Source of the DNA: Alkalihalobacillus sp. LMS39 | GTDB taxonomy: Bacteria > Bacillota > Bacilli > Bacillales > Bacillaceae_F | Direction: 5' to 3' | DNA: 64,000 nucleotides | Assembly (NCBI RefSeq): GCF_022812285.1 | Contig: NZ_CP093300.1 | Coordinates: forward strand, 1,178,001-1,242,000 | Part shown: positions 1-64,000 of the stretch, one piece after another | Position numbering within the stretch: position 1 is the first letter of the stretch | Layout of the letters: each line of letters opens with the position of its first letter | The notes under the pieces: generated by a model | What the model was told of the DNA's origin: nothing | Databases searched by the model: none | What the model saw: the letters and a program-made list of their open reading frames with translations, nothing else | Made by a program: the position numbers and the translations under genes

Positions 1-191
1 TGTTAGAATCCTCTCAAACAGATAAAGTGGCCTCTATTGAAGAAATGATGTTGAAATACAAAAAAACTGCTGCAATACTGAAAGGAAAAATAAACGAAGA
101 TGAAACCGATTATCGAAGTGGATATCTTCAAGGGGAAATGTCATCCTATTTATTAGCGGTAGAGGAATTACAAGGGTCATTTGAACTTTGA
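1..191 (+). CDS. C-terminal end of an unidentified protein (5' end outside the window)
   Basis: An open frame enters from the left edge (first full codon at base 3) and stops with TGA at 189-191, giving 62 residues. The tail is charged and probably helical (…DYRSGYLQGEMSSYLLAVEEL…). I do not recognise the family. A terminator-like hairpin follows within 20 bases, which supports a real gene end. Function cannot be assigned from the fragment. Confidence 0.55.
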   Translation, partial: LESSQTDKVASIEEMMLKYKKTAAILKGKINEDETDYRSGYLQGEMSSYLLAVEELQGSFEL

Positions 192-210
192 AATGGATTG
201 ATTAACGTTG

Positions 211-242
211 AGAATCTCTTATATTTAGGGGATTCTTTTTTT
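211..242 (+). terminator. Intrinsic terminator after the partial left-edge gene
   Basis: Stem AGAATCTC / GGGATTCT (one G-T pair) is followed by a run of seven or more T. It lies about 20 bases after the stop codon at 191 and directly before repeat A copy 1. Confidence 0.75.
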
Positions 243-244
243 GT

Positions 245-437
245 GCGGCCATGAGAGACGTTATCTGTGAACTTTGCTAACGTTTTGGAACGTTGGCGGA
301 CACAGCAGCTCTTAATGGCAAGATATTGCTTTGAGTAGAGTTGTTTTTGCTTTGATAAGTGCTCCTGTGGCCGCATATTTTCTGAAACCCGTATAAAGTT
401 CACAAATAACGGCTGCTCAGTCCGCAAAAATGAGATA
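245..437 (+). repeat. Dispersed repeat A, copy 1
   Basis: About 193 bp, from GCGGCCATGAGAGACG to AAAAATGAGATAT, also found at 11444, 22217 and 29908. The ends are long imperfect inverted arms (left GTTATCTGTGAAC, right GTTCACAAATAAC). This is the most diverged of the four copies: the inner arm is changed (ACAGCAGC instead of ACAGGAGC). It sits immediately after a T tract. No credible protein is encoded; open frames across it are accidental. Confidence 0.85.
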
Positions 438-509
438 TTGTCCTCTCCTCATTTAAAGTGGAAAAGCTTTTTTTGTTTATATCAAATCTCACATCTTCTT
501 TTCAAACAA

Positions 510-557
510 TTCACAATCTTAATTCTCCATTTACAAACAACTTACAAAAGCTGAACA
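510..557 (+). promoter_or_regulatory. Candidate PhoP box array upstream of ugpC
   Basis: Three TTAACA-like hexamers are spaced exactly 11 bp apart: TTTACA at 530-535, CTTACA at 541-546 and TGAACA at 552-557, with a further TTCACA at 510-515. Direct TT(A/T/C)ACA repeats with about 5-bp gaps are the known PhoP~P binding pattern in Bacillus. An AT-rich -10-like segment (TTAATAAT) follows at about 575. This implies phosphate-starvation control of the ugp operon; it is inferred only from sequence. Confidence 0.5.
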
Positions 558-680
558 GTGTATTTATTTAAAATTAATAATCAAGAGGTATTCTTAAATG
601 AGGAAGAAAAGAGACTTTCAACAGCTAGCTATCTATATGTGCATTTGTCATCATAGATGTTTCTTAGAAGGAGGGGTTCC

Positions 681-1817
681 ATGAGTCATATACAGCTTCA
701 TCAGCTATGTAAAAGTTATGATCAGAATACTTTTGCTGTAGAGGATGCAACGGTGTCGATTGAAAAAGGTGAATTTTTTATTCTTGTAGGCCCATCAGGC
801 TGTGGGAAGAGTACAATCCTACGAATGATTGCGGGTCTTGAAAGTATTAGTGCTGGCGAGCTATACATAGATAACCAATTAGCCAATCATTTACTGCCGA
901 GCCAACGGAATTTATCGATGGTATTTCAAAATTATGCCCTGTATCCTCATTTAACGGTGGAAGAAAATATATTGTTTGGTTTAAAAGTGAAAAAAGTTAA
1001 TAAATCAGTAAGAAAAGAGCGGTGCGAGGAAGCAGCTAAACTATTAGGATTAACCGATTACTTAAAGCGCAAGCCAAGGGAGTTGTCTGGTGGACAAAGA
1101 CAACGTGTGGCATTAGCCCGTGCGGTAGTTAGCGATGCACCAATGTGCTTGATGGATGAGCCACTTTCTAATCTTGATGCTAAATTACGAGGACATATGC
1201 GCACGGAAATTCGTCAGCTACAACGGAAGTTAGGGATTACGATGATTTATGTGACTCATGATCAAGTAGAGGCTATGACAATGGGTGATCGAATCATGGT
1301 GCTAAAGGATGGAAAGGTGCAGCAAGTAGGAACGCCGTTAGAAATTTATAATAAGCCGACGAATCTATTTGTCGCTACTTTCATTGGAGCGCCACCGATG
1401 AATATTTCAAAAGCAACGGTGGATAAAAAGAATAATCAATTACGCTTGAACAATGAACTTATTATCCCTATCAGTCATGATGTTGTTCGGCAGATTAAGA
1501 GTGATAATGTTTACATAGGCATTCGTCCGGAGCAAATTAACCGTGGGAATGGTGGCTTTAATGACGTATCTTTTTCTGTGCAGCTAGCCAATGTTGAAGT
1601 GCTTGGGAATGAGACATTACTTTCCTTTTATATCGGTGAGGATATTTGGAAGGCGAAATGGTTAGGGCAATGGCCATTAGATATGAATGGACAGGCTGAT
1701 ATCTCCTTTTCTATTGAAAACTTATATTTATTTGATGGAGCTACTGAAGAAACCATCATTACACCAGCGTGGAATGAGCCGGTGTTAAAGGAGGTACGTT
1801 CTGTTGAATCTAGCTGA
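681..1817 (+). CDS. ugpC: ABC transporter ATP-binding protein, UgpC/MsmX type (sn-glycerol-3-phosphate import)
   Basis: A 378-residue CUT1-family ATPase that should power the permease pair encoded next. Walker A GPSGCGKST lies at residues 37-45, the ABC signature is LSGGQRQRVALARA, Walker B is CLMDEP, and a C-terminal TOBE/MOI-like regulatory region follows (TFIGAPPMNI, GIRPE). The open frame continues up to an ATG at 657, but the AGAAGGAGGGG ribosome site lies inside that extension, so 681 is the start. First gene of a tight ugpCAEB operon; the next gene starts inside its last codons. MsmX-like ATPases can serve several sugar importers, so it might also energise the ATPase-less mel transporter downstream. 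Confidence 0.9.
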   Translation: MSHIQLHQLCKSYDQNTFAVEDATVSIEKGEFFILVGPSGCGKSTILRMIAGLESISAGELYIDNQLANHLLPSQRNLSMVFQNYALYPHLTVEENILFGLKVKKVNKSVRKERCEEAAKLLGLTDYLKRKPRELSGGQRQRVALARAVVSDAPMCLMDEPLSNLDAKLRGHMRTEIRQLQRKLGITMIYVTHDQVEAMTMGDRIMVLKDGKVQQVGTPLEIYNKPTNLFVATFIGAPPMNISKATVDKKNNQLRLNNELIIPISHDVVRQIKSDNVYIGIRPEQINRGNGGFNDVSFSVQLANVEVLGNETLLSFYIGEDIWKAKWLGQWPLDMNGQADISFSIENLYLFDGATEETIITPAWNEPVLKEVRSVESS

Positions 1818-2751
1818 GGCGGAACGCGTTCGAAAAAAACTGTCTGAAAATCAAGTAGTTCAACAACAATCATTTTGGAGAAAAACGGCAAACTTTAGAA
1901 TAGCTATGCTGTATTTATTACCATCGATTTTGTTATTTTCCATCTTTCTGTTTTATCCAATGATAAAAACCTTATATTTAAGCTTTTTCTTAACGGATGC
2001 AAAAGGAACGGCTGCATTGTTTGTTGGCTTGGAAAATTACATCTATCTATTGCAATCTGATAGATTTCAAAAAAGTATGGTGTCTACTGGACTCTTTGTG
2101 CTTTATACCGTTCCAACTAGTGTTTTGATTGCCTTATTTTTAGCTTTATTGTCCAATGAAAAGCTAAGAGGAATTGGTTTTTTTCGGACGATATTTTCTT
2201 CCACAATGGGAATGTCAGTAGCGGCGTCTGCGGTCATTTGGTTGTTTTTATTTCATCCAACTGTAGGAACGATTAATAGCTTTTTAGGAATGTTTGGCAT
2301 TCCTGCAGTGAAGTGGCTATTAGATCCTACATGGGCGCTTATCTCGATTGCGATCACAACGATTTGGATGAATATTGGATTTTCCTTTTTGATTATTTTA
2401 GGTGGGTTGCAAAACATCGATCAACATCTATATGAGAGTGCGAACATTGATGGAGCAGGGTATTTTTATCAACTCAGGAGAATCACGGTGCCGATGCTGT
2501 CGCCAACGTTATTTTTTATTATCACGATTACTTTCATTAATTCGTTTCAATCTTTCGGACAAGTCGATATTTTAACTCGGGGTGGTCCTGCAGAGTCGAC
2601 GAATTTAATTGTGTACTCGATTTACCAGGATGCCTTTATTAACTATCAATTTGGTACAGCTAGCGCCCAAGCTATTATTTTATTTCTTATTGTTTTTGTT
2701 TTAACACTGCTGCAATTTAAGTTTGGGGAAAGGAAGGTGCATTATCAGTGA
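1804..2751 (+). CDS. ugpA: sn-glycerol-3-phosphate ABC transporter permease UgpA
   Basis: 315 residues with about six hydrophobic membrane segments. It carries the cytoplasmic EAA-type loop YESANIDGAGYFYQLRR, which contacts the ATPase, typical of MalF-type CUT1 permeases. The start is TTG at 1804, seven bases after AAAGGAGG at 1788-1795, and overlaps the last 14 bases of ugpC, indicating translational coupling. The substrate is inferred from the UgpB-like binding protein in the same operon; the permease sequence alone does not fix it. Confidence 0.88.
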   Translation: MNLAEAERVRKKLSENQVVQQQSFWRKTANFRIAMLYLLPSILLFSIFLFYPMIKTLYLSFFLTDAKGTAALFVGLENYIYLLQSDRFQKSMVSTGLFVLYTVPTSVLIALFLALLSNEKLRGIGFFRTIFSSTMGMSVAASAVIWLFLFHPTVGTINSFLGMFGIPAVKWLLDPTWALISIAITTIWMNIGFSFLIILGGLQNIDQHLYESANIDGAGYFYQLRRITVPMLSPTLFFIITITFINSFQSFGQVDILTRGGPAESTNLIVYSIYQDAFINYQFGTASAQAIILFLIVFVLTLLQFKFGERKVHYQ

Positions 2752-3566
2752 GAGTGAGAAAAATGCGCTCGATAGTCTTTTACATATTACTGATTGTATC
2801 TGCATTGCTTCTTTTTTTTCCGATTTTATATGCTTTTCTCGTAAGCTTTATGAACGGTACAGAAGTGCTTGGACGTGCGTTCCTCCCTTCATCACTTGAT
2901 TTTGATAATTATGTAAAGGTGTTTGGAACCGTTCCTTTACTGCATTACTTGAAAAATAGTCTTATCGTTTCTAGCATTGTTATGATTGGTCAATTAATTG
3001 TTTGTTCCTTTGCGGCTTTTGTGTTTGCCTTTATTCCATTTAAAGGACGGAATTTCATCTTTCTCTTATTTATCTCGACGCTCATGATTCCTTGGGAAGC
3101 GGCGATGATTCCTAACTTTTTAACGATTCAAAGTTTAGGCTGGATGAATTCTTATTTAAGCATGACGGTCCCGTTTTTCGCTTTAGCCTTTGGAACATTT
3201 TTATTACGTCAGCATTTTAAAACGATTCCTCATGAACTTTATGAGGCTTCACAAATAGAAGGATTATCTCGGTTTCAATTTTTTTATAAAGTTGTCATTC
3301 CTTATTCAAAAACTAGCTTGGTCACACTAGGCATTTATGGTTTTTTAACGACATGGAATATGTATTTATGGCCACTGTTAGTAACAACAAATGACATGAA
3401 ACGAACTGTACAGATTGGCTTGAAACAGCTACAAACAGTAGAGGTTTCTACCGAATGGGGAGTAGTAATGGCTGGTGTTGTCATTGTCATTTTACCAACG
3501 CTATTACTTCTATTTATAGGACAAAAACAGCTTCAAAAAGGTTTAACACAGGGTGCAATTAAATAA
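2748..3566 (+). CDS. ugpE: sn-glycerol-3-phosphate ABC transporter permease UgpE
   Basis: 272 residues, MalG-type permease with six hydrophobic segments and the EAA loop YEASQIEGLSRFQFFYK near residue 165. It starts with GTG overlapping the ugpA stop (GTGA), so it is coupled to ugpA. It pairs with UgpA to form the membrane channel. The C-terminus (QKQLQKGLTQGAIK) matches the usual CUT1 MalG-type tail. Confidence 0.88.
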   Translation: MRVRKMRSIVFYILLIVSALLLFFPILYAFLVSFMNGTEVLGRAFLPSSLDFDNYVKVFGTVPLLHYLKNSLIVSSIVMIGQLIVCSFAAFVFAFIPFKGRNFIFLLFISTLMIPWEAAMIPNFLTIQSLGWMNSYLSMTVPFFALAFGTFLLRQHFKTIPHELYEASQIEGLSRFQFFYKVVIPYSKTSLVTLGIYGFLTTWNMYLWPLLVTTNDMKRTVQIGLKQLQTVEVSTEWGVVMAGVVIVILPTLLLLFIGQKQLQKGLTQGAIK

Positions 3567-3582
3567 GAAGGAGAGATGTTGT

Positions 3583-4962
3583 ATGGGAAGAAAGTTAATT
3601 TGGATGTTGTTCGTTATCATGTTTGTAGGAGTTTTTGCTGGGTGTTCTACTGAAGAAAGTACTGCTACACCAGAACCGGTAAAGACGGAAACGACGGAAG
3701 AGGATAATAATGTAGAGGAAGAAGCACCAAGCGAAGACAAAGTATCTGTAGAGTTTTGGCACGGTATGGGTGGAGAACTAGGTGAAGCATTAGATGCCTT
3801 AGTAGACCAATACAATGATTCACAAGATGGGGTAGAAGTCGTATCTGAATACCAAGGTTCGTATGAAGAGTTATTAACGAAATTTAGAAGTGTCGGTGGC
3901 ACAGCAGATGCTCCAGCGCTTGTTCAAGTCTTTGAAGTAGGAACGAAGTATATGATTGATTCTGGCTACATCACTCCGGTTCAAGAGTGGATTGATAAAG
4001 ATAATTATGATGCTAGCAAGCTCGAAGGAAATATCTTAAGCTATTATACTGTAGATGGTTCATTATATTCGATGCCGTTTAATTCTTCCACACCAGTACT
4101 TCTATACAATAAGGATGCTTTTGAGGAAGTAGGATTAGACCCAGAAAATCCGCCAACAACGTTTAATGAAATTATGGAAGCAGCAGAAAAGTTAACAACA
4201 GATGATCGCTATGGATTTTCTATCTTAGGTCATGGATGGTTCTTTGAACAGCTACTTTCTACACAAGGTGCAGATTATGTCAATAACGATAATGGTCGAT
4301 CAGATATCGCAACAGAAGCGATGTTCAATGGAGAAGAAGGACTTCGTGCATTTGAATGGATTAATGACATGAACAAAGCGGGTACGTTCGGCTATTTCGG
4401 TTCAAATTGGGATGACGTTCGTGCCGCGTTCCAAGCTGGACAAGTAGCGATGTATTTAGATTCGTCAGCAGGAACAAGAGCAACGGTTGATAATGCTTCG
4501 TTTGAAGTAGGCTCAGGATTTGTACCATTTGCGGATGAAGTAGAAAGAAATGGCGTTATTATCGGTGGTGGCTCGATTTGGATGGCAAATGGAATATCGG
4601 AAGAAGAGCAAGCGGCAGCTTTCGATTTCATGAAATTTTTACAAACGCCTGAAATTCAAGCAGAATGGCATCTAGCGACTGGTTATTTTGCAATCAACCC
4701 AGCTGCGTATGACGAGGCGATTGTATCTGAAGTGCATGAAGAGTATCCACAATTACGCGTTCCGATTGAACAATTACAAGCGACAAAACCAGGAACGGCG
4801 ACACAAGGCGCATTAATCTCCGTATTCCCAGAGTCACGTCAACTTGTCGTGACAGCACTTGAAAATATGCTGCAAGGAATGGAACCGAAAGAAGCATTGG
4901 ACCAAGCAGCAGAAGGAACGAACCGTGCGATTGAAATTGCTAACAGGACGTCTGGGCAGTAA
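3583..4962 (+). CDS. ugpB: sn-glycerol-3-phosphate-binding lipoprotein UgpB
   Basis: 459-residue solute-binding lipoprotein (family 1 / UgpB). Signal peptide with lipobox GVFAGC, lipidated Cys21, then an acidic Glu/Thr linker and the mature domain starting VEFWHGMGGELG. Hallmarks of UgpB include the EYQGSYEELLTKF segment and a C-terminal GALISVFPESRQLV region. I start at ATG 3583, after AAGAAGGAGAG; the frame runs 30 bases further up without a better site. Last gene of ugpCAEB, followed by a terminator. A decayed copy of its 3' half occurs at 11113-11429. Confidence 0.9.
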   Translation: MGRKLIWMLFVIMFVGVFAGCSTEESTATPEPVKTETTEEDNNVEEEAPSEDKVSVEFWHGMGGELGEALDALVDQYNDSQDGVEVVSEYQGSYEELLTKFRSVGGTADAPALVQVFEVGTKYMIDSGYITPVQEWIDKDNYDASKLEGNILSYYTVDGSLYSMPFNSSTPVLLYNKDAFEEVGLDPENPPTTFNEIMEAAEKLTTDDRYGFSILGHGWFFEQLLSTQGADYVNNDNGRSDIATEAMFNGEEGLRAFEWINDMNKAGTFGYFGSNWDDVRAAFQAGQVAMYLDSSAGTRATVDNASFEVGSGFVPFADEVERNGVIIGGGSIWMANGISEEEQAAAFDFMKFLQTPEIQAEWHLATGYFAINPAAYDEAIVSEVHEEYPQLRVPIEQLQATKPGTATQGALISVFPESRQLVVTALENMLQGMEPKEALDQAAEGTNRAIEIANRTSGQ

Positions 4963-4975
4963 TGAGAATATAGAA

Positions 4976-5010
4976 AGAATCTCTTCCTATGGGAGAGATT
5001 TTTTTTTTGT
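4976..5010 (+). terminator. Terminator of the ugpCAEB operon
   Basis: Stem AATCTCTTCC / GGGAGAGATT with loop TAT, followed by a run of nine or more T. It starts 14 bases after the ugpB stop. The same hairpin is repeated at 11398-11429 behind the ugpB remnant. Confidence 0.88.
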
Positions 5011-5253
5011 TTTTAGGCCAACATAACAGGTACGTTCCTCTTAGGTAGGGAGAACGTGGAGTCTACATAAAGAATACTCTATTACCTTGGATAAAGTACA
5101 ATGCATGATTAGCACTATTGGTAGTAGACTCGAAATGAGTATTAAAAGAATTCGAAGTTAAAGTTTGAATTCCAGAAAAACTGTTGAGAGAACCTTCTCT
5201 CCCTCCTAGGAAGCCTTATATTGAGGTTTTTTTTCTTTTGATCTAAGGAACCA
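5011..5253. other. Intergenic region between ugpB and melR
   Basis: No gene is apparent. It contains a short palindromic stretch with GAATTC at both ends (about 5149-5173) and a T-rich end near 5229 preceded by AACCT…AGGTT arms, possibly a weak terminator. Sequence similarity to the segment after melA is confined to the ugpB end, not to this spacer. Confidence 0.4.
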
Positions 5254-5282
5254 TTGTGTTAGGTAGAAAGTCATGCTACAAT
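5254..5282 (+). promoter_or_regulatory. Promoter of melR (sigma-A type)
   Basis: TTGTGT (5254-5259) and TACAAT (5277-5282) are separated by 17 bp. The expected transcript start near 5289 lies just upstream of the palindrome at 5294-5314, giving a layout suited to autorepression. Confidence 0.6.
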
Positions 5283-5293
5283 CAAATAAACAT

Positions 5294-5314
5294 TTAACTA
5301 AAAAAATTAGTTAA
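5294..5314. promoter_or_regulatory. Candidate LacI-family (MelR) operator at melR
   Basis: Perfect inverted arms TTAACTAA and TTAGTTAA flank five A bases. A near match (TTTACTAAAAAAATTATAAA) lies upstream of melE at 6522-6541. The shared core ACTAAAAAAATTA at the only two promoters of this locus suggests binding by MelR. It lacks the central CG of many LacI operators, so this is tentative. Confidence 0.5.
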
Positions 5315-5340
5315 TATTTAACCGAATAAAAAAGGAGTAG

Positions 5341-6375
<1,035 letters not shown>

Positions 6376-6396
6376 TAAAATTTTAAATTAATAAAA

Positions 6397-6446
6397 TACA
6401 CAATAAAGAGCTTTTTTACTGAAAAAGCTCTTTATTGTGTATAAAA
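6397..6446 (+). terminator. Hairpin terminator between melR and melE
   Basis: Nearly perfect 19-20 bp stem ACACAATAAAGAGCTTTTT / AAAAAGCTCTTTATTGTGT with a loop of about five bases, 22 bases after the melR stop. Only a short T-poor tail follows, so termination may be partial, but it separates melR from the melE promoter. Confidence 0.65.
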
Positions 6447-6470
6447 GTCTAAAAATTACAAAAAAAACTA

Positions 6471-6499
6471 TTGAAATAGTAAATGTAACCAGTTATTAT
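6471..6499 (+). promoter_or_regulatory. Promoter of melEDCA
   Basis: TTGAAA (6471-6476) and TATTAT (6494-6499) with a 17-bp spacer. The operator-like element at 6522-6541 and the cre site at 6561-6574 lie just downstream, as expected for a repressed and catabolite-controlled operon. An alternative pair, TTACTT (6501) and TACTAA (6524), also has 17-bp spacing. Confidence 0.5.
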
Positions 6500-6521
6500 T
6501 TTACTTAAGAAATAGATTATT

Positions 6522-6541
6522 TTTACTAAAAAAATTATAAA
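6522..6541. promoter_or_regulatory. Second candidate MelR operator, upstream of melE
   Basis: The sequence TTTACTAAAAAAATTATAAA shares the 13-base core ACTAAAAAAATTA with the perfect palindrome in front of melR. The symmetry is less complete here. Confidence 0.42.
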
Positions 6542-6560
6542 CGCTCATAATTCGTTAGAA

Positions 6561-6574
6561 TGAAAGCGCTTAAA
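6561..6574 (+). promoter_or_regulatory. cre site (CcpA catabolite control) before melE
   Basis: TGAAAGCGCTTAAA matches the Bacillus cre consensus TGWAANCGNTNWCA at all but one position. It lies between the promoter and the melE start, consistent with roadblock repression by CcpA in the presence of glucose. Confidence 0.65.
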
Positions 6575-6652
6575 TGAATGGAGGGGAATGTAGATAACTA
6601 GTAGTTGTATTCAAGGTCTAACAACAAATCAAAAAATCTAGGGGGGATCATT

Positions 6653-7903
6653 ATGAAAAAAATATTTTGGACATTCACTGGTACTTTGATGGCGCTGGTT
6701 TTAACAGCTTGTGGAGGGGGAACTATTGAGTCCGATAGTTCTAGTAATCCGCTATCGATTTACACGAGCGTATCTGAAGATGCTGAAAAAGAAGCGATTG
6801 AAGAAATAGCGGAAGCCTTTACAGCAGAAACAGGAATTTTAGTTGATGTGAATTTTCCAGGAACAGGTTATGAGGATCAATTACGTGTAAGGATGGCCTC
6901 AAACGACCTTCCTGATTTATTTGATACTCATGGTTGGGCTATCAATCGCTATGGAGAGTACACTGCTGACTTAAGTGATATGGATTGGGTGGAGCATTTC
7001 GACGAAGCGATGGCCCCGATTTTGAGAGATGAAGATGGCAAAGTCTATGCATTTCCAATCAATCAGGCAAAAGATGGAATTATGTATAATGCAACTTTAT
7101 TAGAAGAATATGGGATTGATATTCCAAAGACGTTCGACGAGTGGGTTGCTGCAATGGAAACAGTTAAAGAAAAAAGTAATGGTGAAGTAACTCCGCTTTG
7201 GATCCCTGGCAGTAATCAATACACAATCGCACAAGTGCTTGATCAACTATCAACTCCGCTCCTAGTAACAGATAAGAATAATAATTTTGAAGAAGAGTTA
7301 TTAGATGGATCTTTTGATTGGTCGAATTATACGCCGCTTGCTGAATTTTTAAAAGAGTTACAAGAACAGGGACTACTAAATACAGACGTGTTAACTGCTA
7401 GTGAAGCTCAGAGAATTGAGTTAATGGCGCAAAACAAAATTGCATTTACATTTGCAGGAGGCGCTTTCGGACCTGCCGTAACTGAACTTAATCCGGATAT
7501 TCAAGTAGGAACGTTTCCAGTGCCAGCTTACTGGGAAGGTGATGAGCCAAGTTGGATTGGGGGAGAGCGCAATACATTTGCAGTCTTTAAAGATTCACAA
7601 AAGCTAGATGAAGCTAAACAATTTATTGAGTTTCTTGCTCAACCAGATAATGCAAAAAAGTTAGCAGAAGCATCGTCATTACCAGCTGGGATAATGAATG
7701 TTGTCACAGAAAATTATTATTCTGAATTTTACGAAAAATGGGAACGTATTCAAATTCAACCGTACTTTGACCGTGTTTATTTACCGAGTGGAATGTGGGA
7801 TGTGTACGCGACTACTGGACAAGAACTGTTAGCAAATACGCTGACTGCAGAACAAGTATCAGATCAAATGGAATCTGAATACCTACGCTTGAGAAATCAG
7901 TAA
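6653..7903 (+). CDS. melE: Alpha-galactoside ABC transporter substrate-binding lipoprotein
   Basis: 416-residue family 1 solute-binding lipoprotein. Signal peptide MKKIFWTFTGTLMALVLTAC with the lipidated Cys20, then the mature domain (LSIYTSVSEDAEKEAIEEI…). It binds oligosaccharides outside the membrane and delivers them to MelDC. ATG 6653 is chosen because AGGGGGGATC precedes it; the frame reaches back to 6605 without a site. Position between melR and two permeases plus GH4 supports raffinose/melibiose/stachyose as ligands; the exact ligand is inferred from the neighbours. Confidence 0.84.
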   Translation: MKKIFWTFTGTLMALVLTACGGGTIESDSSSNPLSIYTSVSEDAEKEAIEEIAEAFTAETGILVDVNFPGTGYEDQLRVRMASNDLPDLFDTHGWAINRYGEYTADLSDMDWVEHFDEAMAPILRDEDGKVYAFPINQAKDGIMYNATLLEEYGIDIPKTFDEWVAAMETVKEKSNGEVTPLWIPGSNQYTIAQVLDQLSTPLLVTDKNNNFEEELLDGSFDWSNYTPLAEFLKELQEQGLLNTDVLTASEAQRIELMAQNKIAFTFAGGAFGPAVTELNPDIQVGTFPVPAYWEGDEPSWIGGERNTFAVFKDSQKLDEAKQFIEFLAQPDNAKKLAEASSLPAGIMNVVTENYYSEFYEKWERIQIQPYFDRVYLPSGMWDVYATTGQELLANTLTAEQVSDQMESEYLRLRNQ

Positions 7904-7917
7904 AATTTAAAACGTAG

Positions 7918-7942
7918 GCAGGGACGTAAAAACGTTCCCTGC
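7918..7942 (+). promoter_or_regulatory. Intercistronic hairpin between melE and melD
   Basis: Stem GCAGGGACGT / ACGTTCCCTGC with an AAAA loop, 14 bases after melE and without a T tract. Such hairpins commonly stabilise the upstream binding-protein message, so that it is made in excess over the permeases. That role is inferred. Confidence 0.55.
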
Positions 7943-8005
7943 TTGCAAAAAAATGGATCGTCCTAGATACCTTCGGATAAGCCGGTATAAAAAGGAGTTG
8001 AGTAT

Positions 8006-8926
8006 ATGGGGCAAACTGAAGCTGGAAGTGAAATTGCAGTTATAAAGAAAAAAGTAAAACAGAGGAAACAATCGTCACTTATGTGGATGTATATTCCAGC
8101 CTTATGTTTTGTTAGCTTGTTTATTATTTATCCGTTCTTCAATGGAATTAAAATAACATTTACAGATTGGAATGGTTTTTCGCAAGGTTATAACTGGGTT
8201 GGCTTGGAGCAATATAAAAGGATGTTTTCTGACCCTACAACTTGGCTTGTTGTAAAAAATACATTGCTATACGGAATAGGTAGTACTGTTTTTCAAACGA
8301 CAATTGGATTGCTTTATGCGTTGCTATTAAATCAAAGTATTAAATTAAAAGCATTCACTCGAACGATTGTGTACTTACCAGTTATTATTAGTCCGTTAAT
8401 TATGGGGTATATATGGTACTTTTTCTTTGCTTACCAAGGGGGAGCTTTGAATGATTTTTTAATGCTTCTAGGATTTGAGCCAATTAACGCTCTAGGTAAT
8501 GCGTCGTTGAATCCATGGATTATTGTGTTAGTTAACACATATCAGTTTGTTGGGATTGCAATGATTATCTATTTAGCAGGATTGCAAAGTATTTCCAAAG
8601 ACTATTATGAAGCGGCTGTTATTGATGGGGCATCAGCTTTCGCTCAGTTTAAAAAGATTACTCTACCTTTGTTAGCGCCGGCAATTACGATTAATGTCGT
8701 TTTGAATGTAATAGGCGGATTAAAATTATTTGATGTCATTATTTCATTGACTGGTGGAGGACCGGGTAATGCGTCTCAATCAATGTCGACTTTTATGTAT
8801 TCTCTTTATTTTAGAAGACAAGACGCTGGATATGCAGCGACACAAGGGGTACTAATGGCAACAATTATTTTAATGATTAGCTTAGTAGCTCTCATTTACT
8901 TTAAACGTAAGGAGGTAGAGGCATAA
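8006..8926 (+). CDS. melD: Alpha-galactoside ABC transporter permease MelD
   Basis: 306 residues, MalF-type permease with six predicted membrane helices, the first at about residues 28-48 ([18 protein letters not shown]), and the EAA loop [18 protein letters not shown] near residue 200. The ribosome site AAAAAGGAG lies before ATG 8006. Co-transcribed with melC, which starts the base after its stop codon. No ATPase gene accompanies the pair, so it presumably uses a shared MsmX-like ATPase. Confidence 0.84.
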
Positions 8927-9757
8927 ATGGAGCGAATGAGTCTCTTAAAAAAAACGCTTTTAACGATTGTAGCGTTTATGATTTGTATTATTCATATAAT
9001 CCCATTCTATATTCTCGCTACAACCTCTTTAAAAGTAAGTAATGACTTTAGTTCAAGGTGGTTATTTCCTGATTATTTCACATTAGAAAATTTCGCTCGT
9101 GCTTGGGAGCGTGCGAATTTAATGAATGCATTTATGAATTCAATCATAATTACGGTGGGAGCCGCAATCCTACTAATCTTTGTAGGATCAATGGCGAGTT
9201 ATCCGTTAGCTCGGGTTAAAACGAGGCTAAACAAGGTCGTTTATTATATTTTTATTTCTATCATGGTCATTCCACCTTTGACAGCATTAGTACCACTGTA
9301 TCAACTCGTAGTAAATATGGGAATGGTCAATACACATGAAATTGCGATATTTAATAATGTGGCTGCTTACCTACCATTAACTATCTTTCTTTATGCAGGA
9401 TTCATTCGTTCGACGATACCGAAAGAATTAGAAGAAGCAGCCAAAATTGATGGAGCAAGTATTCTTGGAATCTTTTTTAGAATTATCTTTCCATTATTAA
9501 AACCCGTAACAGCAACGGTTTTAATTATATCTTGTGTATTCATTTGGAACGATTACCAGTTTGCTATTTTCTTCTTACAAGATAAGAGTGTACACACATT
9601 AACCGTAACATTAGCTAGTTTCTTTGGTGAACATCAAAACAATCTTAACTTGGTAGCAGCTGCTGCGCTTATGGCTTCTTTGCCAATGATCGTCTTATTC
9701 CTGCTCTTACAAAAATACTTTATTGCAGGGTTGTCATCAGGATCCGTAAAAGGCTAA
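8927..9757 (+). CDS. melC: Alpha-galactoside ABC transporter permease MelC
   Basis: 276 residues, MalG-type partner of MelD with six hydrophobic segments and the EAA loop EEAAKIDGASILGIFFR at about residues 167-183. The C-terminal tail (FIAGLSSGSVKG) is typical of the family. ATG follows the melD stop directly, and AAGGAGG lies within the end of melD. Together with MelE and MelD it forms the importer for the alpha-galactosides cleaved by the next gene product. Confidence 0.84.
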   Translation: MERMSLLKKTLLTIVAFMICIIHIIPFYILATTSLKVSNDFSSRWLFPDYFTLENFARAWERANLMNAFMNSIIITVGAAILLIFVGSMASYPLARVKTRLNKVVYYIFISIMVIPPLTALVPLYQLVVNMGMVNTHEIAIFNNVAAYLPLTIFLYAGFIRSTIPKELEEAAKIDGASILGIFFRIIFPLLKPVTATVLIISCVFIWNDYQFAIFFLQDKSVHTLTVTLASFFGEHQNNLNLVAAAALMASLPMIVLFLLLQKYFIAGLSSGSVKG

Positions 9758-9809
9758 AACAAACAATAAACTATTATTCTACTATTTTTAAATTAAAGGA
9801 GGACATCAT

Positions 9810-11111
9810 ATGTCTAAAATTACGTTTATTGGAGCTGGAAGTACGATATTTGCTAAAAATGTATTAGGAGATTGCATGTTTGTACCTGCGTTAAATGGGT
9901 TTGAATTTGCTTTACATGATATTGATGAAACGAGATTAAAAGATTCAGAACACATGCTACTGAACTTAGCTCGTAAATATAATCCATCTATTAAGGTTAG
10001 GTCATATCTAGACCGGAAAGAAGCTTTAACAGGTGCGAAATATGTGATTAATGCTGTTCAGATTGGAGGGTATGAACCAAGTACAGTAATAGATTTTGAA
10101 ATTCCTAAGAAATACGGCTTACGTCAAACGATTGCAGATACTATTGGTATTGGAGGCTTATTCCGAAGTTTACGCACCATTCCTGTCCTTTTTGATTTTG
10201 CGAAAGATATGGAAGAAGTTTGTCCAGATGCTTGGTTTTTAAACTATACGAACCCAATGTCTACTATAACAGGTGCTATGTTAGGCTATACAAACATTAA
10301 AACAATCGGCTTATGTCATAGTGTTCAAATTTGTACGGACCATTTATTAAAATCTCTTGATATGGATGCGACAGGAGTAGAAGAAAAAATTGCTGGAATT
10401 AATCATATGGCATGGCTTTTGGAGGTGAAAAAGGATGGGAAAGATCTTTATCCAGAAATAAAAAAACGTGCAAATGAAAAACAAAAAACAAAACATGATG
10501 ATATGGTACGCTTTGAGTTGATGGATAAGTTTGGTTACTATGTGACTGAATCATCTGAACATAATGCTGAATACCATCCATACTTTATAAAGGATCGTTA
10601 CCCAGAATTAATTGAACGCTTTAATATTCCGCTCGATGAGTACCCACGTCGTTGTGTAAATCAAATCAAAGAGTGGAAAGAAATGCGTGAGAAAATGGTA
10701 AATGACACGCAATTAACTCATGAGAGATCTAATGAATATGGGTCATATATAATTGAAGCTATGGAGACAAATGTGCCCTTTAAGTTTGGGGGGAACGTAT
10801 TAAATACGGGACGCTTAATTTCTAATTTACCGGAAAATGCGTGTGTCGAAGTGCCTTGTGTAGCAGATCGGAACGGAATCTTGCCTTGCTATATTGGAGA
10901 GCTTCCAGAGCAATTAGCTGCATTGAACCGAACAAATATTAATACCCAGTTACTTACGATTGAAGCTGCTACAACATTGAAAAAAGAACATATTTACCAA
11001 GCAGCTCTCCTAGATCCACATACGAACTCAGAGTTGTCAATGGACGATATTATTGCTATGTGTGATGACTTGATTGAAGCTCATGGTGATTGGTTACCGA
11101 AATATCGTTAA
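9810..11111 (+). CDS. melA: Alpha-galactosidase, glycoside hydrolase family 4
   Basis: 433 residues, the usual size for MelA. It hydrolyses alpha-1,6-galactosides (melibiose, raffinose) in the cytoplasm using NAD+ and a divalent metal. Visible features: Rossmann motif ITFIGAGSTIFAKN at residues 4-17, NYTNPM from residue 145, metal ligands Cys169-His170 in GLCHSVQ, and NHMAW with His199. Long stretches match my memory of B. subtilis MelA (YVTESSEHNAEYHPYFIK, LDEYPRRC), which favours alpha-galactosidase over the GH4 galacturonidase LplD. Strong ribosome site AAAGGAGG. Its stop abuts a decayed ugpB copy. Confidence 0.92.
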   Translation: MSKITFIGAGSTIFAKNVLGDCMFVPALNGFEFALHDIDETRLKDSEHMLLNLARKYNPSIKVRSYLDRKEALTGAKYVINAVQIGGYEPSTVIDFEIPKKYGLRQTIADTIGIGGLFRSLRTIPVLFDFAKDMEEVCPDAWFLNYTNPMSTITGAMLGYTNIKTIGLCHSVQICTDHLLKSLDMDATGVEEKIAGINHMAWLLEVKKDGKDLYPEIKKRANEKQKTKHDDMVRFELMDKFGYYVTESSEHNAEYHPYFIKDRYPELIERFNIPLDEYPRRCVNQIKEWKEMREKMVNDTQLTHERSNEYGSYIIEAMETNVPFKFGGNVLNTGRLISNLPENACVEVPCVADRNGILPCYIGELPEQLAALNRTNINTQLLTIEAATTLKKEHIYQAALLDPHTNSELSMDDIIAMCDDLIEAHGDWLPKYR

Positions 11112-11112
11112 T

Positions 11113-11429
11113 ATGTTGGCTATTTCGGTTCAAACTGGGATGACGTTCGTCCGGCGTTCCAAGCCGACAAATAGCGATGTATTTAGGTTCGTAAGCGTGA
11201 ACAAGAGCAACGGTTGATAATGCTTCATTTGAAGTAGATCAGGATTTGTGCCATATGCGGACGAAGTAGAAAGAAATGGCGTGATTATCGGTGGTGGCTC
11301 GATTTGGATTGCAAATGGAATAGTGGCAGAAGAAACTAACTAACCGCGCGATTGAAATTGCTAACAGGACGTCTGGGCAGTAATGAGAATACAGAAAGAA
11401 TCTCTTCCTATGGGAGAGATTCTTTTCTG
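11113..11429 (+). pseudogene. Decayed duplicate of the 3' part of ugpB with its terminator
   Basis: The sequence from GGCTATTTCGGTTCAAACTG onward follows ugpB from about base 4389, with point changes, early stops and frameshifts, then jumps over an internal deletion (about 4605-4916) to the ugpB end GACGTCTGGGCAGTAATGAG. The ugp terminator hairpin is kept at 11398-11429. It begins within two bases of the melA stop. Together with the intact ugpB it forms direct repeats around the mel operon, suggesting insertion by recombination or an old tandem duplication. Confidence 0.88.
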
Positions 11430-11443
11430 TTTATGATAGTTAA

Positions 11444-11636
11444 GCGGCCATGAAAACCGATATCTGTGAACATTACTAGCGTTTGGAACGTGGGTGGACA
11501 CAGGAGCAGTTAATCATAATATTTCGCTAGGAATAGATTGGCTTTTGCGTGAATAAGCGCTCCTGTGGCCGCTAAAAAACGGAAACCCGTATCATGTTCA
11601 CAAATAACGGCTGCTCTGACCGCAAAAATGAGATAT
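11444..11636 (+). repeat. Dispersed repeat A, copy 2
   Basis: From GCGGCCATGAAAACCG to AAAAATGAGATAT. Outer inverted arms CCGATATCTGTGAAC / GTTCACAAATAACGG and inner arms ACAGGAGC / GCTCCTGT could form a long bipartite hairpin. It lies 14 bases after the duplicated ugpB terminator. Copies 2, 3 and 4 are very alike and also share a short TTTATG…TTAA-type lead-in. Confidence 0.9.
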
Positions 11637-11638
11637 GG

Positions 11639-11694
11639 GTAAACGTCAAATAGTCCACATATGTTCAATCAAGTGTGGACTATTTGACGTTTAC
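11639..11694. terminator. Long stem at the 3' end of the YndJ-like gene
   Basis: A perfect 21-base arm pair beginning GTAAACGTCAAATAG and ending CTATTTGACGTTTAC, with a 14-base loop. The stop codon of the minus-strand gene at 11669 lies inside it. No clear T tract follows on either strand, so it may protect or process the transcript rather than terminate it. Confidence 0.55.
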
Positions 11695-12622
11695 GTATAT
11701 GTGGAGAGTTCCTGACTAAAATCCACCCTAACAATCCAAATAACACAAAACCAAACGCATGCAGTGTTCCGTAAATAGGAATCATATCCATAATCGTTAT
11801 AGAGAAAAATAGTTTTGCAATTGGATAGCAGATAGAAAGAACTATAATACTGTAAAAAGCAATGGAGGAAAGTGTTAGAAATAAATTACCATAACTTTTC
11901 TCCATGTTCTTTCTCATTTTCAACAGCAAATAGGTGCAATAAATGAAAATATTAAAGGCAAAGATACTTACCCCAATCATCTCCAGTGGTTTTGAAACAA
12001 CAATCCCAATGGCAATCAATATCGGTCCAATAATGTCCACAATAACTAACCAGTGATACCAACTTTTTATAACCAAAATCCGTCCTAGCATTCCAATAAA
12101 AATAGGAACAATAGCAGAAGAAAAATGAAAATGAACGGCGCTTAGAGCACTAACTGTAGGGTCAACTTGCAAAAAGGTTAGTTGAAATTGGTAAAGAGTA
12201 AACCAAATCCCTCCAATGAAAAAATAAATTAATCCCGCACCGATTGCGATTTCTTCTATCTTTTCTTTTTTCACTATTACTAAAAGCACACCATATAAAG
12301 CGAGCAAAAAAGTAAAAAGCAGCCACGCAAGAGACAAAGACCCCGAGAACACACTATTGCCCATTTCCCATGTTTTGTTGCCCATAAGCGAAGCTAAAGA
12401 GAGTAGGGCTGCTGGGAAATGAAAAACCTTAATCAAAGTATAAATCTTTTTTTGAAGGTCTGTTTGATCTTTGTTTTCAATTAAGAGAATAATAAGCGGC
12501 AAAATCACAAAAATGGCAAACACTAAAAATTTCTCTATCAAACTGAATTGGAAATAATCAATGGTAAAGATGAAAACACAAATGATTGCTCCAATAATAG
12601 TCGGAAAAAATCGGATTTTCAT
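11669..12622 (-). CDS. YndJ-like polytopic membrane protein
   Basis: 317 residues with about ten hydrophobic segments and few soluble stretches. The conserved blocks TVSALSAVHFHFSSAIVPIFIG and YGTLHAFGFVLFG match what I know of the YndJ family (His and Asn/Phe motifs in membrane helices); the function of that family is unknown. I start at the ATG at 12622, preceded by AAAGGA; the frame extends eight codons upstream. It is divergent from the TetR gene. Confidence 0.7.
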   Translation of the reverse strand: MKIRFFPTIIGAIICVFIFTIDYFQFSLIEKFLVFAIFVILPLIILLIENKDQTDLQKKIYTLIKVFHFPAALLSLASLMGNKTWEMGNSVFSGSLSLAWLLFTFLLALYGVLLVIVKKEKIEEIAIGAGLIYFFIGGIWFTLYQFQLTFLQVDPTVSALSAVHFHFSSAIVPIFIGMLGRILVIKSWYHWLVIVDIIGPILIAIGIVVSKPLEMIGVSIFAFNIFIYCTYLLLKMRKNMEKSYGNLFLTLSSIAFYSIIVLSICYPIAKLFFSITIMDMIPIYGTLHAFGFVLFGLLGWILVRNSPHIRKRQIVHT

Positions 12623-12829
12623 AGTGGTAGTTCCTTTCGCTATCAACTTAGCATTAGTCTAGCAGAGTTAGAAGGAAAAGAATAGTTTCTTTCTATATAC
12701 AGTTCTATGCGTGGTAATTTCATATTAATTAATGATTATCAGGTTTTTTATCGTAAAAAAAATAATATATTAAACCATTTGAAACCTCCTAAATAAAATA
12801 AGTTATATCAAAAATTTCCATAAAAAGAA

Positions 12830-12858
12830 TTGTGAAATTTTGAAAGGTGAAATATAAT
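12830..12858 (+). promoter_or_regulatory. Promoter upstream of the TetR-family gene
   Basis: TTGTGA (12830-12835), 17-bp spacer, TATAAT (12853-12858). The rest of the 289-bp divergent spacer (12623-12911) is AT-rich with no gene beyond a 9-codon ATG frame inside the leader. A divergent promoter for the YndJ-like gene must also lie here but is not distinct. Confidence 0.55.
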
Positions 12859-12911
12859 GAAACCAGTGAAACTTATAAGGTTTATGTAGTACCAATAGAG
12901 AGGATGACTGC

Positions 12912-13478
12912 TTGATGCGTGAGAGAATAATAAATGAAACGACCAGATTAATTCAAGAAAAGGGTTTTAGTTTCACAGTGAGTGAGCTAGCTACGAAATT
13001 AGGAACAAGCAAACGAACCATCTATCAACATTTCTCCTCAAAAGACGAGATAGTTGATGAAATTATTGAAGTCTTTATTCATGACATTAAACAAAACGAA
13101 CTTGAGATTGCTGCTAAATCAATAAATGTCATAGAAAAAATCAAGCTCATCCTATGTAGTACACCTGAGGAATATGAAATTATGGACATCCGATTATTGT
13201 CGGACTTAAAAAAACATCATTTTCAGCAATGGGAAAAGCTAGACTATTTTTTGAGAGAAGATTGGTCCACTGTTCGTACACTAATGAACCAAGGTATAGA
13301 AGAGGGGGTCCTTCGTGATATCAACCTAGACCTTTTTATTGAACTTTATTTAGGTGCAATTAATCAAATTTATCATTCGCCGAAAGCCTCGCAAAGTCCC
13401 TTAACAATAAAAGAGAAATTAGAAGCAGTCATGGATATATTGTTGAATGGGGTTGCAACAAGTGAAGATGTAGAATAA
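12912..13478 (+). CDS. TetR-family transcriptional regulator
   Basis: 188 residues. The N-terminal TetR DNA-binding domain has the helix-turn-helix FTVSELATKLGTSKRTIYQHF at residues 21-41, followed by a helical ligand-binding domain. The start may be TTG 12912 (eight bases after GAGAGG) or ATG 12915. Directly upstream of a YvaD-like membrane protein; in B. subtilis yvaF (TetR) also accompanies yvaD, so it probably regulates the next gene. Effector unknown. Confidence 0.85.
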   Translation: MMRERIINETTRLIQEKGFSFTVSELATKLGTSKRTIYQHFSSKDEIVDEIIEVFIHDIKQNELEIAAKSINVIEKIKLILCSTPEEYEIMDIRLLSDLKKHHFQQWEKLDYFLREDWSTVRTLMNQGIEEGVLRDINLDLFIELYLGAINQIYHSPKASQSPLTIKEKLEAVMDILLNGVATSEDVE

Positions 13479-13545
13479 CAAAACATGGCTTTTCTTTTGA
13501 GTTTCTTTTTTTTATTAAAAAATGAATAAGGGTGGATGTTTGTTT

Positions 13546-13971
13546 ATGAAATATTTAAAACCATTTTTTCTTGTTACTGATATCGGCTTTATTATTTATT
13601 GGATTGTGACATATTTTAATCTCATTCCTAAAGAGTGGGCTTTTAAAGATTATGATAATCCCATAATTATTGCTTGGAATTGGTCGTTTTTCCCTTTAGA
13701 TATTATTATTTCAGTGACAGGTCTGTATAGTCTTTATTTATATAAGAAAAGCAATACGAAATGGAGAGCATATGCCTTAATTTCTTTGGTGTTAACGTTT
13801 TGTTCTGGTTTACAAGCGATTGCCTTTTGGGGATTTAGCTTGGATTTTGATATCACATGGTGGGCTGTTAATTTATACTTGATGATTTACCCTTTGTTTT
13901 TTATTCCTTTCTTTGTAAAGAGTGATGCGACAAGTCTTGCAGAATCGGTTGAAAAAGGAAAGGCTCTCTAA
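13546..13971 (+). CDS. YvaD-like four-helix membrane protein (DUF5360)
   Basis: 141 residues with four hydrophobic segments (FFLVTDIGFIIYWIVTYF, FFPLDIIISVTGLYSLYLY, LISLVLTFCSGLQAIAFW, WWAVNLYLMIYPLFFIPFF). The pattern resembles B. subtilis YvaD, whose function is unknown. ATG 13546 follows AAGGGTGG with a normal gap; an in-frame ATG at 13522 lies upstream without a site. Likely regulated by the adjacent TetR protein. Confidence 0.72.
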   Translation: MKYLKPFFLVTDIGFIIYWIVTYFNLIPKEWAFKDYDNPIIIAWNWSFFPLDIIISVTGLYSLYLYKKSNTKWRAYALISLVLTFCSGLQAIAFWGFSLDFDITWWAVNLYLMIYPLFFIPFFVKSDATSLAESVEKGKAL

Positions 13972-14158
13972 TTCTGGTAGTATCATTTATACAAAGAAGA
14001 TTTAAAGGAAAAAAATAAATGAGTCATTTACATTCAATGGAGAGATTACTAATTAGTGATTCAAAGCCGTAGAAAAGACGTACGTTGGAACGTACGTCAA
14101 ACAGATCTCTTTAACTTTTAAATGCCAGTAAGGTTACATTTTGAATGAGAAGTCCATA

Positions 14159-15127
14159 TTAACTCACCCGCTTATACTCCTCTTGAAGGTCGCCTTGAGT
14201 ATAGTTATAAACACTTCCATCAGTTGGATCGATTAAGTATAAGTCAGTCTTTCCTGGTTCTGTAGGTGTTTCAACATAAATTCCATAGTATGGTTTACCA
14301 TCAAAAAAGATAATATTTGGTTCCAACTCAAATGTAGTAGATTTGGGCCAGTCTTTATCATTTTGAATAGCAGTAAGTGCATCTTCAGGAGTTAGTTTAA
14401 TTTTGCTTTTATTGGCTTTGTTCTCATTTTCCGTAACTGGCTTTACTACTTTATCTTTTTCTGATTCTAGTTTTATTTCTTGTTCAACCATTTCCTTTAC
14501 TGGCTCTTCGTAAGTAACAGTTTCTGTCTCTATCTCTATCTTTTCATCTTCTACAGCTTTTTCAACTACTATAGCAACCTCAACTGGTTCGTTATCCAAT
14601 AACGCTATTTCAATTTTCATTTGTAATTGTTCGGTATCATTTTTTAAAGGGTGAAAAAGTAAATGACTTAAATCTTCATTCAATATTGTATCAACTGTTG
14701 CTAGAGCGTCATCATAATTTAGAACTTCAAAATTTTGCATGGCCATATCATATTTTTCTATAAGCTCAGAGTGCTTTGTTTGTAAATCTTCTATAGCTAA
14801 TATCAGTTCTTCCGCCTTTGTAATCAATGCATCAGAAGCGTCTGTTATGCTCCTAACTTCATTAGCTTTTTTCGAGGCAAGCTCGAACTTAGCTTGGTCA
14901 TAGGCATCTAAAGCTTCTATGTAATTTCTTATTTGTGTTAAAAGTGCGGTTGCTTTACCGTCCTGCTTTTTTTCTTCCAAAGCCAGTTCAAATGCAACTT
15001 CAGCTTTCTCATACTCTCCACTTGCGATATAATCCAAACCCTTTTGAATCGCGTTATAATAAGCATCATGATTACAGCCCACTAAAATAAATATAAATAG
15101 AAAACTAGTAAAAATAATTTTCCTCAT
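14159..15127 (-). CDS. Lipoprotein with a repeat-rich helical region and a C-terminal PepSY-like domain (paralogue of 15337-16188)
   Basis: 322 residues. Lipobox ILVGC with Cys18. A helical, TPR-like region (YNAIQKGLDYIASGEYEKAEVAFELALEEKKQDGKA) occupies about residues 20-180, then an acidic Val/Glu-rich linker and a globular C-terminal domain (LTPEDALTAIQNDKDWP … YYGIYVETP … LIDPTDGSVYNYTQGDL). It faces away from a close paralogue 209 bases off. Start at 15127, seven bases after GGGGAG. Outer surface protein of unknown role. Confidence 0.72.
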   Translation of the reverse strand: MRKIIFTSFLFIFILVGCNHDAYYNAIQKGLDYIASGEYEKAEVAFELALEEKKQDGKATALLTQIRNYIEALDAYDQAKFELASKKANEVRSITDASDALITKAEELILAIEDLQTKHSELIEKYDMAMQNFEVLNYDDALATVDTILNEDLSHLLFHPLKNDTEQLQMKIEIALLDNEPVEVAIVVEKAVEDEKIEIETETVTYEEPVKEMVEQEIKLESEKDKVVKPVTENENKANKSKIKLTPEDALTAIQNDKDWPKSTTFELEPNIIFFDGKPYYGIYVETPTEPGKTDLYLIDPTDGSVYNYTQGDLQEEYKRVS

Positions 15128-15336
15128 TCTGTTTCTCCCCACTTCTAGTTATCTTTAATATAAAAGTATATCATATTTTTCGGTTTTGTAATACTAATGA
15201 CCTATTATTATTTGTGCTAAGCAGACTTAACTATTGATGATATGTTTAATATGATAAAAATGCCCATTCATTGAGTACTATTCGTGATATTATAGTCCTA
15301 TGACATATTATATGATTTCAGAAGGGAAGAAAATGA

Positions 15337-16188
15337 ATGAAGAAGATGTTTTGTAGTAGTTTGTTTTTACTTATTATTTTAATGGGCTGTAATGATGAGG
15401 CCTATAATAATGCCATTGAAAAAGGTCTTGATTATATAGCAAGCGAAGAATTTCAAAAAGCTGAAGGAGCATTTGAACTCGCTTTGGGTGAGAAGAAAGA
15501 TGATGGGAAAGCAACTGCTTTATTAGAACAAACAAAATTATATCAAGAAGCGCTAGAAGCTTTTGAAGACGCAAACTTTGAAAAAGCTACCGATAAATCT
15601 GAGCTAGTTATGATACAAACAGAAGGCTCAAATGCATTAATAAAAAAAGCAGAAGAAATATTATCAGCAATTGAAGGCTTACAAACAACTTTAACTGAGA
15701 TAACCGAGAAATATGAATTGGCGATGCAATATTATGAAGAAAACGAATATGAAAAGTCAACTATAACATTGGAAGAATTATTAAGTACTAATTTAAGTCA
15801 TCCGATTTTTCATACCGTTCAAAAGGACGTTGAAGCGTTACAAAATGATATCGAAACAGCTGTGATTGCGAAGGAAAATGAAGAAAGAGAAAAAGCAGAA
15901 CGGGAGGCTGCTATAGAGGCACAGGAACAAAAAGAACAGCAAACTACTAAAATTAATCTAACGGCTGACCAAGCGTTGAACATAATTAAAAATTTATATG
16001 ACTGGCCTTCAACAACTACATTTGATTTAAACCCTACTGTAATAGAATGGGGAGAAGAAAGCTACTATGGAATTTACGTGGATACACATGTAGATGAAAG
16101 TAATTCTTCAAAAAGTTCTTTACTAGTAGATGCTAATGATGGTTCTGTTTATGATAATAGTCGTGGAGATTTGATACCGGTAAATTAG
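15337..16188 (+). CDS. Lipoprotein paralogous to the divergent 14159-15127 product
   Basis: 283 residues. Signal peptide with lipobox ILMGC, Cys18. The helical region (YNNAIEKGLDYIASEEFQKAEGAFELALGEKKDDGKA) and the C-terminal domain (LTADQALNIIKNLYDWPSTTTF … YYGIYVDTHVD … DGSVYDNSRGDL) align with its neighbour almost without gaps; the acidic linker is much shorter. The start lies after GAAGGGAAG. Gene pair by inverted duplication; function unknown. Confidence 0.72.
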   Translation: MKKMFCSSLFLLIILMGCNDEAYNNAIEKGLDYIASEEFQKAEGAFELALGEKKDDGKATALLEQTKLYQEALEAFEDANFEKATDKSELVMIQTEGSNALIKKAEEILSAIEGLQTTLTEITEKYELAMQYYEENEYEKSTITLEELLSTNLSHPIFHTVQKDVEALQNDIETAVIAKENEEREKAEREAAIEAQEQKEQQTTKINLTADQALNIIKNLYDWPSTTTFDLNPTVIEWGEESYYGIYVDTHVDESNSSKSSLLVDANDGSVYDNSRGDLIPVN

Positions 16189-16515
16189 TGTGCAAGCTAT
16201 ATTGTTATTATATTCCTACTATGTTGAGGAGCTTAATATCGGTTGGCTGCTCCTATAGAGATTGGAGTTAGTCGTAGAAAAAAGAACTGGAGGGGAGAGC
16301 GGGCATAAAAAACTCGACGTGTAGGGTTAGTCACAGCTAATCCAAATGATTATGACATTTGAATGCGAAGTTGACTCACCTGGATAATCTCTTACTAAAC
16401 TGCATGAGTATGGTTTAAATGGGAACATTCAAGGGTCCATGACACTTACAGATGAACTCCGTGACTATAGCATGTCGTTGTGTAAACAGTCTGAGGACAA
16501 CCTAAGTTGTCCTCG
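16189..16515. other. Intergenic region with a possible decayed coding segment
   Basis: No intact gene. A short frame near 16400-16500 reads HEYGLNGNIQGSMTLTDELR… without a start and looks like a remnant, but I cannot place its family. The pair GAGGAGC / GCTGCTCC near 16227-16254 could form a weak hairpin. Confidence 0.35.
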
Positions 16516-17424
16516 TTACTTTCGGTTGACAATGATAATACCAGTAGCAACAAAAACTAGTCCAGCAAGGACAAAGAGATGAATGGGTTCTTGAAGTAAT
16601 AGACTAGATAGAAATACGCCAAAGACTGGGATTAAGAAAAGGAAAACCGACACCTTCCCCACCTTGTTGTATTTCATAATATTATTCCATAAGATGAATC
16701 CGACGGCTGATAATAAAGCTAAATACAATAGCATCATGAAAGCCTGAATCGTAAACGTAAAAGGAAAGAAGCCAGCTGAAAATATGCCGATAAGTAATAA
16801 CCCTATTGCTCCTACTAGCATTTGATATGAAGTAAGGTTTGCAACATCCATTTTAGTAGTACCATTTTTCGCCAAAATATTGCCAAAAGCTGCGGAGACC
16901 ATCGCGAGTAATAATAAGATCTCCCCAATCCCTATATTTAATGTTAATGCACCTTGTGTAATATTAACGAAAATGACCCCTATAAAGCCAATTAATAATC
17001 CAAATACTTTTCTCCAATTAATCAGGTCATCTTTATACATAAAGTGGGCAAGAATTATTTGAAAAAAAGATGTTGTTCCTGCAATAATCGATCCTTGAAT
17101 ACCTGTACTTAAGCTTAGTCCTATGTAAAATAATATGTATTGTAAAAAGGTTTGAAAAAAACCTATAGAAGCGATGGTTTGCAATTGTCCTTTTTGAAAA
17201 TCTAGTTTTCTTTTTGTTATGTATAAAAAAAGCAAGACAAGGAGAGCAGCAAGGAAAAAGCGATAGCCAGCAAATAAAATTTGCTCACCAATTTCATGTG
17301 GATGGATGTCTAAAAGCTCATAGCTCAGCTTAAGGACAGGGAAAGCACTGCCCCATAAAAAGGTAGCTCCTCCTGCTGCAATTAAAATTCCCCATTTGCT
17401 TGTAAAAAATTTCTCAGCGGTCAT
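16516..17424 (-). CDS. EamA/DMT-superfamily transporter
   Basis: 302 residues with ten hydrophobic segments in two EamA repeats (first WGILIAAGGATFLWGSAFPVLK, second beginning near GIGEILLLLAMVSAAFGNILAK). The motif WGSAFPVLKL in helix 1 is typical of drug/metabolite exporters. AAGAAGGAAG precedes ATG. The substrate cannot be predicted. A 3' fragment of another EamA gene lies at 54037-54266. Confidence 0.85.
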   Translation of the reverse strand: MTAEKFFTSKWGILIAAGGATFLWGSAFPVLKLSYELLDIHPHEIGEQILFAGYRFFLAALLVLLFLYITKRKLDFQKGQLQTIASIGFFQTFLQYILFYIGLSLSTGIQGSIIAGTTSFFQIILAHFMYKDDLINWRKVFGLLIGFIGVIFVNITQGALTLNIGIGEILLLLAMVSAAFGNILAKNGTTKMDVANLTSYQMLVGAIGLLLIGIFSAGFFPFTFTIQAFMMLLYLALLSAVGFILWNNIMKYNKVGKVSVFLFLIPVFGVFLSSLLLQEPIHLFVLAGLVFVATGIIIVNRK

Positions 17425-17522
17425 GTCGCACTTCCTTCTTGTTCATATTGAAACATAAAACAGAGTATACTACATAACAAACTGAAAGTAATAAAAGAAA
17501 GATTGATCCAATTCGGAATATG

Positions 17523-17588
17523 AAAAAAAGTGCCTGACCTCTGATGCGTGTAATCCTTTACAGCGCTTGGGTCAGGCACTTTTTTTAC
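17523..17588. terminator. Bidirectional terminator between lipase and DMT genes
   Basis: Arms AAAAAAAGTGCCTGACC and GGTCAGGCACTTTTTTT form a 17-bp stem around a 30-base loop, giving T tracts on both strands. It lies just beyond the lipase stop (minus strand). GTGCCTGAC-type terminators are common in Bacillaceae genomes. Confidence 0.85.
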
Positions 17589-17608
17589 GAGATTCTTAAT
17601 ATTATAAT

Positions 17609-19189
17609 TTAATAAGCATTCCCTTTGTCATCGATATAAACAGACTTAATTACCGTACGTTGGAACTTATCTCCAGTTGGTGTGACGCCTTCGATGTCGA
17701 CAGTCATGTTATAAGATCCTTCTTCACTGTATGGGATAACAATTTGATTGTTTTCATTATTCCTTTTGGATTGTCTGTAATCTCTCATGCGATGGCCGAT
17801 TTTTTTGTTGGTATTTCCTTTCTCAGGGACGAAATGAATGTCATAAAATAATGTAAATGGCGTGTTTCCACGACTGTTTCCTGGTCCGATGTCGGCAACA
17901 TTTTTCCAATTTTTTTTGTTGCCGTCTTCCTTGAATTTGATTTGCTTGTTTAATTTTGAATCAAAGCTTACGAGCAAGGCATAGGCGGATTTTTCCTCTG
18001 TATGAGTACGGATTTTCCATTCCCCTTTTTTAGGATTGTCAATTTCTAAGACATGGTGCCATGCTCCTTGAAAAAATTCTGTATCCTGTACGCTTTTGAC
18101 GTTATATGTTTTTCTTTCTTTTTTTCCTGGACGGATGAGTTCGACCGAATCAAGCTCAGTGGCACTCATCCAGTTGATTGTAATCTTCTTTACGTCATTT
18201 TCTACATAAAATGTCTCTTCTGCAAAACCGTCTTGAGCTCCGCCTCTCACTAGGAAATCGAGTTCTTCTTGATTTGTCCGCTCAGAGAAATCGTGTAGAG
18301 CTACAGCTTCCATCGGTTTAGAGATTTGGACTTTATTGTTAAATAGAGGGAAAGAATTGGAGCCATGGCGAACTTCTCCGTGATTCCAGTTCCGAACAGC
18401 CAGTTCTTCGGCGTATGGTAGACGTGTACTCGCAACGGAGACAACACCGTCACTAGCTCCAGGGATAATGGTACCTCCAAACCAGTAATTACTAAAGAGT
18501 GGTCCAGCACGATTCCCTGCAATACTGTAGTACCTATTTTGTTGTACTTGCCATTTGCTATCTGTCATCGCTCTAAAGTGATTCATTACTCCAGTTTGCA
18601 AGCTTTGCGTTCCTTCATTGTCTTGACCGATTAAAGCAGCCAGCCATCCGAGGCTAGAACTGTTAGCTAAGTCGGCAAGCTCACTTCCCCAGTGAGGTGA
18701 GGCGATCGTTACAACGTCCGAGACGAGATGATGTTTCCCTTCGTGAATTAAGGCGACCTGTGCGTCGACACCACCTTTACTGTACCCTACAATGACTAAT
18801 TTCTTGCCACCGAAATATTCGGAAATTTGCTCGAGCTGATCGGCTAATAAGGCTCCATTGTCCCAGTAGCTTTTTGGTGTTCCGGCTGAATCATAAAGCT
18901 CTACAAAAGCAGTTTCAAACCCTTGTTGCTGCGCTAAGCTATACATGTTATTTCCTTCGTACCATATTGTGGAGTTATTTGTTAACCCTTGGACAAAGAC
19001 AAGAACTGGTTTGTTAGGATCGGGTTTTGCTGGTAAGGTACCGATGTGAATAGTACCCGGGTTATTTGTCCCCTCTCCATTGAATGTTTCTTCAAAAAGG
19101 GATCTACTAAAACCGACAGTTTGAAACAGTAGTGTCATGAACAAAGTAACAACGACAGTTAAAATAGGAACCTTCTTTTTAAATAACAT
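17609..19189 (-). CDS. Secreted esterase/lipase (alpha/beta hydrolase) with C-terminal domain
   Basis: 526 residues. An N-terminal signal peptide (MLFKKKVPILTVVVTLFMTLLF) directs secretion. The hydrolase core starts at PVLVFVQGLTNNSTIWY (oxyanion region) and carries the nucleophile elbow GYSKGG with Ser137; candidate acid and base are Asp in GASDGVVSV and His in NHGEVRHG. About 200 C-terminal residues form a further domain that reads as beta-rich (WKIRTHTEEKSAYALLVSFDS, YNMTVDIEGVTPTGDKF), perhaps for binding or processing. AGAGGTG precedes the ATG. Acts on ester substrates outside the cell; substrate not predictable. Confidence 0.82.
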   Translation of the reverse strand: MLFKKKVPILTVVVTLFMTLLFQTVGFSRSLFEETFNGEGTNNPGTIHIGTLPAKPDPNKPVLVFVQGLTNNSTIWYEGNNMYSLAQQQGFETAFVELYDSAGTPKSYWDNGALLADQLEQISEYFGGKKLVIVGYSKGGVDAQVALIHEGKHHLVSDVVTIASPHWGSELADLANSSSLGWLAALIGQDNEGTQSLQTGVMNHFRAMTDSKWQVQQNRYYSIAGNRAGPLFSNYWFGGTIIPGASDGVVSVASTRLPYAEELAVRNWNHGEVRHGSNSFPLFNNKVQISKPMEAVALHDFSERTNQEELDFLVRGGAQDGFAEETFYVENDVKKITINWMSATELDSVELIRPGKKERKTYNVKSVQDTEFFQGAWHHVLEIDNPKKGEWKIRTHTEEKSAYALLVSFDSKLNKQIKFKEDGNKKNWKNVADIGPGNSRGNTPFTLFYDIHFVPEKGNTNKKIGHRMRDYRQSKRNNENNQIVIPYSEEGSYNMTVDIEGVTPTGDKFQRTVIKSVYIDDKGNAY

Positions 19190-19415
19190 GTTTTCACCTC
19201 TATTATTTAGTTTTTGGAATTGGATAGCGCTCCTTTCTATAGACTCGCACGTTCTTCTTTGTAACGTACTATGGAAGGTTATTCGAACTGGTTTAGGAGA
19301 ATCCTTCCAGAGGCATTTAAAGAATTTGTAAACTAGTTTTCACGAATGAAAATGATAGTTAGTTGAGGCTTGTCGCCTTGTTCTAAGAAGAGCGACGCCC
19401 CCGCGTTTTTCTTTA

Positions 19416-19583
19416 AAAGATAAGATAAATTTGGTATAGCAGTGAAACTTTGAAAGCTTTTTCAAGAAGAGCGAAGGCTGCGCACCTGCGCGTTACACCC
19501 CAAGAAGAGCACTTGGGGTTCACTTTCAAAAGCGGGCAGGGCTCTGCACTTCGCTTTAAAGAAAAGACGCTCCGCGTTTTCTT
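19416..19583 (+). repeat. Dispersed repeat B, copy 1
   Basis: About 165 bp from AAAAGATAAG through TTTGGTATAGCAG and GCGGGCAGGGCTCTGCACTT to GACGCTCCGCGTTTTCTT. It contains small hairpins: GCGCACCTGCGC, CCCCAAG/CTTGGGG and GCTTTGAAAGC-like arms. Other copies are at 20439 and 29729. A related GACGCCCCCGCGTTTTTC piece precedes it at 19392, as if another truncated copy lies next to it. Confidence 0.85.
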
Positions 19584-19633
19584 ATATGTTTTATTTCCAC
19601 TCAAGGAGGTATACAAAGAATAGAGGTGATTAG

Positions 19634-19852
19634 ATGAGTTCTAAAAAAGATGAAGTAAAAAACAATAGTGGCAAAAAGAAACTAGACCACCCAGAGCAGT
19701 ATCCTACAGAAGCAGAAAGCTTATTTGATAAGTTTGAAAGTCAACAAACGGTTGACCCGATTCCAATGGAAGACTTAAAAATAGAGAAACGGGAAGAGAA
19801 GGAAAAGCATAAAACGAAAAGTGATTCTTCAAGTGAACAGAAATACAAATAA
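19634..19852 (+). CDS. Small highly charged hypothetical protein
   Basis: 72 residues with many Lys and Glu, no hydrophobic core or Cys, and therefore probably disordered (MSSKKDEVKNNSGKKKLDHP … HKTKSDSSSEQKYK). The ribosome site GAGGTG lies six bases before ATG. It stands alone between repeat B copy 1 and a stretch of decayed sequence. Function unknown. Confidence 0.6.
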   Translation: MSSKKDEVKNNSGKKKLDHPEQYPTEAESLFDKFESQQTVDPIPMEDLKIEKREEKEKHKTKSDSSSEQKYK

Positions 19853-19979
19853 AGTACAATTCGTTGCTACGCTTCATGGAATGAAATTCGTAGAGTTTTG
19901 CTAATAAAACTATATGATGTTTAGGCTTCTAATATACAGGGTCAGGAGTATGATAAATCATTTGAGAACTTAATGGAAT

Positions 19980-20386
19980 AGTGGAGATTGACGGTTATGC
20001 ACTTCGTAACGATTCAGAGATTAATGTCGGGGAGTCTACTAGTGGTGACATCGTGACGCATACTGTTCAGCAAGGTCACATCTTTTGCCGGATTGCCGAT
20101 GTGTATGATGGGTATCCGTGGCTCGCATAATGGAGCTTAATCTAGGATTGACCCATTTGTAGTAGCGCTCGGCTTTGATGTCTTCGTTGTTGAGTGCACG
20201 TTTGAATCGGAAAATGGTGAGACAAGTAATGAATATAGTTACCACACGACGATCCACCCTGGTACTACGTTTACTGCGAAAGCGAGTGTCTATGATGGTG
20301 TGAGTGTAGCCGATATTAGAGCAGTGAACCGGTCGTTAAATGAAAGAGAGCACGATTGGCGCAACTGTTTAGATAATAGTAAATGA
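19980..20386 (+). pseudogene. Remnant of a protein gene (unidentified)
   Basis: Two coding-like stretches in different frames: EIDGYALRNDSEINVGESTSGDI…VYDGYPWLA ending in TAA near 20130, and FVVALGFDVFVVECTFESEN…TAKASVYDGVSVADIRAVNRSLNE ending in TGA at 20386. There is no start codon and a frameshift or stops lie between. A terminator follows, as at a gene end. The family is not recognised; the composition suggests a surface or secreted protein. Confidence 0.5.
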
Positions 20387-20398
20387 GTAGGTTTTAAT

Positions 20399-20438
20399 AA
20401 ACACAGAGACTATTTGAGCAGTCTCTGTGTTTTTTTTT
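20399..20438 (+). terminator. Intrinsic terminator
   Basis: Stem ACACAGAGACT / AGTCTCTGTGT followed by nine T. It is 13 bases after the stop of the decayed gene and directly before repeat B copy 2. Confidence 0.85.
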
Positions 20439-20598
20439 AAAAAGATAAGTAAAAAATTTTGGTATAGCAGCGAGGCTTTGAAAGCTTATTCTAGAAGAGC
20501 GAAGGCTGCGCACCTGCGCGTCTCACCCCAAGAAGAGCACTTTGGGTTCACTGTCAAAAGCGGGCAGGGCTACGTTCTTCGCTTGAAACGAAATTTGT
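20439..20598 (+). repeat. Dispersed repeat B, copy 2
   Basis: Same unit as at 19416 and 29729: TTTTGGTATAGCAGCGAGGC … GAAGGCTGCGCACCTGCGCG … CCCCAAGAAGAGCACTTTGGG … GCGGGCAGGGC … CGCTTGAAACGAAA. It begins at the end of a terminator T tract. Confidence 0.85.
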
Positions 20599-20641
20599 AT
20601 GAATTTCAGTAAGGTTCCTGTCTCTCGACACTTTAAAGTAC

Positions 20642-20812
20642 ATGGGCTCAGTCACTTTTTCCAAATGGGTGATCAGTTTGGAAAATATCACAGAAATGCT
20701 TAAAGGGATACTTGAGGGCTGTATGCTTGAAATCATCGGCCGTGGCGAAAGAGATAAATGGCGTGACCAACTCAACAAGAACATAGCAAGAAAACTAGGA
20801 GGACTGAAATGA
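20642..20812 (+). pseudogene. Truncated PadR-family regulator remnant
   Basis: An open frame MGSVTFSKWVISLENITEML… contains ENITEMLKGILEGCMLEII, which resembles the N-terminal helix of PadR regulators, but the winged-helix core is missing and the frame jumps to a short basic tail ending GGLK. Its stop overlaps the next ATG (ATGA), as in PadR/DUF1048 operons. The likely cause is an internal deletion. Confidence 0.5.
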
Positions 20813-20952
20813 GTATCAAGAAAAATATCCAAAAAATCATCGAGGAAAAAAAGAGTGGAGAGCCCATGTTTCCCGTGTCTAAATTCTCATCAGCATACTC
20901 TATAAAAAATGTGCATCCTTTTTCTCGATTATTCGTCTTTATATATGAGTAA
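20809..20952 (+). pseudogene. Short frame resembling the N-terminus of a PadR-linked DUF1048 protein
   Basis: 47 residues (MSIKKNIQKIIEEKKSGEPM…). The first 15 residues look like DUF1048 proteins, which normally follow PadR genes; the rest does not. It overlaps the preceding frame by ATGA. Probably a truncated leftover, not a working gene. Confidence 0.35.
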
Positions 20953-20973
20953 GTTTTCAAGGAGGAAATTCAG

Positions 20974-21549
20974 ATGAAACTAGAAGAAATCTACAAGGAG
21001 TTTCATAAACCGTTAATGGTTTTTATTATTAAGCGTGTCTCTAATCCAAATATTGCAGAAGATATTGCCCAGGATGTCTTTATGAAAATTGCTGCATCCA
21101 TTACTTCATTAAAAGAAGAAGAAAAAATACGAAGTTGGATCTACAACATCACCCGTAATGCAATCATCGATTATTATCGAACAAAAAAGCCAACTACCGT
21201 GCTCCCAGGCGAACTAGTTGATGATAACCAGCTGGAGAATCACGATTTATCAAAGGAACTGTCTGCATGTATTCGTCCAATGATCAATCAACTTCCAAAT
21301 AAATACAAAGAAGCGATTGAACTTACAGAACTACAGGGTATGTCCCAAAAAGATTTAAGTCGTCATTTAGGAATGTCTTTTTCCGGTGCGAAATCGAGAG
21401 TTCAACGTGGACGGTTGAAGTTAAAGGAGTTGTTAATTGCATGCTGTCATATTGAAGCAGATTCCTATGGGAATATCATTGATTTTCATAAAGAAATTAA
21501 TGTATCCGGAGATAGCTGCAAGCAGTCCAATGACTGTGCCTGTAATTAG
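20974..21549 (+). CDS. sigZ: ECF RNA polymerase sigma factor, SigZ-like
   Basis: 191 residues. Sigma region 2 (LEEIYKEFHKPLMVFIIKRV … AEDIAQDVFMKI … IRSWIYNITRNAIIDYYR) is at about 1-75; region 4 (LPNKYKEAIELTELQGMSQKDLSRHLGMSFSGAKSRVQRGRLKLKELL) is at about 109-157. A Cys-containing tail (ACCHIEADSYGNIIDFH … CKQSNDCACN) matches the SigZ group. AAGGAGG precedes ATG 20974. No anti-sigma gene is visible; a Cys-rich small protein follows in the same direction and could be the partner or target. Confidence 0.8.
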   Translation: MKLEEIYKEFHKPLMVFIIKRVSNPNIAEDIAQDVFMKIAASITSLKEEEKIRSWIYNITRNAIIDYYRTKKPTTVLPGELVDDNQLENHDLSKELSACIRPMINQLPNKYKEAIELTELQGMSQKDLSRHLGMSFSGAKSRVQRGRLKLKELLIACCHIEADSYGNIIDFHKEINVSGDSCKQSNDCACN

Positions 21550-21612
21550 CATTTGCGTCTTTCTTAGTTAATCTTCGTCTTATAGTATGCACGTAAGAAA
21601 GGAGGAGATATT

Positions 21613-21786
21613 ATGGACGAAAGAAAGAAAGACGCAACCTACAGTGCCGGGAAAAACCAATGTGAATGCGAATGTAAATGTGATAACAATGGGGAAAACA
21701 ATTGTACTTGCGTCTGTGAATGTGATTGTAAGGATGGTTCTGCAGCAGAAAAGCCTGTGGAAACAAAAACATGTTCTTGCTGCTAA
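21613..21786 (+). CDS. Small cysteine-rich (metallothionein-like) protein
   Basis: 57 residues, MDERKKDATYSAGKNQ… with 12 Cys in CxC series: CECECKC near residues 17-23, CTCVCECDC near 33-41, and CSCC at the C-terminus. AAAGGAGGAG precedes ATG by a normal gap, and the gene starts 63 bases after the SigZ-like gene. The repeated CxC pattern points to metal or redox binding, as in metallothioneins; I cannot name a family. A longer open frame over the same bases lacks this pattern and is a shadow. Confidence 0.7.
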   Translation: MDERKKDATYSAGKNQCECECKCDNNGENNCTCVCECDCKDGSAAEKPVETKTCSCC

Positions 21787-22166
21787 AGGAGGAACAGGGG
21801 ACGGAAATTCCGTTCCCTTCCTTAAAATGAGGCTTGTCTATTCAATAGGGATAGTTTGAAGAACCTGAATCTAATAATAGAATGGTGAGGACTTTAATTA
21901 TGATCGATTTAAACTATTATTATCAAATTTAATTATTCCGTTGAGAATAAAGAAAGATAAGTTTTTGTAGGGCGATGCTATAAGCGATGGGAGAGACAGT
22001 TCTGATGCTTCTTTCGCTTAGTGAGAAGGTGGGACTGTTTTTCTTTATAATAAAAGAAGTAGGAAAATCATGATGAGCAGAAATCAATTACTTGAGAAGA
22101 TGCGAAGACGAAATGTATGGAAAAATGGGGATGTGAGTGCATCGCATTAGTCGCTACTTATTTTAT
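21787..22166. other. Intergenic region with hairpins and a small remnant
   Basis: A hairpin GGGGACGGAA / TTCCGTTCCC at about 21798-21818 follows the Cys-rich gene. A 26-codon frame (MMSRNQLLEKMRRRNVWKNG…) near 22070-22150 has a partial ribosome site and is probably a gene end left by a deletion. Nothing else is recognisable. Confidence 0.4.
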
Positions 22167-22200
22167 AAAAATGCCTTTAAAGTCAAAGGCATTTTTTTGT
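22167..22200 (+). terminator. Intrinsic terminator before repeat A copy 3
   Basis: Stem AAAATGCCTTT / AAAGGCATTTT with loop AAAGTC, then a run of T. Confidence 0.82.
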
Positions 22201-22216
22201 TGTTTATGGTAATTAA

Positions 22217-22408
22217 GCGGCCATGAAAACCGTTATTTGTGAACATTACTAGTGTTTTGAAACGTTGGCGGACACAGGAGCAGTTAATCATAATATATTG
22301 CTAGGAATAGAGTGGCTTTTGTGTGAATAAGCGCTCCTGTGGCGGCTAAAAAACAGAAACCCGTATAATGTTCACAAATAACGGCTGCTCTGACCGCAAA
22401 AATGAGAT
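22217..22408 (+). repeat. Dispersed repeat A, copy 3
   Basis: From GCGGCCATGAAAACCG to AAAAATGAGATG, with arms CCGTTATTTGTGAAC / GTTCACAAATAACGG (fully complementary here) and ACAGGAGC / GCTCCTGT. It lies 16 bases after a terminator T tract and is the left boundary of the interval that holds the HrgA-like and helicase genes. Confidence 0.9.
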
Positions 22409-22866
22409 GTGGGATGTTAAGTATAGCAATGACAACTTCGTGGCTGTTTTCTTTTCGATTCGCTCAAGAGTTTCCACGTAAATATCAAAGCGTGTATTTA
22501 CATTAGTCGAAAATCATTAAATGTGGAATCAATAGAACCTAATTGTTTATCAAATTATTTATTATCGAGTCCAAACCTTGAATTTGTTCTTTTTGTTCTT
22601 GTTAATCTTCAAATGGATAATAGGTGTATTCATTAAAAAGTTTTGGAAGCGGAAAACCTTAACGAATACAGAGAATATGGAGAAGTGGAACGAGATAAGC
22701 GGTTAACTAATTCAGAACTTACATGGTTAATAGAGCATGTGGAATGATGAGGTTTCGTCTGAAATAAGTATTAGTTTTTCTAAATACGGAAGGTTATTCT
22801 CTACGTTTTTAGTCATACTGTTTCTATGGACAAAATAAGGAAAACGATAAAAAACAACTCAGAAGA
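22409..22866. other. Intergenic region with a short gene remnant
   Basis: The frame at about 22641-22748 reads VLEAENLNEYREYGEVERDKRLTNSELTWLIEHVE and ends in tandem TGA codons. It has no start and is probably the 3' end of a lost gene. No promoter for the next gene stands out. Confidence 0.4.
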
Positions 22867-22875
22867 TTGGTGATA

Positions 22876-23946
22876 ATGATGAACAAACACTTTTTAGATA
22901 ACCTTCATGAAAGAGAATTGCACCCATTTTTAAATTATTATTTAAATCATACATTAGGCATTGCTGCGAAGACGATTTATCAGGAGAGGTCAATAAATTC
23001 AACAAAGGGAGAGAATGAGTGGATTCACCCTGATATGGTTGGATATAGTTTAACGACTTCTGATTGGAGTGAAAAAGTTGTCTCGTTAGCGGAACAATAC
23101 AATGTGCCAAAAGTCATTTTATATTCATTTGAATTAAAAAAGGAAATTACGATGTCTAATTTACGAGAAGTATTTTTCCAAGCTGTTTCAAATTCAAGTT
23201 GGGCAAATGAAGGGTATTTAGTGGCTGTGGAAATAGATACGTCAAACACAAAATTAGTACAAAAGATGAATCGACTGTCCAATTCATTTGGAATTGGAAT
23301 CATAAAGCTTAATTTGGATGACCCGACAACTTCTAAATTAGTTACTGCTGGGAAAAGAAAAGAAGAAATTGATGGAGATACAGTAAACAACCTGTTTGAA
23401 ATTAATAAGGACTTTAAAGACTTTTTAGCTGATGTAGAGCGTGCGGTAAAAATAAATCGTCCAGTTAATTATAATCTAGATGAAGTGAAAACATTAGAAG
23501 AATTAAAAGAGGTTTTGACTAGTGTGGAAGGTGTGGATGTACAAACGGTTCAACCGACCTCTAAACCTGATGCAAGAACATCACTGGGAAATGAGCAAGT
23601 GATGGATTGGAGTATAAATGTTACTGGTAAGAAACCGAAAAGAATGATTATTTACAATGAAGAATATGAAGCACAGAGTTGGAAGCAAGTCTATATTACC
23701 TTCTGTAAATACTTAGCTGAAAAAGATTTAACACAATTAAAGCAAACGAAATTAACGGGGCGAAATAGAGACTTCTTTTCAACCTCTGATAAAAATTTGC
23801 GCGTGGCTTATTTACTGGAAGAAGTTAATTTGTTCATTGAAGTAAACTTAAGTGCACAACAAATTATTAATAATGTAAAAGCTCTGATTAAGGAATTTAA
23901 TTTGGATATTACTCATATTAAAATTATCCTGGATATGAACAACTAA
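22876..23946 (+). CDS. HrgA-like protein (COG2958), possibly restriction- or defence-associated
   Basis: About 356 residues. The N-terminal half carries the blocks typical of COG2958/HrgA proteins: RELHPFLNYYL, KTIYQERS, EWIHPDMVGYS, LYSFELKKEIT, SNLREVFFQAVSNSSWANEG and FGIGIIKLNLDDP. HrgA-type genes are known next to restriction-modification genes. The C-terminal part (IIYNEEYEAQSWKQVYITFC … ADKNLRVAY-like … VEVNLSAQQII) looks like a domain often fused to such proteins. Start chosen at the ATG pair after GGTGAT; the frame begins at TTG 22867. No methylase or nuclease gene is adjacent. Confidence 0.68.
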   Translation: MMNKHFLDNLHERELHPFLNYYLNHTLGIAAKTIYQERSINSTKGENEWIHPDMVGYSLTTSDWSEKVVSLAEQYNVPKVILYSFELKKEITMSNLREVFFQAVSNSSWANEGYLVAVEIDTSNTKLVQKMNRLSNSFGIGIIKLNLDDPTTSKLVTAGKRKEEIDGDTVNNLFEINKDFKDFLADVERAVKINRPVNYNLDEVKTLEELKEVLTSVEGVDVQTVQPTSKPDARTSLGNEQVMDWSINVTGKKPKRMIIYNEEYEAQSWKQVYITFCKYLAEKDLTQLKQTKLTGRNRDFFSTSDKNLRVAYLLEEVNLFIEVNLSAQQIINNVKALIKEFNLDITHIKIILDMNN

Positions 23947-24117
23947 CAGAATGAAGGCGACTATTTCTATAAGCGTAGCATCATCAAGACGGAAACCGAG
24001 CAATCATTGCTGGTTTTCGTCTTTTCTACTAAGGACCTTAGCAGATAGGTAAGACAAAATAGAACTGGTTTAAAAAAAACTACCTTATTTTCGAACATTG
24101 GCCATTGTGCTATAAAG

Positions 24118-24471
24118 TTAGTTTCCATTCCTTATTGCATGTGTTATACCCCAAAATATAAATCGATATACAGCTGCAACAAGAAAGAAAACCCAGATAT
24201 ATTCAATAATTGTATACGACATACCACCGAGTAAAAGTGAGTTTAAGAAAACTAAGAATAAACACAAATACTCAAATAAAGAATCTTTCCATGTATATCT
24301 TTCAATAAGTTCTTTCGTATTTCTGAAATTAAAGACATCTCTTAATTCTTTAGTACGCCATCCTTTGACTAAAGCTAGACCTATTGTATAGATTCCGAGC
24401 GCAAATCCAAAGTCTATTTTCATTACGTGTGTTATTACACAATACATGATGGTGAATATGAGTAAATACAT
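24118..24471 (-). CDS. Small hypothetical membrane protein
   Basis: 117 residues with three or four hydrophobic segments: MYLLIFTIMYCVITHVMKIDF at the start, a cytoplasmic charged part (GWRTKELRDVFNFRNTKELI), then two segments at the end. AGAAGGAG precedes ATG 24471. Not recognised. It faces the HrgA-like gene tail to tail and lies downstream of the hydrolase gene on the same strand. Confidence 0.6.
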   Translation of the reverse strand: MYLLIFTIMYCVITHVMKIDFGFALGIYTIGLALVKGWRTKELRDVFNFRNTKELIERYTWKDSLFEYLCLFLVFLNSLLLGGMSYTIIEYIWVFFLVAAVYRFIFWGITHAIRNGN

Positions 24472-24604
24472 ATCACGATTCTCCTTCTTTTTATTAACCT
24501 TGGAAACAATACTTTAAAAAAATTGCAATATGGTTTGAAATTACTGATGAACAACCTTTGAAATCTATTATACAATGAAGCTACCCATTGAATTAGATTA
24601 ACAA

Positions 24605-25480
24605 TTAGTTAGATAAAAAATCATTCACTACTTGATTGATGTATTTCCGCCTTTCCGCTGATGTGAAGTATAAATGACCACAATTTTTCAGAAGGTGTCC
24701 TTCAACATTTGGAATTATATTTTTGGCTCGTTTAATCACCTTTTCACCTGGAAACAAAACATCTTTTTCTCCAGCAAATAGTAATGTAGGTGAGTTGTAT
24801 TTTTTCATTTCAGTGGCCTTTACATTTGAAGGCATATTTGGATTTACTTTGACATGATGAAAGGTGGTCCTAATCATTTCTAACGTTTCATTATCGATAG
24901 ATTCATTTAAAGAGGCCATGGGTAAAAATGCTTTTCTAAACCACTTTTCTTTTTTAGTTAATAAATACATAAGCATTGGTATACCCATACTCACGATCAG
25001 TTTATATTTTGAAGCGTTGTATATCCCTGCAGGCACAAGTAGAATTGCTTTAGATATTCTATCTGGTGAAGTACACATAAGTTTTGCTAAAATTCCCCCA
25101 CCAAAGGACTCCCCAATGCAAATGATTTCTGTATATCCTAACGAACCGATCACATCAGAAGCCCAAAATCCGTAATCAAGTGTATTTGATGATAAAACGT
25201 TTTGAACACTTTTTCCAGGGTGTCCGATTGTATCTGGAGCATAAACTAAATAGTCTTTAAATAAGTGTAAGTTTTTGCTTAATGAAAAAGCAGAAGTACT
25301 ATTTCCCCCGTGAAAAAGAATTACAGGCTTAGCATTAGGGTTTCCTATTTTTAAAACATGAGTTTCTCCATACCGTGTGTTCACATATAAATCTTCATAG
25401 TCTATCCCTAAGCCTCTAACCTGGGAGTCATATAGTTCCAACATCATCTTCTCACTATCAGTTGATTTGTATATACTCAT
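24605..25480 (-). CDS. Alpha/beta-fold hydrolase
   Basis: 291 residues. Core starts at KPVILFHGGNSTSAF (oxyanion HGG), nucleophile GESFGG with Ser125, acid Asp in AGEKDVLFP and base His in LLKNCGHLYF, all in canonical order. No signal peptide, so cytoplasmic. Start set at 25480, after GAGGGG; the frame extends 36 codons upstream with no site. The reaction cannot be specified beyond ester or peptide-like hydrolysis. Confidence 0.8.
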   Translation of the reverse strand: MSIYKSTDSEKMMLELYDSQVRGLGIDYEDLYVNTRYGETHVLKIGNPNAKPVILFHGGNSTSAFSLSKNLHLFKDYLVYAPDTIGHPGKSVQNVLSSNTLDYGFWASDVIGSLGYTEIICIGESFGGGILAKLMCTSPDRISKAILLVPAGIYNASKYKLIVSMGIPMLMYLLTKKEKWFRKAFLPMASLNESIDNETLEMIRTTFHHVKVNPNMPSNVKATEMKKYNSPTLLFAGEKDVLFPGEKVIKRAKNIIPNVEGHLLKNCGHLYFTSAERRKYINQVVNDFLSN

Positions 25481-25952
25481 ACTATTTCCCCTCGTTTCAT
25501 AATCATCGAGTTGTCTATCGTCTCCTATTATCCTGCCTCTTACTACAATAAGCGATAGCAGTTCTTCGCTACTCATCAACATTTTCATATATACAGATTA
25601 TTCCAAATTTAATTATACACATAAATAGTTGTAGACGGCTATCAAATATGAATTGCTTGTTACAAAATCATTATTTTAGTAGACAAACTGTCGTTAAGAA
25701 CTATGTTTGGCACATATCGTCATGATAACCTCAAGCATTTGCTAGATTGCTGTATAAATAATTTCAGTTAAAAAAAATGTCTGATATAATACTAATGTGG
25801 TGAAAGATGGAATAAAATAACTAATTTTACAAGCTTCTATGGTTATGGAAGTCATCTGTATAATAGATGACTTTGTTAAATAACAGGGTCATAACATCTG
25901 TAATTTCTAAGTACTCATCAGTAACGTATTAATATATGAAAGAGGTAGAAGC
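25481..25952. promoter_or_regulatory. Divergent intergenic region upstream of the helicase gene
   Basis: A -10-like TATAAT lies at 25785-25790 with only a weak -35. A perfect 9-bp hairpin AAGTCATCT / AGATGACTT (25849-25873) sits in the presumed leader, 80 bases before the helicase start, and is followed by a T-poor tail, so it could be an attenuator. No gene is visible. Confidence 0.4.
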
Positions 25953-28900
25953 ATGAAAGAACAGTTAGTACATATGAGGGATAAGCTTAACAATATAAAC
26001 AAGCGTAATCGGTCGATTCGGTTGTTAAAGCTTTATAATAAGTGGAGTTTTGACCTAACTGAGTTGGATAAGCTTGCAGAAGAAATCAATGTTTCGGAAA
26101 TTGTTGAAAAAATTGTGAAGCAAACAAAATCAAATATTACGATACTAAAGCCTTCCATTGATAATGATGACTCGCTCGCACTCGCTAAGAAACTAACGAA
26201 TCTTTCTCGGAATATAAAGAGCATTGAAGAAGAGAAAGGAATTCACGATTTTTATCTTGGCTATCCGTTCTTGTCTGGAACACTTCAAGACGGGACTTTT
26301 TTTCAAGCTCCACTTTTCTTATATCCTTTGAGACTTGAGCGGATTAAAGTGAATAGCCAAAGGTGGGTGTTGAGTTTAGATGAAGGGGAACCCCAGTTAA
26401 ATAGGACATTGTTTCTTGCGTTTAAAAAGTACAATGATTTACGGTTTACTGAAGAATTCTTTGAAAAGGGCGCGAGTTTAGCGACGTCTTTGGACTTTGA
26501 AACTTGGCTAAGCTTCTTACGTGAGTATGAAATATCAGTCCAATATAATCAAGAAGGAATGTTGAAATTAAAGCAATATACGGCAGATGACATACCCGAG
26601 AACGCGAACATAACGTTAGTAGAAAATGCAGTCATTGGGCATTTTCCTCAAGGGAATACGTCTTTAGTAAGAGATTATGAATTACTAATCGAAAAAAATG
26701 AGAATGGTGATAATCTTTCACTTGCTGGTGAGTTAATCGATTCGACTTCAACGGACGTAGACACAGAAACAGATGAGGAAGAATTACTGGAAGTAAAGGA
26801 AGAGAACATTGAGCTATTAAATTTATTACCTGCAGATGGATCTCAAGAAGAGATTTTGAAAGAAGCGTATTATAGAAAAGGACTTGTTGTGCATGGACCA
26901 CCGGGAACAGGGAAATCGCAAGTTATCGTTAATTTAATTACCGATGGGGTAAAACAAGGGAAAAAAATCTTAGTCGTTTGTGAGAAACGTGCTGCGTTAG
27001 ACGTTGTTTATCAGCGGTTAGATAGCTTAGGGTTGAGTAATCATGTTGCACTTGTTCATGATGAAAAGTTTGACCGGAAAGTACTTTATGCAAAATTAGC
27101 GTCTGTAATTGAGCAAAGTGAAATCACCCATCAAGAATCGGTAGAGATTTTAACAACGACATCGAAAAAGCTACAAAATCATGAGGAGCTCTTAAATAGT
27201 ATTGCTAAGGCTCTTTATGAAAAACAACCGTTTGGGCTCAGACTATATGATTTATATGGCTTAGCTAATTCTGTTGAAAATACGACGCAAATTATTGAGT
27301 TATCTTCTGTCTTATCCGACTTAGATAAAGATGGGTTAGATGAAATCTCTGAACGTGTTTATACATATGGCGAGTGGTTTGCTCGCTTTGGGCATGAGGA
27401 TTACCCTTTGAAAAAGCGGAAAAGCTTTTCAGATTTCGTGATGAAAGATAAATTACAAGCGATAGAATTGTTAAATGGGGTCATTGCTCGAGCGGAAAAA
27501 GCTGTCGACTATCTCGAATCATTAGACCAAGAAAAGATAACGCCCGCTTATACATGGTTGGTCGAGAATAAGTTGGATAAAGTGTATCCAGACTTAGATG
27601 ATACGAATCAACGGACACTTCAAGGATTACGGTTATGGTGGTGGACCACGTTTTCTGGGAAACCGATACTCAATGAGCTGTTGGATGGGGAGAACTTTAA
27701 AGGTGTAAATTCTACAGAGTGGTTAAAAGTGAAGCAGTCTCTGATTATCATGCACAACTTAGGGAAAGAAACGAAGGCCATGTCTGAGGAAGTGGAAAAG
27801 CTATCAAAATATTTGGCAAATGAACAAATCTCCTATTTCAAAACAAGAATATCAGAAGGGGATATTCCGGTTAAAGAATTAAATCAAATTCTTGAGTCGA
27901 TCCACAGTGATTTTGAAGAATTGCAACAGATGGATGGATATTTTTCTCGAACAACAGAGCAAGTGCGTGATGTTATCGGCAAGTTACAAGAAAAAGAAAA
28001 CAACACGGACATGTCATTGCCGGACTTTTGGGTGGATTTATTTCGAAATTCTGCTTATGTTCAGTGGATTGACGAAACCGAAAAAAAATATCCTCAAGTT
28101 CAAAAAGTATCGACAAATGAATTTCAGCGGATTCGAGCTACCTTTGCGTTATTGATTGAGGAAAAAAGAAAAGTGGCTACCCAATATATTATCCATAAGT
28201 TAACGGAAAGTGTGGAAAAAGCTCATGCTACCCATACAAAGAGAATAAGAGATTTAAAGCACCAAGTAGGAAAGAAGCGAATGATTTGGTCATTAAGAAA
28301 ACTTGTTAATGAGTTCGCTAGTTATGGTTTGGTCGATATCCTTCCTGTTTGGCTTGCTTCACCAGAAATAGTGTCAGCTATTTTTCCGCTTGAAGAAGGG
28401 TTATTTGATTTAGTCATTTTTGATGAGGCATCCCAATGTACAGTGGAGAGTGGAATTCCTTCTGTGTATCGAGCAAGACAAGTCATTGTTGCTGGTGATG
28501 AGAAACAATTGCCACCTTCTACAACATTTATGGGGAGTATTTCGAGCAATGATGATGACGACGATGAACCGGAATTTGAAACAGACGATTCAGTTAGCTT
28601 ATTAAATCTGGCGAAAAGAAGATTTCCGGAGAAAATTTTACAATGGCATTATCGCTCAAAATATGAGGAGTTAATTAACTTCTCAAATCATGCGTTTTAT
28701 AATGGACATATTCAAATTGCGCCGAACGTCAATAAATACAGAACCCCACCAGCAATACAGTGGAAGAAAGTAGACGGGTATTGGATAAATCAATCTAACG
28801 AGGTAGAAGCACTTGAAGTCGTAGGGCAACTTAAAGACATTTTAATTAATCAACCGAAAAAAACAGTCGGAATTATTACCTTTAATGCGAAACAACAAGG

Positions 28901-29687
28901 GAAGATACTCGATATGATTGAGAAAGTCACAGAGGAAGATGAAGAATTTAATGTCATCTACCAACAAGTCATGTCCCAAGATTTAGATGAGCGAGTATTT
29001 GTTAAAAACATTGAAAATGTTCAAGGGGACGAACGAGATATTATTCTCTTTTCGATCGGCTATGCGAAAAACGAAGAAGGAAAGGTGTATAATCGCTTTG
29101 GCTCTCTTAATCAAAAAGGGGGAGAAAGCAGGTTGAATGTCGCCGTCACTCGAGCAAAAGAGGGAATTGTTGTTGTATCAAGTATTGACCCAGAACAACT
29201 CAATGTGACGAACACAGCAGAAGTCGGCCCGAAAATCTTCAAGTCATACTTGAAGTATGCTAAAGCCGTAGCCCAATCAAACATCGAGGTGATTGAGTCG
29301 GTCATCCAAGAACTGAATGAAACAGTGACTACTCATGTAAAAAAACAAGAGTTGCAATTTGATTCTAATTTTGAAGAGCAAGTATACAATCAACTAAGAA
29401 ATTTAGGCTATGAAGTCACAACTCAAGTCGGAATGTCCGGATATCGAATCGATATGGCAATCGTGCACCCAGAAGATTCCTCGAGATATATTCTAGGAAT
29501 AGAATGTGATGGTGCTATGTATCATAGTTCTCAAAATGCCAAAGAAAGAGACGTCTACCGGCAAAAATTCCTTGAAAGTCGGGGCTGGACAATTGAACGG
29601 ATATGGAGCCGCAACTGGTGGCGAAACCAAAATGCAGAAATAGAAAGAATTGACCAAAGAGTGAAAGAGTTGGTGAAAAAGAAATAG
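25953..29687 (+). CDS. DUF4011 / superfamily 1 helicase with C-terminal Vsr-like nuclease domain
   Basis: 1244 residues. The N-terminal region has DUF4011-like features (SRNIKSIEEEKGIHDFYLGY, APLFLYPLRLERI). The helicase core: Walker A GPPGTGKS at about 315-322, motif II FDEASQC near 823, motif III VAGDEKQLPPS, motif V ENVQGDERDIILFS, and motif VI NVAVTRAKEG with Arg1067, as in Upf1-type SF1 helicases. The last 110 residues resemble the PD-(D/E)xK fold of Vsr/MTES_1575 proteins: Glu1141, Asp1167 in RIDMAI, Glu1184-Cys-Asp1186 in GIECDGAMYH, then WTIERIWSRNW. Helicase-Vsr proteins occur in anti-phage loci (for example hhe); defence is an inference. It stands alone with its own terminator. Confidence 0.85.
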   Translation: MKEQLVHMRDKLNNINKRNRSIRLLKLYNKWSFDLTELDKLAEEINVSEIVEKIVKQTKSNITILKPSIDNDDSLALAKKLTNLSRNIKSIEEEKGIHDFYLGYPFLSGTLQDGTFFQAPLFLYPLRLERIKVNSQRWVLSLDEGEPQLNRTLFLAFKKYNDLRFTEEFFEKGASLATSLDFETWLSFLREYEISVQYNQEGMLKLKQYTADDIPENANITLVENAVIGHFPQGNTSLVRDYELLIEKNENGDNLSLAGELIDSTSTDVDTETDEEELLEVKEENIELLNLLPADGSQEEILKEAYYRKGLVVHGPPGTGKSQVIVNLITDGVKQGKKILVVCEKRAALDVVYQRLDSLGLSNHVALVHDEKFDRKVLYAKLASVIEQSEITHQESVEILTTTSKKLQNHEELLNSIAKALYEKQPFGLRLYDLYGLANSVENTTQIIELSSVLSDLDKDGLDEISERVYTYGEWFARFGHEDYPLKKRKSFSDFVMKDKLQAIELLNGVIARAEKAVDYLESLDQEKITPAYTWLVENKLDKVYPDLDDTNQRTLQGLRLWWWTTFSGKPILNELLDGENFKGVNSTEWLKVKQSLIIMHNLGKETKAMSEEVEKLSKYLANEQISYFKTRISEGDIPVKELNQILESIHSDFEELQQMDGYFSRTTEQVRDVIGKLQEKENNTDMSLPDFWVDLFRNSAYVQWIDETEKKYPQVQKVSTNEFQRIRATFALLIEEKRKVATQYIIHKLTESVEKAHATHTKRIRDLKHQVGKKRMIWSLRKLVNEFASYGLVDILPVWLASPEIVSAIFPLEEGLFDLVIFDEASQCTVESGIPSVYRARQVIVAGDEKQLPPSTTFMGSISSNDDDDDEPEFETDDSVSLLNLAKRRFPEKILQWHYRSKYEELINFSNHAFYNGHIQIAPNVNKYRTPPAIQWKKVDGYWINQSNEVEALEVVGQLKDILINQPKKTVGIITFNAKQQGKILDMIEKVTEEDEEFNVIYQQVMSQDLDERVFVKNIENVQGDERDIILFSIGYAKNEEGKVYNRFGSLNQKGGESRLNVAVTRAKEGIVVVSSIDPEQLNVTNTAEVGPKIFKSYLKYAKAVAQSNIEVIESVIQELNETVTTHVKKQELQFDSNFEEQVYNQLRNLGYEVTTQVGMSGYRIDMAIVHPEDSSRYILGIECDGAMYHSSQNAKERDVYRQKFLESRGWTIERIWSRNWWRNQNAEIERIDQRVKELVKKK

Positions 29688-29692
29688 AAATT

Positions 29693-29722
29693 AGAGCCTT
29701 CGTTGAAAAACGAAGGTTTTTT
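29693..29722 (+). terminator. Terminator of the helicase gene
   Basis: Stem AGCCTTCGTT / AACGAAGGTT with a GAAA loop, then six T, starting five bases after the stop codon. Confidence 0.85.
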
Positions 29723-29728
29723 AAACTG

Positions 29729-29886
29729 TAAAAAGCATAAAATTTTTGGTCTAGCAGCGAAGCTTTGAAAGCTTATTCTAGAAGAGTGAAGGCTGCGCAC
29801 CTGCTTGTTTCCCCCCAAGAAGAGCACTTGGGGTTCACTGTCATAAACGGGCAGGGCTCCGCACTTCGCTTGAAACGAAAAGACGT
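29729..29886 (+). repeat. Dispersed repeat B, copy 3
   Basis: TTTTTGGTCTAGCAGCGAAG … GAAGGCTGCGCACCTGC … CCCCAAGAAGAGCACTTGGGG … CGGGCAGGGCTCCGCACTTCGCTTGAAACG. It follows a terminator and is joined to repeat A copy 4 with about 20 bases between, so the two families form a composite here. Confidence 0.85.
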
Positions 29887-29907
29887 CTTATTGTTTATGG
29901 GAAGTAA

Positions 29908-30090
29908 GCGGTCATGAAAACCGTTATCTGTGAACATTGCTAGCGATTTGGAACGTTGGAGGACACAGGAGCAGTTAATCATCATATATCGCTAGGAATA
30001 GCGTTGCTTTTGCGTGAATAAGCGCTCCTGTGGCCGCTAAAAAACGGAAACCCGTATCATGTTCACAAATAACGGCTGCTCTGACCGCAA
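29908..30090 (+). repeat. Dispersed repeat A, copy 4
   Basis: From GCGGTCATGAAAACCG to GCTCTGACCGCAA. Arms CCGTTATCTGTGAAC / GTTCACAAATAACGG and ACAGGAGC / GCTCCTGT are kept. The AAAATGAGATAT tail of the other copies is missing, so it is slightly truncated at the right. Right boundary of the HrgA/helicase interval. Confidence 0.9.
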
Positions 30091-30201
30091 AACTATACAT
30101 TTTCTTTAACTTTTTGAAAAAGGGATTGGGGTTAATAAAAGCGAATATGAACTCTATTACAAATTTTCCATGTTATTACAGTGAGTATAGGAGGAAAAGG
30201 G

Positions 30202-31314
30202 TTGAATAAAAGATTATACTATTTAGATTATTTACGTGTAGTGATCACAATACTTGTTATTGTTCATCATACCGCTATTGCTTATGGAGCGGGAGGAGAT
30301 TGGATTTATAAAGATGTTGATGAGTCTGAGCTGACAATCTCGATGATTGTATTAACGATTTTTACAGCGGTAAATCAGTCATTTTTTATGGGTTTGTTTT
30401 TCTTTCTTTCCGGTTATTTTACACCAGGGTCTTATGATCGCAAAGGGGGAAAATCTTTTTTAAAGGACCGCTTGCTTCGTTTAGGAATTCCGCTACTAGT
30501 TTACCTTTCTATTTTAGGTCCTATTATAACGTATATCGCTCATTTTAAAGAGCAAATGTCACTTGTTGAGTATTATTTACAGCATGTCATTACGTTGAAT
30601 ATTCTTCATATTGGACCAATGTGGTTTGTAGAGACATTGATTTATTTTTCTCTCCTATATGCTGTTTATAGAGTACTGAATAAACGTTCCATGTCAAAAA
30701 ACATAGCGTTACCGACTTCGAAACAGTTAGTTATAATCGCCTTGGCATTGGGACTAGTTGCTTTTCTAGTAAGACTAGTAATTCCTGTTGGTTATAGTTG
30801 GTTAGGATTACAATTCGGCTATTTTCCGGCTTATATTCTATTATTCATTAGCGGGATTATCGCTTATCGACAAAAGTGGTTAGAACAAATTAGTCGACCA
30901 CTCGTGAAGACGTGGGTGAGAATATCGGTATTGTCGATACCGCTCCTTCCATTGGCATTCCTTGCTGGTGGGGCATTAGAAGGAAACATGGAATATGAAG
31001 GTGGAGTGAATCTTCAAGCGTTTGTTTATGCCATGTGGGAACCCTTTGTCGCCTTTGGCATAATATTATGGTTACTAAAAACCTTCGAACAAAAAATGAA
31101 CACACCAAGTAATAGGAAGACAATACTGGCAAATGCAGCATATACCGTTTATATAATTCACCCGGTTGTTATTGTCGGGCTTAGTATTTTGCTGACTGGT
31201 AGTGCCCTCTTTCCAATCGTTAAATTTGTAATCGTCAGTCTCCTTGGTACGATTGTTTGTTTTGTTGTTAGTTCATTTATTATTAAAATTCCGTATGCGA
31301 GACGGATATTATAA
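30202..31314 (+). CDS. Membrane acyltransferase (acyltransferase 3 family)
   Basis: 370 residues with about ten membrane segments. The N-terminal KRLYYLDYLRVVITILVIVHH contains the conserved Arg and His-His of acyltransferase 3 proteins, and FFFLSGYFTP is the second family motif. These enzymes move acyl groups onto cell-surface sugars or lipids. TTG 30202 follows AGGAGGAAAAGG; the frame extends 7 codons back to GTG 30181, which overlaps the ribosome site. The acceptor is not predictable. Confidence 0.8.
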   Translation: MNKRLYYLDYLRVVITILVIVHHTAIAYGAGGDWIYKDVDESELTISMIVLTIFTAVNQSFFMGLFFFLSGYFTPGSYDRKGGKSFLKDRLLRLGIPLLVYLSILGPIITYIAHFKEQMSLVEYYLQHVITLNILHIGPMWFVETLIYFSLLYAVYRVLNKRSMSKNIALPTSKQLVIIALALGLVAFLVRLVIPVGYSWLGLQFGYFPAYILLFISGIIAYRQKWLEQISRPLVKTWVRISVLSIPLLPLAFLAGGALEGNMEYEGGVNLQAFVYAMWEPFVAFGIILWLLKTFEQKMNTPSNRKTILANAAYTVYIIHPVVIVGLSILLTGSALFPIVKFVIVSLLGTIVCFVVSSFIIKIPYARRIL

Positions 31315-31367
31315 TTTGGTATTATGTGAGTTTACAGGTAAACGCGTAGAATGAAAGGATGATGACG

Positions 31368-31898
31368 TTGGAAATATGGGATATCTATGATAAAAACAGA
31401 AACCTCACAGGGAAAACAATGAAAAGAGGAGAACCTTTTGAAAAAGACGAGTACCATCTAGTGATCCATGTTTGTCTTTTTAATGAAAAGGGAGAAATGC
31501 TCATACAGCACCGTCAACCTTTCAAAAGTGGTTGGTCAAATATGTGGGATATTACAGTAGGAGGCAGTGCCCTTTCTGGAGAGACAAGTCAACAAGCCGC
31601 AGAGCGGGAAGTACTGGAGGAAATTGGGTATGCCATTGACTTACATGGAGTGAGACCTTCGTTAACAGCAAACTTCGAAGTCGGGTTTGATGACTATTAT
31701 CTTGTTGAAGTTGATCTTGATTTTGATTTAAATCAATTGAAGCTTCAACGAGAAGAAGTACAGAACGTAAAGTGGGCGAATAGGGGAGAGATATTGAGGA
31801 TGATTGGAGAAGAAACATTCATTCCCTATCATACTAGCTTGATTGAGCTGTTGTTTGATATGAGAAAACAAATGGGGGCACATAACATGAAAGTGTGA
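31368..31898 (+). CDS. Nudix hydrolase (isopentenyl-diphosphate isomerase-like fold)
   Basis: 176 residues. The Nudix box is complete: G-x5-E-x7-REVLEEIGY, spanning GSALSGETSQQAAEREVLEE, with the metal-binding Glu residues present. The order WDIYDKNRNLTGK … HLVIHVCLFNEKGEMLIQHR fits the YfcD/Idi-like Nudix subgroup. It should hydrolyse a nucleoside-diphosphate derivative. TTG 31368 is eight bases after AAAGGA; two ATGs at 31359 and 31362 overlap the ribosome site and are less likely. Confidence 0.82.
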   Translation: MEIWDIYDKNRNLTGKTMKRGEPFEKDEYHLVIHVCLFNEKGEMLIQHRQPFKSGWSNMWDITVGGSALSGETSQQAAEREVLEEIGYAIDLHGVRPSLTANFEVGFDDYYLVEVDLDFDLNQLKLQREEVQNVKWANRGEILRMIGEETFIPYHTSLIELLFDMRKQMGAHNMKV

Positions 31899-31916
31899 GG
31901 AAGTGTACCGAGAATT

Positions 31917-32105
31917 CTAACGGACATCCATTCCGCTATTACACAAAAAAATGACGTTTTCGCAAAGCTATCGGACATCTGTTCCGTTAAACTAGCAAAA
32001 TGCGGGGGCTCGGTGCCATTTACGGGCTAATAACGGAACAGATGTCCGATAAGAATTGAAAAAGGCGTATTTTTGATGAAATAGCGGAATGTATGTCCGA
32101 TACGG
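31917..32105 (+). repeat. Dispersed repeat C, single copy
   Basis: A 189-bp unit with four related motifs: AACGGACATCCATTCCGCTA, ATCGGACATCTGTTCCGTTA, AACGGAACAGATGTCCGATA and AGCGGAATGTATGTCCGATA. The first two and last two are inverted relative to each other, so the unit can fold into nested stems. Other copies are at 51355, 51569, 51783 and 58045. It begins 19 bases after the Nudix stop. Confidence 0.9.
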
Positions 32106-32137
32106 TTGGGCGTCCCCCGTCATCGCACCAAACTCAC

Positions 32138-32187
32138 CAATCCCGCATGATTCCTTCCCGATAAGGAGTCATGCGGGATTCTTTTTA
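32138..32187 (+). terminator. Intrinsic terminator after Nudix gene and repeat C
   Basis: Stem AATCCCGCATGA / TCATGCGGGATT with an 18-base loop, followed by CTTTTT. Confidence 0.8.
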
Positions 32188-32218
32188 ATTCATTTCCTCG
32201 AATGGGAGTTACTAGTTA

Positions 32219-32247
32219 TTACATACTTCATCTTGATCATGTATAAT
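32219..32247 (+). promoter_or_regulatory. Promoter of the sugar three-component operon
   Basis: TTACAT (32219-32224), a 17-bp spacer and a consensus TATAAT (32242-32247), about 90 bases before the first gene. Confidence 0.55.
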
Positions 32248-32340
32248 TAATAGAATTATGAAAAATACGTTATTCGTTTTAGACTCCTAGTTTACTAGTT
32301 TCAATTTATCGTTCATTTTAGCAAAGGGGTACGTCATGAC

Positions 32341-33318
32341 ATGGGGAAGATTCTTACATTTGTAATCGTTATCATATCAGGGTTTTTATTTTATTTTACG
32401 ATTAACTCCGCCGTTAGTGTGTTTTTTTCGGATTCGAAGTTGCCCGAAACGACAGCCGAGCAATCGATTGATAATCGGATTGTGTTGATTACGAGAGAGC
32501 TCGATACGCCTTTTTGGGAAAAGGTGAGTGAAGGTGCGAAAGAGCAAGCTCAAAATGATGGAGCGAGTTTAGAGGTGTGGGGGAGTTACGCTGGGAATCA
32601 AGAGGATTTCCTAAGACAAATTGACATTGCGATTTATGCAAAAGTGGATGGGATTATTGTCCAAGGCTTAGATACACCTGAGTTTAAAGAGTTAACGAAG
32701 GTGAAAGCCGCGTCTCATGGCATTCCTATTATTACCGTGGCCAATGATGTTCCAATGGAAGAAAGTCTTCGGAAAACGTTTGTTGGTTCAGACCACTTTT
32801 TAGCAGGAAAATTAATCGCAAACCAACTCGTTCAAGATATGGGGGAAACCGGTCAAGTTATTTTGATGCTAGATAGTAATGAACAGTATTATCAGAAGCA
32901 ACGCCTGTTAGGAATACAAGATGTACTAGGCCAGTATTCTTCTATTGAAATGATTGAAGCCAAAGCTAGTGAATCTAGAGAAGCTGGGGTAGACGCAGCA
33001 AAGGATTTATTAAATAAATATCCTAATGTTGATGCTTTCATCGCCGTTCATGCCCCGTTTGCTTCGCATATTGTGGAGGAGATTGAGAGAAGGACAAAGC
33101 TAGAGTATTATCATGTTTATTCTTTTGATGAGGATAGCGCGTCTAGTTTACTGTTGGAGCAAGGAAAGTTAGATGCGGTCGTAGAACAATCTCCAAGAAG
33201 TATGGGCGTCATTAGTGTTAGCTTGATGATGGAATGGTTGAGGGATGGGGCCGTGCCACTGGAATTACAAGGCTATCATACAGATATTCGACTCGTGAAG
33301 GCAATGGATGCGCCATGA
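32341..33318 (+). CDS. Membrane-anchored sugar-binding sensor (XylFII-like)
   Basis: 325 residues. An N-terminal membrane anchor (ILTFVIVIISGFLFYFTI) without a lipobox is followed by a type 4 periplasmic-binding domain (RIVLITRELDTPFWEKVSEG … VDGIIVQGLD … FVGSDHFLAGKLIANQL … VDAFIAVHAP). In Clostridium and Bacillus three-component systems such a protein (XylFII) binds sugar outside the cell and activates the LytS-type kinase. Here kinase and YesN-type regulator genes follow; the kinase ATG overlaps this stop (ATGA). Xylose or a related pentose is the likely ligand, by context. Confidence 0.78.
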   Translation: MGKILTFVIVIISGFLFYFTINSAVSVFFSDSKLPETTAEQSIDNRIVLITRELDTPFWEKVSEGAKEQAQNDGASLEVWGSYAGNQEDFLRQIDIAIYAKVDGIIVQGLDTPEFKELTKVKAASHGIPIITVANDVPMEESLRKTFVGSDHFLAGKLIANQLVQDMGETGQVILMLDSNEQYYQKQRLLGIQDVLGQYSSIEMIEAKASESREAGVDAAKDLLNKYPNVDAFIAVHAPFASHIVEEIERRTKLEYYHVYSFDEDSASSLLLEQGKLDAVVEQSPRSMGVISVSLMMEWLRDGAVPLELQGYHTDIRLVKAMDAP

Positions 33319-34778
33319 ATAAATTACAAAAGAAAATTTGGGTGCTTGCTCTCGTTGTCCTACTAATTATGACTGTCATTTGGGTTTCATTAACGTCCTA
33401 TAATCAAAAAATGCAAGAGCAATATAATTTTGTTCTTGAGCGATATATTATTTTGAATGAATTAACGGGTGCAAGTCAAACGATTGTAACAGAATTAAAT
33501 AATTATTTAGTTGCTCCTACAAGTGAAAATTTAGACCATATTACGACTAGTAAGATGGAGATTGAGTTATTAAAAGAGCAGGTCTTGGATCTTAAAAATG
33601 TCTCGAATGAACTAGCGTTAACGAACTATATTCATTTAATTGATAGTCTTATCGAAACGACAGATCGTTCAGTTCGCTTACATGAAGAGTTAAACTCAGA
33701 AAATTCGATGGCCATCATGAAAGAAGCAACGTTTATTTCGAATTATATTTCAGAGATGACATTAACGTTAATTGATATAGAGTTAAAAACTTTTGATCCA
33801 TATTACCGAGGAATCATCACACAAGCAGAAGGTGTAAGTAAATTAGGTTTTTGGGTTCTTTCGTTAATTATCTTTTTGTTATTGCTATTCACGTATTGGT
33901 TTTCTATTAGAATAACGAAACCTGTAAAAAAATTGACCGAAGCAGCAAGTGAATTATCAAAGGGGAGATTTGACGTAAAAATCGAGGTCGACTCTAGAGA
34001 TGAGATTGCTTTTTTAGGACAAATGTTTGAACAGATGAGAGTAAATATAAATAATCTCATTTCGGAAATCCGCGAAAAAGCAAAGCTTGAGAAAGAGCTG
34101 CAACAAAATAAATTACTGTTAAAAGAAAGTCAGCTGCAACAATTGCAAAGTCAAATTAACCCTCATTTTTTATTTAATACGTTAAATACGTTGTCCAAGA
34201 AGGCGTATATGGAGGGTGCTGAAGAAACAAGTGATTTGATTACGAGTGTTGCGGATTTATTACGCTATAATTTAAAACACCTCGACAAGACGATTACGCT
34301 CTTTGATGAAGTCAATGTGTTACAAGCTTATATTGAAATTCAAAATGCGAGATTTACAGACCGACTGACCTTTCATACAGATATTGATAAAAGTTGTTTG
34401 CAAGCAGAAATACCTGGGTTAACGATCCAGCCTATCGTAGAAAATGCGGTTATATATGCGGTTGAGCCTTTTGAACAAGGCGGACAAATTTGGTTCCGTG
34501 TGAAAGATGGGGGAGACAAGGTTATTGTCGAAGTGGAGGACGATGGACCAGGGATGTCAGACGAAATAATGACACAAATTATGGAGGAGCGTCGTGATTC
34601 TCAAAAAGGCCATTCATCGGGAATTGGCTTAAGTAATGTCGTGAAACGATTGCGGCTCTTTAATGGGTATCATGATGTCATGAACATTGAAAGCAAGAGT
34701 GAAGGTGGAACAAAAGTCACCATTTTCTTGTTTAAAGAGAGAGGAGGTAACCGAACTGATGAAAGTTTTAATCGTTGA
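33315..34778 (+). CDS. Sensor histidine kinase, LytS/YesM family
   Basis: 487 residues. Two membrane segments (VLALVVLLIMTVIWVSL near residue 10 and LGFWVLSLIIFLLLLFTYWF near 178) enclose an extracellular region; a HAMP domain follows (RITKPVKKLTEAASELSKG). The phospho-acceptor His284 lies in QSQINPHFLFNTLNTLS (His_kinase family), and the ATPase has DDGPGMSDE and GIGLSNV. Start is the ATG overlapping the preceding stop. It signals to the response regulator that overlaps its last 20 bases. Confidence 0.86.
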   Translation: MNKLQKKIWVLALVVLLIMTVIWVSLTSYNQKMQEQYNFVLERYIILNELTGASQTIVTELNNYLVAPTSENLDHITTSKMEIELLKEQVLDLKNVSNELALTNYIHLIDSLIETTDRSVRLHEELNSENSMAIMKEATFISNYISEMTLTLIDIELKTFDPYYRGIITQAEGVSKLGFWVLSLIIFLLLLFTYWFSIRITKPVKKLTEAASELSKGRFDVKIEVDSRDEIAFLGQMFEQMRVNINNLISEIREKAKLEKELQQNKLLLKESQLQQLQSQINPHFLFNTLNTLSKKAYMEGAEETSDLITSVADLLRYNLKHLDKTITLFDEVNVLQAYIEIQNARFTDRLTFHTDIDKSCLQAEIPGLTIQPIVENAVIYAVEPFEQGGQIWFRVKDGGDKVIVEVEDDGPGMSDEIMTQIMEERRDSQKGHSSGIGLSNVVKRLRLFNGYHDVMNIESKSEGGTKVTIFLFKERGGNRTDESFNR

Positions 34779-36279
34779 TGATGAACAAATTGAACGAGAG
34801 ACGATGCAACAAATATTAGTCACGAAATTTTCTGGACTTGAAGTGAAGCAAGCCCCTAACGGAAGAGTAGCTTTGGAAATGGCAGAAGCGTTTCTACCAG
34901 ATGTCGTGTTAATGGATATACAAATGCCAGGAATGGATGGGTTTGAAGCCATTGAAAAGATGAACAAAAATCATCCACATATTAAATTTATTATGGTAAC
35001 GGCATATGCGACTTTTGATTACGCCCATTCAGCCATGAAATTAGGCGTTGTCGATTACATCGTTAAGCCAAGTAAAATAAAGAACATCGTGGAAACCGTT
35101 GGGAAAGTGTTAAAGCTCGTTGAGGAAGAAAAGATGGAGATGTCAGAAAAGAAATCAAATGAAGATAAGTTAATGTCCTTATTTGAAGCAGATATTGTTA
35201 CCCAGCTATTATTTGATCATGTCCATGAAGTTCATATCGATCAGCTCGTTCATTTATTAGATTTAAAGATGACTCAAGAATCTTTTGTCATGACCTTATT
35301 GTTACCACAAGGAGCAGTGGTCGATTATTCTGCGATTCGAGAAAAAGTAAGGCAAACAGGAGATATCCTGATAGGTCCTTTATCTGGGCGACAAATTCCG
35401 ATTATTGTGTTCCGGAAGCAGGAGCAAAAGTTTCAAAGTCAAGCTAGTTTATTAGTGAAGCAAATTTTATCATTAGCGCCATCATTGAATTCAGGATGGT
35501 TCATTGGGATTGGGAATGTATATCGTTCATTAGATCAAATTAGACAGTCTTATCAGGAATCGTTAATGGCGACGAAAGATACAATGCTTCCTCAAAGACA
35601 TTGTTATTATTTTGAAGTTCAAGGACAACTTCCTAGCCTTGATGGAAAGAAATTGAAAGAACGAGAAGAACAAGTATTCAAGCTCGTTCGAAATGGAGAG
35701 TGGGAAGCCCTTCATTCTGAGCTGTCAGACTTTTTAAGCGGAGCAGAAAAAGAGGGAAGCCGCTTTCTCCAAACACAACAACGCTTATCGGAATTTGTCT
35801 GGGTTATCTCTCAAATCTTACATGAAATGGGTGTCGAGTTAGATTCCTATCTTTATACGTTAACAGCAACGGATTTCAGACAATTACGAGTAGAAATGAA
35901 TACGATAGTAGAACGAATGGAACAGGCGTATAAAGCTCATGCTTCGACTTTAGAAGGAGACACAATTCAGCGAATAAAGCAATATGTGCTAAAACATGCG
36001 GACGAAGATATATCTCTTGAAACGATTAGTAAAGAAGTAGGATTAAGCCCTATTTATATTAGCAAAATGTTTAAAGAACAACTTGGCATTAATTATATTC
36101 ATTTTTTAACGGAATGTCGGATTGAGAAAGCAAAGAAATTAATGAGGGATCCGGATAAAAGCTTGAAAGAAATTACGTTTGAGGTCGGTTACCATGACCC
36201 AAATTATTTTAGTAAGGTGTTTAAAAAGATGTGTCAGCTTTCACCGACAGAATATCGAAAACAGCTTCATGCCAAATAG
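34759..36279 (+). CDS. Response regulator, YesN/AraC family
   Basis: 506 residues. Receiver domain (MKVLIVDDEQIERE) with phospho-acceptor Asp53 in LMDIQMPGMDGFE, a central helical region, and two AraC-type helix-turn-helix motifs at the C-terminus (ISLETISKEVGLSPIYISKMFKEQLG and YHDPNYFSKVFKKMCQLSPTEYR). Start at ATG 34759 after GAGGAGG, inside the end of the kinase gene. It should activate sugar transport genes, probably the next gene and the ChvE-type transporter 11 kb downstream. Confidence 0.86.
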   Translation: MKVLIVDDEQIERETMQQILVTKFSGLEVKQAPNGRVALEMAEAFLPDVVLMDIQMPGMDGFEAIEKMNKNHPHIKFIMVTAYATFDYAHSAMKLGVVDYIVKPSKIKNIVETVGKVLKLVEEEKMEMSEKKSNEDKLMSLFEADIVTQLLFDHVHEVHIDQLVHLLDLKMTQESFVMTLLLPQGAVVDYSAIREKVRQTGDILIGPLSGRQIPIIVFRKQEQKFQSQASLLVKQILSLAPSLNSGWFIGIGNVYRSLDQIRQSYQESLMATKDTMLPQRHCYYFEVQGQLPSLDGKKLKEREEQVFKLVRNGEWEALHSELSDFLSGAEKEGSRFLQTQQRLSEFVWVISQILHEMGVELDSYLYTLTATDFRQLRVEMNTIVERMEQAYKAHASTLEGDTIQRIKQYVLKHADEDISLETISKEVGLSPIYISKMFKEQLGINYIHFLTECRIEKAKKLMRDPDKSLKEITFEVGYHDPNYFSKVFKKMCQLSPTEYRKQLHAK

Positions 36280-36303
36280 GTCACTTGAAAGGAAGCTACA
36301 ATT

Positions 36304-37380
36304 ATGAAACAACCGTTCAATCAAGTAAAAATCGCTTTATTTTTGCTCGGCATCACTTTATTGCTTTTCGCCTGTGACCGGAATGAAAAAGTGATGACGG
36401 AAACACCGGTATACACACCGAAGGAAGAAGTATCACAGGATAAAATTAAAATTGGATTTTCGATGGATACATTGGTGGAAGAGCGTTGGGTAAAGGACAA
36501 AAAGCTCTTTAAAGAGGCAGTCGAAAATCTTGGGGCAGAAGTGGAAATTACGGTAGCTCATGGCAATGATGTGTTGCAAATTTGGCAGGCAGAAAAAATG
36601 ATAAGCAGTGGCATTGACTTGCTTGTTATCGTTCCGCACAATGCAGAATCGACCGCTGCTATCGTCAATAAAGCCCATGCTGCTGGGATAAAAGTTCTTT
36701 CCTATGACCGGTTAGTAAAAAATGCGGATGTAGATTTGTATGTGTCCTATGACAATGAAAAAATCGGTGAATTGCAAGCGGAGGCCATAACGAATTTAGT
36801 TCCTAAAGGAAAATATGTTTATATCGGAGGCGCGGAAACCGATTATAATGCTCATTTAATTAAAAAAGGAGTGTTCAATGTTCTCCAGCCGTATATAAAC
36901 AATGGTGATATTACAATCGTCTTTGACCAGTGGACAAAAGATTGGCTCCCTGAAAATGCGAAAGCTAATATCGAACTGGCATTACAAGCAAATAATAACG
37001 AAATCGATGCGATTATTGCGACGAATGATGCAACAGCGGGTGCCGTCATTGAAGTTCTCCAGGAGCGAGGACTTGCAGGCAAAATTCCTGTAGCTGGTCA
37101 AGATGCAGATATAGCAGCCGTTCAAAGAATTGTTGAAGGTGCCCAAACCATGACGGTGTATAAACCGATTAACGAACTATCACAAAAAGCAGCTGAGTTA
37201 GCTGTAATGCTAGCGAGGGGAGAAGATGTGTCAAAAGAGCAAAAAGTAAACAATGAACTCGTCGATGTCCCTTCGTTTCTGCTATCACCGATTGCTGTTG
37301 ACCGAGCAAATATAGATGAGACGATTATTGCGGATGGGTTTCATAAGAAAGAAGAAGTGTATCGTTCTTTCGGTGAGTAG
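36304..37380 (+). CDS. xylF: D-xylose-binding lipoprotein (XylF-like)
   Basis: 358 residues. Lipoprotein signal with Cys24 (LLLFAC), then the XylF-type domain: KIGFSMDTLVEERWVKDKKL, LVIVPHNAESTAAIV, VLSYDRLV, YVSYDNEKIGELQAEA, IIATNDATAGAVIEVL and PVAGQDADIAAVQRI. It follows the regulator by 24 bases and should belong to the same transcript. The usual ATPase and permease genes do not follow; a terminator does, so it either works with the MmsA/MmsB pair downstream or serves as a sensor. Confidence 0.84.
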   Translation: MKQPFNQVKIALFLLGITLLLFACDRNEKVMTETPVYTPKEEVSQDKIKIGFSMDTLVEERWVKDKKLFKEAVENLGAEVEITVAHGNDVLQIWQAEKMISSGIDLLVIVPHNAESTAAIVNKAHAAGIKVLSYDRLVKNADVDLYVSYDNEKIGELQAEAITNLVPKGKYVYIGGAETDYNAHLIKKGVFNVLQPYINNGDITIVFDQWTKDWLPENAKANIELALQANNNEIDAIIATNDATAGAVIEVLQERGLAGKIPVAGQDADIAAVQRIVEGAQTMTVYKPINELSQKAAELAVMLARGEDVSKEQKVNNELVDVPSFLLSPIAVDRANIDETIIADGFHKKEEVYRSFGE

Positions 37381-37509
37381 AGTTTTTATACTTTGGACAA
37401 ATTGTAAGAAAACAAGTAGGTAGTATAGAATTCAGTTGATAAATACTGTCTAGAAAAAGCACACATTTATAGCATCATTTCATAGAAAAACATAAAAATA
37501 GTTTGCAGC

Positions 37510-37546
37510 AAAGAGAAGTTACCCAAAACGTAACTTCTCTTTTAGT
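37510..37546 (+). terminator. Intrinsic terminator after xylF
   Basis: Stem AAAGAGAAGTTAC / GTAACTTCTCTTT, loop of about seven bases, then TTAGTTTT. Confidence 0.75.
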
Positions 37547-37589
37547 TTTGTATTAAATTATGGATGGATAAAAGTTATTTCAAAAACAG

Positions 37590-37621
37590 TTGACTCTCCT
37601 CTATAGGGGATACTTTACACT
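37590..37621 (+). promoter_or_regulatory. MerR-type promoter with long spacer upstream of the GNAT gene
   Basis: TTGACT (37590-37595) is separated by 19-20 bp from TTACAC/TACACT. The spacer contains a dyad centred on CTATAG (CTCCTCTATAGGGGA). Long spacers with a central dyad are the hallmark of promoters activated by MerR-family proteins through DNA untwisting. The MerR gene at 38313-39122 lies next door and is the likely activator. Confidence 0.6.
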
Positions 37622-37660
37622 CGAATTGTAAGCAACACCAATTTAAAGGAGGCAGTCAAC

Positions 37661-38290
37661 ATGAACGTAGAAATTAGAGACATTAGAAAAGAGGATCTAG
37701 AACCGATTAAAGCCATTACGGCAGATACATTTGCAAAGGGCTTTATAGAGGATAAGAACACACTAAATGCAGCGATTACAATGATGTTCATGAGTCCTAT
37801 ATTAAACAAAAGTACATTTGGGAGGGTTGCGACATTAGACGGAGAAGTGATTGGTGTCATTTTTGGTTCGAGAGTTGGTGAAATACCAACGTATCGATTG
37901 TTACAAGAAGATTATTCAAATGAATTGTTACAGCTTTTGAATCTAAATGATGTAGAACGAAACCTATTTATTGATTTAATGTCCAAGACAAATGAGGCCT
38001 ATAGCGAGTTAATTAGTGGGAAAGAAGATGAATTTCAGGGATGTTTAGAATTCTTTGCTGTTTCTGAAAAGGCTAGAGGAAAAAAGATAGGAAAGAAGTT
38101 ATTGGATGAACTCATTTCCTACTTTACTGATACAGAAGCGAAGAAAATTTACGTTTATACAGACACAATAAGTAATTATGGCTTTTACGATTATAATGGC
38201 TTTACTCGCTTTAATGAAGAAGTAACTGTATTCGAACTTCCTAATGGAAAGTTTGAAAATAAAAACTTTATTTATGAATATAAACTTTAG
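37661..38290 (+). CDS. GNAT-family N-acetyltransferase
   Basis: 209 residues. N-terminal VEIRDIRKEDLEPIKAI is typical of GNAT enzymes; FFAVSEKARGKKIGKKLLDELISYF is the acetyl-CoA pyrophosphate loop (R-G-x-x-I-G-x-x-L); YGFYDYNGFTRFNE is the C-terminal motif. AAAGGAGG precedes ATG. Its promoter has the MerR layout and a MerR/BltR-like regulator gene converges on it, similar to drug- or polyamine-induced acetyltransferases. Acceptor unknown. Confidence 0.83.
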   Translation: MNVEIRDIRKEDLEPIKAITADTFAKGFIEDKNTLNAAITMMFMSPILNKSTFGRVATLDGEVIGVIFGSRVGEIPTYRLLQEDYSNELLQLLNLNDVERNLFIDLMSKTNEAYSELISGKEDEFQGCLEFFAVSEKARGKKIGKKLLDELISYFTDTEAKKIYVYTDTISNYGFYDYNGFTRFNEEVTVFELPNGKFENKNFIYEYKL

Positions 38291-38300
38291 GCTAGAGCTA

Positions 38301-38330
38301 GCCCACCTCATATTATGGGGTGGGCTTTAG
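38301..38330. terminator. Convergent terminator between GNAT and MerR genes
   Basis: Stem GCCCACC / GGTGGGC with a loop containing the MerR stop codon, followed by a short TTTA tail. It probably serves both genes. Confidence 0.55.
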
Positions 38331-39122
38331 TCGAAATTGGTATTGGGAAAAGTGATTATCTTGATTAAATATTTCAGTAACTAAATAAAAAAGATAAATT
38401 TTATCACACGTTAATTGGTTTTTCTCCAGGTACTCTAGAATTAATTGAAAAGTCTCTAATTCAGTATCTCTCGTACAATTAATCGTTACATATTCTCCCT
38501 TTGGGAATACAAATACATTTGTGTTTTCTTTAAATAATGAATAAGCGTTTGAAGTGATTACACGAAATACGTCACTAACCTGCCATTGATTGGTTTGATG
38601 GGAATATATCAATCCGTACTGAAAGGTTTGACTTACATCCTCCCCTAATTTTTCATCTAATTTCTCGAATGCCATTATCTCATTAAGTTCTCCACCTATT
38701 GCAGGTGAACGAAAAAAGTACCTTTCATCTAATGTTCGAAAAGTAAATCCAGTCTGCTTGAGTTCATCTTCTGTTGTTTGTATAGCGTTCTTTAATGTTT
38801 TTATTCGTTTAGTCAGTTGTTCTAACTCTTTTATTTTCTTATGAATTTCTTCATTTTTTTGTTCTAAGTACAATTTAAGGTAATTAGTATCAGCTTTTGC
38901 AAATAAGTCTTTAATTTCTTTAATACTTACATTACTTTGTTTACAGACTTTTATAATATCCAGGTAGATGAATTGCTCAATTGTGTAATAACGATAACCG
39001 TTATCTGGATTAATATAGGCAGGTACTAACAGACCTATATTATGATAATATCGTAAAGCTTTTATCGTAACTTTCTTTAATTTGGAAACTTCTCCAATTG
39101 AGAAATACCTCTTATTATGCAT
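38313..39122 (-). CDS. MerR-family transcriptional regulator, BltR/BmrR-like with effector domain
   Basis: 269 residues. The winged helix-turn-helix at 3-25 (YFSIGEVSKLKKVTIKALRYY) and wing (GLLVPAYINPDNGYRYYT) are followed by a coiled coil at about 75-120 and a GyrI-like ligand-binding domain (RYFFRSPAIGG … YVTINCTRDTE). BltR/BmrR proteins of this architecture bind drugs and activate 19-bp-spacer promoters. Start at 39122 after GGAGG; the frame begins four codons earlier. Probable activator of the GNAT gene. Confidence 0.83.
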   Translation of the reverse strand: MHNKRYFSIGEVSKLKKVTIKALRYYHNIGLLVPAYINPDNGYRYYTIEQFIYLDIIKVCKQSNVSIKEIKDLFAKADTNYLKLYLEQKNEEIHKKIKELEQLTKRIKTLKNAIQTTEDELKQTGFTFRTLDERYFFRSPAIGGELNEIMAFEKLDEKLGEDVSQTFQYGLIYSHQTNQWQVSDVFRVITSNAYSLFKENTNVFVFPKGEYVTINCTRDTELETFQLILEYLEKNQLTCDKIYLFYLVTEIFNQDNHFSQYQFRLKPTP

Positions 39123-39233
39123 AGGTTCCTCCATTAAGACTATAATAAAAATATTCTATCACCAAAGAATTTCTATTATCTATCTCATTCTTGATTATAG
39201 ATTAGTTTTCTCCCTATTTTCTCCATCATTGAA

Positions 39234-39670
39234 CTATTTAATATCCTCAATTTTCCTTAATTTTAGACTCGTAGATATGCCTAACTCATCTCTTTTTTTT
39301 ACAAAATTATCTTCATCAAAAGGTCCATATACCTTTTCGGATTTAAATTCTAGTATCCAAAAATTCACATCGTTATTATTAAGTATTTCATAACCACTGC
39401 TACTATTTGGGTCTTCTTTTAAGCCAAGTTGCTTTGCAAGAATATAGTTATCATCCCAAGCTAGTTCGGTTAATTTTGTTGGAATGGTGTCATCCCCCAA
39501 TGTGAATCATCAATTTTAGGTGCTATCGTTACTTGGTGGGCTGAAGTTCTCACAACGGAGTATTCTCCTGGCAGGTCAACATTGTAATCAGCCATTCCTG
39601 AACAACTTGTTAATATTAGTAAAGACATTAAGACGAAAATCAAAACATGAAAAATTTGATTCTTAAGCAT
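39234..39670 (-). pseudogene. DUF3997-like lipoprotein with a frameshift
   Basis: Frame 1 (from 39670) gives a lipoprotein signal with lipobox LTSC (Cys23) and ends TIAPKIDDSHWG then a false tail. Frame 2 continues DDTIPTKLTELAWDDNYILAKQLGLK … YWIL-like … KVYGPFDEDNFVKKRDELGIS. Reading six G instead of five at the run 39494-39498 (C on the plus strand) restores one protein of about 145 residues matching DUF3997 lipoproteins. Either a real one-base contraction in the homopolymer or a sequencing error. Function of the family unknown. Confidence 0.72.
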
Positions 39671-39870
39671 TAATCTGCCCGCATTTTTACAAGAAAGTTA
39701 CTTGCTCATTAAATAAAAGATTCATTACACTTATTTTAACATTTAATCCCAAAATTCCTATGGAAATAACTGTACTCTTCATTAACAATCTAGATAGTAC
39801 TTTAAAGATTACTTCGCAAGAAATATCAAAAAACGAATGATGAACATTGATATCCTACTATTAAAAGGAG

Positions 39871-40779
39871 GTGACTTCGCTGATTACCCATGAAAGTACA
39901 ATTAAAAAAGTGATTTTGTATGTGGAAGAGAACTTAGATAAGCCATTAACCTTGGAAAATATTGCATCACAATCACATTTTTCAAAGTATCATTTTCATC
40001 GAATATTTCAATCCTCGATTGGTATGACAGTAACGGAATATATTCGTCTAAGAAGGTTGGCAAATGCTTCTTCAGCCTTGCTTTATACAAATGAACGCAT
40101 CCTTGATATCGCGTTATATTATCAATTTGAATCACAAGAATCATTTACAAGAGCGTTTAAAGAAGTTTACAAACTTCCCCCTGGAAAATATCGCAAAATC
40201 ATGTCAGATGTAATTAAAAATAAGGAGGAACCAAATATGGAGTCAAAAGTAAAGGGATGGTTTTTAAGTGGATCAAATCCATTTAATTATGAAATGGGAG
40301 TTGACTATGAAGTTGTTCATCAAGGGAAAGCATCGGGGTATTTAAAATCGAAAACAGTATCAGATTCAAGTGAATTTGCTACAATGATGCAAACCTTTAA
40401 GGCTAACCAGTTTGTTGGAAAGCGCATTAAACTTTCTTGTTTCATGTGTACAGAAGATGTAGAGACGGACGCGGGGATGTGGATGAGAGTAGACGACACA
40501 ATGGGAGAAGTTCTTCAATTTGATAATATGAGTAATCGTCCTATTAAAGGAACAACAAACTGGAGTCATTATTCGATTATTTTAGATGTTCCTGACCAAA
40601 GTGCTGTTATTTCATTTGGTATTATTTTGTCTGGACAAGGAACAGTCTGGGCGGATCAATTCACATTTGAAGAAGTGGATGAAAGTGTTCCAACAACTAA
40701 TTTAGAAGTGTATGGTGAACTGTTGGAAGAGCCAGTGAATCTATCATTTGAAGAAGACATAGGATGTAAGGAAGTATGA
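39871..40779 (+). CDS. AraC-family regulator fused to a carbohydrate-binding-like domain
   Basis: About 300 residues. Two helix-turn-helix motifs at the N-terminus (LTLENIASQSHFSKYHFHRIFQSSIGMTVTEYIR and ILDIALYYQFESQESFTRAFK), then from about residue 125 a beta-rich domain (GWFLSGSNPFNYEMG … GKRIKLSCFMCTEDVETDAGMWMRVD … WSHYSIILDVP … GTVWADQFTFEEV) like jelly-roll carbohydrate-binding modules. GTG 39871 lies inside the ribosome site AAAGGAGGTGA, so translation may begin at CTG 39880. Ligand unknown. Confidence 0.78.
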   Translation: MTSLITHESTIKKVILYVEENLDKPLTLENIASQSHFSKYHFHRIFQSSIGMTVTEYIRLRRLANASSALLYTNERILDIALYYQFESQESFTRAFKEVYKLPPGKYRKIMSDVIKNKEEPNMESKVKGWFLSGSNPFNYEMGVDYEVVHQGKASGYLKSKTVSDSSEFATMMQTFKANQFVGKRIKLSCFMCTEDVETDAGMWMRVDDTMGEVLQFDNMSNRPIKGTTNWSHYSIILDVPDQSAVISFGIILSGQGTVWADQFTFEEVDESVPTTNLEVYGELLEEPVNLSFEEDIGCKEV

Positions 40780-40783
40780 GCAT

Positions 40784-40921
40784 ATGCGAAAATCTGGTGA
40801 AAAAGCTGGGGTATTAGTAAGTATTATAATTATACTAGCAATCATGGCTGTAAAGTTTATAGGAATTAACACAATTGTTCAAGGAATAAGGGAGTTACTA
40901 CCGTCTCGCGGGTGGGATTAA
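40784..40921 (+). CDS. Small single-pass membrane protein
   Basis: 45 residues, MRKSGEKAGVLVSIIIILAI… with one hydrophobic segment and a basic/polar tail ending PSRGWD. AAGGAAG lies about nine bases before ATG, inside the end of the AraC gene, so the two are probably co-transcribed. Not recognised. Too short for default gene callers. Confidence 0.5.
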   Translation: MRKSGEKAGVLVSIIIILAIMAVKFIGINTIVQGIRELLPSRGWD

Positions 40922-41015
40922 TTGGCTTTTTAAGCCCAAAATATATATAAAGGTCTTTTGATTTTGTTCTAGAATATATATATTGAAAATTACCATATAT
41001 TTGGAGAGATATTTG

Positions 41016-41708
41016 TTGAATATTACAAAAATCAAAGATGCGTTATTTAAACAAGCTACAATTTTTCAAACAGGTGGATTCCGACCAACAGAGGAATTAG
41101 GAGAAAGCTGGATTGGGAAGGTTTTATGGGGAAAAGAAAGAGGAGCAGAGACCTATTCATCTAATTATGATCCAATCTTTACTATATTTTTAAATCAACT
41201 CCCCTATGTACCCAGGGAGTTAAAGAGATACCAATTAATAACAGTTTATATGGATTTTAACGTTTTTAATAATCTAAATAAGGATAATTTAGTTTCTTAT
41301 TTTAAGATAAATTGTTATACACATTTAGATGGATTACAAAAAATCAATAAACAATCTTCGAAGATAAAGCCATTTCCTTTAACCCCGTTAATTATCAATA
41401 ATGATGCACCTTCTTGGGAAGATTCTGATAGCATTGCTCCCGACATTGAAAATGCAATAACACGGCTTGAATCAGATGAAGGTATGGAATATTACGAAGA
41501 TATTGTTGAAAAGATATATTCCACTCATAAAGTTGGGGGATATCCTTCATTCACTCAAAGTGGAGTCTCTTTTGGAGAAGATTACTCATTTGTGTTTCAA
41601 ATAAGTTCAGATGAAAAGGCACAATTCAACATAGTTGATAGTGGGAGTTTCTATTTTTTCTTCAATCAAGAAAAACAGGATTGGATTGTATACTGTGACT
41701 TTTATTAA
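41016..41708 (+). CDS. DUF1963 (YwqG-like) protein
   Basis: About 230 residues. TGGFRPTEELGESWIGKVLWG, DPIFTIFLNQLPYVP, YQLITVYMDFN, HKVGGYPSFTQSGVSFGEDYSFVFQISSDE and GSFYFFF are the usual DUF1963 landmarks (small soluble beta protein, role unknown). TTG 41016 is seven bases after GGAGAG; the frame extends 11 codons further without a site. Confidence 0.7.
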   Translation: MNITKIKDALFKQATIFQTGGFRPTEELGESWIGKVLWGKERGAETYSSNYDPIFTIFLNQLPYVPRELKRYQLITVYMDFNVFNNLNKDNLVSYFKINCYTHLDGLQKINKQSSKIKPFPLTPLIINNDAPSWEDSDSIAPDIENAITRLESDEGMEYYEDIVEKIYSTHKVGGYPSFTQSGVSFGEDYSFVFQISSDEKAQFNIVDSGSFYFFFNQEKQDWIVYCDFY

Positions 41709-41769
41709 CTAACGATTTTGAATTAACCGATTGTTAGGATGAAATATGAATAAGGGGTGGAATAGAAAA

Positions 41770-41928
41770 ATGAAAAGAGGGATAGTTTTACTTTTTATAG
41801 GATTATTCATGTTATTGTTAGGTATTTACTTATCCGTTCACTGGGTCTTAATCGGAACATTGCTTGGTGTTAGTGGAGGGATATTAATGGGGAGTAGCTC
41901 ATATTTTTTAGCTAAGAAGAAAATTTAA
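41770..41928 (+). CDS. Small two-helix membrane protein
   Basis: 52 residues, MKRGIVLLFIGLFMLLLGIY…, with two hydrophobic segments joined by a Gly-rich turn and a basic tail (AKKKI). GGGGTGG precedes ATG 41770 by nine bases; an upstream ATG at 41746 is less well placed. Unknown function; followed by a terminator. Confidence 0.5.
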   Translation: MKRGIVLLFIGLFMLLLGIYLSVHWVLIGTLLGVSGGILMGSSSYFLAKKKI

Positions 41929-41949
41929 TAAAAGAGTCTTATTAATGTG

Positions 41950-41985
41950 AACCTAGTTGCTTAGTAAACTAGGTTTTTTTCCTTT
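41950..41985 (+). terminator. Intrinsic terminator
   Basis: Stem AACCTAGTT / AAACTAGGTT, loop GCTTAGT, then seven T, 20 bases after the small membrane protein gene. Confidence 0.82.
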
Positions 41986-42070
41986 TTATAAAAGGTAGAT
42001 AGTGGTAAAATTTACTTATTCAAGTGATTTTGAGCATAGATCAATAGAATAGAAATAAAGGAGAAAAAGA

Positions 42071-42904
42071 ATGTGGGAGAAGATGCTTATTGATACGGAT
42101 AGAGGGAAATTTGAATTGTTTGTATCAGGGAACGGTGAACCTTTGTGCATAACTCATTTATATAGTGCCTTTGACGAGCGTGGTCACACTTTTGCCAATC
42201 CATTTACATCATTCTACCGAGTATACTTAATCAATCTTCGTGGCTGTGGCAATTCTGTCGAGGCAGAAACAGCAGAACAGTTTAGTATGTATAATTCGGT
42301 GAAGGATTTAGAGGCTATTAGAATAGCCTTAGGTTATGAAAAATGGGGTTTTGCAGGGCATTCAACAGGGGGAATGCTTGCTTTAAAATATTCTATATTA
42401 GCACCAACTTCCCTAACAAAAATGGTTGCAGGAGGAGCCGCAGCAAGTAAAGAATATAGTTCAGATGAAGATTGCATATATTGTAATAAAAACTCAAATT
42501 ACCCTCGTGTAATGGAGATTATTCAACAATTAAATGATGTAACAACTCCAATTGAAACTCGTAAACGATTAAGTTATGAATGGAGTAAAATGTCATTTTA
42601 TTCAGAAGGAAAACTTAAAAAGGCGTTACAAATTCCGAGTAGTGGTAAAACAGTTGGTGCCCGTCTTGAATATTTTATAAAAAAAGAAATTCCAACTTTT
42701 GATTTAAGAGAATCATTAGTTAACATAACGATTCCAAGTTATATTTATTCGGGCAAATACGATGCGCAATGCCCATATAAATATGGAGTAGAAATTGCCA
42801 ACCTAATACCAGGTGCAAAATTTACAACATTTGAAAGAAGTAACCATAATCCTTTTGTTGAGGAGGTAGGGAAATTCAAACAATTTGTTCAGTCAACTTT
42901 ATAG
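42071..42904 (+). CDS. Alpha/beta-fold hydrolase, proline-iminopeptidase-like
   Basis: 277 residues. The cap-containing fold has nucleophile GHSTGG with Ser98, Asp in YSGKYDAQCP and His in ERSNHNPFVEEV. The early motif YLINLRGCGNS resembles the DxRGxGxS block of prolyl aminopeptidases and related esterases. AAAGGAG lies nine bases before ATG 42071. No secretion signal; substrate uncertain. Confidence 0.82.
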   Translation: MWEKMLIDTDRGKFELFVSGNGEPLCITHLYSAFDERGHTFANPFTSFYRVYLINLRGCGNSVEAETAEQFSMYNSVKDLEAIRIALGYEKWGFAGHSTGGMLALKYSILAPTSLTKMVAGGAAASKEYSSDEDCIYCNKNSNYPRVMEIIQQLNDVTTPIETRKRLSYEWSKMSFYSEGKLKKALQIPSSGKTVGARLEYFIKKEIPTFDLRESLVNITIPSYIYSGKYDAQCPYKYGVEIANLIPGAKFTTFERSNHNPFVEEVGKFKQFVQSTL

Positions 42905-42951
42905 TTTATTGTCCAGATGTAGCAGTATTCCTAGAGAAAGGAGGTAATGAA

Positions 42952-43254
42952 ATGAAACAACTGAATAACCAACTGTTAGCATTTAGTCTAATAGTTTGTG
43001 GTGTATTAATTTTATTAATCCCGAGTCGTTTTATTAGTGATGGAATGGGACGATATACGTATGGCTACCCTTTTACTACTATAACATTTTATCAAACAGA
43101 GCCTAGAAGCCCATGGTTTGCAACGAATTTTTTCTCTGGAAATGCTGGCTTATTAATTAACCCTCTCAGTTTTGTATTGAATGTAGCCGTCATTTACTTC
43201 ATAACGAAATTTATCGTTAATAAATATAAGAGCAGAAAAGAAGTTCAGCAATGA
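42952..43254 (+). CDS. Hypothetical membrane protein
   Basis: 100 residues with hydrophobic segments at both ends (LLAFSLIVCGVLILLIP and LSFVLNVAVIYFITKFIV) and a polar middle part (GRYTYGYPFTTITFYQTEPRSPWF). Very good ribosome site AAAGGAGG. It follows the hydrolase by 47 bases, probably in one transcript. Family not recognised. Confidence 0.6.
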   Translation: MKQLNNQLLAFSLIVCGVLILLIPSRFISDGMGRYTYGYPFTTITFYQTEPRSPWFATNFFSGNAGLLINPLSFVLNVAVIYFITKFIVNKYKSRKEVQQ

Positions 43255-43452
43255 AATTAAATATCTTTTAAGTGCTTTTGCTCTACTAATGTCAACGTTA
43301 TTCGCAATAGAACGTAAATGAATTAAGGCGAATGAACAAAATGGTGAAAAATAGGACCTTATCAACAGTAAAATTATGTTTACATTCCTATTTTTTTGAA
43401 TTATTATTACACTATACGATATATCGCAGAGCGTAATAAAAAGGAGGAGACA

Positions 43453-43752
43453 ATGGCGAAACAACAAATGGACCCTACTTTGCTAATACTAACAAGTTTG
43501 GCGGAAAGCTCTAAACATGGTTACCTCATTATGGAGGATATTGAGGTCAATTATCAGTACTCAATGGGAGCTGGAACATTATATGGGGCTTTAAAAAGAT
43601 TAGAAGATAAAGGATACATAAAAGCACTTGAAGGGGATAAAAAACGAAGACCTTACGAACTGACTATGCAAGGAAAACAATTTCTTCAAGATCAATTAAA
43701 TATGATGGAGAGAATTATAACAATAGGAAACAGGAGGTTAGGATTATTATGA
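43453..43752 (+). CDS. PadR-family transcriptional regulator
   Basis: 99 residues, a PadR winged helix with the short C-terminus of subfamily 2: MDPTLLILTSLAESSKHGYLIMEDI, then GAGTLYGALKRLEDKGYIKAL as recognition and wing, and RRPYELTMQGKQFL. AAGGAGGAG precedes ATG 43453; the frame reaches 19 codons further up without a site. The next gene overlaps its stop (ATGA), so it most likely represses itself and that membrane protein gene. Confidence 0.85.
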   Translation: MAKQQMDPTLLILTSLAESSKHGYLIMEDIEVNYQYSMGAGTLYGALKRLEDKGYIKALEGDKKRRPYELTMQGKQFLQDQLNMMERIITIGNRRLGLL

Positions 43753-44114
43753 AGTGGCTAAAATTATATCCGAAAAGCTGGCGTGAACGATATGAGGAAG
43801 AATTTTCATATACACACTCTAAATCAAACGTTAGAGGAGTTCGAATGGTTTTAGATTTATTGAAACATTTTGCTTTAGTTTGGTTAGATGAGTTCACTTT
43901 TAAAAATGGAAAGAAGGTCGGTTTCGTGGGTACTATCCTATATTCAGTTCTCATTTATGCAATTGTCCTATGTTTAACGTTATTAATACCTGCATCAGAA
44001 GGATATAACGAAATCTATTGGAAACTGTTAGTTGGTCAAGTTTATGCGATTCCTGCATTTATACTCGTATTTTTCCTGCTTTCTCTGCGAAACAAGATCT
44101 TGAAACTAAAATGA
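43749..44114 (+). CDS. PadR-linked membrane protein
   Basis: 121 residues. It begins MKWLKLYPKSWRERYEEEF, a signature of a membrane protein family found beside PadR regulators in Bacilli, and ends with two hydrophobic segments (ILYSVLIYAIVLCLTLLIP, VYAIPAFILVFFLLSL). Starts within the PadR stop codon, hence translationally coupled. Family members are often longer, so this may be a short form. Role unknown. Confidence 0.7.
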   Translation: MKWLKLYPKSWRERYEEEFSYTHSKSNVRGVRMVLDLLKHFALVWLDEFTFKNGKKVGFVGTILYSVLIYAIVLCLTLLIPASEGYNEIYWKLLVGQVYAIPAFILVFFLLSLRNKILKLK

Positions 44115-44268
44115 AAAACGAAAGGCGAAGCGATTGTTGTTCATATATATCTCTTCTCAATTATAAAATGTGTGACATTAGAAGTCTTAGAGAGTAAGCT
44201 TATTCTACCATAAGCACTGCCAGTTACCAGCTGCGTCACGTGAACCGGTATTACCGAGACGAAACCTA

Positions 44269-45180
44269 TCAAGAATAGTTCTCCATCATTTGATATAAAT
44301 AATTTCGAAAGTCTTCAACATACGTTTTGGGCTCTACCACTTTAAGATGAGTGCCGAAGCTTGCTAAAAATTGAAATCCTACATGGTTTTGAGGGACAGA
44401 AATGGTTGCTAATAAAGAGCCAGAACTATGGTCTTCAATACTTCTTCGACCATATCTTTCGACGATTTGATCTCTTATGTTAGGCGATATACATGCCTTA
44501 ATCGTGACGAGTTGCGGTAGATAACCTCCTCCGTGCTCTTGCTCTGACCAATCTTCTCTAGGATGAAACGCACGTTCTTCCATAGCAATCTGATCGATCC
44601 GAGATAATTTGAATGTACGATATCCTTGTCGATGTAAACAGAACCCTTTCAAGTACCAACTCGATTCGCTAAAATGCAGCTCATAGGGCTCAACCGTCCT
44701 ACTCGTGACAGCCCCGTCTTTATCTGTATATTCAAACGAGACGACCCTTTTCTTTAAGATGGATTCTTGACATGCCTTTAAGGTTTCAAGAATCTCCGAC
44801 CGCCCTTCCCAATCATAAAACGACATTTGAATGGAACGATTCAACGACAATGGACTGACCATTGCCTCTATTTTTTTTATCGTTCTTTCAACTTCTTCTG
44901 TAAGCAGGATTTGTTCCAATCCGCTGAGCGCAGTTATTATATTCTCTAAATCAGAGCTACTTAAAAGACGTTTATCAACTTTGTATTCATCCATAATGCG
45001 ATAGCCGCCTTTGACCCCATTGACAGAGTAAATCGGGATGTTCGATATGCTCAATGTTTCCATGTCGCGAAGGATTGTCCTCTTGGAAACATTAAATAGT
45101 TGTGAGAATTCGCTTGCAGAAACAACCTCTTTTTTCAGCAATATCATGATAATCGAAATGAGTCTCTCTATTTTGTCCAT
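44269..45180 (-). CDS. YafY-like transcriptional regulator (HTH and WYL domains)
   Basis: 303 residues. N-terminal HTH (VVSASEFSQLFNVSKRTILRDMETL) at residues 15-43; WYL domain at about 130-210 with VSFEYTDKDGAVTSRTVEPYEL, SSWYLKGFCLHRQGYRTFKLSRI; and a C-terminal WCX-like part. GAGGGG precedes ATG. It reads away from a VOC-type gene that starts about 100 bases off and may regulate it. WYL proteins often sense small ligands or nucleic acids. Confidence 0.84.
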   Translation of the reverse strand: MDKIERLISIIMILLKKEVVSASEFSQLFNVSKRTILRDMETLSISNIPIYSVNGVKGGYRIMDEYKVDKRLLSSSDLENIITALSGLEQILLTEEVERTIKKIEAMVSPLSLNRSIQMSFYDWEGRSEILETLKACQESILKKRVVSFEYTDKDGAVTSRTVEPYELHFSESSWYLKGFCLHRQGYRTFKLSRIDQIAMEERAFHPREDWSEQEHGGGYLPQLVTIKACISPNIRDQIVERYGRRSIEDHSSGSLLATISVPQNHVGFQFLASFGTHLKVVEPKTYVEDFRNYLYQMMENYS

Positions 45181-45278
45181 AATTCCCCTCTTTTTCTACA
45201 TGATTTCAGAAAGGTGACAATCAGATGTCACCTTTCTTCTATTATACTACATGTATTACAAGAAGGAGGTTATGCTTA

Positions 45279-45749
45279 ATGTCTGCTATTGCATATTTAA
45301 ATTTTGATGGGGTTGCCGAACAAGCGATTGAATTTTATTCAGAGGCTCTTCAGGCAATTGAAGTAAAAAAGGTTAATTATAAGGACATTCCTCAAGACCC
45401 AAGTTACCCACTACCCGAAAATGAATTGAATATGATTATGGAGTCTTCGGTTGAATTCGCAGATGGGAAAATCATGATGTCGGATTTACTGCCTTCCATG
45501 AAGAACGTAACAGGTGAGTTGGTGAAAGGAAACAACGTATGGATTAGTATAGTCAATGCGGATAAACAAAAATTAGAGAGATACTTTAATAAACTTTCGG
45601 TCGACGGCCATGTAATCATGCCGTTATCCAATACACCATGGTCATCTTGTTTTGGAATGCTGGTGGATAGGTTTGGTGTTTGTTGGAAGTTAAACGGTGA
45701 TGCCGATGTGTTTCTAAATCAAGTCATTTCCAACCGGCATGGAAATTGA
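45279..45749 (+). CDS. PhnB/YjdN-like VOC-superfamily protein
   Basis: 156 residues: MSAIAYLNFDGVAEQAIEFYSEAL at the N-terminus, IMMSDLLPSM in the middle and TPWSSCFGMLVDRFGVCWKLN at the end, as in PhnB-like (3-dmu-9_3-mt) proteins of the glyoxalase fold. AAGGAGG lies nine bases before ATG 45279. It overlaps the next gene by 11 bases. Function of this family is poorly defined; no metal site can be asserted. Confidence 0.82.
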   Translation: MSAIAYLNFDGVAEQAIEFYSEALQAIEVKKVNYKDIPQDPSYPLPENELNMIMESSVEFADGKIMMSDLLPSMKNVTGELVKGNNVWISIVNADKQKLERYFNKLSVDGHVIMPLSNTPWSSCFGMLVDRFGVCWKLNGDADVFLNQVISNRHGN

Positions 45750-46308
45750 AAATTTGCTGCCGGTAAAAACAAGAAAAGATATTAGGGTTTGGCTGCAGGA
45801 AAATGCTAACACTGAAAAGTCATTCTGGGTCTTGGTTTCTATGAAGCCAAGTCCCGAGAGAGTGTTATATTTGGACGCAGTTGAGGAAGCGTTATGCTTT
45901 GGATGGATCGATGGCATCAAAAAGAAAATCTCCGAAACAGAGTTGGCTCAGAGGTTTTCTCCTAGGAGCAAAAAAAGTTCATGGACGGAATTGAACAAAG
46001 AACGTGTCCGCCGCCTTGACAAGCTAGGGTTGATGACAGACGAAGGAAGAAGGGTTTTGCCAGATTTGGATCGTCAATCATTTAGAATTGATGAAGTAAT
46101 CGAGCAGCGGATAAAAGAGGATCAGCAAGTACATGGTCATTTCAGGGCATTTCCGAATCTTTATAAAATGGTCCGGATCGACACGATACAAAGCGCAAAG
46201 AATCAACCGGAATTGTATAGGAGCAGATTAGACAAATTCATAACGAACACGAGAGAAAATAAAATGTACGGTCAATGGAATGACTTTGGACGTCTGCTCG
46301 ATTATTAA
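45739..46308 (+). CDS. YdeI/OmpD-associated family protein
   Basis: 189 residues. Markers include FWVLVSMKPSPERVLYLDAVEEALCFGWIDGIKKK and RFSPRSKKSSWTELNKERVRRL, which are typical of the YdeI/bacteriocin-protection family; soluble, and of unknown biochemical role. ATG lies inside the end of the VOC gene, so the pair is translationally coupled and possibly controlled by the divergent WYL regulator. Confidence 0.8.
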   Translation: MEIENLLPVKTRKDIRVWLQENANTEKSFWVLVSMKPSPERVLYLDAVEEALCFGWIDGIKKKISETELAQRFSPRSKKSSWTELNKERVRRLDKLGLMTDEGRRVLPDLDRQSFRIDEVIEQRIKEDQQVHGHFRAFPNLYKMVRIDTIQSAKNQPELYRSRLDKFITNTRENKMYGQWNDFGRLLDY

Positions 46309-46666
46309 AATGTTCTTTGACACGAATAAGCATTTGGCGGCCATAGGGCTGCCATTTGTTTTTACGGCCAGTCTTATGCAATAACACATATGATGCTTCT
46401 ATTAAAATTACCAGTAATAGAGTTGGATCTCTATCGCTTAGGTTAATGAAAGTGATTGACTAACAAGTATGATAAAAAATCAACAACAGTTGAAATAGAT
46501 GTTTATCAACAATAGCAATAAGAAGGAAAAGGTAGTTAAAACTTAAAAATGTCCCATAAATATAATGCCCTTACTGTGAGAACTTTTTGTATATACCATA
46601 CAGGTAGTCATGCAATCCCCAAGAATTGAATGTTCATACACATATTTCAATCCTGTTCTCTCCTAG
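46309..46666. other. Intergenic region between YdeI-like and YkvA-like genes
   Basis: A hairpin AAATGGC…GCCA-type (TTGGCGGCC ATAGG GCTGCCA, 46333-46354) follows the YdeI-like gene and is a plausible terminator (TTTGTTTTT follows). The rest is AT-rich without a gene or repeat. Confidence 0.4.
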
Positions 46667-47047
46667 TTATCTGAATAACTGAAAAACTTTTAAAATAACC
46701 CAAAACATAATAATGCTCCATAACAAAATGATAAGTGACCCTACAATCCAATTTTTGGGTTTCCTTCTATTAATCATTTCTTTTGCTTTAACTTCACATT
46801 CTAATATGACTTCATTTGGTATCATTTTTAATGCAAGTAGTATCCCCATTGGAACTAAAATAACATCATCTACATAACCAAGGATTGGTATGAAATCAGG
46901 TATTAAATCAATGGGACTGAACGCGTACGCTACGACACAAATTGTAAACACCTTAGCATACCAAGGTACTCTTTCATCTTTATATGCGAAGTAAAGGACA
47001 AAGAGTTGTTGTTTTATTTTTTTTGCCCAAGCCTTTATTTTCCCCAT
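46667..47047 (-). CDS. YkvA/DUF1232-family membrane protein
   Basis: 126 residues. The DUF1232 signature VPWYAKVFTICVVAYAFSPIDLIPDFIPILGYVDD is complete, with a C-terminal membrane segment (IVGSLIILLWSIIMFWVIL). GAGGG precedes ATG. Members are small membrane proteins without an assigned reaction. It reads away from the ChvE-type transporter operon. Confidence 0.83.
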   Translation of the reverse strand: MGKIKAWAKKIKQQLFVLYFAYKDERVPWYAKVFTICVVAYAFSPIDLIPDFIPILGYVDDVILVPMGILLALKMIPNEVILECEVKAKEMINRRKPKNWIVGSLIILLWSIIMFWVILKVFQLFR

Positions 47048-47202
47048 ACAAACCCTCTTCCTTTATCACTATCTCATCGTTTAAGAACAACGGTCCACTA
47101 CCAATACATTCATATTAGCATAAAATTACAATTCCCTCCTTTTTTTATTTAATAGACTGAAGACATTAAAAAAGTACAGATGAAAGCAAAAAAAGTACCA
47201 TA

Positions 47203-47216
47203 AGCAAGCGTTTTCA
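47203..47216 (-). promoter_or_regulatory. cre-like site upstream of chvE
   Basis: AGCAAGCGTTTTCA; its complement TGAAAACGCTTGCT matches the cre core TGAAAACGCTT and deviates only at the last bases. It lies 71 bases before the ChvE-type gene, whose promoter probably includes TTGATA and TATTAC at about 47231-47257. It suggests glucose repression of this sugar importer. Confidence 0.55.
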
Positions 47217-47286
47217 GTAAACGTATACATTGATATATTTGAAATGTAAGCTATTACATTGAAAAGTTGAAAGGGGATACAAAAAA

Positions 47287-48444
47287 ATGAATAAGAAAAT
47301 TAAATTCATTTCCGTATTGTTCATCGGACTACTAATGATGTTTATGACAGCATGTGGTAGTTCAAATGAAACAGGTGGGGGAAGTAATGACAGTGGCGAA
47401 AGTAGTGCAAGTAAAGGAAACAGCGGCGGAGTAGAAGTTGGGATTGTTTTACCAACAAGAGATGAGCCGAGATGGGTACAAGATGAAGAAAGATTCAAAG
47501 CAGCACTTTCTGAATCAGAATACAATACAGAAATCTTATTCAGTCAAGGTTCTTCAGCTAATGAAAGAGAAAACGTGGAAACTTTAATTAATAGAGGAGT
47601 AGATGTATTAATCATTGCTCCACATGATGGTGCAGCAGCTGCTTCATCTGTAGCCGCAGCAAAAGCAGAAGGAATTACAGTTATCTCATACGATCGCCTC
47701 GTTACAGATACAGATGCAGTTGATTACTATGTAACATTTGACAGTATTGCGGTAGGAGAAGCGCAAGGACAATATTTAATTGATAATGCAAATGGAACAG
47801 GAATTCCGTTATATCTATATGCTGGTGCCTCTTCTGATAACAACGCGTTTTTATTCTTTGAAGGAGCATGGAAAGTACTTCAACCGAAAATTGCAGATGG
47901 AACGTTTGTTATTGCTAACTCTAGTGAAGCAGAAGCATTACAAGCAAAAGCTGACCTAACTCGTGAGGAATATGGTCGTATCCTTGGACAGGTTACAACA
48001 AACTGGGATCCTAGTGAAGCGATTAATAAAGCACAAACACAATTAACAGCTGCTAGTGATGACCTAAAAGGTGATGTTGCTATCCTAGCACCGAATGATG
48101 GTACGTCTCGTGCGATTGCAGATGTATTTGGTGCAGACAATGAAATCACAAGTTATTTTATTACTGGTCAAGATGCTGAAATCGCTTCAATTCAGTACAT
48201 TATCGATGGAAAACAATCGATGACTGTGTTTAAAGATGTTCGTACATTAGTACAAGATGCAATCGGAATGGCGATTGATGTTCTAGATGGTAAAACGCCA
48301 GAAACAACAGGTAGCTATAACAACGGAAATGTTGATGTAAGTGCAAAACAAACGAATGTTATTGTAGTAGACCAAGAGAACGTGAAAAGCGAGCTTATCG
48401 ACTCTGGATACTATGAAGCTAGTCAGTTTACTGGATTAGAATAA
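47287..48444 (+). CDS. chvE: Multiple-monosaccharide-binding lipoprotein (ChvE type)
   Basis: 385 residues. Lipoprotein signal with Cys23 (FMTAC), Ser/Gly linker, then the ChvE-type domain: VGIVLPTRDEPRWVQDEERF, VDVLIIAPHDGAAAA, VISYDRLV, YVTFDSIAVGEAQGQYLID, LYLYAGASSDNNAFLFFEG, ILAPNDGTSRAIADVF and ITGQDAEIASIQYI. It delivers pentose/hexose monomers to MmsA-MmsB. Well expressed by appearance: followed by a strong hairpin before the ATPase gene. Confidence 0.87.
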   Translation: MNKKIKFISVLFIGLLMMFMTACGSSNETGGGSNDSGESSASKGNSGGVEVGIVLPTRDEPRWVQDEERFKAALSESEYNTEILFSQGSSANERENVETLINRGVDVLIIAPHDGAAAASSVAAAKAEGITVISYDRLVTDTDAVDYYVTFDSIAVGEAQGQYLIDNANGTGIPLYLYAGASSDNNAFLFFEGAWKVLQPKIADGTFVIANSSEAEALQAKADLTREEYGRILGQVTTNWDPSEAINKAQTQLTAASDDLKGDVAILAPNDGTSRAIADVFGADNEITSYFITGQDAEIASIQYIIDGKQSMTVFKDVRTLVQDAIGMAIDVLDGKTPETTGSYNNGNVDVSAKQTNVIVVDQENVKSELIDSGYYEASQFTGLE

Positions 48445-48448
48445 TTTA

Positions 48449-48486
48449 AATTAATAGTGTTAGACATCGGTCTAACACTATTAATT
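48449..48486 (+). promoter_or_regulatory. Intercistronic hairpin between chvE and mmsA
   Basis: Perfect 16-bp stem AATTAATAGTGTTAGA / TCTAACACTATTAATT with loop CATCGG, without a T tract, 29 bases before the mmsA start. It probably stabilises chvE mRNA or allows partial termination, so the binding protein exceeds the channel subunits. A similar arrangement exists after melE. Confidence 0.65.
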
Positions 48487-48515
48487 CATTGTAGTCTAGT
48501 AAGGGAGGCCTAATA

Positions 48516-50036
48516 ATGAGTGATTATATTTTAGAGATGAACAATATTTCAAAAGAGTTTACGGGAGTAAAGGCTCTTTCTAACGTTAATTTTAAAGTTG
48601 AAAGAGGAGAAATCCACTTTTTAGTTGGGGAAAATGGTGCCGGCAAATCAACACTTATGAAAGTATTAAGTGGCGTGTATCCTTATGGCAATTATGATGG
48701 CGATATAGTTTTTAATGGCAAGGTGCAACAGTTTAATAAAATTAGTGATAGTGTTGACTCCGGCATTGTTATTATTTATCAGGAGCTTGCATTATTCCCT
48801 GATCTGACAGTGTATGAAAATATATTTATCGGTAATGAAATTGCAAGTCGTGGTGTTCTTAATTGGAACGAAGTGGTCGTTAAGTCGAAAGAAATGCTTG
48901 AAAAAGTAAACTTAAAAGTGAATCCAGAACTATTAATTAAAGATTTAGGTGTTGGGAAACAACAGCTTGTTGAAATTGCAAAAGCGTTGAGTAAAGAAGT
49001 GAAGCTTCTCATTCTAGATGAGCCAACAGCAGCGCTTAATGAAGATGATAGTGAAAATCTATTAGAGTTATTACGAGAATTGAAGAAACAAGGAATTACT
49101 TCCATCATGATTTCCCACAAGTTAAAAGAAGTAATTGCTATTGCAGATAAAGCAACAGTTCTTAGGGATGGCGAAACGATTTGTACGTTGGATGCCTCCA
49201 AAGGAGAAATAACAGAGGAAGCCATTATTAAAAACATGGTTGGGCGTGAAATTAAAGAAATCTATCCAAAGCGAGAGAAGCAGGAATTTGGCGATAAAAT
49301 CCTTGAACTAGTAAACTGGAACGCCTATGACCCACAATTAGGACGGAATGTTGCAAAGGATGTCAACATTAACGTCAAACAAGGGGAAATCGTTGGGATT
49401 GCTGGTTTAATGGGGGCTGGAAGAACAGAGTTAGCACTCAGTATTTTCGGAAATGCCGCCAAATATGACCTTAAAGGAAACATGCTATTAGACGGAAAGC
49501 CTGTTCACTTGAAACATACGAGTGAAGCCATTAAAGCTGGCATTGCTTATGTGACAGAAGATAGAAAAGGGGATGGATTATTCTTATTACAAGATATTAA
49601 AAAGAATATTTCCACCGCCAATTTAAATCAAATAACTTCACTTGGTGTTGTTAACGAAAACGAAGAAATTAAAGTAGCAGAGTCTTACAAAACATCACTT
49701 GGCATCAAAACACCATCAATTCAACAGCTTGTTGGGAATCTAAGTGGCGGAAATCAGCAAAAAGTGTCATTAGGAAAATGGCTATTCGTTGGTCCAAAGC
49801 TATTAATTTTAGATGAACCGACACGTGGAATTGATGTTGGAGCTAAGTTTGAAATTTATACGGTCATGAATGAACTCATAAAAAATGGGATGAGTATTAT
49901 TATGATTTCCTCAGAGTTAGGTGAAATCCTTGGAATGAGCGATAGAGTGTATGTCATGGCAGAAGGACGCATCACAGGAGAATTGTTAGCGAAAGACGCG
50001 GACCAAGAAAAGATTATGGAGCTTGCAACGCAATAG
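48516..50036 (+). CDS. mmsA: Multiple-monosaccharide ABC transporter ATP-binding protein
   Basis: 506 residues with two fused ABC domains, as in CUT2 ATPases. Domain 1: Walker A GENGAGKST at about 38-46, LGVGKQQLVEIAKAL as the signature, LLILDEPTAAL. Domain 2: degenerate Walker A GLMGAGRTE, signature LSGGNQQKV, LLILDEPTRGIDVG. The sequence resembles GguA/MmsA more than XylG. Ribosome site GGGAGG. Operon chvE-mmsA-mmsB. Confidence 0.88.
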   Translation: MSDYILEMNNISKEFTGVKALSNVNFKVERGEIHFLVGENGAGKSTLMKVLSGVYPYGNYDGDIVFNGKVQQFNKISDSVDSGIVIIYQELALFPDLTVYENIFIGNEIASRGVLNWNEVVVKSKEMLEKVNLKVNPELLIKDLGVGKQQLVEIAKALSKEVKLLILDEPTAALNEDDSENLLELLRELKKQGITSIMISHKLKEVIAIADKATVLRDGETICTLDASKGEITEEAIIKNMVGREIKEIYPKREKQEFGDKILELVNWNAYDPQLGRNVAKDVNINVKQGEIVGIAGLMGAGRTELALSIFGNAAKYDLKGNMLLDGKPVHLKHTSEAIKAGIAYVTEDRKGDGLFLLQDIKKNISTANLNQITSLGVVNENEEIKVAESYKTSLGIKTPSIQQLVGNLSGGNQQKVSLGKWLFVGPKLLILDEPTRGIDVGAKFEIYTVMNELIKNGMSIIMISSELGEILGMSDRVYVMAEGRITGELLAKDADQEKIMELATQ

Positions 50037-50048
50037 GAGGTTAGTCAA

Positions 50049-51224
50049 ATGAAATTGCTCATTGAAGCGAAAGATTTAATTAAACACAATATTCGTGATT
50101 ATGGTATGTACATTGCCTTAATTGTTATTATGATTACTTTTACAATTTTAACGGACGGATTATTTTTAACATCTCGGAATATTAGTAACTTATTAGACTC
50201 TGCAGGATATATTGCTGTATTAGCGGTTGGGGTTATGCTAGTTATTGTCATACGCCATATCGACTTATCCATTGGGTTTTTAGCTGGATTTCTCGGTGCA
50301 GTAGCGGCTATCTTATTAATGCATTACGGCGTACCAGTATATATTGTTATTCCAATCATTCTTATTTTAGGTATTTGTGCTGGTTCGATTACAGGATTCC
50401 TTGTAGCAAAAGTTGGGATTCCAGCCTTTGTTGCGACACTAGCAGGTTGGTTAATTTATCGAGGAGCAATCCTGTTAGTGACAGAAGATACAGGAACAAT
50501 CATCATCAATGACCCAGTATTTAATGCTATTGGGAATGGGTATATTCCTTCGGTAATGGAGGTTGGAGGATTACATCTTCTATCCTTGTTAATTGGAGCA
50601 GCCTCGATTCTATTTTACATTTATAGCTCAATTTCGAATCGAAGAAAAAAATTAAAGTATAATTTTGATGTCGTATCAAAACCACTGTTTGTGATTCAAT
50701 TAGCTTTTGTGTCAGCAATTATTGGATACATCACATGGCTCTTAGCCGGTTATAATGGATTTTCATGGACTGTTATTATTATTATGGTCGTTGTTCTTGT
50801 CTATCATTTCATTACAACGAAAACAGTTATCGGAAGACATATTTATGCTGTAGGAAGTAACCCTGAAGCCGCTCATCTTAGTGGTATCAACGTTAGTAAA
50901 ATTACGTTTATGGTGTTTGGTTCAATGGGGATGCTTGCGGCACTTTCTGGGATTTTATTTACATCACGCTTACAATCAGCAACAACAACAGCAGGTACAT
51001 TATTTGAACTTGATGCGATTGCAGCTGCTTTCGTAGGTGGGGCATCCGCTGCTGGTGGAGTTGGTAAAGTCACAGGTGCTGTCATCGGTGCCCTTGTTAT
51101 GGCAACATTAACAAACGGAATGAATTTAATGGGTGTAGGAATTGCCTCGCAATATATGATTCGAGGCGGAGTACTCGCATTAGCTGTTATCTTTGATGTT
51201 ATGACGCGAAGACAAAGAGCGTAA
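50049..51224 (+). CDS. mmsB: Multiple-monosaccharide ABC transporter permease
   Basis: 391 residues with about ten membrane segments, CUT2 permease. Family marks: ISNLLDSAGYIAVLAVGVMLVIVIRHIDLSIGFLAGF, ITGFLVAKVGIPAFVATLAG, AVGSNPEAAHLSGINV and AFVGGASAAGGVGKVTGAVIGALVMATLTNGMNLMG. Starts 12 bases after mmsA, AATAGGAGG before ATG. Works with MmsA and ChvE. Confidence 0.88.
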   Translation: MKLLIEAKDLIKHNIRDYGMYIALIVIMITFTILTDGLFLTSRNISNLLDSAGYIAVLAVGVMLVIVIRHIDLSIGFLAGFLGAVAAILLMHYGVPVYIVIPIILILGICAGSITGFLVAKVGIPAFVATLAGWLIYRGAILLVTEDTGTIIINDPVFNAIGNGYIPSVMEVGGLHLLSLLIGAASILFYIYSSISNRRKKLKYNFDVVSKPLFVIQLAFVSAIIGYITWLLAGYNGFSWTVIIIMVVVLVYHFITTKTVIGRHIYAVGSNPEAAHLSGINVSKITFMVFGSMGMLAALSGILFTSRLQSATTTAGTLFELDAIAAAFVGGASAAGGVGKVTGAVIGALVMATLTNGMNLMGVGIASQYMIRGGVLALAVIFDVMTRRQRA

Positions 51225-51248
51225 GTGTCGGGATATAGGTGGAGAGGA

Positions 51249-51278
51249 GAAAGCCTTTGTGGCTTTCTTCTTTTTTTA
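51249..51278 (+). terminator. Terminator of the chvE-mmsA-mmsB operon
   Basis: Stem GAAAGCC / GGCTTTC with a TTTGT loop, followed by TTCTTTTTTT, 25 bases after the mmsB stop. Confidence 0.8.
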
Positions 51279-51354
51279 GTTAGTGGAACTCTTGTGGTGT
51301 GGTGGGGAGAGGGTTAGGGATGGGGTTGTATAGCTGGAATTGTATGAGGTGTTG

Positions 51355-51971
51355 TAACGGACAGAGGATCCGCTATTTTGAGAAAAAGTAATGTTTTTTG
51401 AAAGCTATCGGACATGTGTTCCGCTAAATCAGCTAAATGAGTGGTGGGAGGTGCGGTTACAGGTCCAATAGCGGAACAGGTGTCCGATAAAAACTGAAAA
51501 AGGCTAGTTTTCTATGAGATAGCGGAACGTATGTCCGATAGGGGGAAGTAAGCCCAGGGTTCCCTGTGCTAGCGGACAGAGGATCCGCTATTTTGAGAAA
51601 AAGGGGTGTTTTTTGAAAGCTATCGGACATGTGTTCCGCTAAATCAGCTAAATGAGTGGTGGGCGGTACCATTTCAGGTGCAATAACGGAACAGATGACC
51701 GATAAGAATTGAAAAAGGCTAGTTTTCTATGAGATAGCGGAACGTATGTCCGATAGGGGAAGGTATATGAGAGTTCCCTGTGCTAGCGGACAGAGGATCC
51801 GCTATTTTGAGAAAAAGTAACGTTTTTTGAAAGCTATCGGACATGTGTTCCGCTATGTTAGCAAAACGAGGGGTGGGCGGTGCCATTTTAGGTGCAATAA
51901 CGGAACAGATGTCCGATAAGAATTGAAAAGGCTATTTTTCAATAAAGTAGCGGAACGTATGTCCGATACGG
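51355..51971 (+). repeat. Three tandem copies of repeat C
   Basis: Units begin at 51355, 51569 and 51783, an exact 214-bp period: about 189 bp of repeat plus a 25-base linker ending TTCCCTGTGCT. Each carries two CGGACA…CCGCTA motifs and two inverted GCGGAAC…GTCCGATA motifs. The copies differ at scattered positions (for example 51700 GATGACCGAT instead of GATGTCCGAT). Open frames across them are not genes. Confidence 0.92.
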
Positions 51972-52144
51972 TCAACCGCAGCAACCATCCTCAGTTAGAA
52001 TTTTACAGAAAGTTTCACATTTTCTAGTCTGTGGAAATGATATTATAAAAGAACAAAAGCAACAATCAATCCATCTCTTCAAAAGAAGTACGTAACGATA
52101 AATACATCGTTACATGAAGGAGTGCAGCTAGACTAATCGAAGGA

Positions 52145-52411
52145 TTGCTAATACAAAAGTTTATAAAGGGAAGTTATCTCGGTACACAAGGGGAGATGCT
52201 GACAAATCAATGCTGTGTCAGGCAATATCTTTTTGAAGAAGATGAGAAAGAGATTACAACGATTTTTTTTACAGAAGAACAAGCCATTCATTTCAATAAT
52301 TACAAGAGGTTACACAAGCTTTTCAAGAATATACGGTTTGACTTTCTCGTGGGAAAGTGGGTATTACGATGTAGTTATTTTAACAAAAGAATGGTAGGCG
52401 AAATAGGATGA
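52145..52411 (+). CDS. Hypothetical protein coupled to the following lipoprotein gene
   Basis: Up to 88 residues, MLIQKFIKGSYLGTQGEMLTN…, with no recognised domain. Its stop overlaps the lipoprotein ATG (GGATGA), which supports real translation. The start is doubtful: TTG 52145 has GAAGGA directly against it, and the better AAGGAGTG at 52118 is too far upstream; the 5' end may be altered. A hairpin GTAACGAT / ATCGTTAC lies just before that site. Confidence 0.45.
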   Translation: MLIQKFIKGSYLGTQGEMLTNQCCVRQYLFEEDEKEITTIFFTEEQAIHFNNYKRLHKLFKNIRFDFLVGKWVLRCSYFNKRMVGEIG

Positions 52412-52896
52412 AAAAAGCAGTAGTATTGATTCTCTTAATTTTTACTTTAGTCGGATGCTCAAACGAAAGTAAAAGTGATAATCAAAAAGTAGCTGAAGAG
52501 TATCTTAGTGAAAAAGGATATAACATAACATCATATAATGGGGCTGGTCAATCATATCAACTAACAAAAGAAAAATTAGTTGAAATGCCATCAGTGACTC
52601 ATTGGACTGTCCAATCCGTTGACCCAGACTTATATTTAGATAAACAAGTGGAGACAGAAGGATTCACTGTGGATAACCATCCTTTAACAAATGCAGATTC
52701 CACTCATGTGAATGTCGACGTTTTTCTCGTTGAGGGAAAACCTATTGGGGGAATTTCCTACCCTCAATATTCTGATGAAAAAGAATTAGCTCTTGGAGAC
52801 AAGCCTTTTTCATTAGACGGAAAAACAGTAGAAGAAGTTCACCAATTAGAAAACTGGAGAGAGTGGATGGATGCTTGGTATGCCAAATACGAATAG
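52408..52896 (+). CDS. Hypothetical lipoprotein
   Basis: 162 residues. Signal peptide with lipobox LVGC, Cys17 (MKKAVVLILLIFTLVGCSNES), mature part with KVAEEYLSEKGYNITSYNG and VNVDVFLVEGKPIGGISYP. The first mature block resembles small Bacillus surface lipoproteins, but I cannot assign a function. Coupled to the preceding frame by ATGA overlap. Confidence 0.65.
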   Translation: MKKAVVLILLIFTLVGCSNESKSDNQKVAEEYLSEKGYNITSYNGAGQSYQLTKEKLVEMPSVTHWTVQSVDPDLYLDKQVETEGFTVDNHPLTNADSTHVNVDVFLVEGKPIGGISYPQYSDEKELALGDKPFSLDGKTVEEVHQLENWREWMDAWYAKYE

Positions 52897-52921
52897 ATTA
52901 TTGGTCGTAGTGAAATGAACA

Positions 52922-52966
52922 AAAGAGCCAGGCGATGCTAAAATGCGTTCCCTGGCTTTTTATTTT
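52922..52966. terminator. Terminator shared by convergent genes
   Basis: Arms AAAGAGCCAGG and CCTGGCTTTTT around an 18-base loop, T-rich tail TTATTTT. It lies between the lipoprotein gene (plus) and the small membrane protein gene (minus). A related hairpin (GCGGCCAGGA…TCCTGGC) occurs at 54261-54302. Confidence 0.78.
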
Positions 52967-52970
52967 AGTA

Positions 52971-53216
52971 CTATCGTGAACGAGATGTCCTCTTTTTATA
53001 AAATCCACTTAACATAATGGATAACGGAATAATTAATAAAACTAACCCTACATTAAAGTTAATACCAATTGCAAGAAGTGAACCACCTAACAGGTTAATC
53101 CCTGATAATGCAAGAGTTGACCAAAAATATCTTTTTCTGGGCACCACTTTATAAACATAAATGCTAATGAAAATAGAGCAGATAGTAATAATAAATGGTG
53201 CTAAATTCCAGAACAC
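52971..53216 (-). CDS. Small hypothetical membrane protein
   Basis: 81 residues starting at GTG 53216 (MFWNLAPFIITICSIFISIYVY…), because GGAGGTGG lies just upstream; the frame extends another 32 codons without a site. Three hydrophobic segments and a strongly basic tail (YKKRTSRSR). Family unknown. Confidence 0.6.
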   Translation of the reverse strand: MFWNLAPFIITICSIFISIYVYKVVPRKRYFWSTLALSGINLLGGSLLAIGINFNVGLVLLIIPLSIMLSGFYKKRTSRSR

Positions 53217-53438
53217 TAGACACCACCTCCAAAACGGAACAGCTTTATCATGTTTAGATTGTACGGTTCCCTTAAAAATATACATAAATTGTAATTGCAA
53301 CAAAGTAAGCAATATTATGAGGTGATATAATAAAACTTTAAAAGGATAGGAAAAAGACTGGGATAAATATAGAAATGATATAAGAAATAGAATGTTTTAG
53401 AAAAGAGTGATTTATGAGGAGATGTAATACATTTTACC

Positions 53439-53897
53439 TTAATAGAAACTTTTTATTTGTTTTTCAGTAATCCCATTAATAAGTTCTAGCTCACTAATCA
53501 AAAATTCATGTGCATTTTCTAGCATTTTTTTTTCGCTTGTATTAAGTGCTTTTTCATTCTTCATTCGCCTTAAATCACGGACAACTTCAGCACAATCTTG
53601 AAGTTTTCCTGTTTTTATTTTGTCAGAGTTCACTTTATACCTTTGTTTCCACGGGAGTAAACTTTCTGATTCTCCATGCTGAAAAATGTGCATGATGTGT
53701 TTTAGTGCAATTATGTCAGTAACAGGGCGTATGCAACTCAATACTTTACCAGTAGGAATCATGACTTGCATATTACCAATTATCATGTTTATGACATAAT
53801 ACAATTGTTTTTCACCTGAGATTTCCTTTTCTTCAATGGCTTTAATTATACCTGCTCCGTGCAATGGATAAACGATATTATCGCCAATTTGAAACAA
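53439..53897 (-). CDS. CarD-family transcription factor (YdeB-like)
   Basis: 152 residues. N-terminal CarD/TRCF RNA-polymerase-interacting domain (FQIGDNIVYPLHGAGIIKAIEEKEISGEKQLYYVI … MQVMIPTGK), then a helical DNA-binding C-terminal half (LPWKQRYKVNSDKIKTG … CAEVVRDLRRMKNEKALNTSEKKMLENA). Start taken at TTG 53897 since GGAGGTG lies five bases upstream and family members start MFQIG; the frame's ATG 53912 overlaps the ribosome site. It should stabilise open promoter complexes through the RNA polymerase beta subunit. Confidence 0.85.
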   Translation of the reverse strand: MFQIGDNIVYPLHGAGIIKAIEEKEISGEKQLYYVINMIIGNMQVMIPTGKVLSCIRPVTDIIALKHIMHIFQHGESESLLPWKQRYKVNSDKIKTGKLQDCAEVVRDLRRMKNEKALNTSEKKMLENAHEFLISELELINGITEKQIKSFY

Positions 53898-54036
53898 ATA
53901 ATCCACCTCCATAATTTTGTAACCTTTTTAAGCTTAACATAGGAAGTGGAATTTATCAAATTTTTAATAATATCATAAAAATAAGTGTACTGTCAATTTT
54001 TATTTTCAAAAAAACGATATTGTTTATCGTTACTAA

Positions 54037-54266
54037 TCATCTAACACTTCTATTAAGCTTTATTGTATCTTCATGACGAATATTGATGTTTGATAAGCTG
54101 ACACCAAGTAATGTGAAAGCTCCACCGATTAAGGCGAGCACTGTTGGAATTTCACCTAACAACAACCATGAAATCAAAAGAGCAACAGCTGGTGTTAAAT
54201 ATAGCGAACTCGTTGCTTCTGTTGCACCTACATGTGAAGTGACATAAGCTAAGAAAAAAGCGGCCA
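54037..54266 (-). pseudogene. 3' remnant of an EamA/DMT transporter gene
   Basis: Reading the minus strand gives FFLAYVTSHVGATEATSSLYLTPAVALLISWLLLGEIPTVLALIGGAFTLLGVSLSN…, the last two or three helices of an EamA transporter, ending in TGA at 54037. The upstream part is absent; the frame runs into a terminator-like hairpin at 54261-54302. A deletion removed about three quarters of the gene. Confidence 0.82.
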
Positions 54267-54361
54267 GGATGTGCTATTCAATTGAATGCATTTCCTGGCT
54301 CTTAAGCTTTCAGATAAGTATTAATGGTGTTACTTTCATGTGCTTTTATCCTTAGCGGTGT

Positions 54362-54568
54362 TCATACTGAACGATTCTCCTCTTGTTTATTCGCTTTTCT
54401 TAACATTATACTGTTTGTGATTATTCCAATTAAGCCTGTGATTGCAAAAATATAAGCAACGAATAATGGTGGTGACGTAAAGGATTCACTCAATATCCTA
54501 AGCATGCCTACAAGGGAAATAAGAAAGCTACCTACAAGGGCTATAATGGTTCGCGTTGTATTTTGCAA
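54362..54568 (-). CDS. Small hypothetical membrane protein
   Basis: 68 residues from TTG 54568 (MQNTTRTIIALVGSFLISLVG…), eight bases after GGAGG. Two hydrophobic segments (IIALVGSFLISLVGMLRIL and PLFVAYIFAITGLIGIITN) and a charged tail KANKQEENRSV. The open frame continues 16 codons further up without a ribosome site. Unknown role. Confidence 0.6.
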   Translation of the reverse strand: MQNTTRTIIALVGSFLISLVGMLRILSESFTSPPLFVAYIFAITGLIGIITNSIMLRKANKQEENRSV

Positions 54569-54829
54569 TGAAGAAAACCTCCAAAAAGTAAATAATCTCC
54601 AGTTTGATGGTAACATAGATTGATATTGTTGTTAACGAGAAACAGACTGTTTTTCTTTCTTTTTAAGTTATGTTTTATAAACAGACTTATGATATTTGTA
54701 AACCTGGAAATAGAAGTGGAACATTCAAGGAATAGTAACTCTACAGCATTTTAGCTGAAGATAAAAATCATATGTAATATTTATTTTTAATAGTCCGTAT
54801 TACGAAGAAAAACGTGAATTGTACCCATC

Positions 54830-55696
54830 CTATATACTTTTCAATTTATTACTTTCATATGGTGTTGACTTTACATCTTTAGGGTATATCTTGTAAAACA
54901 TAAAGATAATTATAGGCGTTAGAATAATAAAAAGAACTGCACCAACACTAACCATTAACTGTAACTCTTGCAATAATTGTTCCATATCAAATTCTGTTGG
55001 TTGATTAAAAATCGAGTCCATAACTGTAGGACCATAGGCTATTAAGTTATTCAGACCATGCATCATAATAGGCAAAAGCAGCTTTTGTGTTTTTACATAA
55101 ATGATACATGCGAAAATACCTAATAAAAAATGTCCAATAAAACCTTGATTAAAGTGAAGTAATGAAAAGATAAAGGAGCTAAGAAACATTGCTTTTCCTA
55201 GACCAATTGTTTCTCCCAATCGATTAAACAAGAAGCCTCTAAAAAGTAATTCTTCTGCGATTGGCGCCAAAATAACGAAGCTAAACAGAGTTAACAAAGC
55301 ACCTGTAACTGGAACGTCTTGGACTTCGGTTGATGAAGTTATTATTAAGTCCTCATACATTCCTGTAAACAAATATAGCAAAGCAAAAATTGATACCAAC
55401 GAAAAAAAACTGAGAAACAATTGGATAGCTATGTACTTTATCCATTTTTCATTACGAAAAGAAATCTGTCCAATAACAAATTTCTGCTTTATTCCCTTTG
55501 TTTTAAAGGTATTGAGTACAATGTAAATCATTCCGAGATATGTGATTATAGTGAAAATGTTTCCAGCTATTGTCTTATCAAAATCGAATACAAAGTATGT
55601 TGAGAACATCGCTACAATAATTAACGCCACCAATAATAATATCTTAAACGTGACTGCCCAAATACTTATTTGTTTAAAGTTAGATGAATTTGACAT
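54830..55696 (-). CDS. CPBP-family intramembrane metalloprotease
   Basis: 288 residues with about eight membrane segments. Catalytic motifs: EELLFRG with Glu148-Glu149 and Arg153, FSLLHFNQG with His, and MMHGLNN. CPBP (CAAX-like) proteases act within the membrane; in Bacilli many serve in bacteriocin immunity or processing. GGGAGAGGG precedes ATG 55696. No bacteriocin gene is seen next to it. Confidence 0.83.
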   Translation of the reverse strand: MSNSSNFKQISIWAVTFKILLLVALIIVAMFSTYFVFDFDKTIAGNIFTIITYLGMIYIVLNTFKTKGIKQKFVIGQISFRNEKWIKYIAIQLFLSFFSLVSIFALLYLFTGMYEDLIITSSTEVQDVPVTGALLTLFSFVILAPIAEELLFRGFLFNRLGETIGLGKAMFLSSFIFSLLHFNQGFIGHFLLGIFACIIYVKTQKLLLPIMMHGLNNLIAYGPTVMDSIFNQPTEFDMEQLLQELQLMVSVGAVLFIILTPIIIFMFYKIYPKDVKSTPYESNKLKSI

Positions 55697-55974
55697 ATTC
55701 CCTCTCCCGTCGGCTCTTACAACCATTCAGCGATACTCTTAATTTTTATGACATGATTTGAATTACGTTTTATTGCGAATAACTTCGACATGGGCGACCA
55801 ATTACTATTTTTACTCTCTCCTTTACTATTATTAGCAACCCCCGTAGAAGCTTCATCTGTATTATATACATATATTAACATATTTGTTAGGTTTTTTTTG
55901 ATGTGTTTAAATTAATAACTAATTGTGATAGGGTAAGGATCCGTTAAGCTTCCTCATTTCCTTTCAACTTTCCA
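55697..55974. other. Intergenic region before the CPBP gene
   Basis: No gene or repeat recognised; AT-rich. It must hold the CPBP promoter on the minus strand, but no clear -35/-10 pair stands out. Confidence 0.3.
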
Positions 55975-56014
55975 TAAAAAAAACTTTCAAAAGAGAAAAG
56001 TCTCTTTTGAAAGC
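55975..56014 (-). terminator. Terminator of the mph gene
   Basis: On the minus strand, arms CTTTCAAAAGAGA and TCTCTTTTGAAAG close a CTTT loop, followed by a run of eight T. It starts ten bases after the mph stop. Confidence 0.88.
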
Positions 56015-56023
56015 TATCTATCA

Positions 56024-56920
56024 TTAACTCTCGTTTGCAAGCATCTGTGCAGCGGCCTCTTGCATCTCTTTCAAACCAGATGCTTGAGCATATTCGGCAA
56101 CAGTGATACCGCTTGTTGTTAAAAGTTCAGTAATATGTTCATCCATTTTTGACCACGTTTTCCCTCCTGCGTTATCATAGGCATCGATTAAGTTTACGAG
56201 GCCGGTTTTTCCAAAGAGAAGTAGATGTGACATGAAATCGACAGAAATATCACCTATTGCCACTTCTGTCCAGTCAATGATACCTGTGACATGATGAAGT
56301 TTATCAGTAAGGATATGTCCTGGGTGCAGGTCACCATGTGTGACACCTACATGAGATGGCCAGAGCGTATCTTCGGCTAGCCAAACGTCCCAACGCTCCC
56401 ATAAATCTTGATTAATATCATAGTGTTCTTTCGCTCGTTCCATTCGCTGTTTCATGGTGGTTCTCAACTCACTAGATTTTATCATCTCAATGCCGCTATT
56501 TATAAATTCTTGTTGATGCAATGAGTGTAATTCGGCTAGCGCTTTTCCTAATGAGCAATAATATTCGGCTGGTACGTTTGATTTATCAAACGTCCATATA
56601 TAGTCTTGTTGATTCATGTCTATTGTAGCAGCAGGAGCGCCATCAAGTTGCTTATAAGCTATGAGGTCATTTGAGTAGATAGACCATTGAGGAACTTGAA
56701 AGCTCGCATAGTGATTGATGATATCTAACGCGGTTTTCTCTTTTCTTGCATGTCTCATTGACTCTGGTCTTCGCGGAATTCTAAGAATCCATTTATCACC
56801 CGTTTGATCTTTGGCATAGGCAACTTGAAAGTCAACACCAGATTCATTGAATGAAATTGTGTTTTCTAAAATGTCTAACCCTTTAGTTTGCGCTAGTTGT
56901 TTAAGTTTACGTGTATTCAT
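56024..56920 (-). CDS. Macrolide 2'-phosphotransferase (Mph family)
   Basis: 298 residues, aminoglycoside-phosphotransferase fold. Substrate-linked segments WILRIPRRPESM (ATP-binding Lys/Arg region), catalytic loop VTHGDLHPGHIL with Asp as base, metal motif GIIDWTE. The sequence fits Mph proteins, which inactivate erythromycin-type drugs by GTP-dependent phosphorylation of the desosamine 2'-OH. ATG 56920 follows GGAGGTTACAATA. A 320-base leader with a short peptide holding the macrolide-sensing RLR motif precedes it, which strongly supports macrolides as substrate and inducer. Confidence 0.86.
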   Translation of the reverse strand: MNTRKLKQLAQTKGLDILENTISFNESGVDFQVAYAKDQTGDKWILRIPRRPESMRHARKEKTALDIINHYASFQVPQWSIYSNDLIAYKQLDGAPAATIDMNQQDYIWTFDKSNVPAEYYCSLGKALAELHSLHQQEFINSGIEMIKSSELRTTMKQRMERAKEHYDINQDLWERWDVWLAEDTLWPSHVGVTHGDLHPGHILTDKLHHVTGIIDWTEVAIGDISVDFMSHLLLFGKTGLVNLIDAYDNAGGKTWSKMDEHITELLTTSGITVAEYAQASGLKEMQEAAAQMLANES

Positions 56921-57031
56921 TATTGTAACCTCCGCCACTTCTTTTTTTTGTATTCTTTGCTCATTTTCAAAAAAACACAGACGTGCTCTTATCTGCGGGG
57001 GAGAGTAAACGAGAATATTCTTTGTTCGCAT

Positions 57032-57064
57032 ACAAAAAAAGACAGATTCCTCTGCCTGTCCTCT
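57032..57064 (-). terminator. Terminator-like element in the mph leader
   Basis: On the minus strand GACAG … CTGTC closes a loop of about ten bases and is followed by seven T. The stem is short, so it may act as a conditional attenuator, lying between the leader peptide and the mph start. Confidence 0.5.
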
Positions 57065-57126
57065 AGTAAAAAAGTGTATAATTTCCCGTAGAAGATGATT
57101 AAAAATGTGCAGACTACTCCCGTTTA

Positions 57127-57147
57127 CTCTGTTTGATGAAAACAGAG
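57127..57147 (-). promoter_or_regulatory. Leader hairpin after the mph leader peptide
   Basis: Stem CTCTGTTT / AAACAGAG with a TCATC loop, 18 bases downstream of the leader-peptide stop on the minus strand. Its end shares bases with AGAGTAAACG (complement of 57121-57130), which has 10-base perfect complementarity to the segment complementary to 57002-57011, next to the C-rich stretch that could mask the mph ribosome site. Two exclusive RNA folds are therefore possible. Confidence 0.5.
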
Positions 57148-57164
57148 CCTTTGAACATATGAAA

Positions 57165-57212
57165 TTACTGATTGTTCAAAGTAAGCTGGCGTAATCTTCC
57201 TGCGTGCATCAT
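57165..57212 (-). CDS. ErmDL-like leader peptide of the mph gene
   Basis: 15-codon frame MMHAGRLRQLTLNNQ with ribosome site AAAGGAGG ten bases upstream and a strong promoter 34 bases before its ATG. It closely resembles the ErmDL leader (MTHSMRLRFPTLNQ from memory), sharing the Arg-Leu-Arg (+X+) motif at which macrolide-bound ribosomes stall, and the TLN-Q end. It should act in cis: stalling reshapes the leader RNA and lets mph be expressed. Confidence 0.75.
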   Translation of the reverse strand: MMHAGRLRQLTLNNQ

Positions 57213-57245
57213 TTTTAATAATCCTCCTTTCAATACTATAACAAC

Positions 57246-57275
57246 ACTATACGTTTGTTTTTTCGTTATTGTCAA
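57246..57275 (-). promoter_or_regulatory. Promoter of the mph leader transcript
   Basis: On the minus strand consensus TTGACA (57270-57275), an 18-bp spacer and TATAGT (57246-57251). Transcription should start near 57239, giving a 320-base untranslated leader before mph. Confidence 0.72.
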
Positions 57276-57296
57276 TGAAAATAAAGTGGAAACACA

Positions 57297-57923
57297 CTAC
57301 ATTAAATATTCTATCAACTTAGCGATGCCTAGAAAGAGAAGGGGTACAGCAAAGGAAATAGTAATAATTCCAATTACCACCAATTGAAAAATGTTCCCTA
57401 TCTTTTTCCCAATGACATCATTGGCGAAATAAAACGTTTCATCTCCCTTCATGATGTATAGGCATGAGTGATCGAAAACAATGCGATTGTTCTTCTCTTG
57501 TAAAAAGCGTAGGAAGGTCGTTTGGTTTGATGCTGTACCAAATAATGATACAGGAATTTTGATGAGTTCCTTTGAGTAGCCATCGTAAAATACAAAAAAA
57601 TAATTAGATGTGCGATTCCTTCCTGAGCCAACTTTGCGTTTTTCTCTTGTTATTTGCGAAAAGTCGGTATATGAGAGTTTTTTCTTTATTATCACGTCAG
57701 TAAAAGTCATATAGGAATCATATAGGAGAACTTTTGTGTTATATCCTTTTAATAAAATTAAAAAAATGACAAAAGCTCCGAACAAAACGATAGAAATGGT
57801 AGTGTTATTTCCACCGTTATTAAAAAGAGACACAAGAATGAAAATCATAAAAATAAGAGATAACCCAATGGCTTGTCGCCATGTCGATTTTTTATCAACC
57901 ATAAACTTATGGATAGAATTCAC
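57297..57923 (-). CDS. Hypothetical membrane protein with a PH-like central part
   Basis: 208 residues starting GTG 57923 after AAAGGA. Two hydrophobic segments near the N-terminus (AIGLSLIFMIFILVSLF, ISIVLFGAFVIFLILL), a soluble beta-rich part (KVLLYDSYMTFTDVIIKKKLSYTDFSQIT … FYDGYSKELIKIPVS), and one segment at the end. The layout resembles small bacterial PH-domain membrane proteins, but the match is weak. Confidence 0.6.
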   Translation of the reverse strand: MNSIHKFMVDKKSTWRQAIGLSLIFMIFILVSLFNNGGNNTTISIVLFGAFVIFLILLKGYNTKVLLYDSYMTFTDVIIKKKLSYTDFSQITREKRKVGSGRNRTSNYFFVFYDGYSKELIKIPVSLFGTASNQTTFLRFLQEKNNRIVFDHSCLYIMKGDETFYFANDVIGKKIGNIFQLVVIGIITISFAVPLLFLGIAKLIEYLM

Positions 57924-58044
57924 ATTAACGTTCCTTTCTTTTTTTTCTATGAATCTGTTTATATTTTACAATAAAAAGGGATGTTTTGGTAAAATGATTT
58001 TGTTAAATGTTAAGTAGAGGAAATGGCGAGTGGTTTCCCTCAGT

Positions 58045-58233
58045 TCTAACGGACATCTGTTCCGCAATTCACATAAAAACGTAGGTTTCCTTAATGCTAT
58101 CGGACATCTGTTCCGTTAAATCATCAAAATGAGGAGTTCTCGGTGCTGTTTATGGGGGTATAGCGGAACAGATGTCCGAAAAGAAATCAAAGTGGCTTGT
58201 TTTTAGTGAAATAGCGGAATAAATGTCCGAACG
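58045..58233 (+). repeat. Dispersed repeat C, fifth copy
   Basis: Motifs AACGGACATCTGTTCCGC, ATCGGACATCTGTTCCGTTA, AGCGGAACAGATGTCCGAAA and AGCGGAATAAATGTCCGAAC in the same order and spacing as at 31917. It fills most of the gap between two genes read in opposite directions. Confidence 0.9.
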
Positions 58234-58273
58234 GCTGTCTGAGCACAAACTAGCAGCAAGATAGGAGAAAAAT

Positions 58274-58822
58274 ATGAGAATTGAAACGAAAATTACGGAT
58301 ATCACCTATGATTCAATAACTGAAATGACGCATTTTGGTGATGCCTTGTTGTTAAGTGATAAAAAGGCCGTCGATGCAGCTAGGCAAAATATAGCAAGTC
58401 AAGCAGACAGTGATTATATGGATGGGGAAGTTCATTTCATCATTGACGGAGACGTGTTTTTTGAAGGAGAAACAACAGCATTAACTTGGTTATGGCTAGA
58501 CCTCATCTCATTTCAAGAACGGTTTATTCACGATGTTGCTGAAATCACCTTTCTTGATAGTCAAGTCAGCTTTTTTATTGTAGAAAAAGAAGAAGGATAT
58601 CAACTACAGTATGGAAAGACACACTTTACGTTTAATGAAGAAAATATAGCCATACATTCAGAAGAGAGGAGAATGGAAAGTCAGCTAATTAATAAAGAAA
58701 CATTTATCAGAGCGATTGAAGAAGGATTTATAAAGTATCGTGAGTTTATTGTGAAAAACCAACTGCCAATTTCTAAATGGCAATGGCAAGATTTATTAAC
58801 GATAAAAATAACTGAGAGATAA
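58274..58822 (+). CDS. Hypothetical soluble protein
   Basis: 182 residues, acidic and without membrane segments. An N-terminal beta-rich part (EVHFIIDGDVFFEGETTALTWLWLDLISF) is followed by a helical end (TFIRAIEEGFIKYREFIVKN). AGGAG lies six bases before ATG. The same strand carries the DUF1835 gene 20 bases on, so they are probably co-transcribed. Family not recognised. Confidence 0.6.
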   Translation: MRIETKITDITYDSITEMTHFGDALLLSDKKAVDAARQNIASQADSDYMDGEVHFIIDGDVFFEGETTALTWLWLDLISFQERFIHDVAEITFLDSQVSFFIVEKEEGYQLQYGKTHFTFNEENIAIHSEERRMESQLINKETFIRAIEEGFIKYREFIVKNQLPISKWQWQDLLTIKITER

Positions 58823-58842
58823 AAGATAAAGGAGAAAGTTAA

Positions 58843-59907
58843 TTGATAGATGAAGTGAGAAGAATCATCAAACATTCTACTGAAGATGAAGTAAAAAGCC
58901 TATTGCTCCAGACAATGTTGCGAATGGATATGCTTGAAGAAACTGACGAGTATTCGGAGAGACAGTTTGTTGCTGACTTGAAAGCGGCATATCGTGATTT
59001 TCTAGATGGTAAAAGGAATCAAGCCAAAATAAATAATAAGAAAAGTTATAATATGGTCCATATTCTCTTTGGAGATTCACAATCGGGTAGTTTGAAAATC
59101 GCTTTAAAAGAGATGGAACGGGAAGATGAAGAAAGGGTAATTTCATTTTCAGATATGTTTTCTATTGGCCCAATTTGGAATCTCCATAGTAAAGTAGGAC
59201 AAAACAAAAGAAATGCATGGATAAAAAACAATATACTCGTTGAGGAAAATGATGTAGATGAGTACGAACATAATTTTAATGAAACTATTTCAATGATTAA
59301 CGGGATTCCTAGTCATATACCGATTATGATTTGGGTGGGAGAAAACGCTCACGAACAGACTGCGTTAAGATTTGTTCTATATTTAATAAAACATAAAATC
59401 AATGAGATTTTCCTTATCGATACAACAAAACAGTATAAAAAGCTATTTGACGTTCTAGATATTGATTGTTATCCATTGCATACCGGAGAAATTGCACCTG
59501 AAAAATTAAGGTTGATTTATGAAACTAGTAGAAATATTGCTCCATTGAGTCAAGAACATAGAAAAAAAATGGAGGCGGAATGGCAAGCATTATCTTCTAC
59601 AAAAGAAGTTCTTAGGGTATGGGAAAAGAACGAAATCAACAGTGTTCATGAATCTTATTATGACGACTATATCATTCAGAAAGCGGATAAGTTACAAAAA
59701 GAGCGAAATAACAATGAGTTTATGAAGTCAGCACGTCTCATTGGTGAAGTGATTGGCCATTTATGCCAATACATCGGTGACGAGTATCTTGAATATAGAG
59801 TCAGACATTTAATCATGAATGGTGTTTTTGAAATAGAAGGTGTCCCAAAAGCCATGAGGTTTTATAGTGTGAGACTTAAAAGTTCGATTTCGGGTGAGCA
59901 AACGTGA
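58843..59907 (+). CDS. DUF1835/DUF3658-domain protein
   Basis: 354 residues starting TTG after AAAGGAG. DUF1835 at about residues 70-190: VHILFGDSQSGSLKIAL, VISFSDMFSIGPIW, IPIMIWVGENAHEQTALRFVLYL and EIFLIDTT. DUF3658 follows with VHESYYDDYIIQKADKLQ … ARLIGEVIGHLCQYIGDEYLEYRVRHLIMNGVFEIEG. Widespread in Bacilli as a pair of fused domains; function unknown. Confidence 0.82.
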   Translation: MIDEVRRIIKHSTEDEVKSLLLQTMLRMDMLEETDEYSERQFVADLKAAYRDFLDGKRNQAKINNKKSYNMVHILFGDSQSGSLKIALKEMEREDEERVISFSDMFSIGPIWNLHSKVGQNKRNAWIKNNILVEENDVDEYEHNFNETISMINGIPSHIPIMIWVGENAHEQTALRFVLYLIKHKINEIFLIDTTKQYKKLFDVLDIDCYPLHTGEIAPEKLRLIYETSRNIAPLSQEHRKKMEAEWQALSSTKEVLRVWEKNEINSVHESYYDDYIIQKADKLQKERNNNEFMKSARLIGEVIGHLCQYIGDEYLEYRVRHLIMNGVFEIEGVPKAMRFYSVRLKSSISGEQT

Positions 59908-59980
59908 ATTCGTAAATTTAATAATAATAATGCGTTAGCATACTGAACGAAACAACAATAAACAGTTGAATTATTGTGTG

Positions 59981-60012
59981 AAACGCATAGATTTGTCTAT
60001 GCGTTTGTTTTA
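59981..60012 (+). terminator. Intrinsic terminator after the DUF1835 gene
   Basis: Stem AAACGCATAGA / TCTATGCGTTT with a TTTG loop, then GTTTT. Confidence 0.78.
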
Positions 60013-60249
60013 TGTTTTCTTCTTAAACAAGAAATAGTGTATTGTTAAATGCACATTATAGTTGAATTGCGCAGCAAGAGAAATCCACATAAAACACAGG
60101 CGCTTCTTCAACATGGGGTCCCGCCAACATTTTAGCTGAAATTTACGCTAAGCCTTCGCAAGCGACCGACTTAGCGTTTTTTCTTACTCTAAGGAAAAGC
60201 AATCCTGACAATTTTTGATGACCCAATAGTTGGTGATAAGTACAAACGC

Positions 60250-60640
60250 CTAAAAATACCACCAGTACAATTCTCTTCGTTGTTCTCCACGAAGCTGAAC
60301 ATAAATCTGTGAAGTATTCTCTAGATAAACTCCAGCGGTGCACCGTTATCTAGCAACTGGCAGGTGTAAGTGTGACGAAAACGATATGGATAGGCGTTAA
60401 CAGCAACATTACTCTGACTTGCTAGCTTTTTTAATGAGTGACGAATTGTAGGTATCGAGATACGGTGAGTAGGCTAAGTTTTATGAACAGCTTTCAAAGT
60501 TGATGTCTTCAATATCTAGTTTTTGCACTTCGCCAACACGGCAACCCGTGATATAAAGATCGGAACGCAGTCTTAATGTTGTAATATCACCTGGCTCCCT
60601 GGGACAGAGGAAGTCATCTATTATTAAGATTGATACATTT
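60250..60640 (-). pseudogene. Decayed tyrosine recombinase/integrase
   Basis: On the minus strand, pieces in different frames read PGDITTLRLRSDLYITGCRVGEVQKLDIEDINFE (box I, catalytic Arg), IPTIRHSLKKLASQSNVAVNAYPYRFRHTYTCQLLDNGAPLEFI (box II His-x-x-Arg region) and SQIYVQLRGEQRREL (Tyr region), separated by stops, a frameshift and a missing helix. It is the C-terminal catalytic half of a site-specific recombinase, no longer functional, next to the GC-richer cassette that follows. Confidence 0.8.
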
Positions 60641-60645
60641 TCTTA

Positions 60646-61014
60646 TTAGGCTTTACTGTGAAGGGTAATTAGGTAACCGTCTGGGTCGGCAAATGTAAAG
60701 GTTCGCCCGAATGGTCCATCTATTGGTGCGGATGTAATCTTTACGCCTGCTGCAATAAGCTTGTCGTGAATTTCTTGCGTATCAGGGGCATGAAGCCACA
60801 GAGCGACACCAAGCCCAGGCTGAGTACCTGAACCGAGTTCTATTCCTTGCATTCGCTCACGAATAGCAAATGCAATAGGCTTTGTTTCAAAGACCACAGC
60901 ATGAGGTGGTCCCGCCTGTGAGCGGACCAGTCCGAGATAGTTTTGATAGAATTCCGCAGAGCCTTCAAGATTGCTCACTTGAAGTGAAATGAAGTCGGGT
61001 CCAATTGCTGACAT
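60646..61014 (-). CDS. VOC-superfamily (glyoxalase-like) protein
   Basis: 122 residues, two beta-alpha-beta-beta-beta modules: DFISLQVSNLEGSAEFYQNYLGL and GVALWLHAPDTQEIHDKLIAAG … GRTFTFADPDGYLITLHS. It resembles small lactoylglutathione-lyase/bleomycin-resistance-type proteins. AAAGGAGGAC precedes ATG. GC content and codon choice are visibly higher than in the surrounding genes, as in the next two genes. Substrate unknown. Confidence 0.83.
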   Translation of the reverse strand: MSAIGPDFISLQVSNLEGSAEFYQNYLGLVRSQAGPPHAVVFETKPIAFAIRERMQGIELGSGTQPGLGVALWLHAPDTQEIHDKLIAAGVKITSAPIDGPFGRTFTFADPDGYLITLHSKA

Positions 61015-61224
61015 TTAATGTCCTCCTTTGTATATGGGGTTGTTTATCTTATTAATTTAAGTCATAATACTGACCTGGGTCAAAAACAATCGCAGATAGA
61101 TTTGGATACCTCTCTTTGGTACCTTTTCAAGGAACCGCAAATACACTACGCATGTCATATAAGCTGTTTTGCGACCACACGGCAGTCTAGTTACTCCTGC
61201 TGCTTATAAAGGGTGGTGTGCTGT

Positions 61225-62088
61225 TTAGGAGATCCCTTGTACAAGTTGACTTAGAGCTTCGTTCGTTGGCGTTAATGGCCGGCCAATCAGCTTATCGAAA
61301 TCGTTGCTTTCCACCTCAAAAGCTCTTACCCGAATACCTTGCTGAATCCCTACAAGAATCGGAATAACGAAGTCCGGTACGCCAGCCTTTTTCATGATCT
61401 CGGCATAAGTGGCATCATCTACTTGCTGGATGAGAACCTCCTTGCCCAAAACGGTTCCGAGTGCGGACGCCATTTCTTCCTGCGCCTTTAGTTTTCCGGA
61501 CAACTCATAGATAGTATTCTCATGTCCGTCGTTGGCAACTACGGCCGCCGCCGCTTCTGCATATTCTTGCTGAAGGGCCCCGCCTACCTTGCCGGATCCC
61601 GCAGATGTAACCCAAGGCGCTCCAGCCAGCACAGCTTGAATGGTTGCCGTCTCGTTCTCCAAATACCAGTTATTACGCAGGAACGAGTAAGGAATGCCGG
61701 TTTCCAGAATCGCCTTCTCCGTCGCTTGATGCGCTGCTGCAAGGAATAGCTTGCTTTCCATTGCATTCGGTGCACTTGTATAAGCGATGAATCCAACTTT
61801 CGCCCGTGCAGCGGCTTCAACCGCATTCGTATGTTGACGAGTTCTCGTTTCATTGTCCCCGTCCGTTGAAATGATCAATAACCGGTCAATCCCTGCAAAA
61901 GCCGCATCCAGCGTCTCAGGGCGGTCAAAGTCCCCATAACGAACATCTACGCCGCGAGCGCGAAGGCTTTTCGCTTTCTCAGGTTTGCGGACACTTACAG
62001 CGAGTTGACTCGAAGGAACGGTTTTCAACAGTGCATCCAATACTTTTGAACCTAGTTTGCCAGTAGCGCCAGTAACTAAAATTTTCAT
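61225..62088 (-). CDS. NmrA-like NAD(P)-binding oxidoreductase
   Basis: 287 residues. Rossmann motif TGATGKLG at residues 6-13, VDVRYGDFDRPETLDAAFAGIDRLLIIST, then TSAPNAMESKLFLAAAHQATEKAILETGIPYSFLRNNWYLEN, typical of the NmrA/QorB-type atypical SDR group (quinone reductase or redox sensor). ATG 62088 follows GGAGG. GC-rich codons (GCC, CCG, GGC) contrast with its AT-rich surroundings. A 29-bp perfect inverted repeat lies just upstream, and a WYL regulator gene is next in the same direction. Confidence 0.83.
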   Translation of the reverse strand: MKILVTGATGKLGSKVLDALLKTVPSSQLAVSVRKPEKAKSLRARGVDVRYGDFDRPETLDAAFAGIDRLLIISTDGDNETRTRQHTNAVEAAARAKVGFIAYTSAPNAMESKLFLAAAHQATEKAILETGIPYSFLRNNWYLENETATIQAVLAGAPWVTSAGSGKVGGALQQEYAEAAAAVVANDGHENTIYELSGKLKAQEEMASALGTVLGKEVLIQQVDDATYAEIMKKAGVPDFVIPILVGIQQGIRVRAFEVESNDFDKLIGRPLTPTNEALSQLVQGIS

Positions 62089-62119
62089 TCTTGATTCCTC
62101 CATAATAATTGTAATGTTT

Positions 62120-62148
62120 CTTGTTATAACACAAACAGTTATAACAAG
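62120..62148. promoter_or_regulatory. 29-bp perfect inverted repeat (operator candidate) before the NmrA-like gene
   Basis: Arms CTTGTTATAAC and GTTATAACAAG are complementary over all 11 bases, with a 7-base spacer. It lies 32 bases upstream of the start codon and overlaps the likely promoter, so it probably binds a dimeric repressor. The WYL regulator encoded upstream is one candidate; an unlinked regulator is equally possible. Confidence 0.65.
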
Positions 62149-62195
62149 AGATATAATAAAAGCTCAAATTCGAGCTTTTACTTATTTGAAGTATA

Positions 62196-62234
62196 CAAAA
62201 ACGCTACTGACACCATTATGTCAGTAGCGTTTTA
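62196..62234 (-). terminator. Terminator of the WYL regulator gene
   Basis: Stem ACGCTACTGACA / TGTCAGTAGCGT, loop of six bases, and on the minus strand a TTTT tail. It overlaps the final codons of the regulator gene. A second hairpin AAAAGCTC / GAGCTTTT lies at 62158-62179. Confidence 0.75.
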
Positions 62235-63168
62235 ATGTTTTTTTTAGTTCGTTTCTAACCCGATGTCGGAAGGATTCCGGCTCCAGCACAACCACTCCAC
62301 TTCCCCAGCCGAGTACACATTGCAGCAATTCCTCAGGTTGCCGAACACGTAAGGTCACCAGCAACCCTTCCTTATAATCCTCTATGGTTTCTATATAGAA
62401 GTTGTTCGATTCCCTTACCTTATCGGCAATGTCAGGTTGGACCCAGATGCGAACAAGGACGTCACGATCGTCTGGAGGCTGGTATACATCTAAAAGGAAA
62501 TCTGCTGGTAACATAAATCTATCTTCCAGCTCGAAAAGCTCCGACATACGGGACAACCGGAAATGACGGATGTTTTGACGCAATTCACACCGTGCAACGA
62601 GTACCCATGACCCTTGATGTAGCACAAGTCCATAAGGAGCAACCGTACGAACACTTTGGCGGTTCCCATCAGCCTCGGCAATTCTTTTAGAATAGCGGAA
62701 TTTTATTTTTCTTTCCTCCAGTATCGCTCGACGAATCGCTTCCAAGTATGCCTTCTCTTGTATTCGTGTTATATCTTCAACAGAAGTAAACAAACGAAAG
62801 CTCTTGCGAATCCGGGATGCCTCACTGCGGATCGGTTCGGGTAGGATGGCTTCAATCTTCCCCCTTGAAGTTCGAGACTTACTGCGGTAGTGAACATCAA
62901 ACCAATGCTCGATAAAATCTGTCCCGATGAGTAACGTCACTGCTTCTTCCACCGTAAAACTGATTGGTGGCAGGAAATACCCCTCCATTAAGGAGTATCC
63001 CTGCCCTGGCGCTCCTATTACAGATACGCCAGCTTCACTCAAAGCCTGAATGTCCCTGTAGATGGTTCTCACGCTTGTTTCAAATGTAGCGGCTAAATCC
63101 TCGGCTCGTAACACTTCGTTACGCTGCAGCTCAAGCACTATGGCTAACAAACGATCCGTTTTGTTCAT
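62221..63168 (-). CDS. YafY-like transcriptional regulator (HTH and WYL domains)
   Basis: 315 residues. HTH_11 at 3-55 (LRAEDLAATFETSVRTIYRDIQALSEAGV), the family segment GYFLPPISFTVEEAVTLLIG, WYL domain at about 140-210 (IKFRYSKRIAEADGNRQSVRTVAPYGLVLHQGSWVLVARCELR) and a C-terminal WCX-like part. ATG 63168 follows AGGGTG; a GTG three codons earlier lies in that ribosome site. Only distantly like the other WYL protein at 44269, and GC-richer. Probably regulates the NmrA/VOC genes. Confidence 0.85.
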   Translation of the reverse strand: MNKTDRLLAIVLELQRNEVLRAEDLAATFETSVRTIYRDIQALSEAGVSVIGAPGQGYSLMEGYFLPPISFTVEEAVTLLIGTDFIEHWFDVHYRSKSRTSRGKIEAILPEPIRSEASRIRKSFRLFTSVEDITRIQEKAYLEAIRRAILEERKIKFRYSKRIAEADGNRQSVRTVAPYGLVLHQGSWVLVARCELRQNIRHFRLSRMSELFELEDRFMLPADFLLDVYQPPDDRDVLVRIWVQPDIADKVRESNNFYIETIEDYKEGLLVTLRVRQPEELLQCVLGWGSGVVVLEPESFRHRVRNELKKTLKRY

Positions 63169-63695
63169 GCACTGCACCCTTTTCTGAGAGATTTTTTATA
63201 CCAAATTTGTTATTATGAGGATTTTTTTTGCAAAGAAATGAGAAGTCATCATATAACAATACAAGCACGTCCACTGAAAGTATCAAAGTTAAAGTACGTT
63301 GTATAGTATATTGAAGAAAGTCAAAAGCTGTTTTCTAATTCGGTTCTTGACATCGTTCAATGAAGTTGTGCAGATCAACTTTACGAATCCATGAGGAATA
63401 ACTTCATAATGTTGCATATCTTCATACAATAATCATACCAGAAGATAACGAATTACTGTTCGCATTTTCCGTATTTATGTAAATCTTCTTTATTGCGTAG
63501 TATGAGTAAAATATGAAAAAGACGATCACTTAAATGAGATCGTCTCTAAAAGTAGGACTAGCTTTGCCGTGGAGCTTGTGGTTTGCCCACGTAATGCACG
63601 TGGAATGTAGGGATCTCCAACAGAGCCAGATATATTTTCAAGGTAGTATTCATCTTCCTTTTCAACATTAGCTCTCCGTTGGTTTTAGCCTCCAC
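63169..63695. other. Intergenic region at the right end
   Basis: Contains a hairpin AGACGATC / GATCGTCT at 63524-63546 with A-rich flanks on both strands. No gene could be recognised; a short piece around 63570-63690 may be the decayed end of a minus-strand gene. Confidence 0.35.
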
Positions 63696-64000
63696 TTACG
63701 GATTCTGTTCGATCCACTTCCTTTTTACAGCAATATCAAAACCATCCTTTGAGTATTTTAAAATCTCGGGTATTAGCTTACTCAAATAAAGTTGAATATC
63801 ACTTCTCATTGATAATGATAAAGCGTGACCAATTAGGGTTATATCAATTCTATTTAGAGAGGCAAAAAGTTGCATAAGCAAACGTTCAGAAAATGGAGAA
63901 GTAGTTGAATTGGTGACAAGCAAAGCTGTCGGAACCGTACCAAGAAGATCTTCTTTTACTAACAGTTCATTAAAAAATTTAATTTGCTTATCAGATATAT
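63696..64000 (-). CDS. DUF3231-family protein (partial, runs off the right edge)
   Basis: 101 codons are visible; the frame is open to base 64000 on the minus strand. LSDKQIKFF-like start (ISDKQIKFFNELLVKEDLLGT), then NSTTSPFSERLLMQLFASLN, ALSLSMRSDIQLYLSKLIPEILKYSKDGFDIAVKRKWIEQNP, which matches the C-terminal half of DUF3231 proteins (ferritin-like helical family found in spore formers). Function unknown. Confidence 0.75.
   Translation of the reverse strand, partial: ISDKQIKFFNELLVKEDLLGTVPTALLVTNSTTSPFSERLLMQLFASLNRIDITLIGHALSLSMRSDIQLYLSKLIPEILKYSKDGFDIAVKRKWIEQNP

Follow-up and report, generated by a model that had tools for sequence, protein, structure and literature searches.

A compact DUF4011-SF1B helicase-Vsr nuclease of Alkalihalobacillus sp. 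LMS39, a probable stand-alone defence protein

The gene at 25953-29687 on the forward strand of the window (the whole 64,000-nucleotide stretch analyzed here, part of the genome of Alkalihalobacillus sp. LMS39, a single contig of 4.85 Mb) joins a helicase and a Vsr-like nuclease in one protein of 1244 residues. We consider it, with a probability of roughly 70%, to be a stand-alone, single-protein anti-phage nuclease, in which an SF1B motor would track phage nucleic acid and a Vsr domain would cut it, with no partner involved. Defence is the most likely role and is well supported, albeit indirectly, by patchy presence, a gene tree in conflict with taxonomy, broken copies, no fixed partner, and neighbourhoods that hold defence genes.

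Reading of the open reading frames across the window gave an uninterrupted frame from ATG to TAG, opposite a stop-rich reverse strand. The N-terminus of the protein lies within the DUF4011 region and 8 residues follow the nuclease, and its four Pfam domains (DUF4011, AAA_11, AAA_12 and the MTES_1575 REase) all exceed their gathering scores (Table 1). DUF4011 (PF13195) was matched by 27 of 27 homologues at E up to 1. In an alignment of 27 homologues, Walker A, DEASQ, GDxxQ, VQGDERD, R1067, E1141, D1167, E1184 and D1186 were invariant or nearly so, and the nuclease signature E1184-C-D1186 is intact in the focal protein. Pfam domains, motifs and the nuclease model thus agree with the original prediction of a helicase-nuclease fusion with intact Walker A, DEAS, motif VI arginine and D…ECD signature. 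Motifs I, II, III, V and VI, together with a UPF1-like fold in the model, place the motor with the SF1B helicases of the UPF1/IGHMBP2 type, while score, catalytic residues and a predicted Vsr fold (Z 11.2) place the nuclease in PF18741. The nearest named relative found, Alkalihalobacillus bogoriensis ATCC BAA-922, carries a 98% identical ortholog, and the dN/dS of 0.068 between the two (23 nonsynonymous and 83 synonymous changes) indicates that the protein is maintained under purifying selection.

Table 1. Features of the focal gene (window positions) and defence genes near its homologues (homologous loci by handle).
Feature	Position	Strand	Evidence
Divergent intergenic region; must contain the promoter; no site above chance	25589..25952 (364 bp)		sequence
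Shine-Dalgarno AAGAGGT, 6 nt upstream of ATG	25940..25946	+	sequence
Focal gene: compact DUF4011-SF1B helicase-Vsr nuclease, 1244 aa	25953..29687	+	ORF, Pfam, motif alignment
DUF4011 match, residues 74-153	26172..26411	+	Pfam 47.7 bits vs cut-off 22.2; place of the UPF1-like 1B barrel in the model
Helicase 1A, N-terminal half (AAA_11), residues 295-420	26835..27212	+	Pfam, above gathering score
Walker A GPPGTGKS, residues 315-322	26895-26918	+	motif, inside AAA_11
All-helical insert separating motifs Ia and II, residues ~430-760	27240..28232	+	low-confidence model; no Pfam match or HEPN motif
Helicase motif II DEASQ, residues 824-828	28422..28436	+	alignment
Helicase 2A (AAA_12), residues 891-1077, with motif V VQGDERD and motif VI VAVTRAK (R1067)	28623..29183	+	Pfam, alignment
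Vsr-fold nuclease (MTES_1575 REase), residues 1140-1236: E1141, D1167, E1184, D1186	29370..29660	+	Pfam 124.7 vs 38.2 bits; model
Intrinsic terminator: CCTTCGTTGAAAAACGAAGG then TTTTTT	29697..29722	+	sequence
L102: type II R-M	within 4 kb		PADLOC
L105: OLD-like	within 4 kb		PADLOC
L106: DndB	within 4 kb		PADLOC
L109: Ppl-like	within 4 kb		PADLOC
L113: Mrr-type PDC-S02	within 4 kb		PADLOC
L114, L121: type I R-M	within 4 kb		PADLOC
L116: GmrSD	within 4 kb		PADLOC
L119: CBASS cyclase with S-4TM effector	within 4 kb		PADLOC
L120: type IV enzyme	within 4 kb		PADLOC

In the AlphaFold2 model of residues 1100-1244 (20 sequences, mean pLDDT 82), the nuclease is predicted as alpha-beta3-alpha-beta, and its best matches among known folds by VIA-align were the I-Bth0305I domain (Z 12.7), NGO0050 (12.2) and Vsr (11.2 and 10.1). 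Modelling of residues 45-1244 (mean pLDDT 72) gave best matches to IGHMBP2, Dna2 and UPF1, with Z of about 20-22 over 410-470 residues. As many of these helicase alignments start near model residues 36-54 (protein residues 80-98), within DUF4011 and at the place of the 1B barrel in UPF1-like helicases, the model suggests that DUF4011 is part of the helicase core and not a separate module. The insert of ~330 residues (430-760) is all-helical in a model of low confidence (pLDDT about 45-60), the weak part being its first half. As had been stated beforehand, the protein has no evident HEPN: Pfam returned no HEPN match, and beyond the nuclease no R-x4-6-H pair is conserved among the 27 homologues, on which grounds a HEPN hidden in the insert was rejected. 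One position in the family resembles RNxxxxH, but its H is Q in the focal protein and its R varies; at most, the insert could hold a very divergent HEPN fold.

The helicase matches also bear on the nature of the substrate. UPF1-like helicases often act on RNA, so that DNA is no more than the presumed target here. An RNA- or R-loop-directed defence is conceivable, in which a UPF1-like RNA helicase would find phage transcripts and a Vsr/RAP-like domain would cut RNA or hybrids, given that the closest helicases (UPF1, IGHMBP2 and senataxin) act on RNA, that the nuclease domains of relatives weakly match the RAP domain, and that mitoribosomal proteins are found among the fold matches of the nuclease. 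The compact clade described below would then represent a minimal one-protein immunity against phage RNA or RNA:DNA hybrids, consisting of a prokaryotic UPF1/senataxin-like motor fused to a Vsr/RAP-type nuclease, and dispensing with HEPN, wHTH, methylase and partner. We hold both the mechanism and this wider proposal to be improbable, since the top nuclease matches, I-Bth0305I and Vsr, are DNA enzymes, and Anantharaman et al. (2013, PMC3710099) assign MTES_1575 to the DNases of the Vsr family.

With respect to its surroundings, the focal gene stands alone, as first proposed: its upstream neighbour is divergent and 365 bp off, and a terminator hairpin (CCTTCGTT-GAAA-AACGAAGG, with TTTTTT directly after) precedes the nearest downstream gene on the same strand, which starts ~490 bp on. 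The proposed promoter region of its own holds as far as the divergent intergenic region is concerned, but not as a recognizable site, since Sigma-70-like matches in 24500-30500 were at chance level (19 found versus 18.6 expected). The Rfam search of the window gave no RNA family, and none of the scanned neighbours of the focal gene in the window was a PADLOC-recognised defence gene.

A 7.4-kb block containing the focal gene (22702-30092) is 97% identical in A. bogoriensis, while its flanks differ. The block could be a multi-gene defence system in which the gene at 22867-23943 acts as partner, as its product has the HPD...ELK motif typical of PD-(D/E)XK nucleases. We judge such a system to be highly improbable, because the 22867 gene is a neighbour at 0 of 30 other helicase loci, its family is present in a genome without the compact helicase (G047), and 2 kb with two divergent genes separate it from the helicase gene. 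The 22867 gene itself (+ strand, G+C 32.6%) encodes 359 residues with no match in Pfam or PADLOC, and strong matches to its family occur in just four of 61 genomes, namely its own, A. bogoriensis (94%), G047 (68%) and G034 (45%, partial). Between conserved anchors of the two congeners, the variable region extends over 19855-32184 in the window and over 634-20549 in L031; in A. bogoriensis the two differing flanks of the block measure 6.1 kb, including an Mrr-like gene, and 3.9 kb.

Two families of repeats were also observed in the window. The first is intergenic, about 170-230 bp long, and begins at the terminator of the focal gene (29717-29885), with further copies at 20433-20593 and 19430-19569 and partial ones at 22197-22259, 11428-11484 and 245-287. 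Of 298 first-look candidates in the genome, 40-odd were scored, which gave at least 41 good copies; the strand of the repeat flips near 2.4 Mb (22 plus and 1 minus below, 1 plus and 17 minus above), as if it were oriented with replication. As RNA it folds to about -66 kcal/mol and has no Rfam match. The second family, of about 190 bp, is found at 31899-32113, 51352-51971 and 58044-58229; near 51.4-52.0 kb, three copies follow one another.

We then compared the protein with known systems. Among PADLOC profiles, the best was PDC-S37 (706 bits, E 3e-212, in two stretches), followed by Hhe (380 bits). PDC-S37 is a single-gene candidate in PADLOC-DB and in this resembles the focal gene, although its profile has 1550 positions against 1244 residues, its status is that of a candidate only, and the profile library searched lists no curated cut-offs. 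In NCBIfam, the protein scored 716.3 bits with ProA (NF058533) and 511 bits with Hhe (NF042953), missing both equivalog cut-offs (1500 and 2000 bits, respectively). ProA contains DUF4011, SF1 helicase and MTES_1575 nuclease in the order seen here. However, in L144, a plasmid-borne ProA member from Klebsiella with 1963 aa and 2225 bits, DUF4011 (375-545) follows an N-terminal extension of ~370 residues, and DUF3320 (1820-1868) lies at the C-terminus; the focal protein lacks both, with no Pfam match to DUF3320. Hhe, the helicase-HEPN-Vsr system, has DUF4011 (in NCBI naming), helicase and Vsr-like nuclease in common with the focal protein, which supports the suspected relation; the focal protein, in contrast, lacks HEPN and DUF3320, is ~550 residues shorter, and does not belong to the clade formed by the long proteins that score best with Hhe. 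The MTES_1575 giant proteins likewise combine an SF-I helicase with a Vsr-type REase, have no methylase gene, and were proposed to act in modification-independent defence; in addition, they bear HEPN and transglutaminase domains and a pair of wHTH domains put forward as DNA-recognizing (PMC3710099), and of all these the compact form has no trace.

A tree of the helicase 2A-nuclease region separated a long ProA/Hhe-type clade (22 rows, SH-aLRT 96) from a compact clade (40 rows, SH-aLRT 99, mostly 1245-1425 aa) that contains the focal protein. The two kinds coexist, since two genomes (G704 and G1069) have both compact and long copies, and G595 has a compact copy with a ProA fragment. Given scores far under the cut-offs, missing HEPN and DUF3320/wHTH parts, and the separate clade, the focal protein is neither Hhe nor ProA. 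Whether it is a distinct type, as had been suggested, depends on the features considered: its compactness, its separate clade and the lack of HEPN and DUF3320/wHTH do set it apart, whereas the DUF4011 N-terminus, offered as the reason, does not, as ProA and Hhe carry it as well and the region models as helicase core. Moreover, PADLOC already lists PDC-S37, so that the kind itself was known and the protein is one variant of it. We found no paper on PDC-S37, on ProA as an anti-phage protein or on the compact clade, and no experiment on the latter.

Some compact relatives are divergent. L126 and L128 (G1116 and G1069) have altered helicase motifs and C-terminal extensions; L128 reads DEANQ and lacks LPP in motif III, in a genome that also has long forms. 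A further homologue, on an 81-kb IMG/VR contig (L175, 526-4209), adjoins DNA-methyltransferase-like genes and has GIDFCLN in its nuclease, without the ECD motif; judged by this sequence, it may be a nuclease-dead relative.

Sampling of the host's order and class revealed compact copies, full-length or broken, in 24 of 397 and in 20 of 398 genomes, respectively (41 different genomes in all), so that carriers make up ~5-6% of the sampled species, spread over many families. A single-sequence protein query of the genome contigs, a narrow type of pattern, matched the A. bogoriensis ortholog alone. A third genome of the genus has only a remnant (L120), and in the tree this remnant sits with a copy of a different family; monophyly of the same-genus copies was rejected (AU p 1.25e-16), and compact copies of other orders nest in the tree among those of the host's order. 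Five of the 41 copies are broken, by frameshift (L118 and L129), stop (L130), internal deletion (L120) or truncation with replacement (L119). Patchy presence, broken copies and a gene tree at odds with taxonomy form the pattern of a transferable and dispensable gene. Two homologues stop near residue 838, but a programmed frameshift was rejected: the first carries a frameshift, unrelated sequence takes over in the second, and both look like decay. That the gene is phage-borne was also rejected, as relatives occur in just 2 of 50,697 phage records and those on viral contigs are nearly all long forms; a nuclease-only query against viral contigs gave no match.

The neighbourhoods of the homologues point to defence, and not to a conserved partner. 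In an all-against-all comparison of the neighbours at 32 loci, no conserved partner gene was found; no neighbour was common to more than four loci, and none had a fixed position. Genes within 4 kb at 20 loci were then compared with arbitrary 8-kb control stretches of the same contigs. At E 1e-20, PADLOC matched 209 families near the gene versus 22 in the controls, a contrast overstated by many redundant type I specificity models; inspected by eye, the control matches were housekeeping ATPases, a SNF2 helicase and a cysteine desulfurase. A defence gene was present at 10 of 20 loci versus 0 of 20 controls (Fisher p 4e-4, an approximate value, as these genes were chosen by eye ahead of the profile check). 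In A. bogoriensis, an Mrr-like nuclease gene lies about 3.5 kb upstream of the focal-gene copy.

These results bear on whether the gene could serve the host itself, as a DNA-repair or recombination helicase-nuclease of Dna2- or RecBCD-like housekeeping type whose loss is tolerated in many species. Dna2, one of the best helicase matches (Z 21.5), likewise joins helicase and nuclease, the Vsr fold is a repair-enzyme fold, and purifying selection is strong. Nevertheless, we find such a role unlikely in view of the few carriers, the conflict between gene tree and taxonomy, the broken copies and the defence-rich neighbourhoods. Dna2, UPF1 and IGHMBP2 have eukaryotic housekeeping roles, while the focal protein has a long helical insert; moreover, the nuclease of Dna2 is N-terminal. 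Altogether, patchy, transferred, decaying and enriched near defence genes, the gene does not behave as a core gene with fixed neighbours, which agrees with the defence role foreseen for it. Not all DUF4011 proteins are necessarily defensive, given that a DUF4011 gene of P. aeruginosa is a core gene merely flanking a defence hotspot (PMC10250203).

Under the preferred reading, a single-protein anti-phage nuclease, an SF1B motor resembling UPF1, IGHMBP2 and Dna2, in which DUF4011 would form the 1B-like barrel, would use ATP to load and track on invading phage nucleic acid, the likeliest substrate being ssDNA-containing ends or replication intermediates. The C-terminal domain of Vsr/I-Bth0305I fold would nick or cut the tracked phage DNA and thereby presumably protect the cell, unaided by a methylase, an HEPN RNase or any partner. 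This raises the question of how a nuclease with neither a methylase nor an evident recognition domain would discriminate phage from self. With 1244 residues, the protein should be easier to purify and to solve structurally than members of 1650-2000 residues, and its clade offers about 40 homologues. If it is protective, the HEPN, transglutaminase and wHTH domains of the giant Hhe, ProA and MTES_1575 proteins would be dispensable, and a UPF1-like motor with a Vsr nuclease would be the working core.
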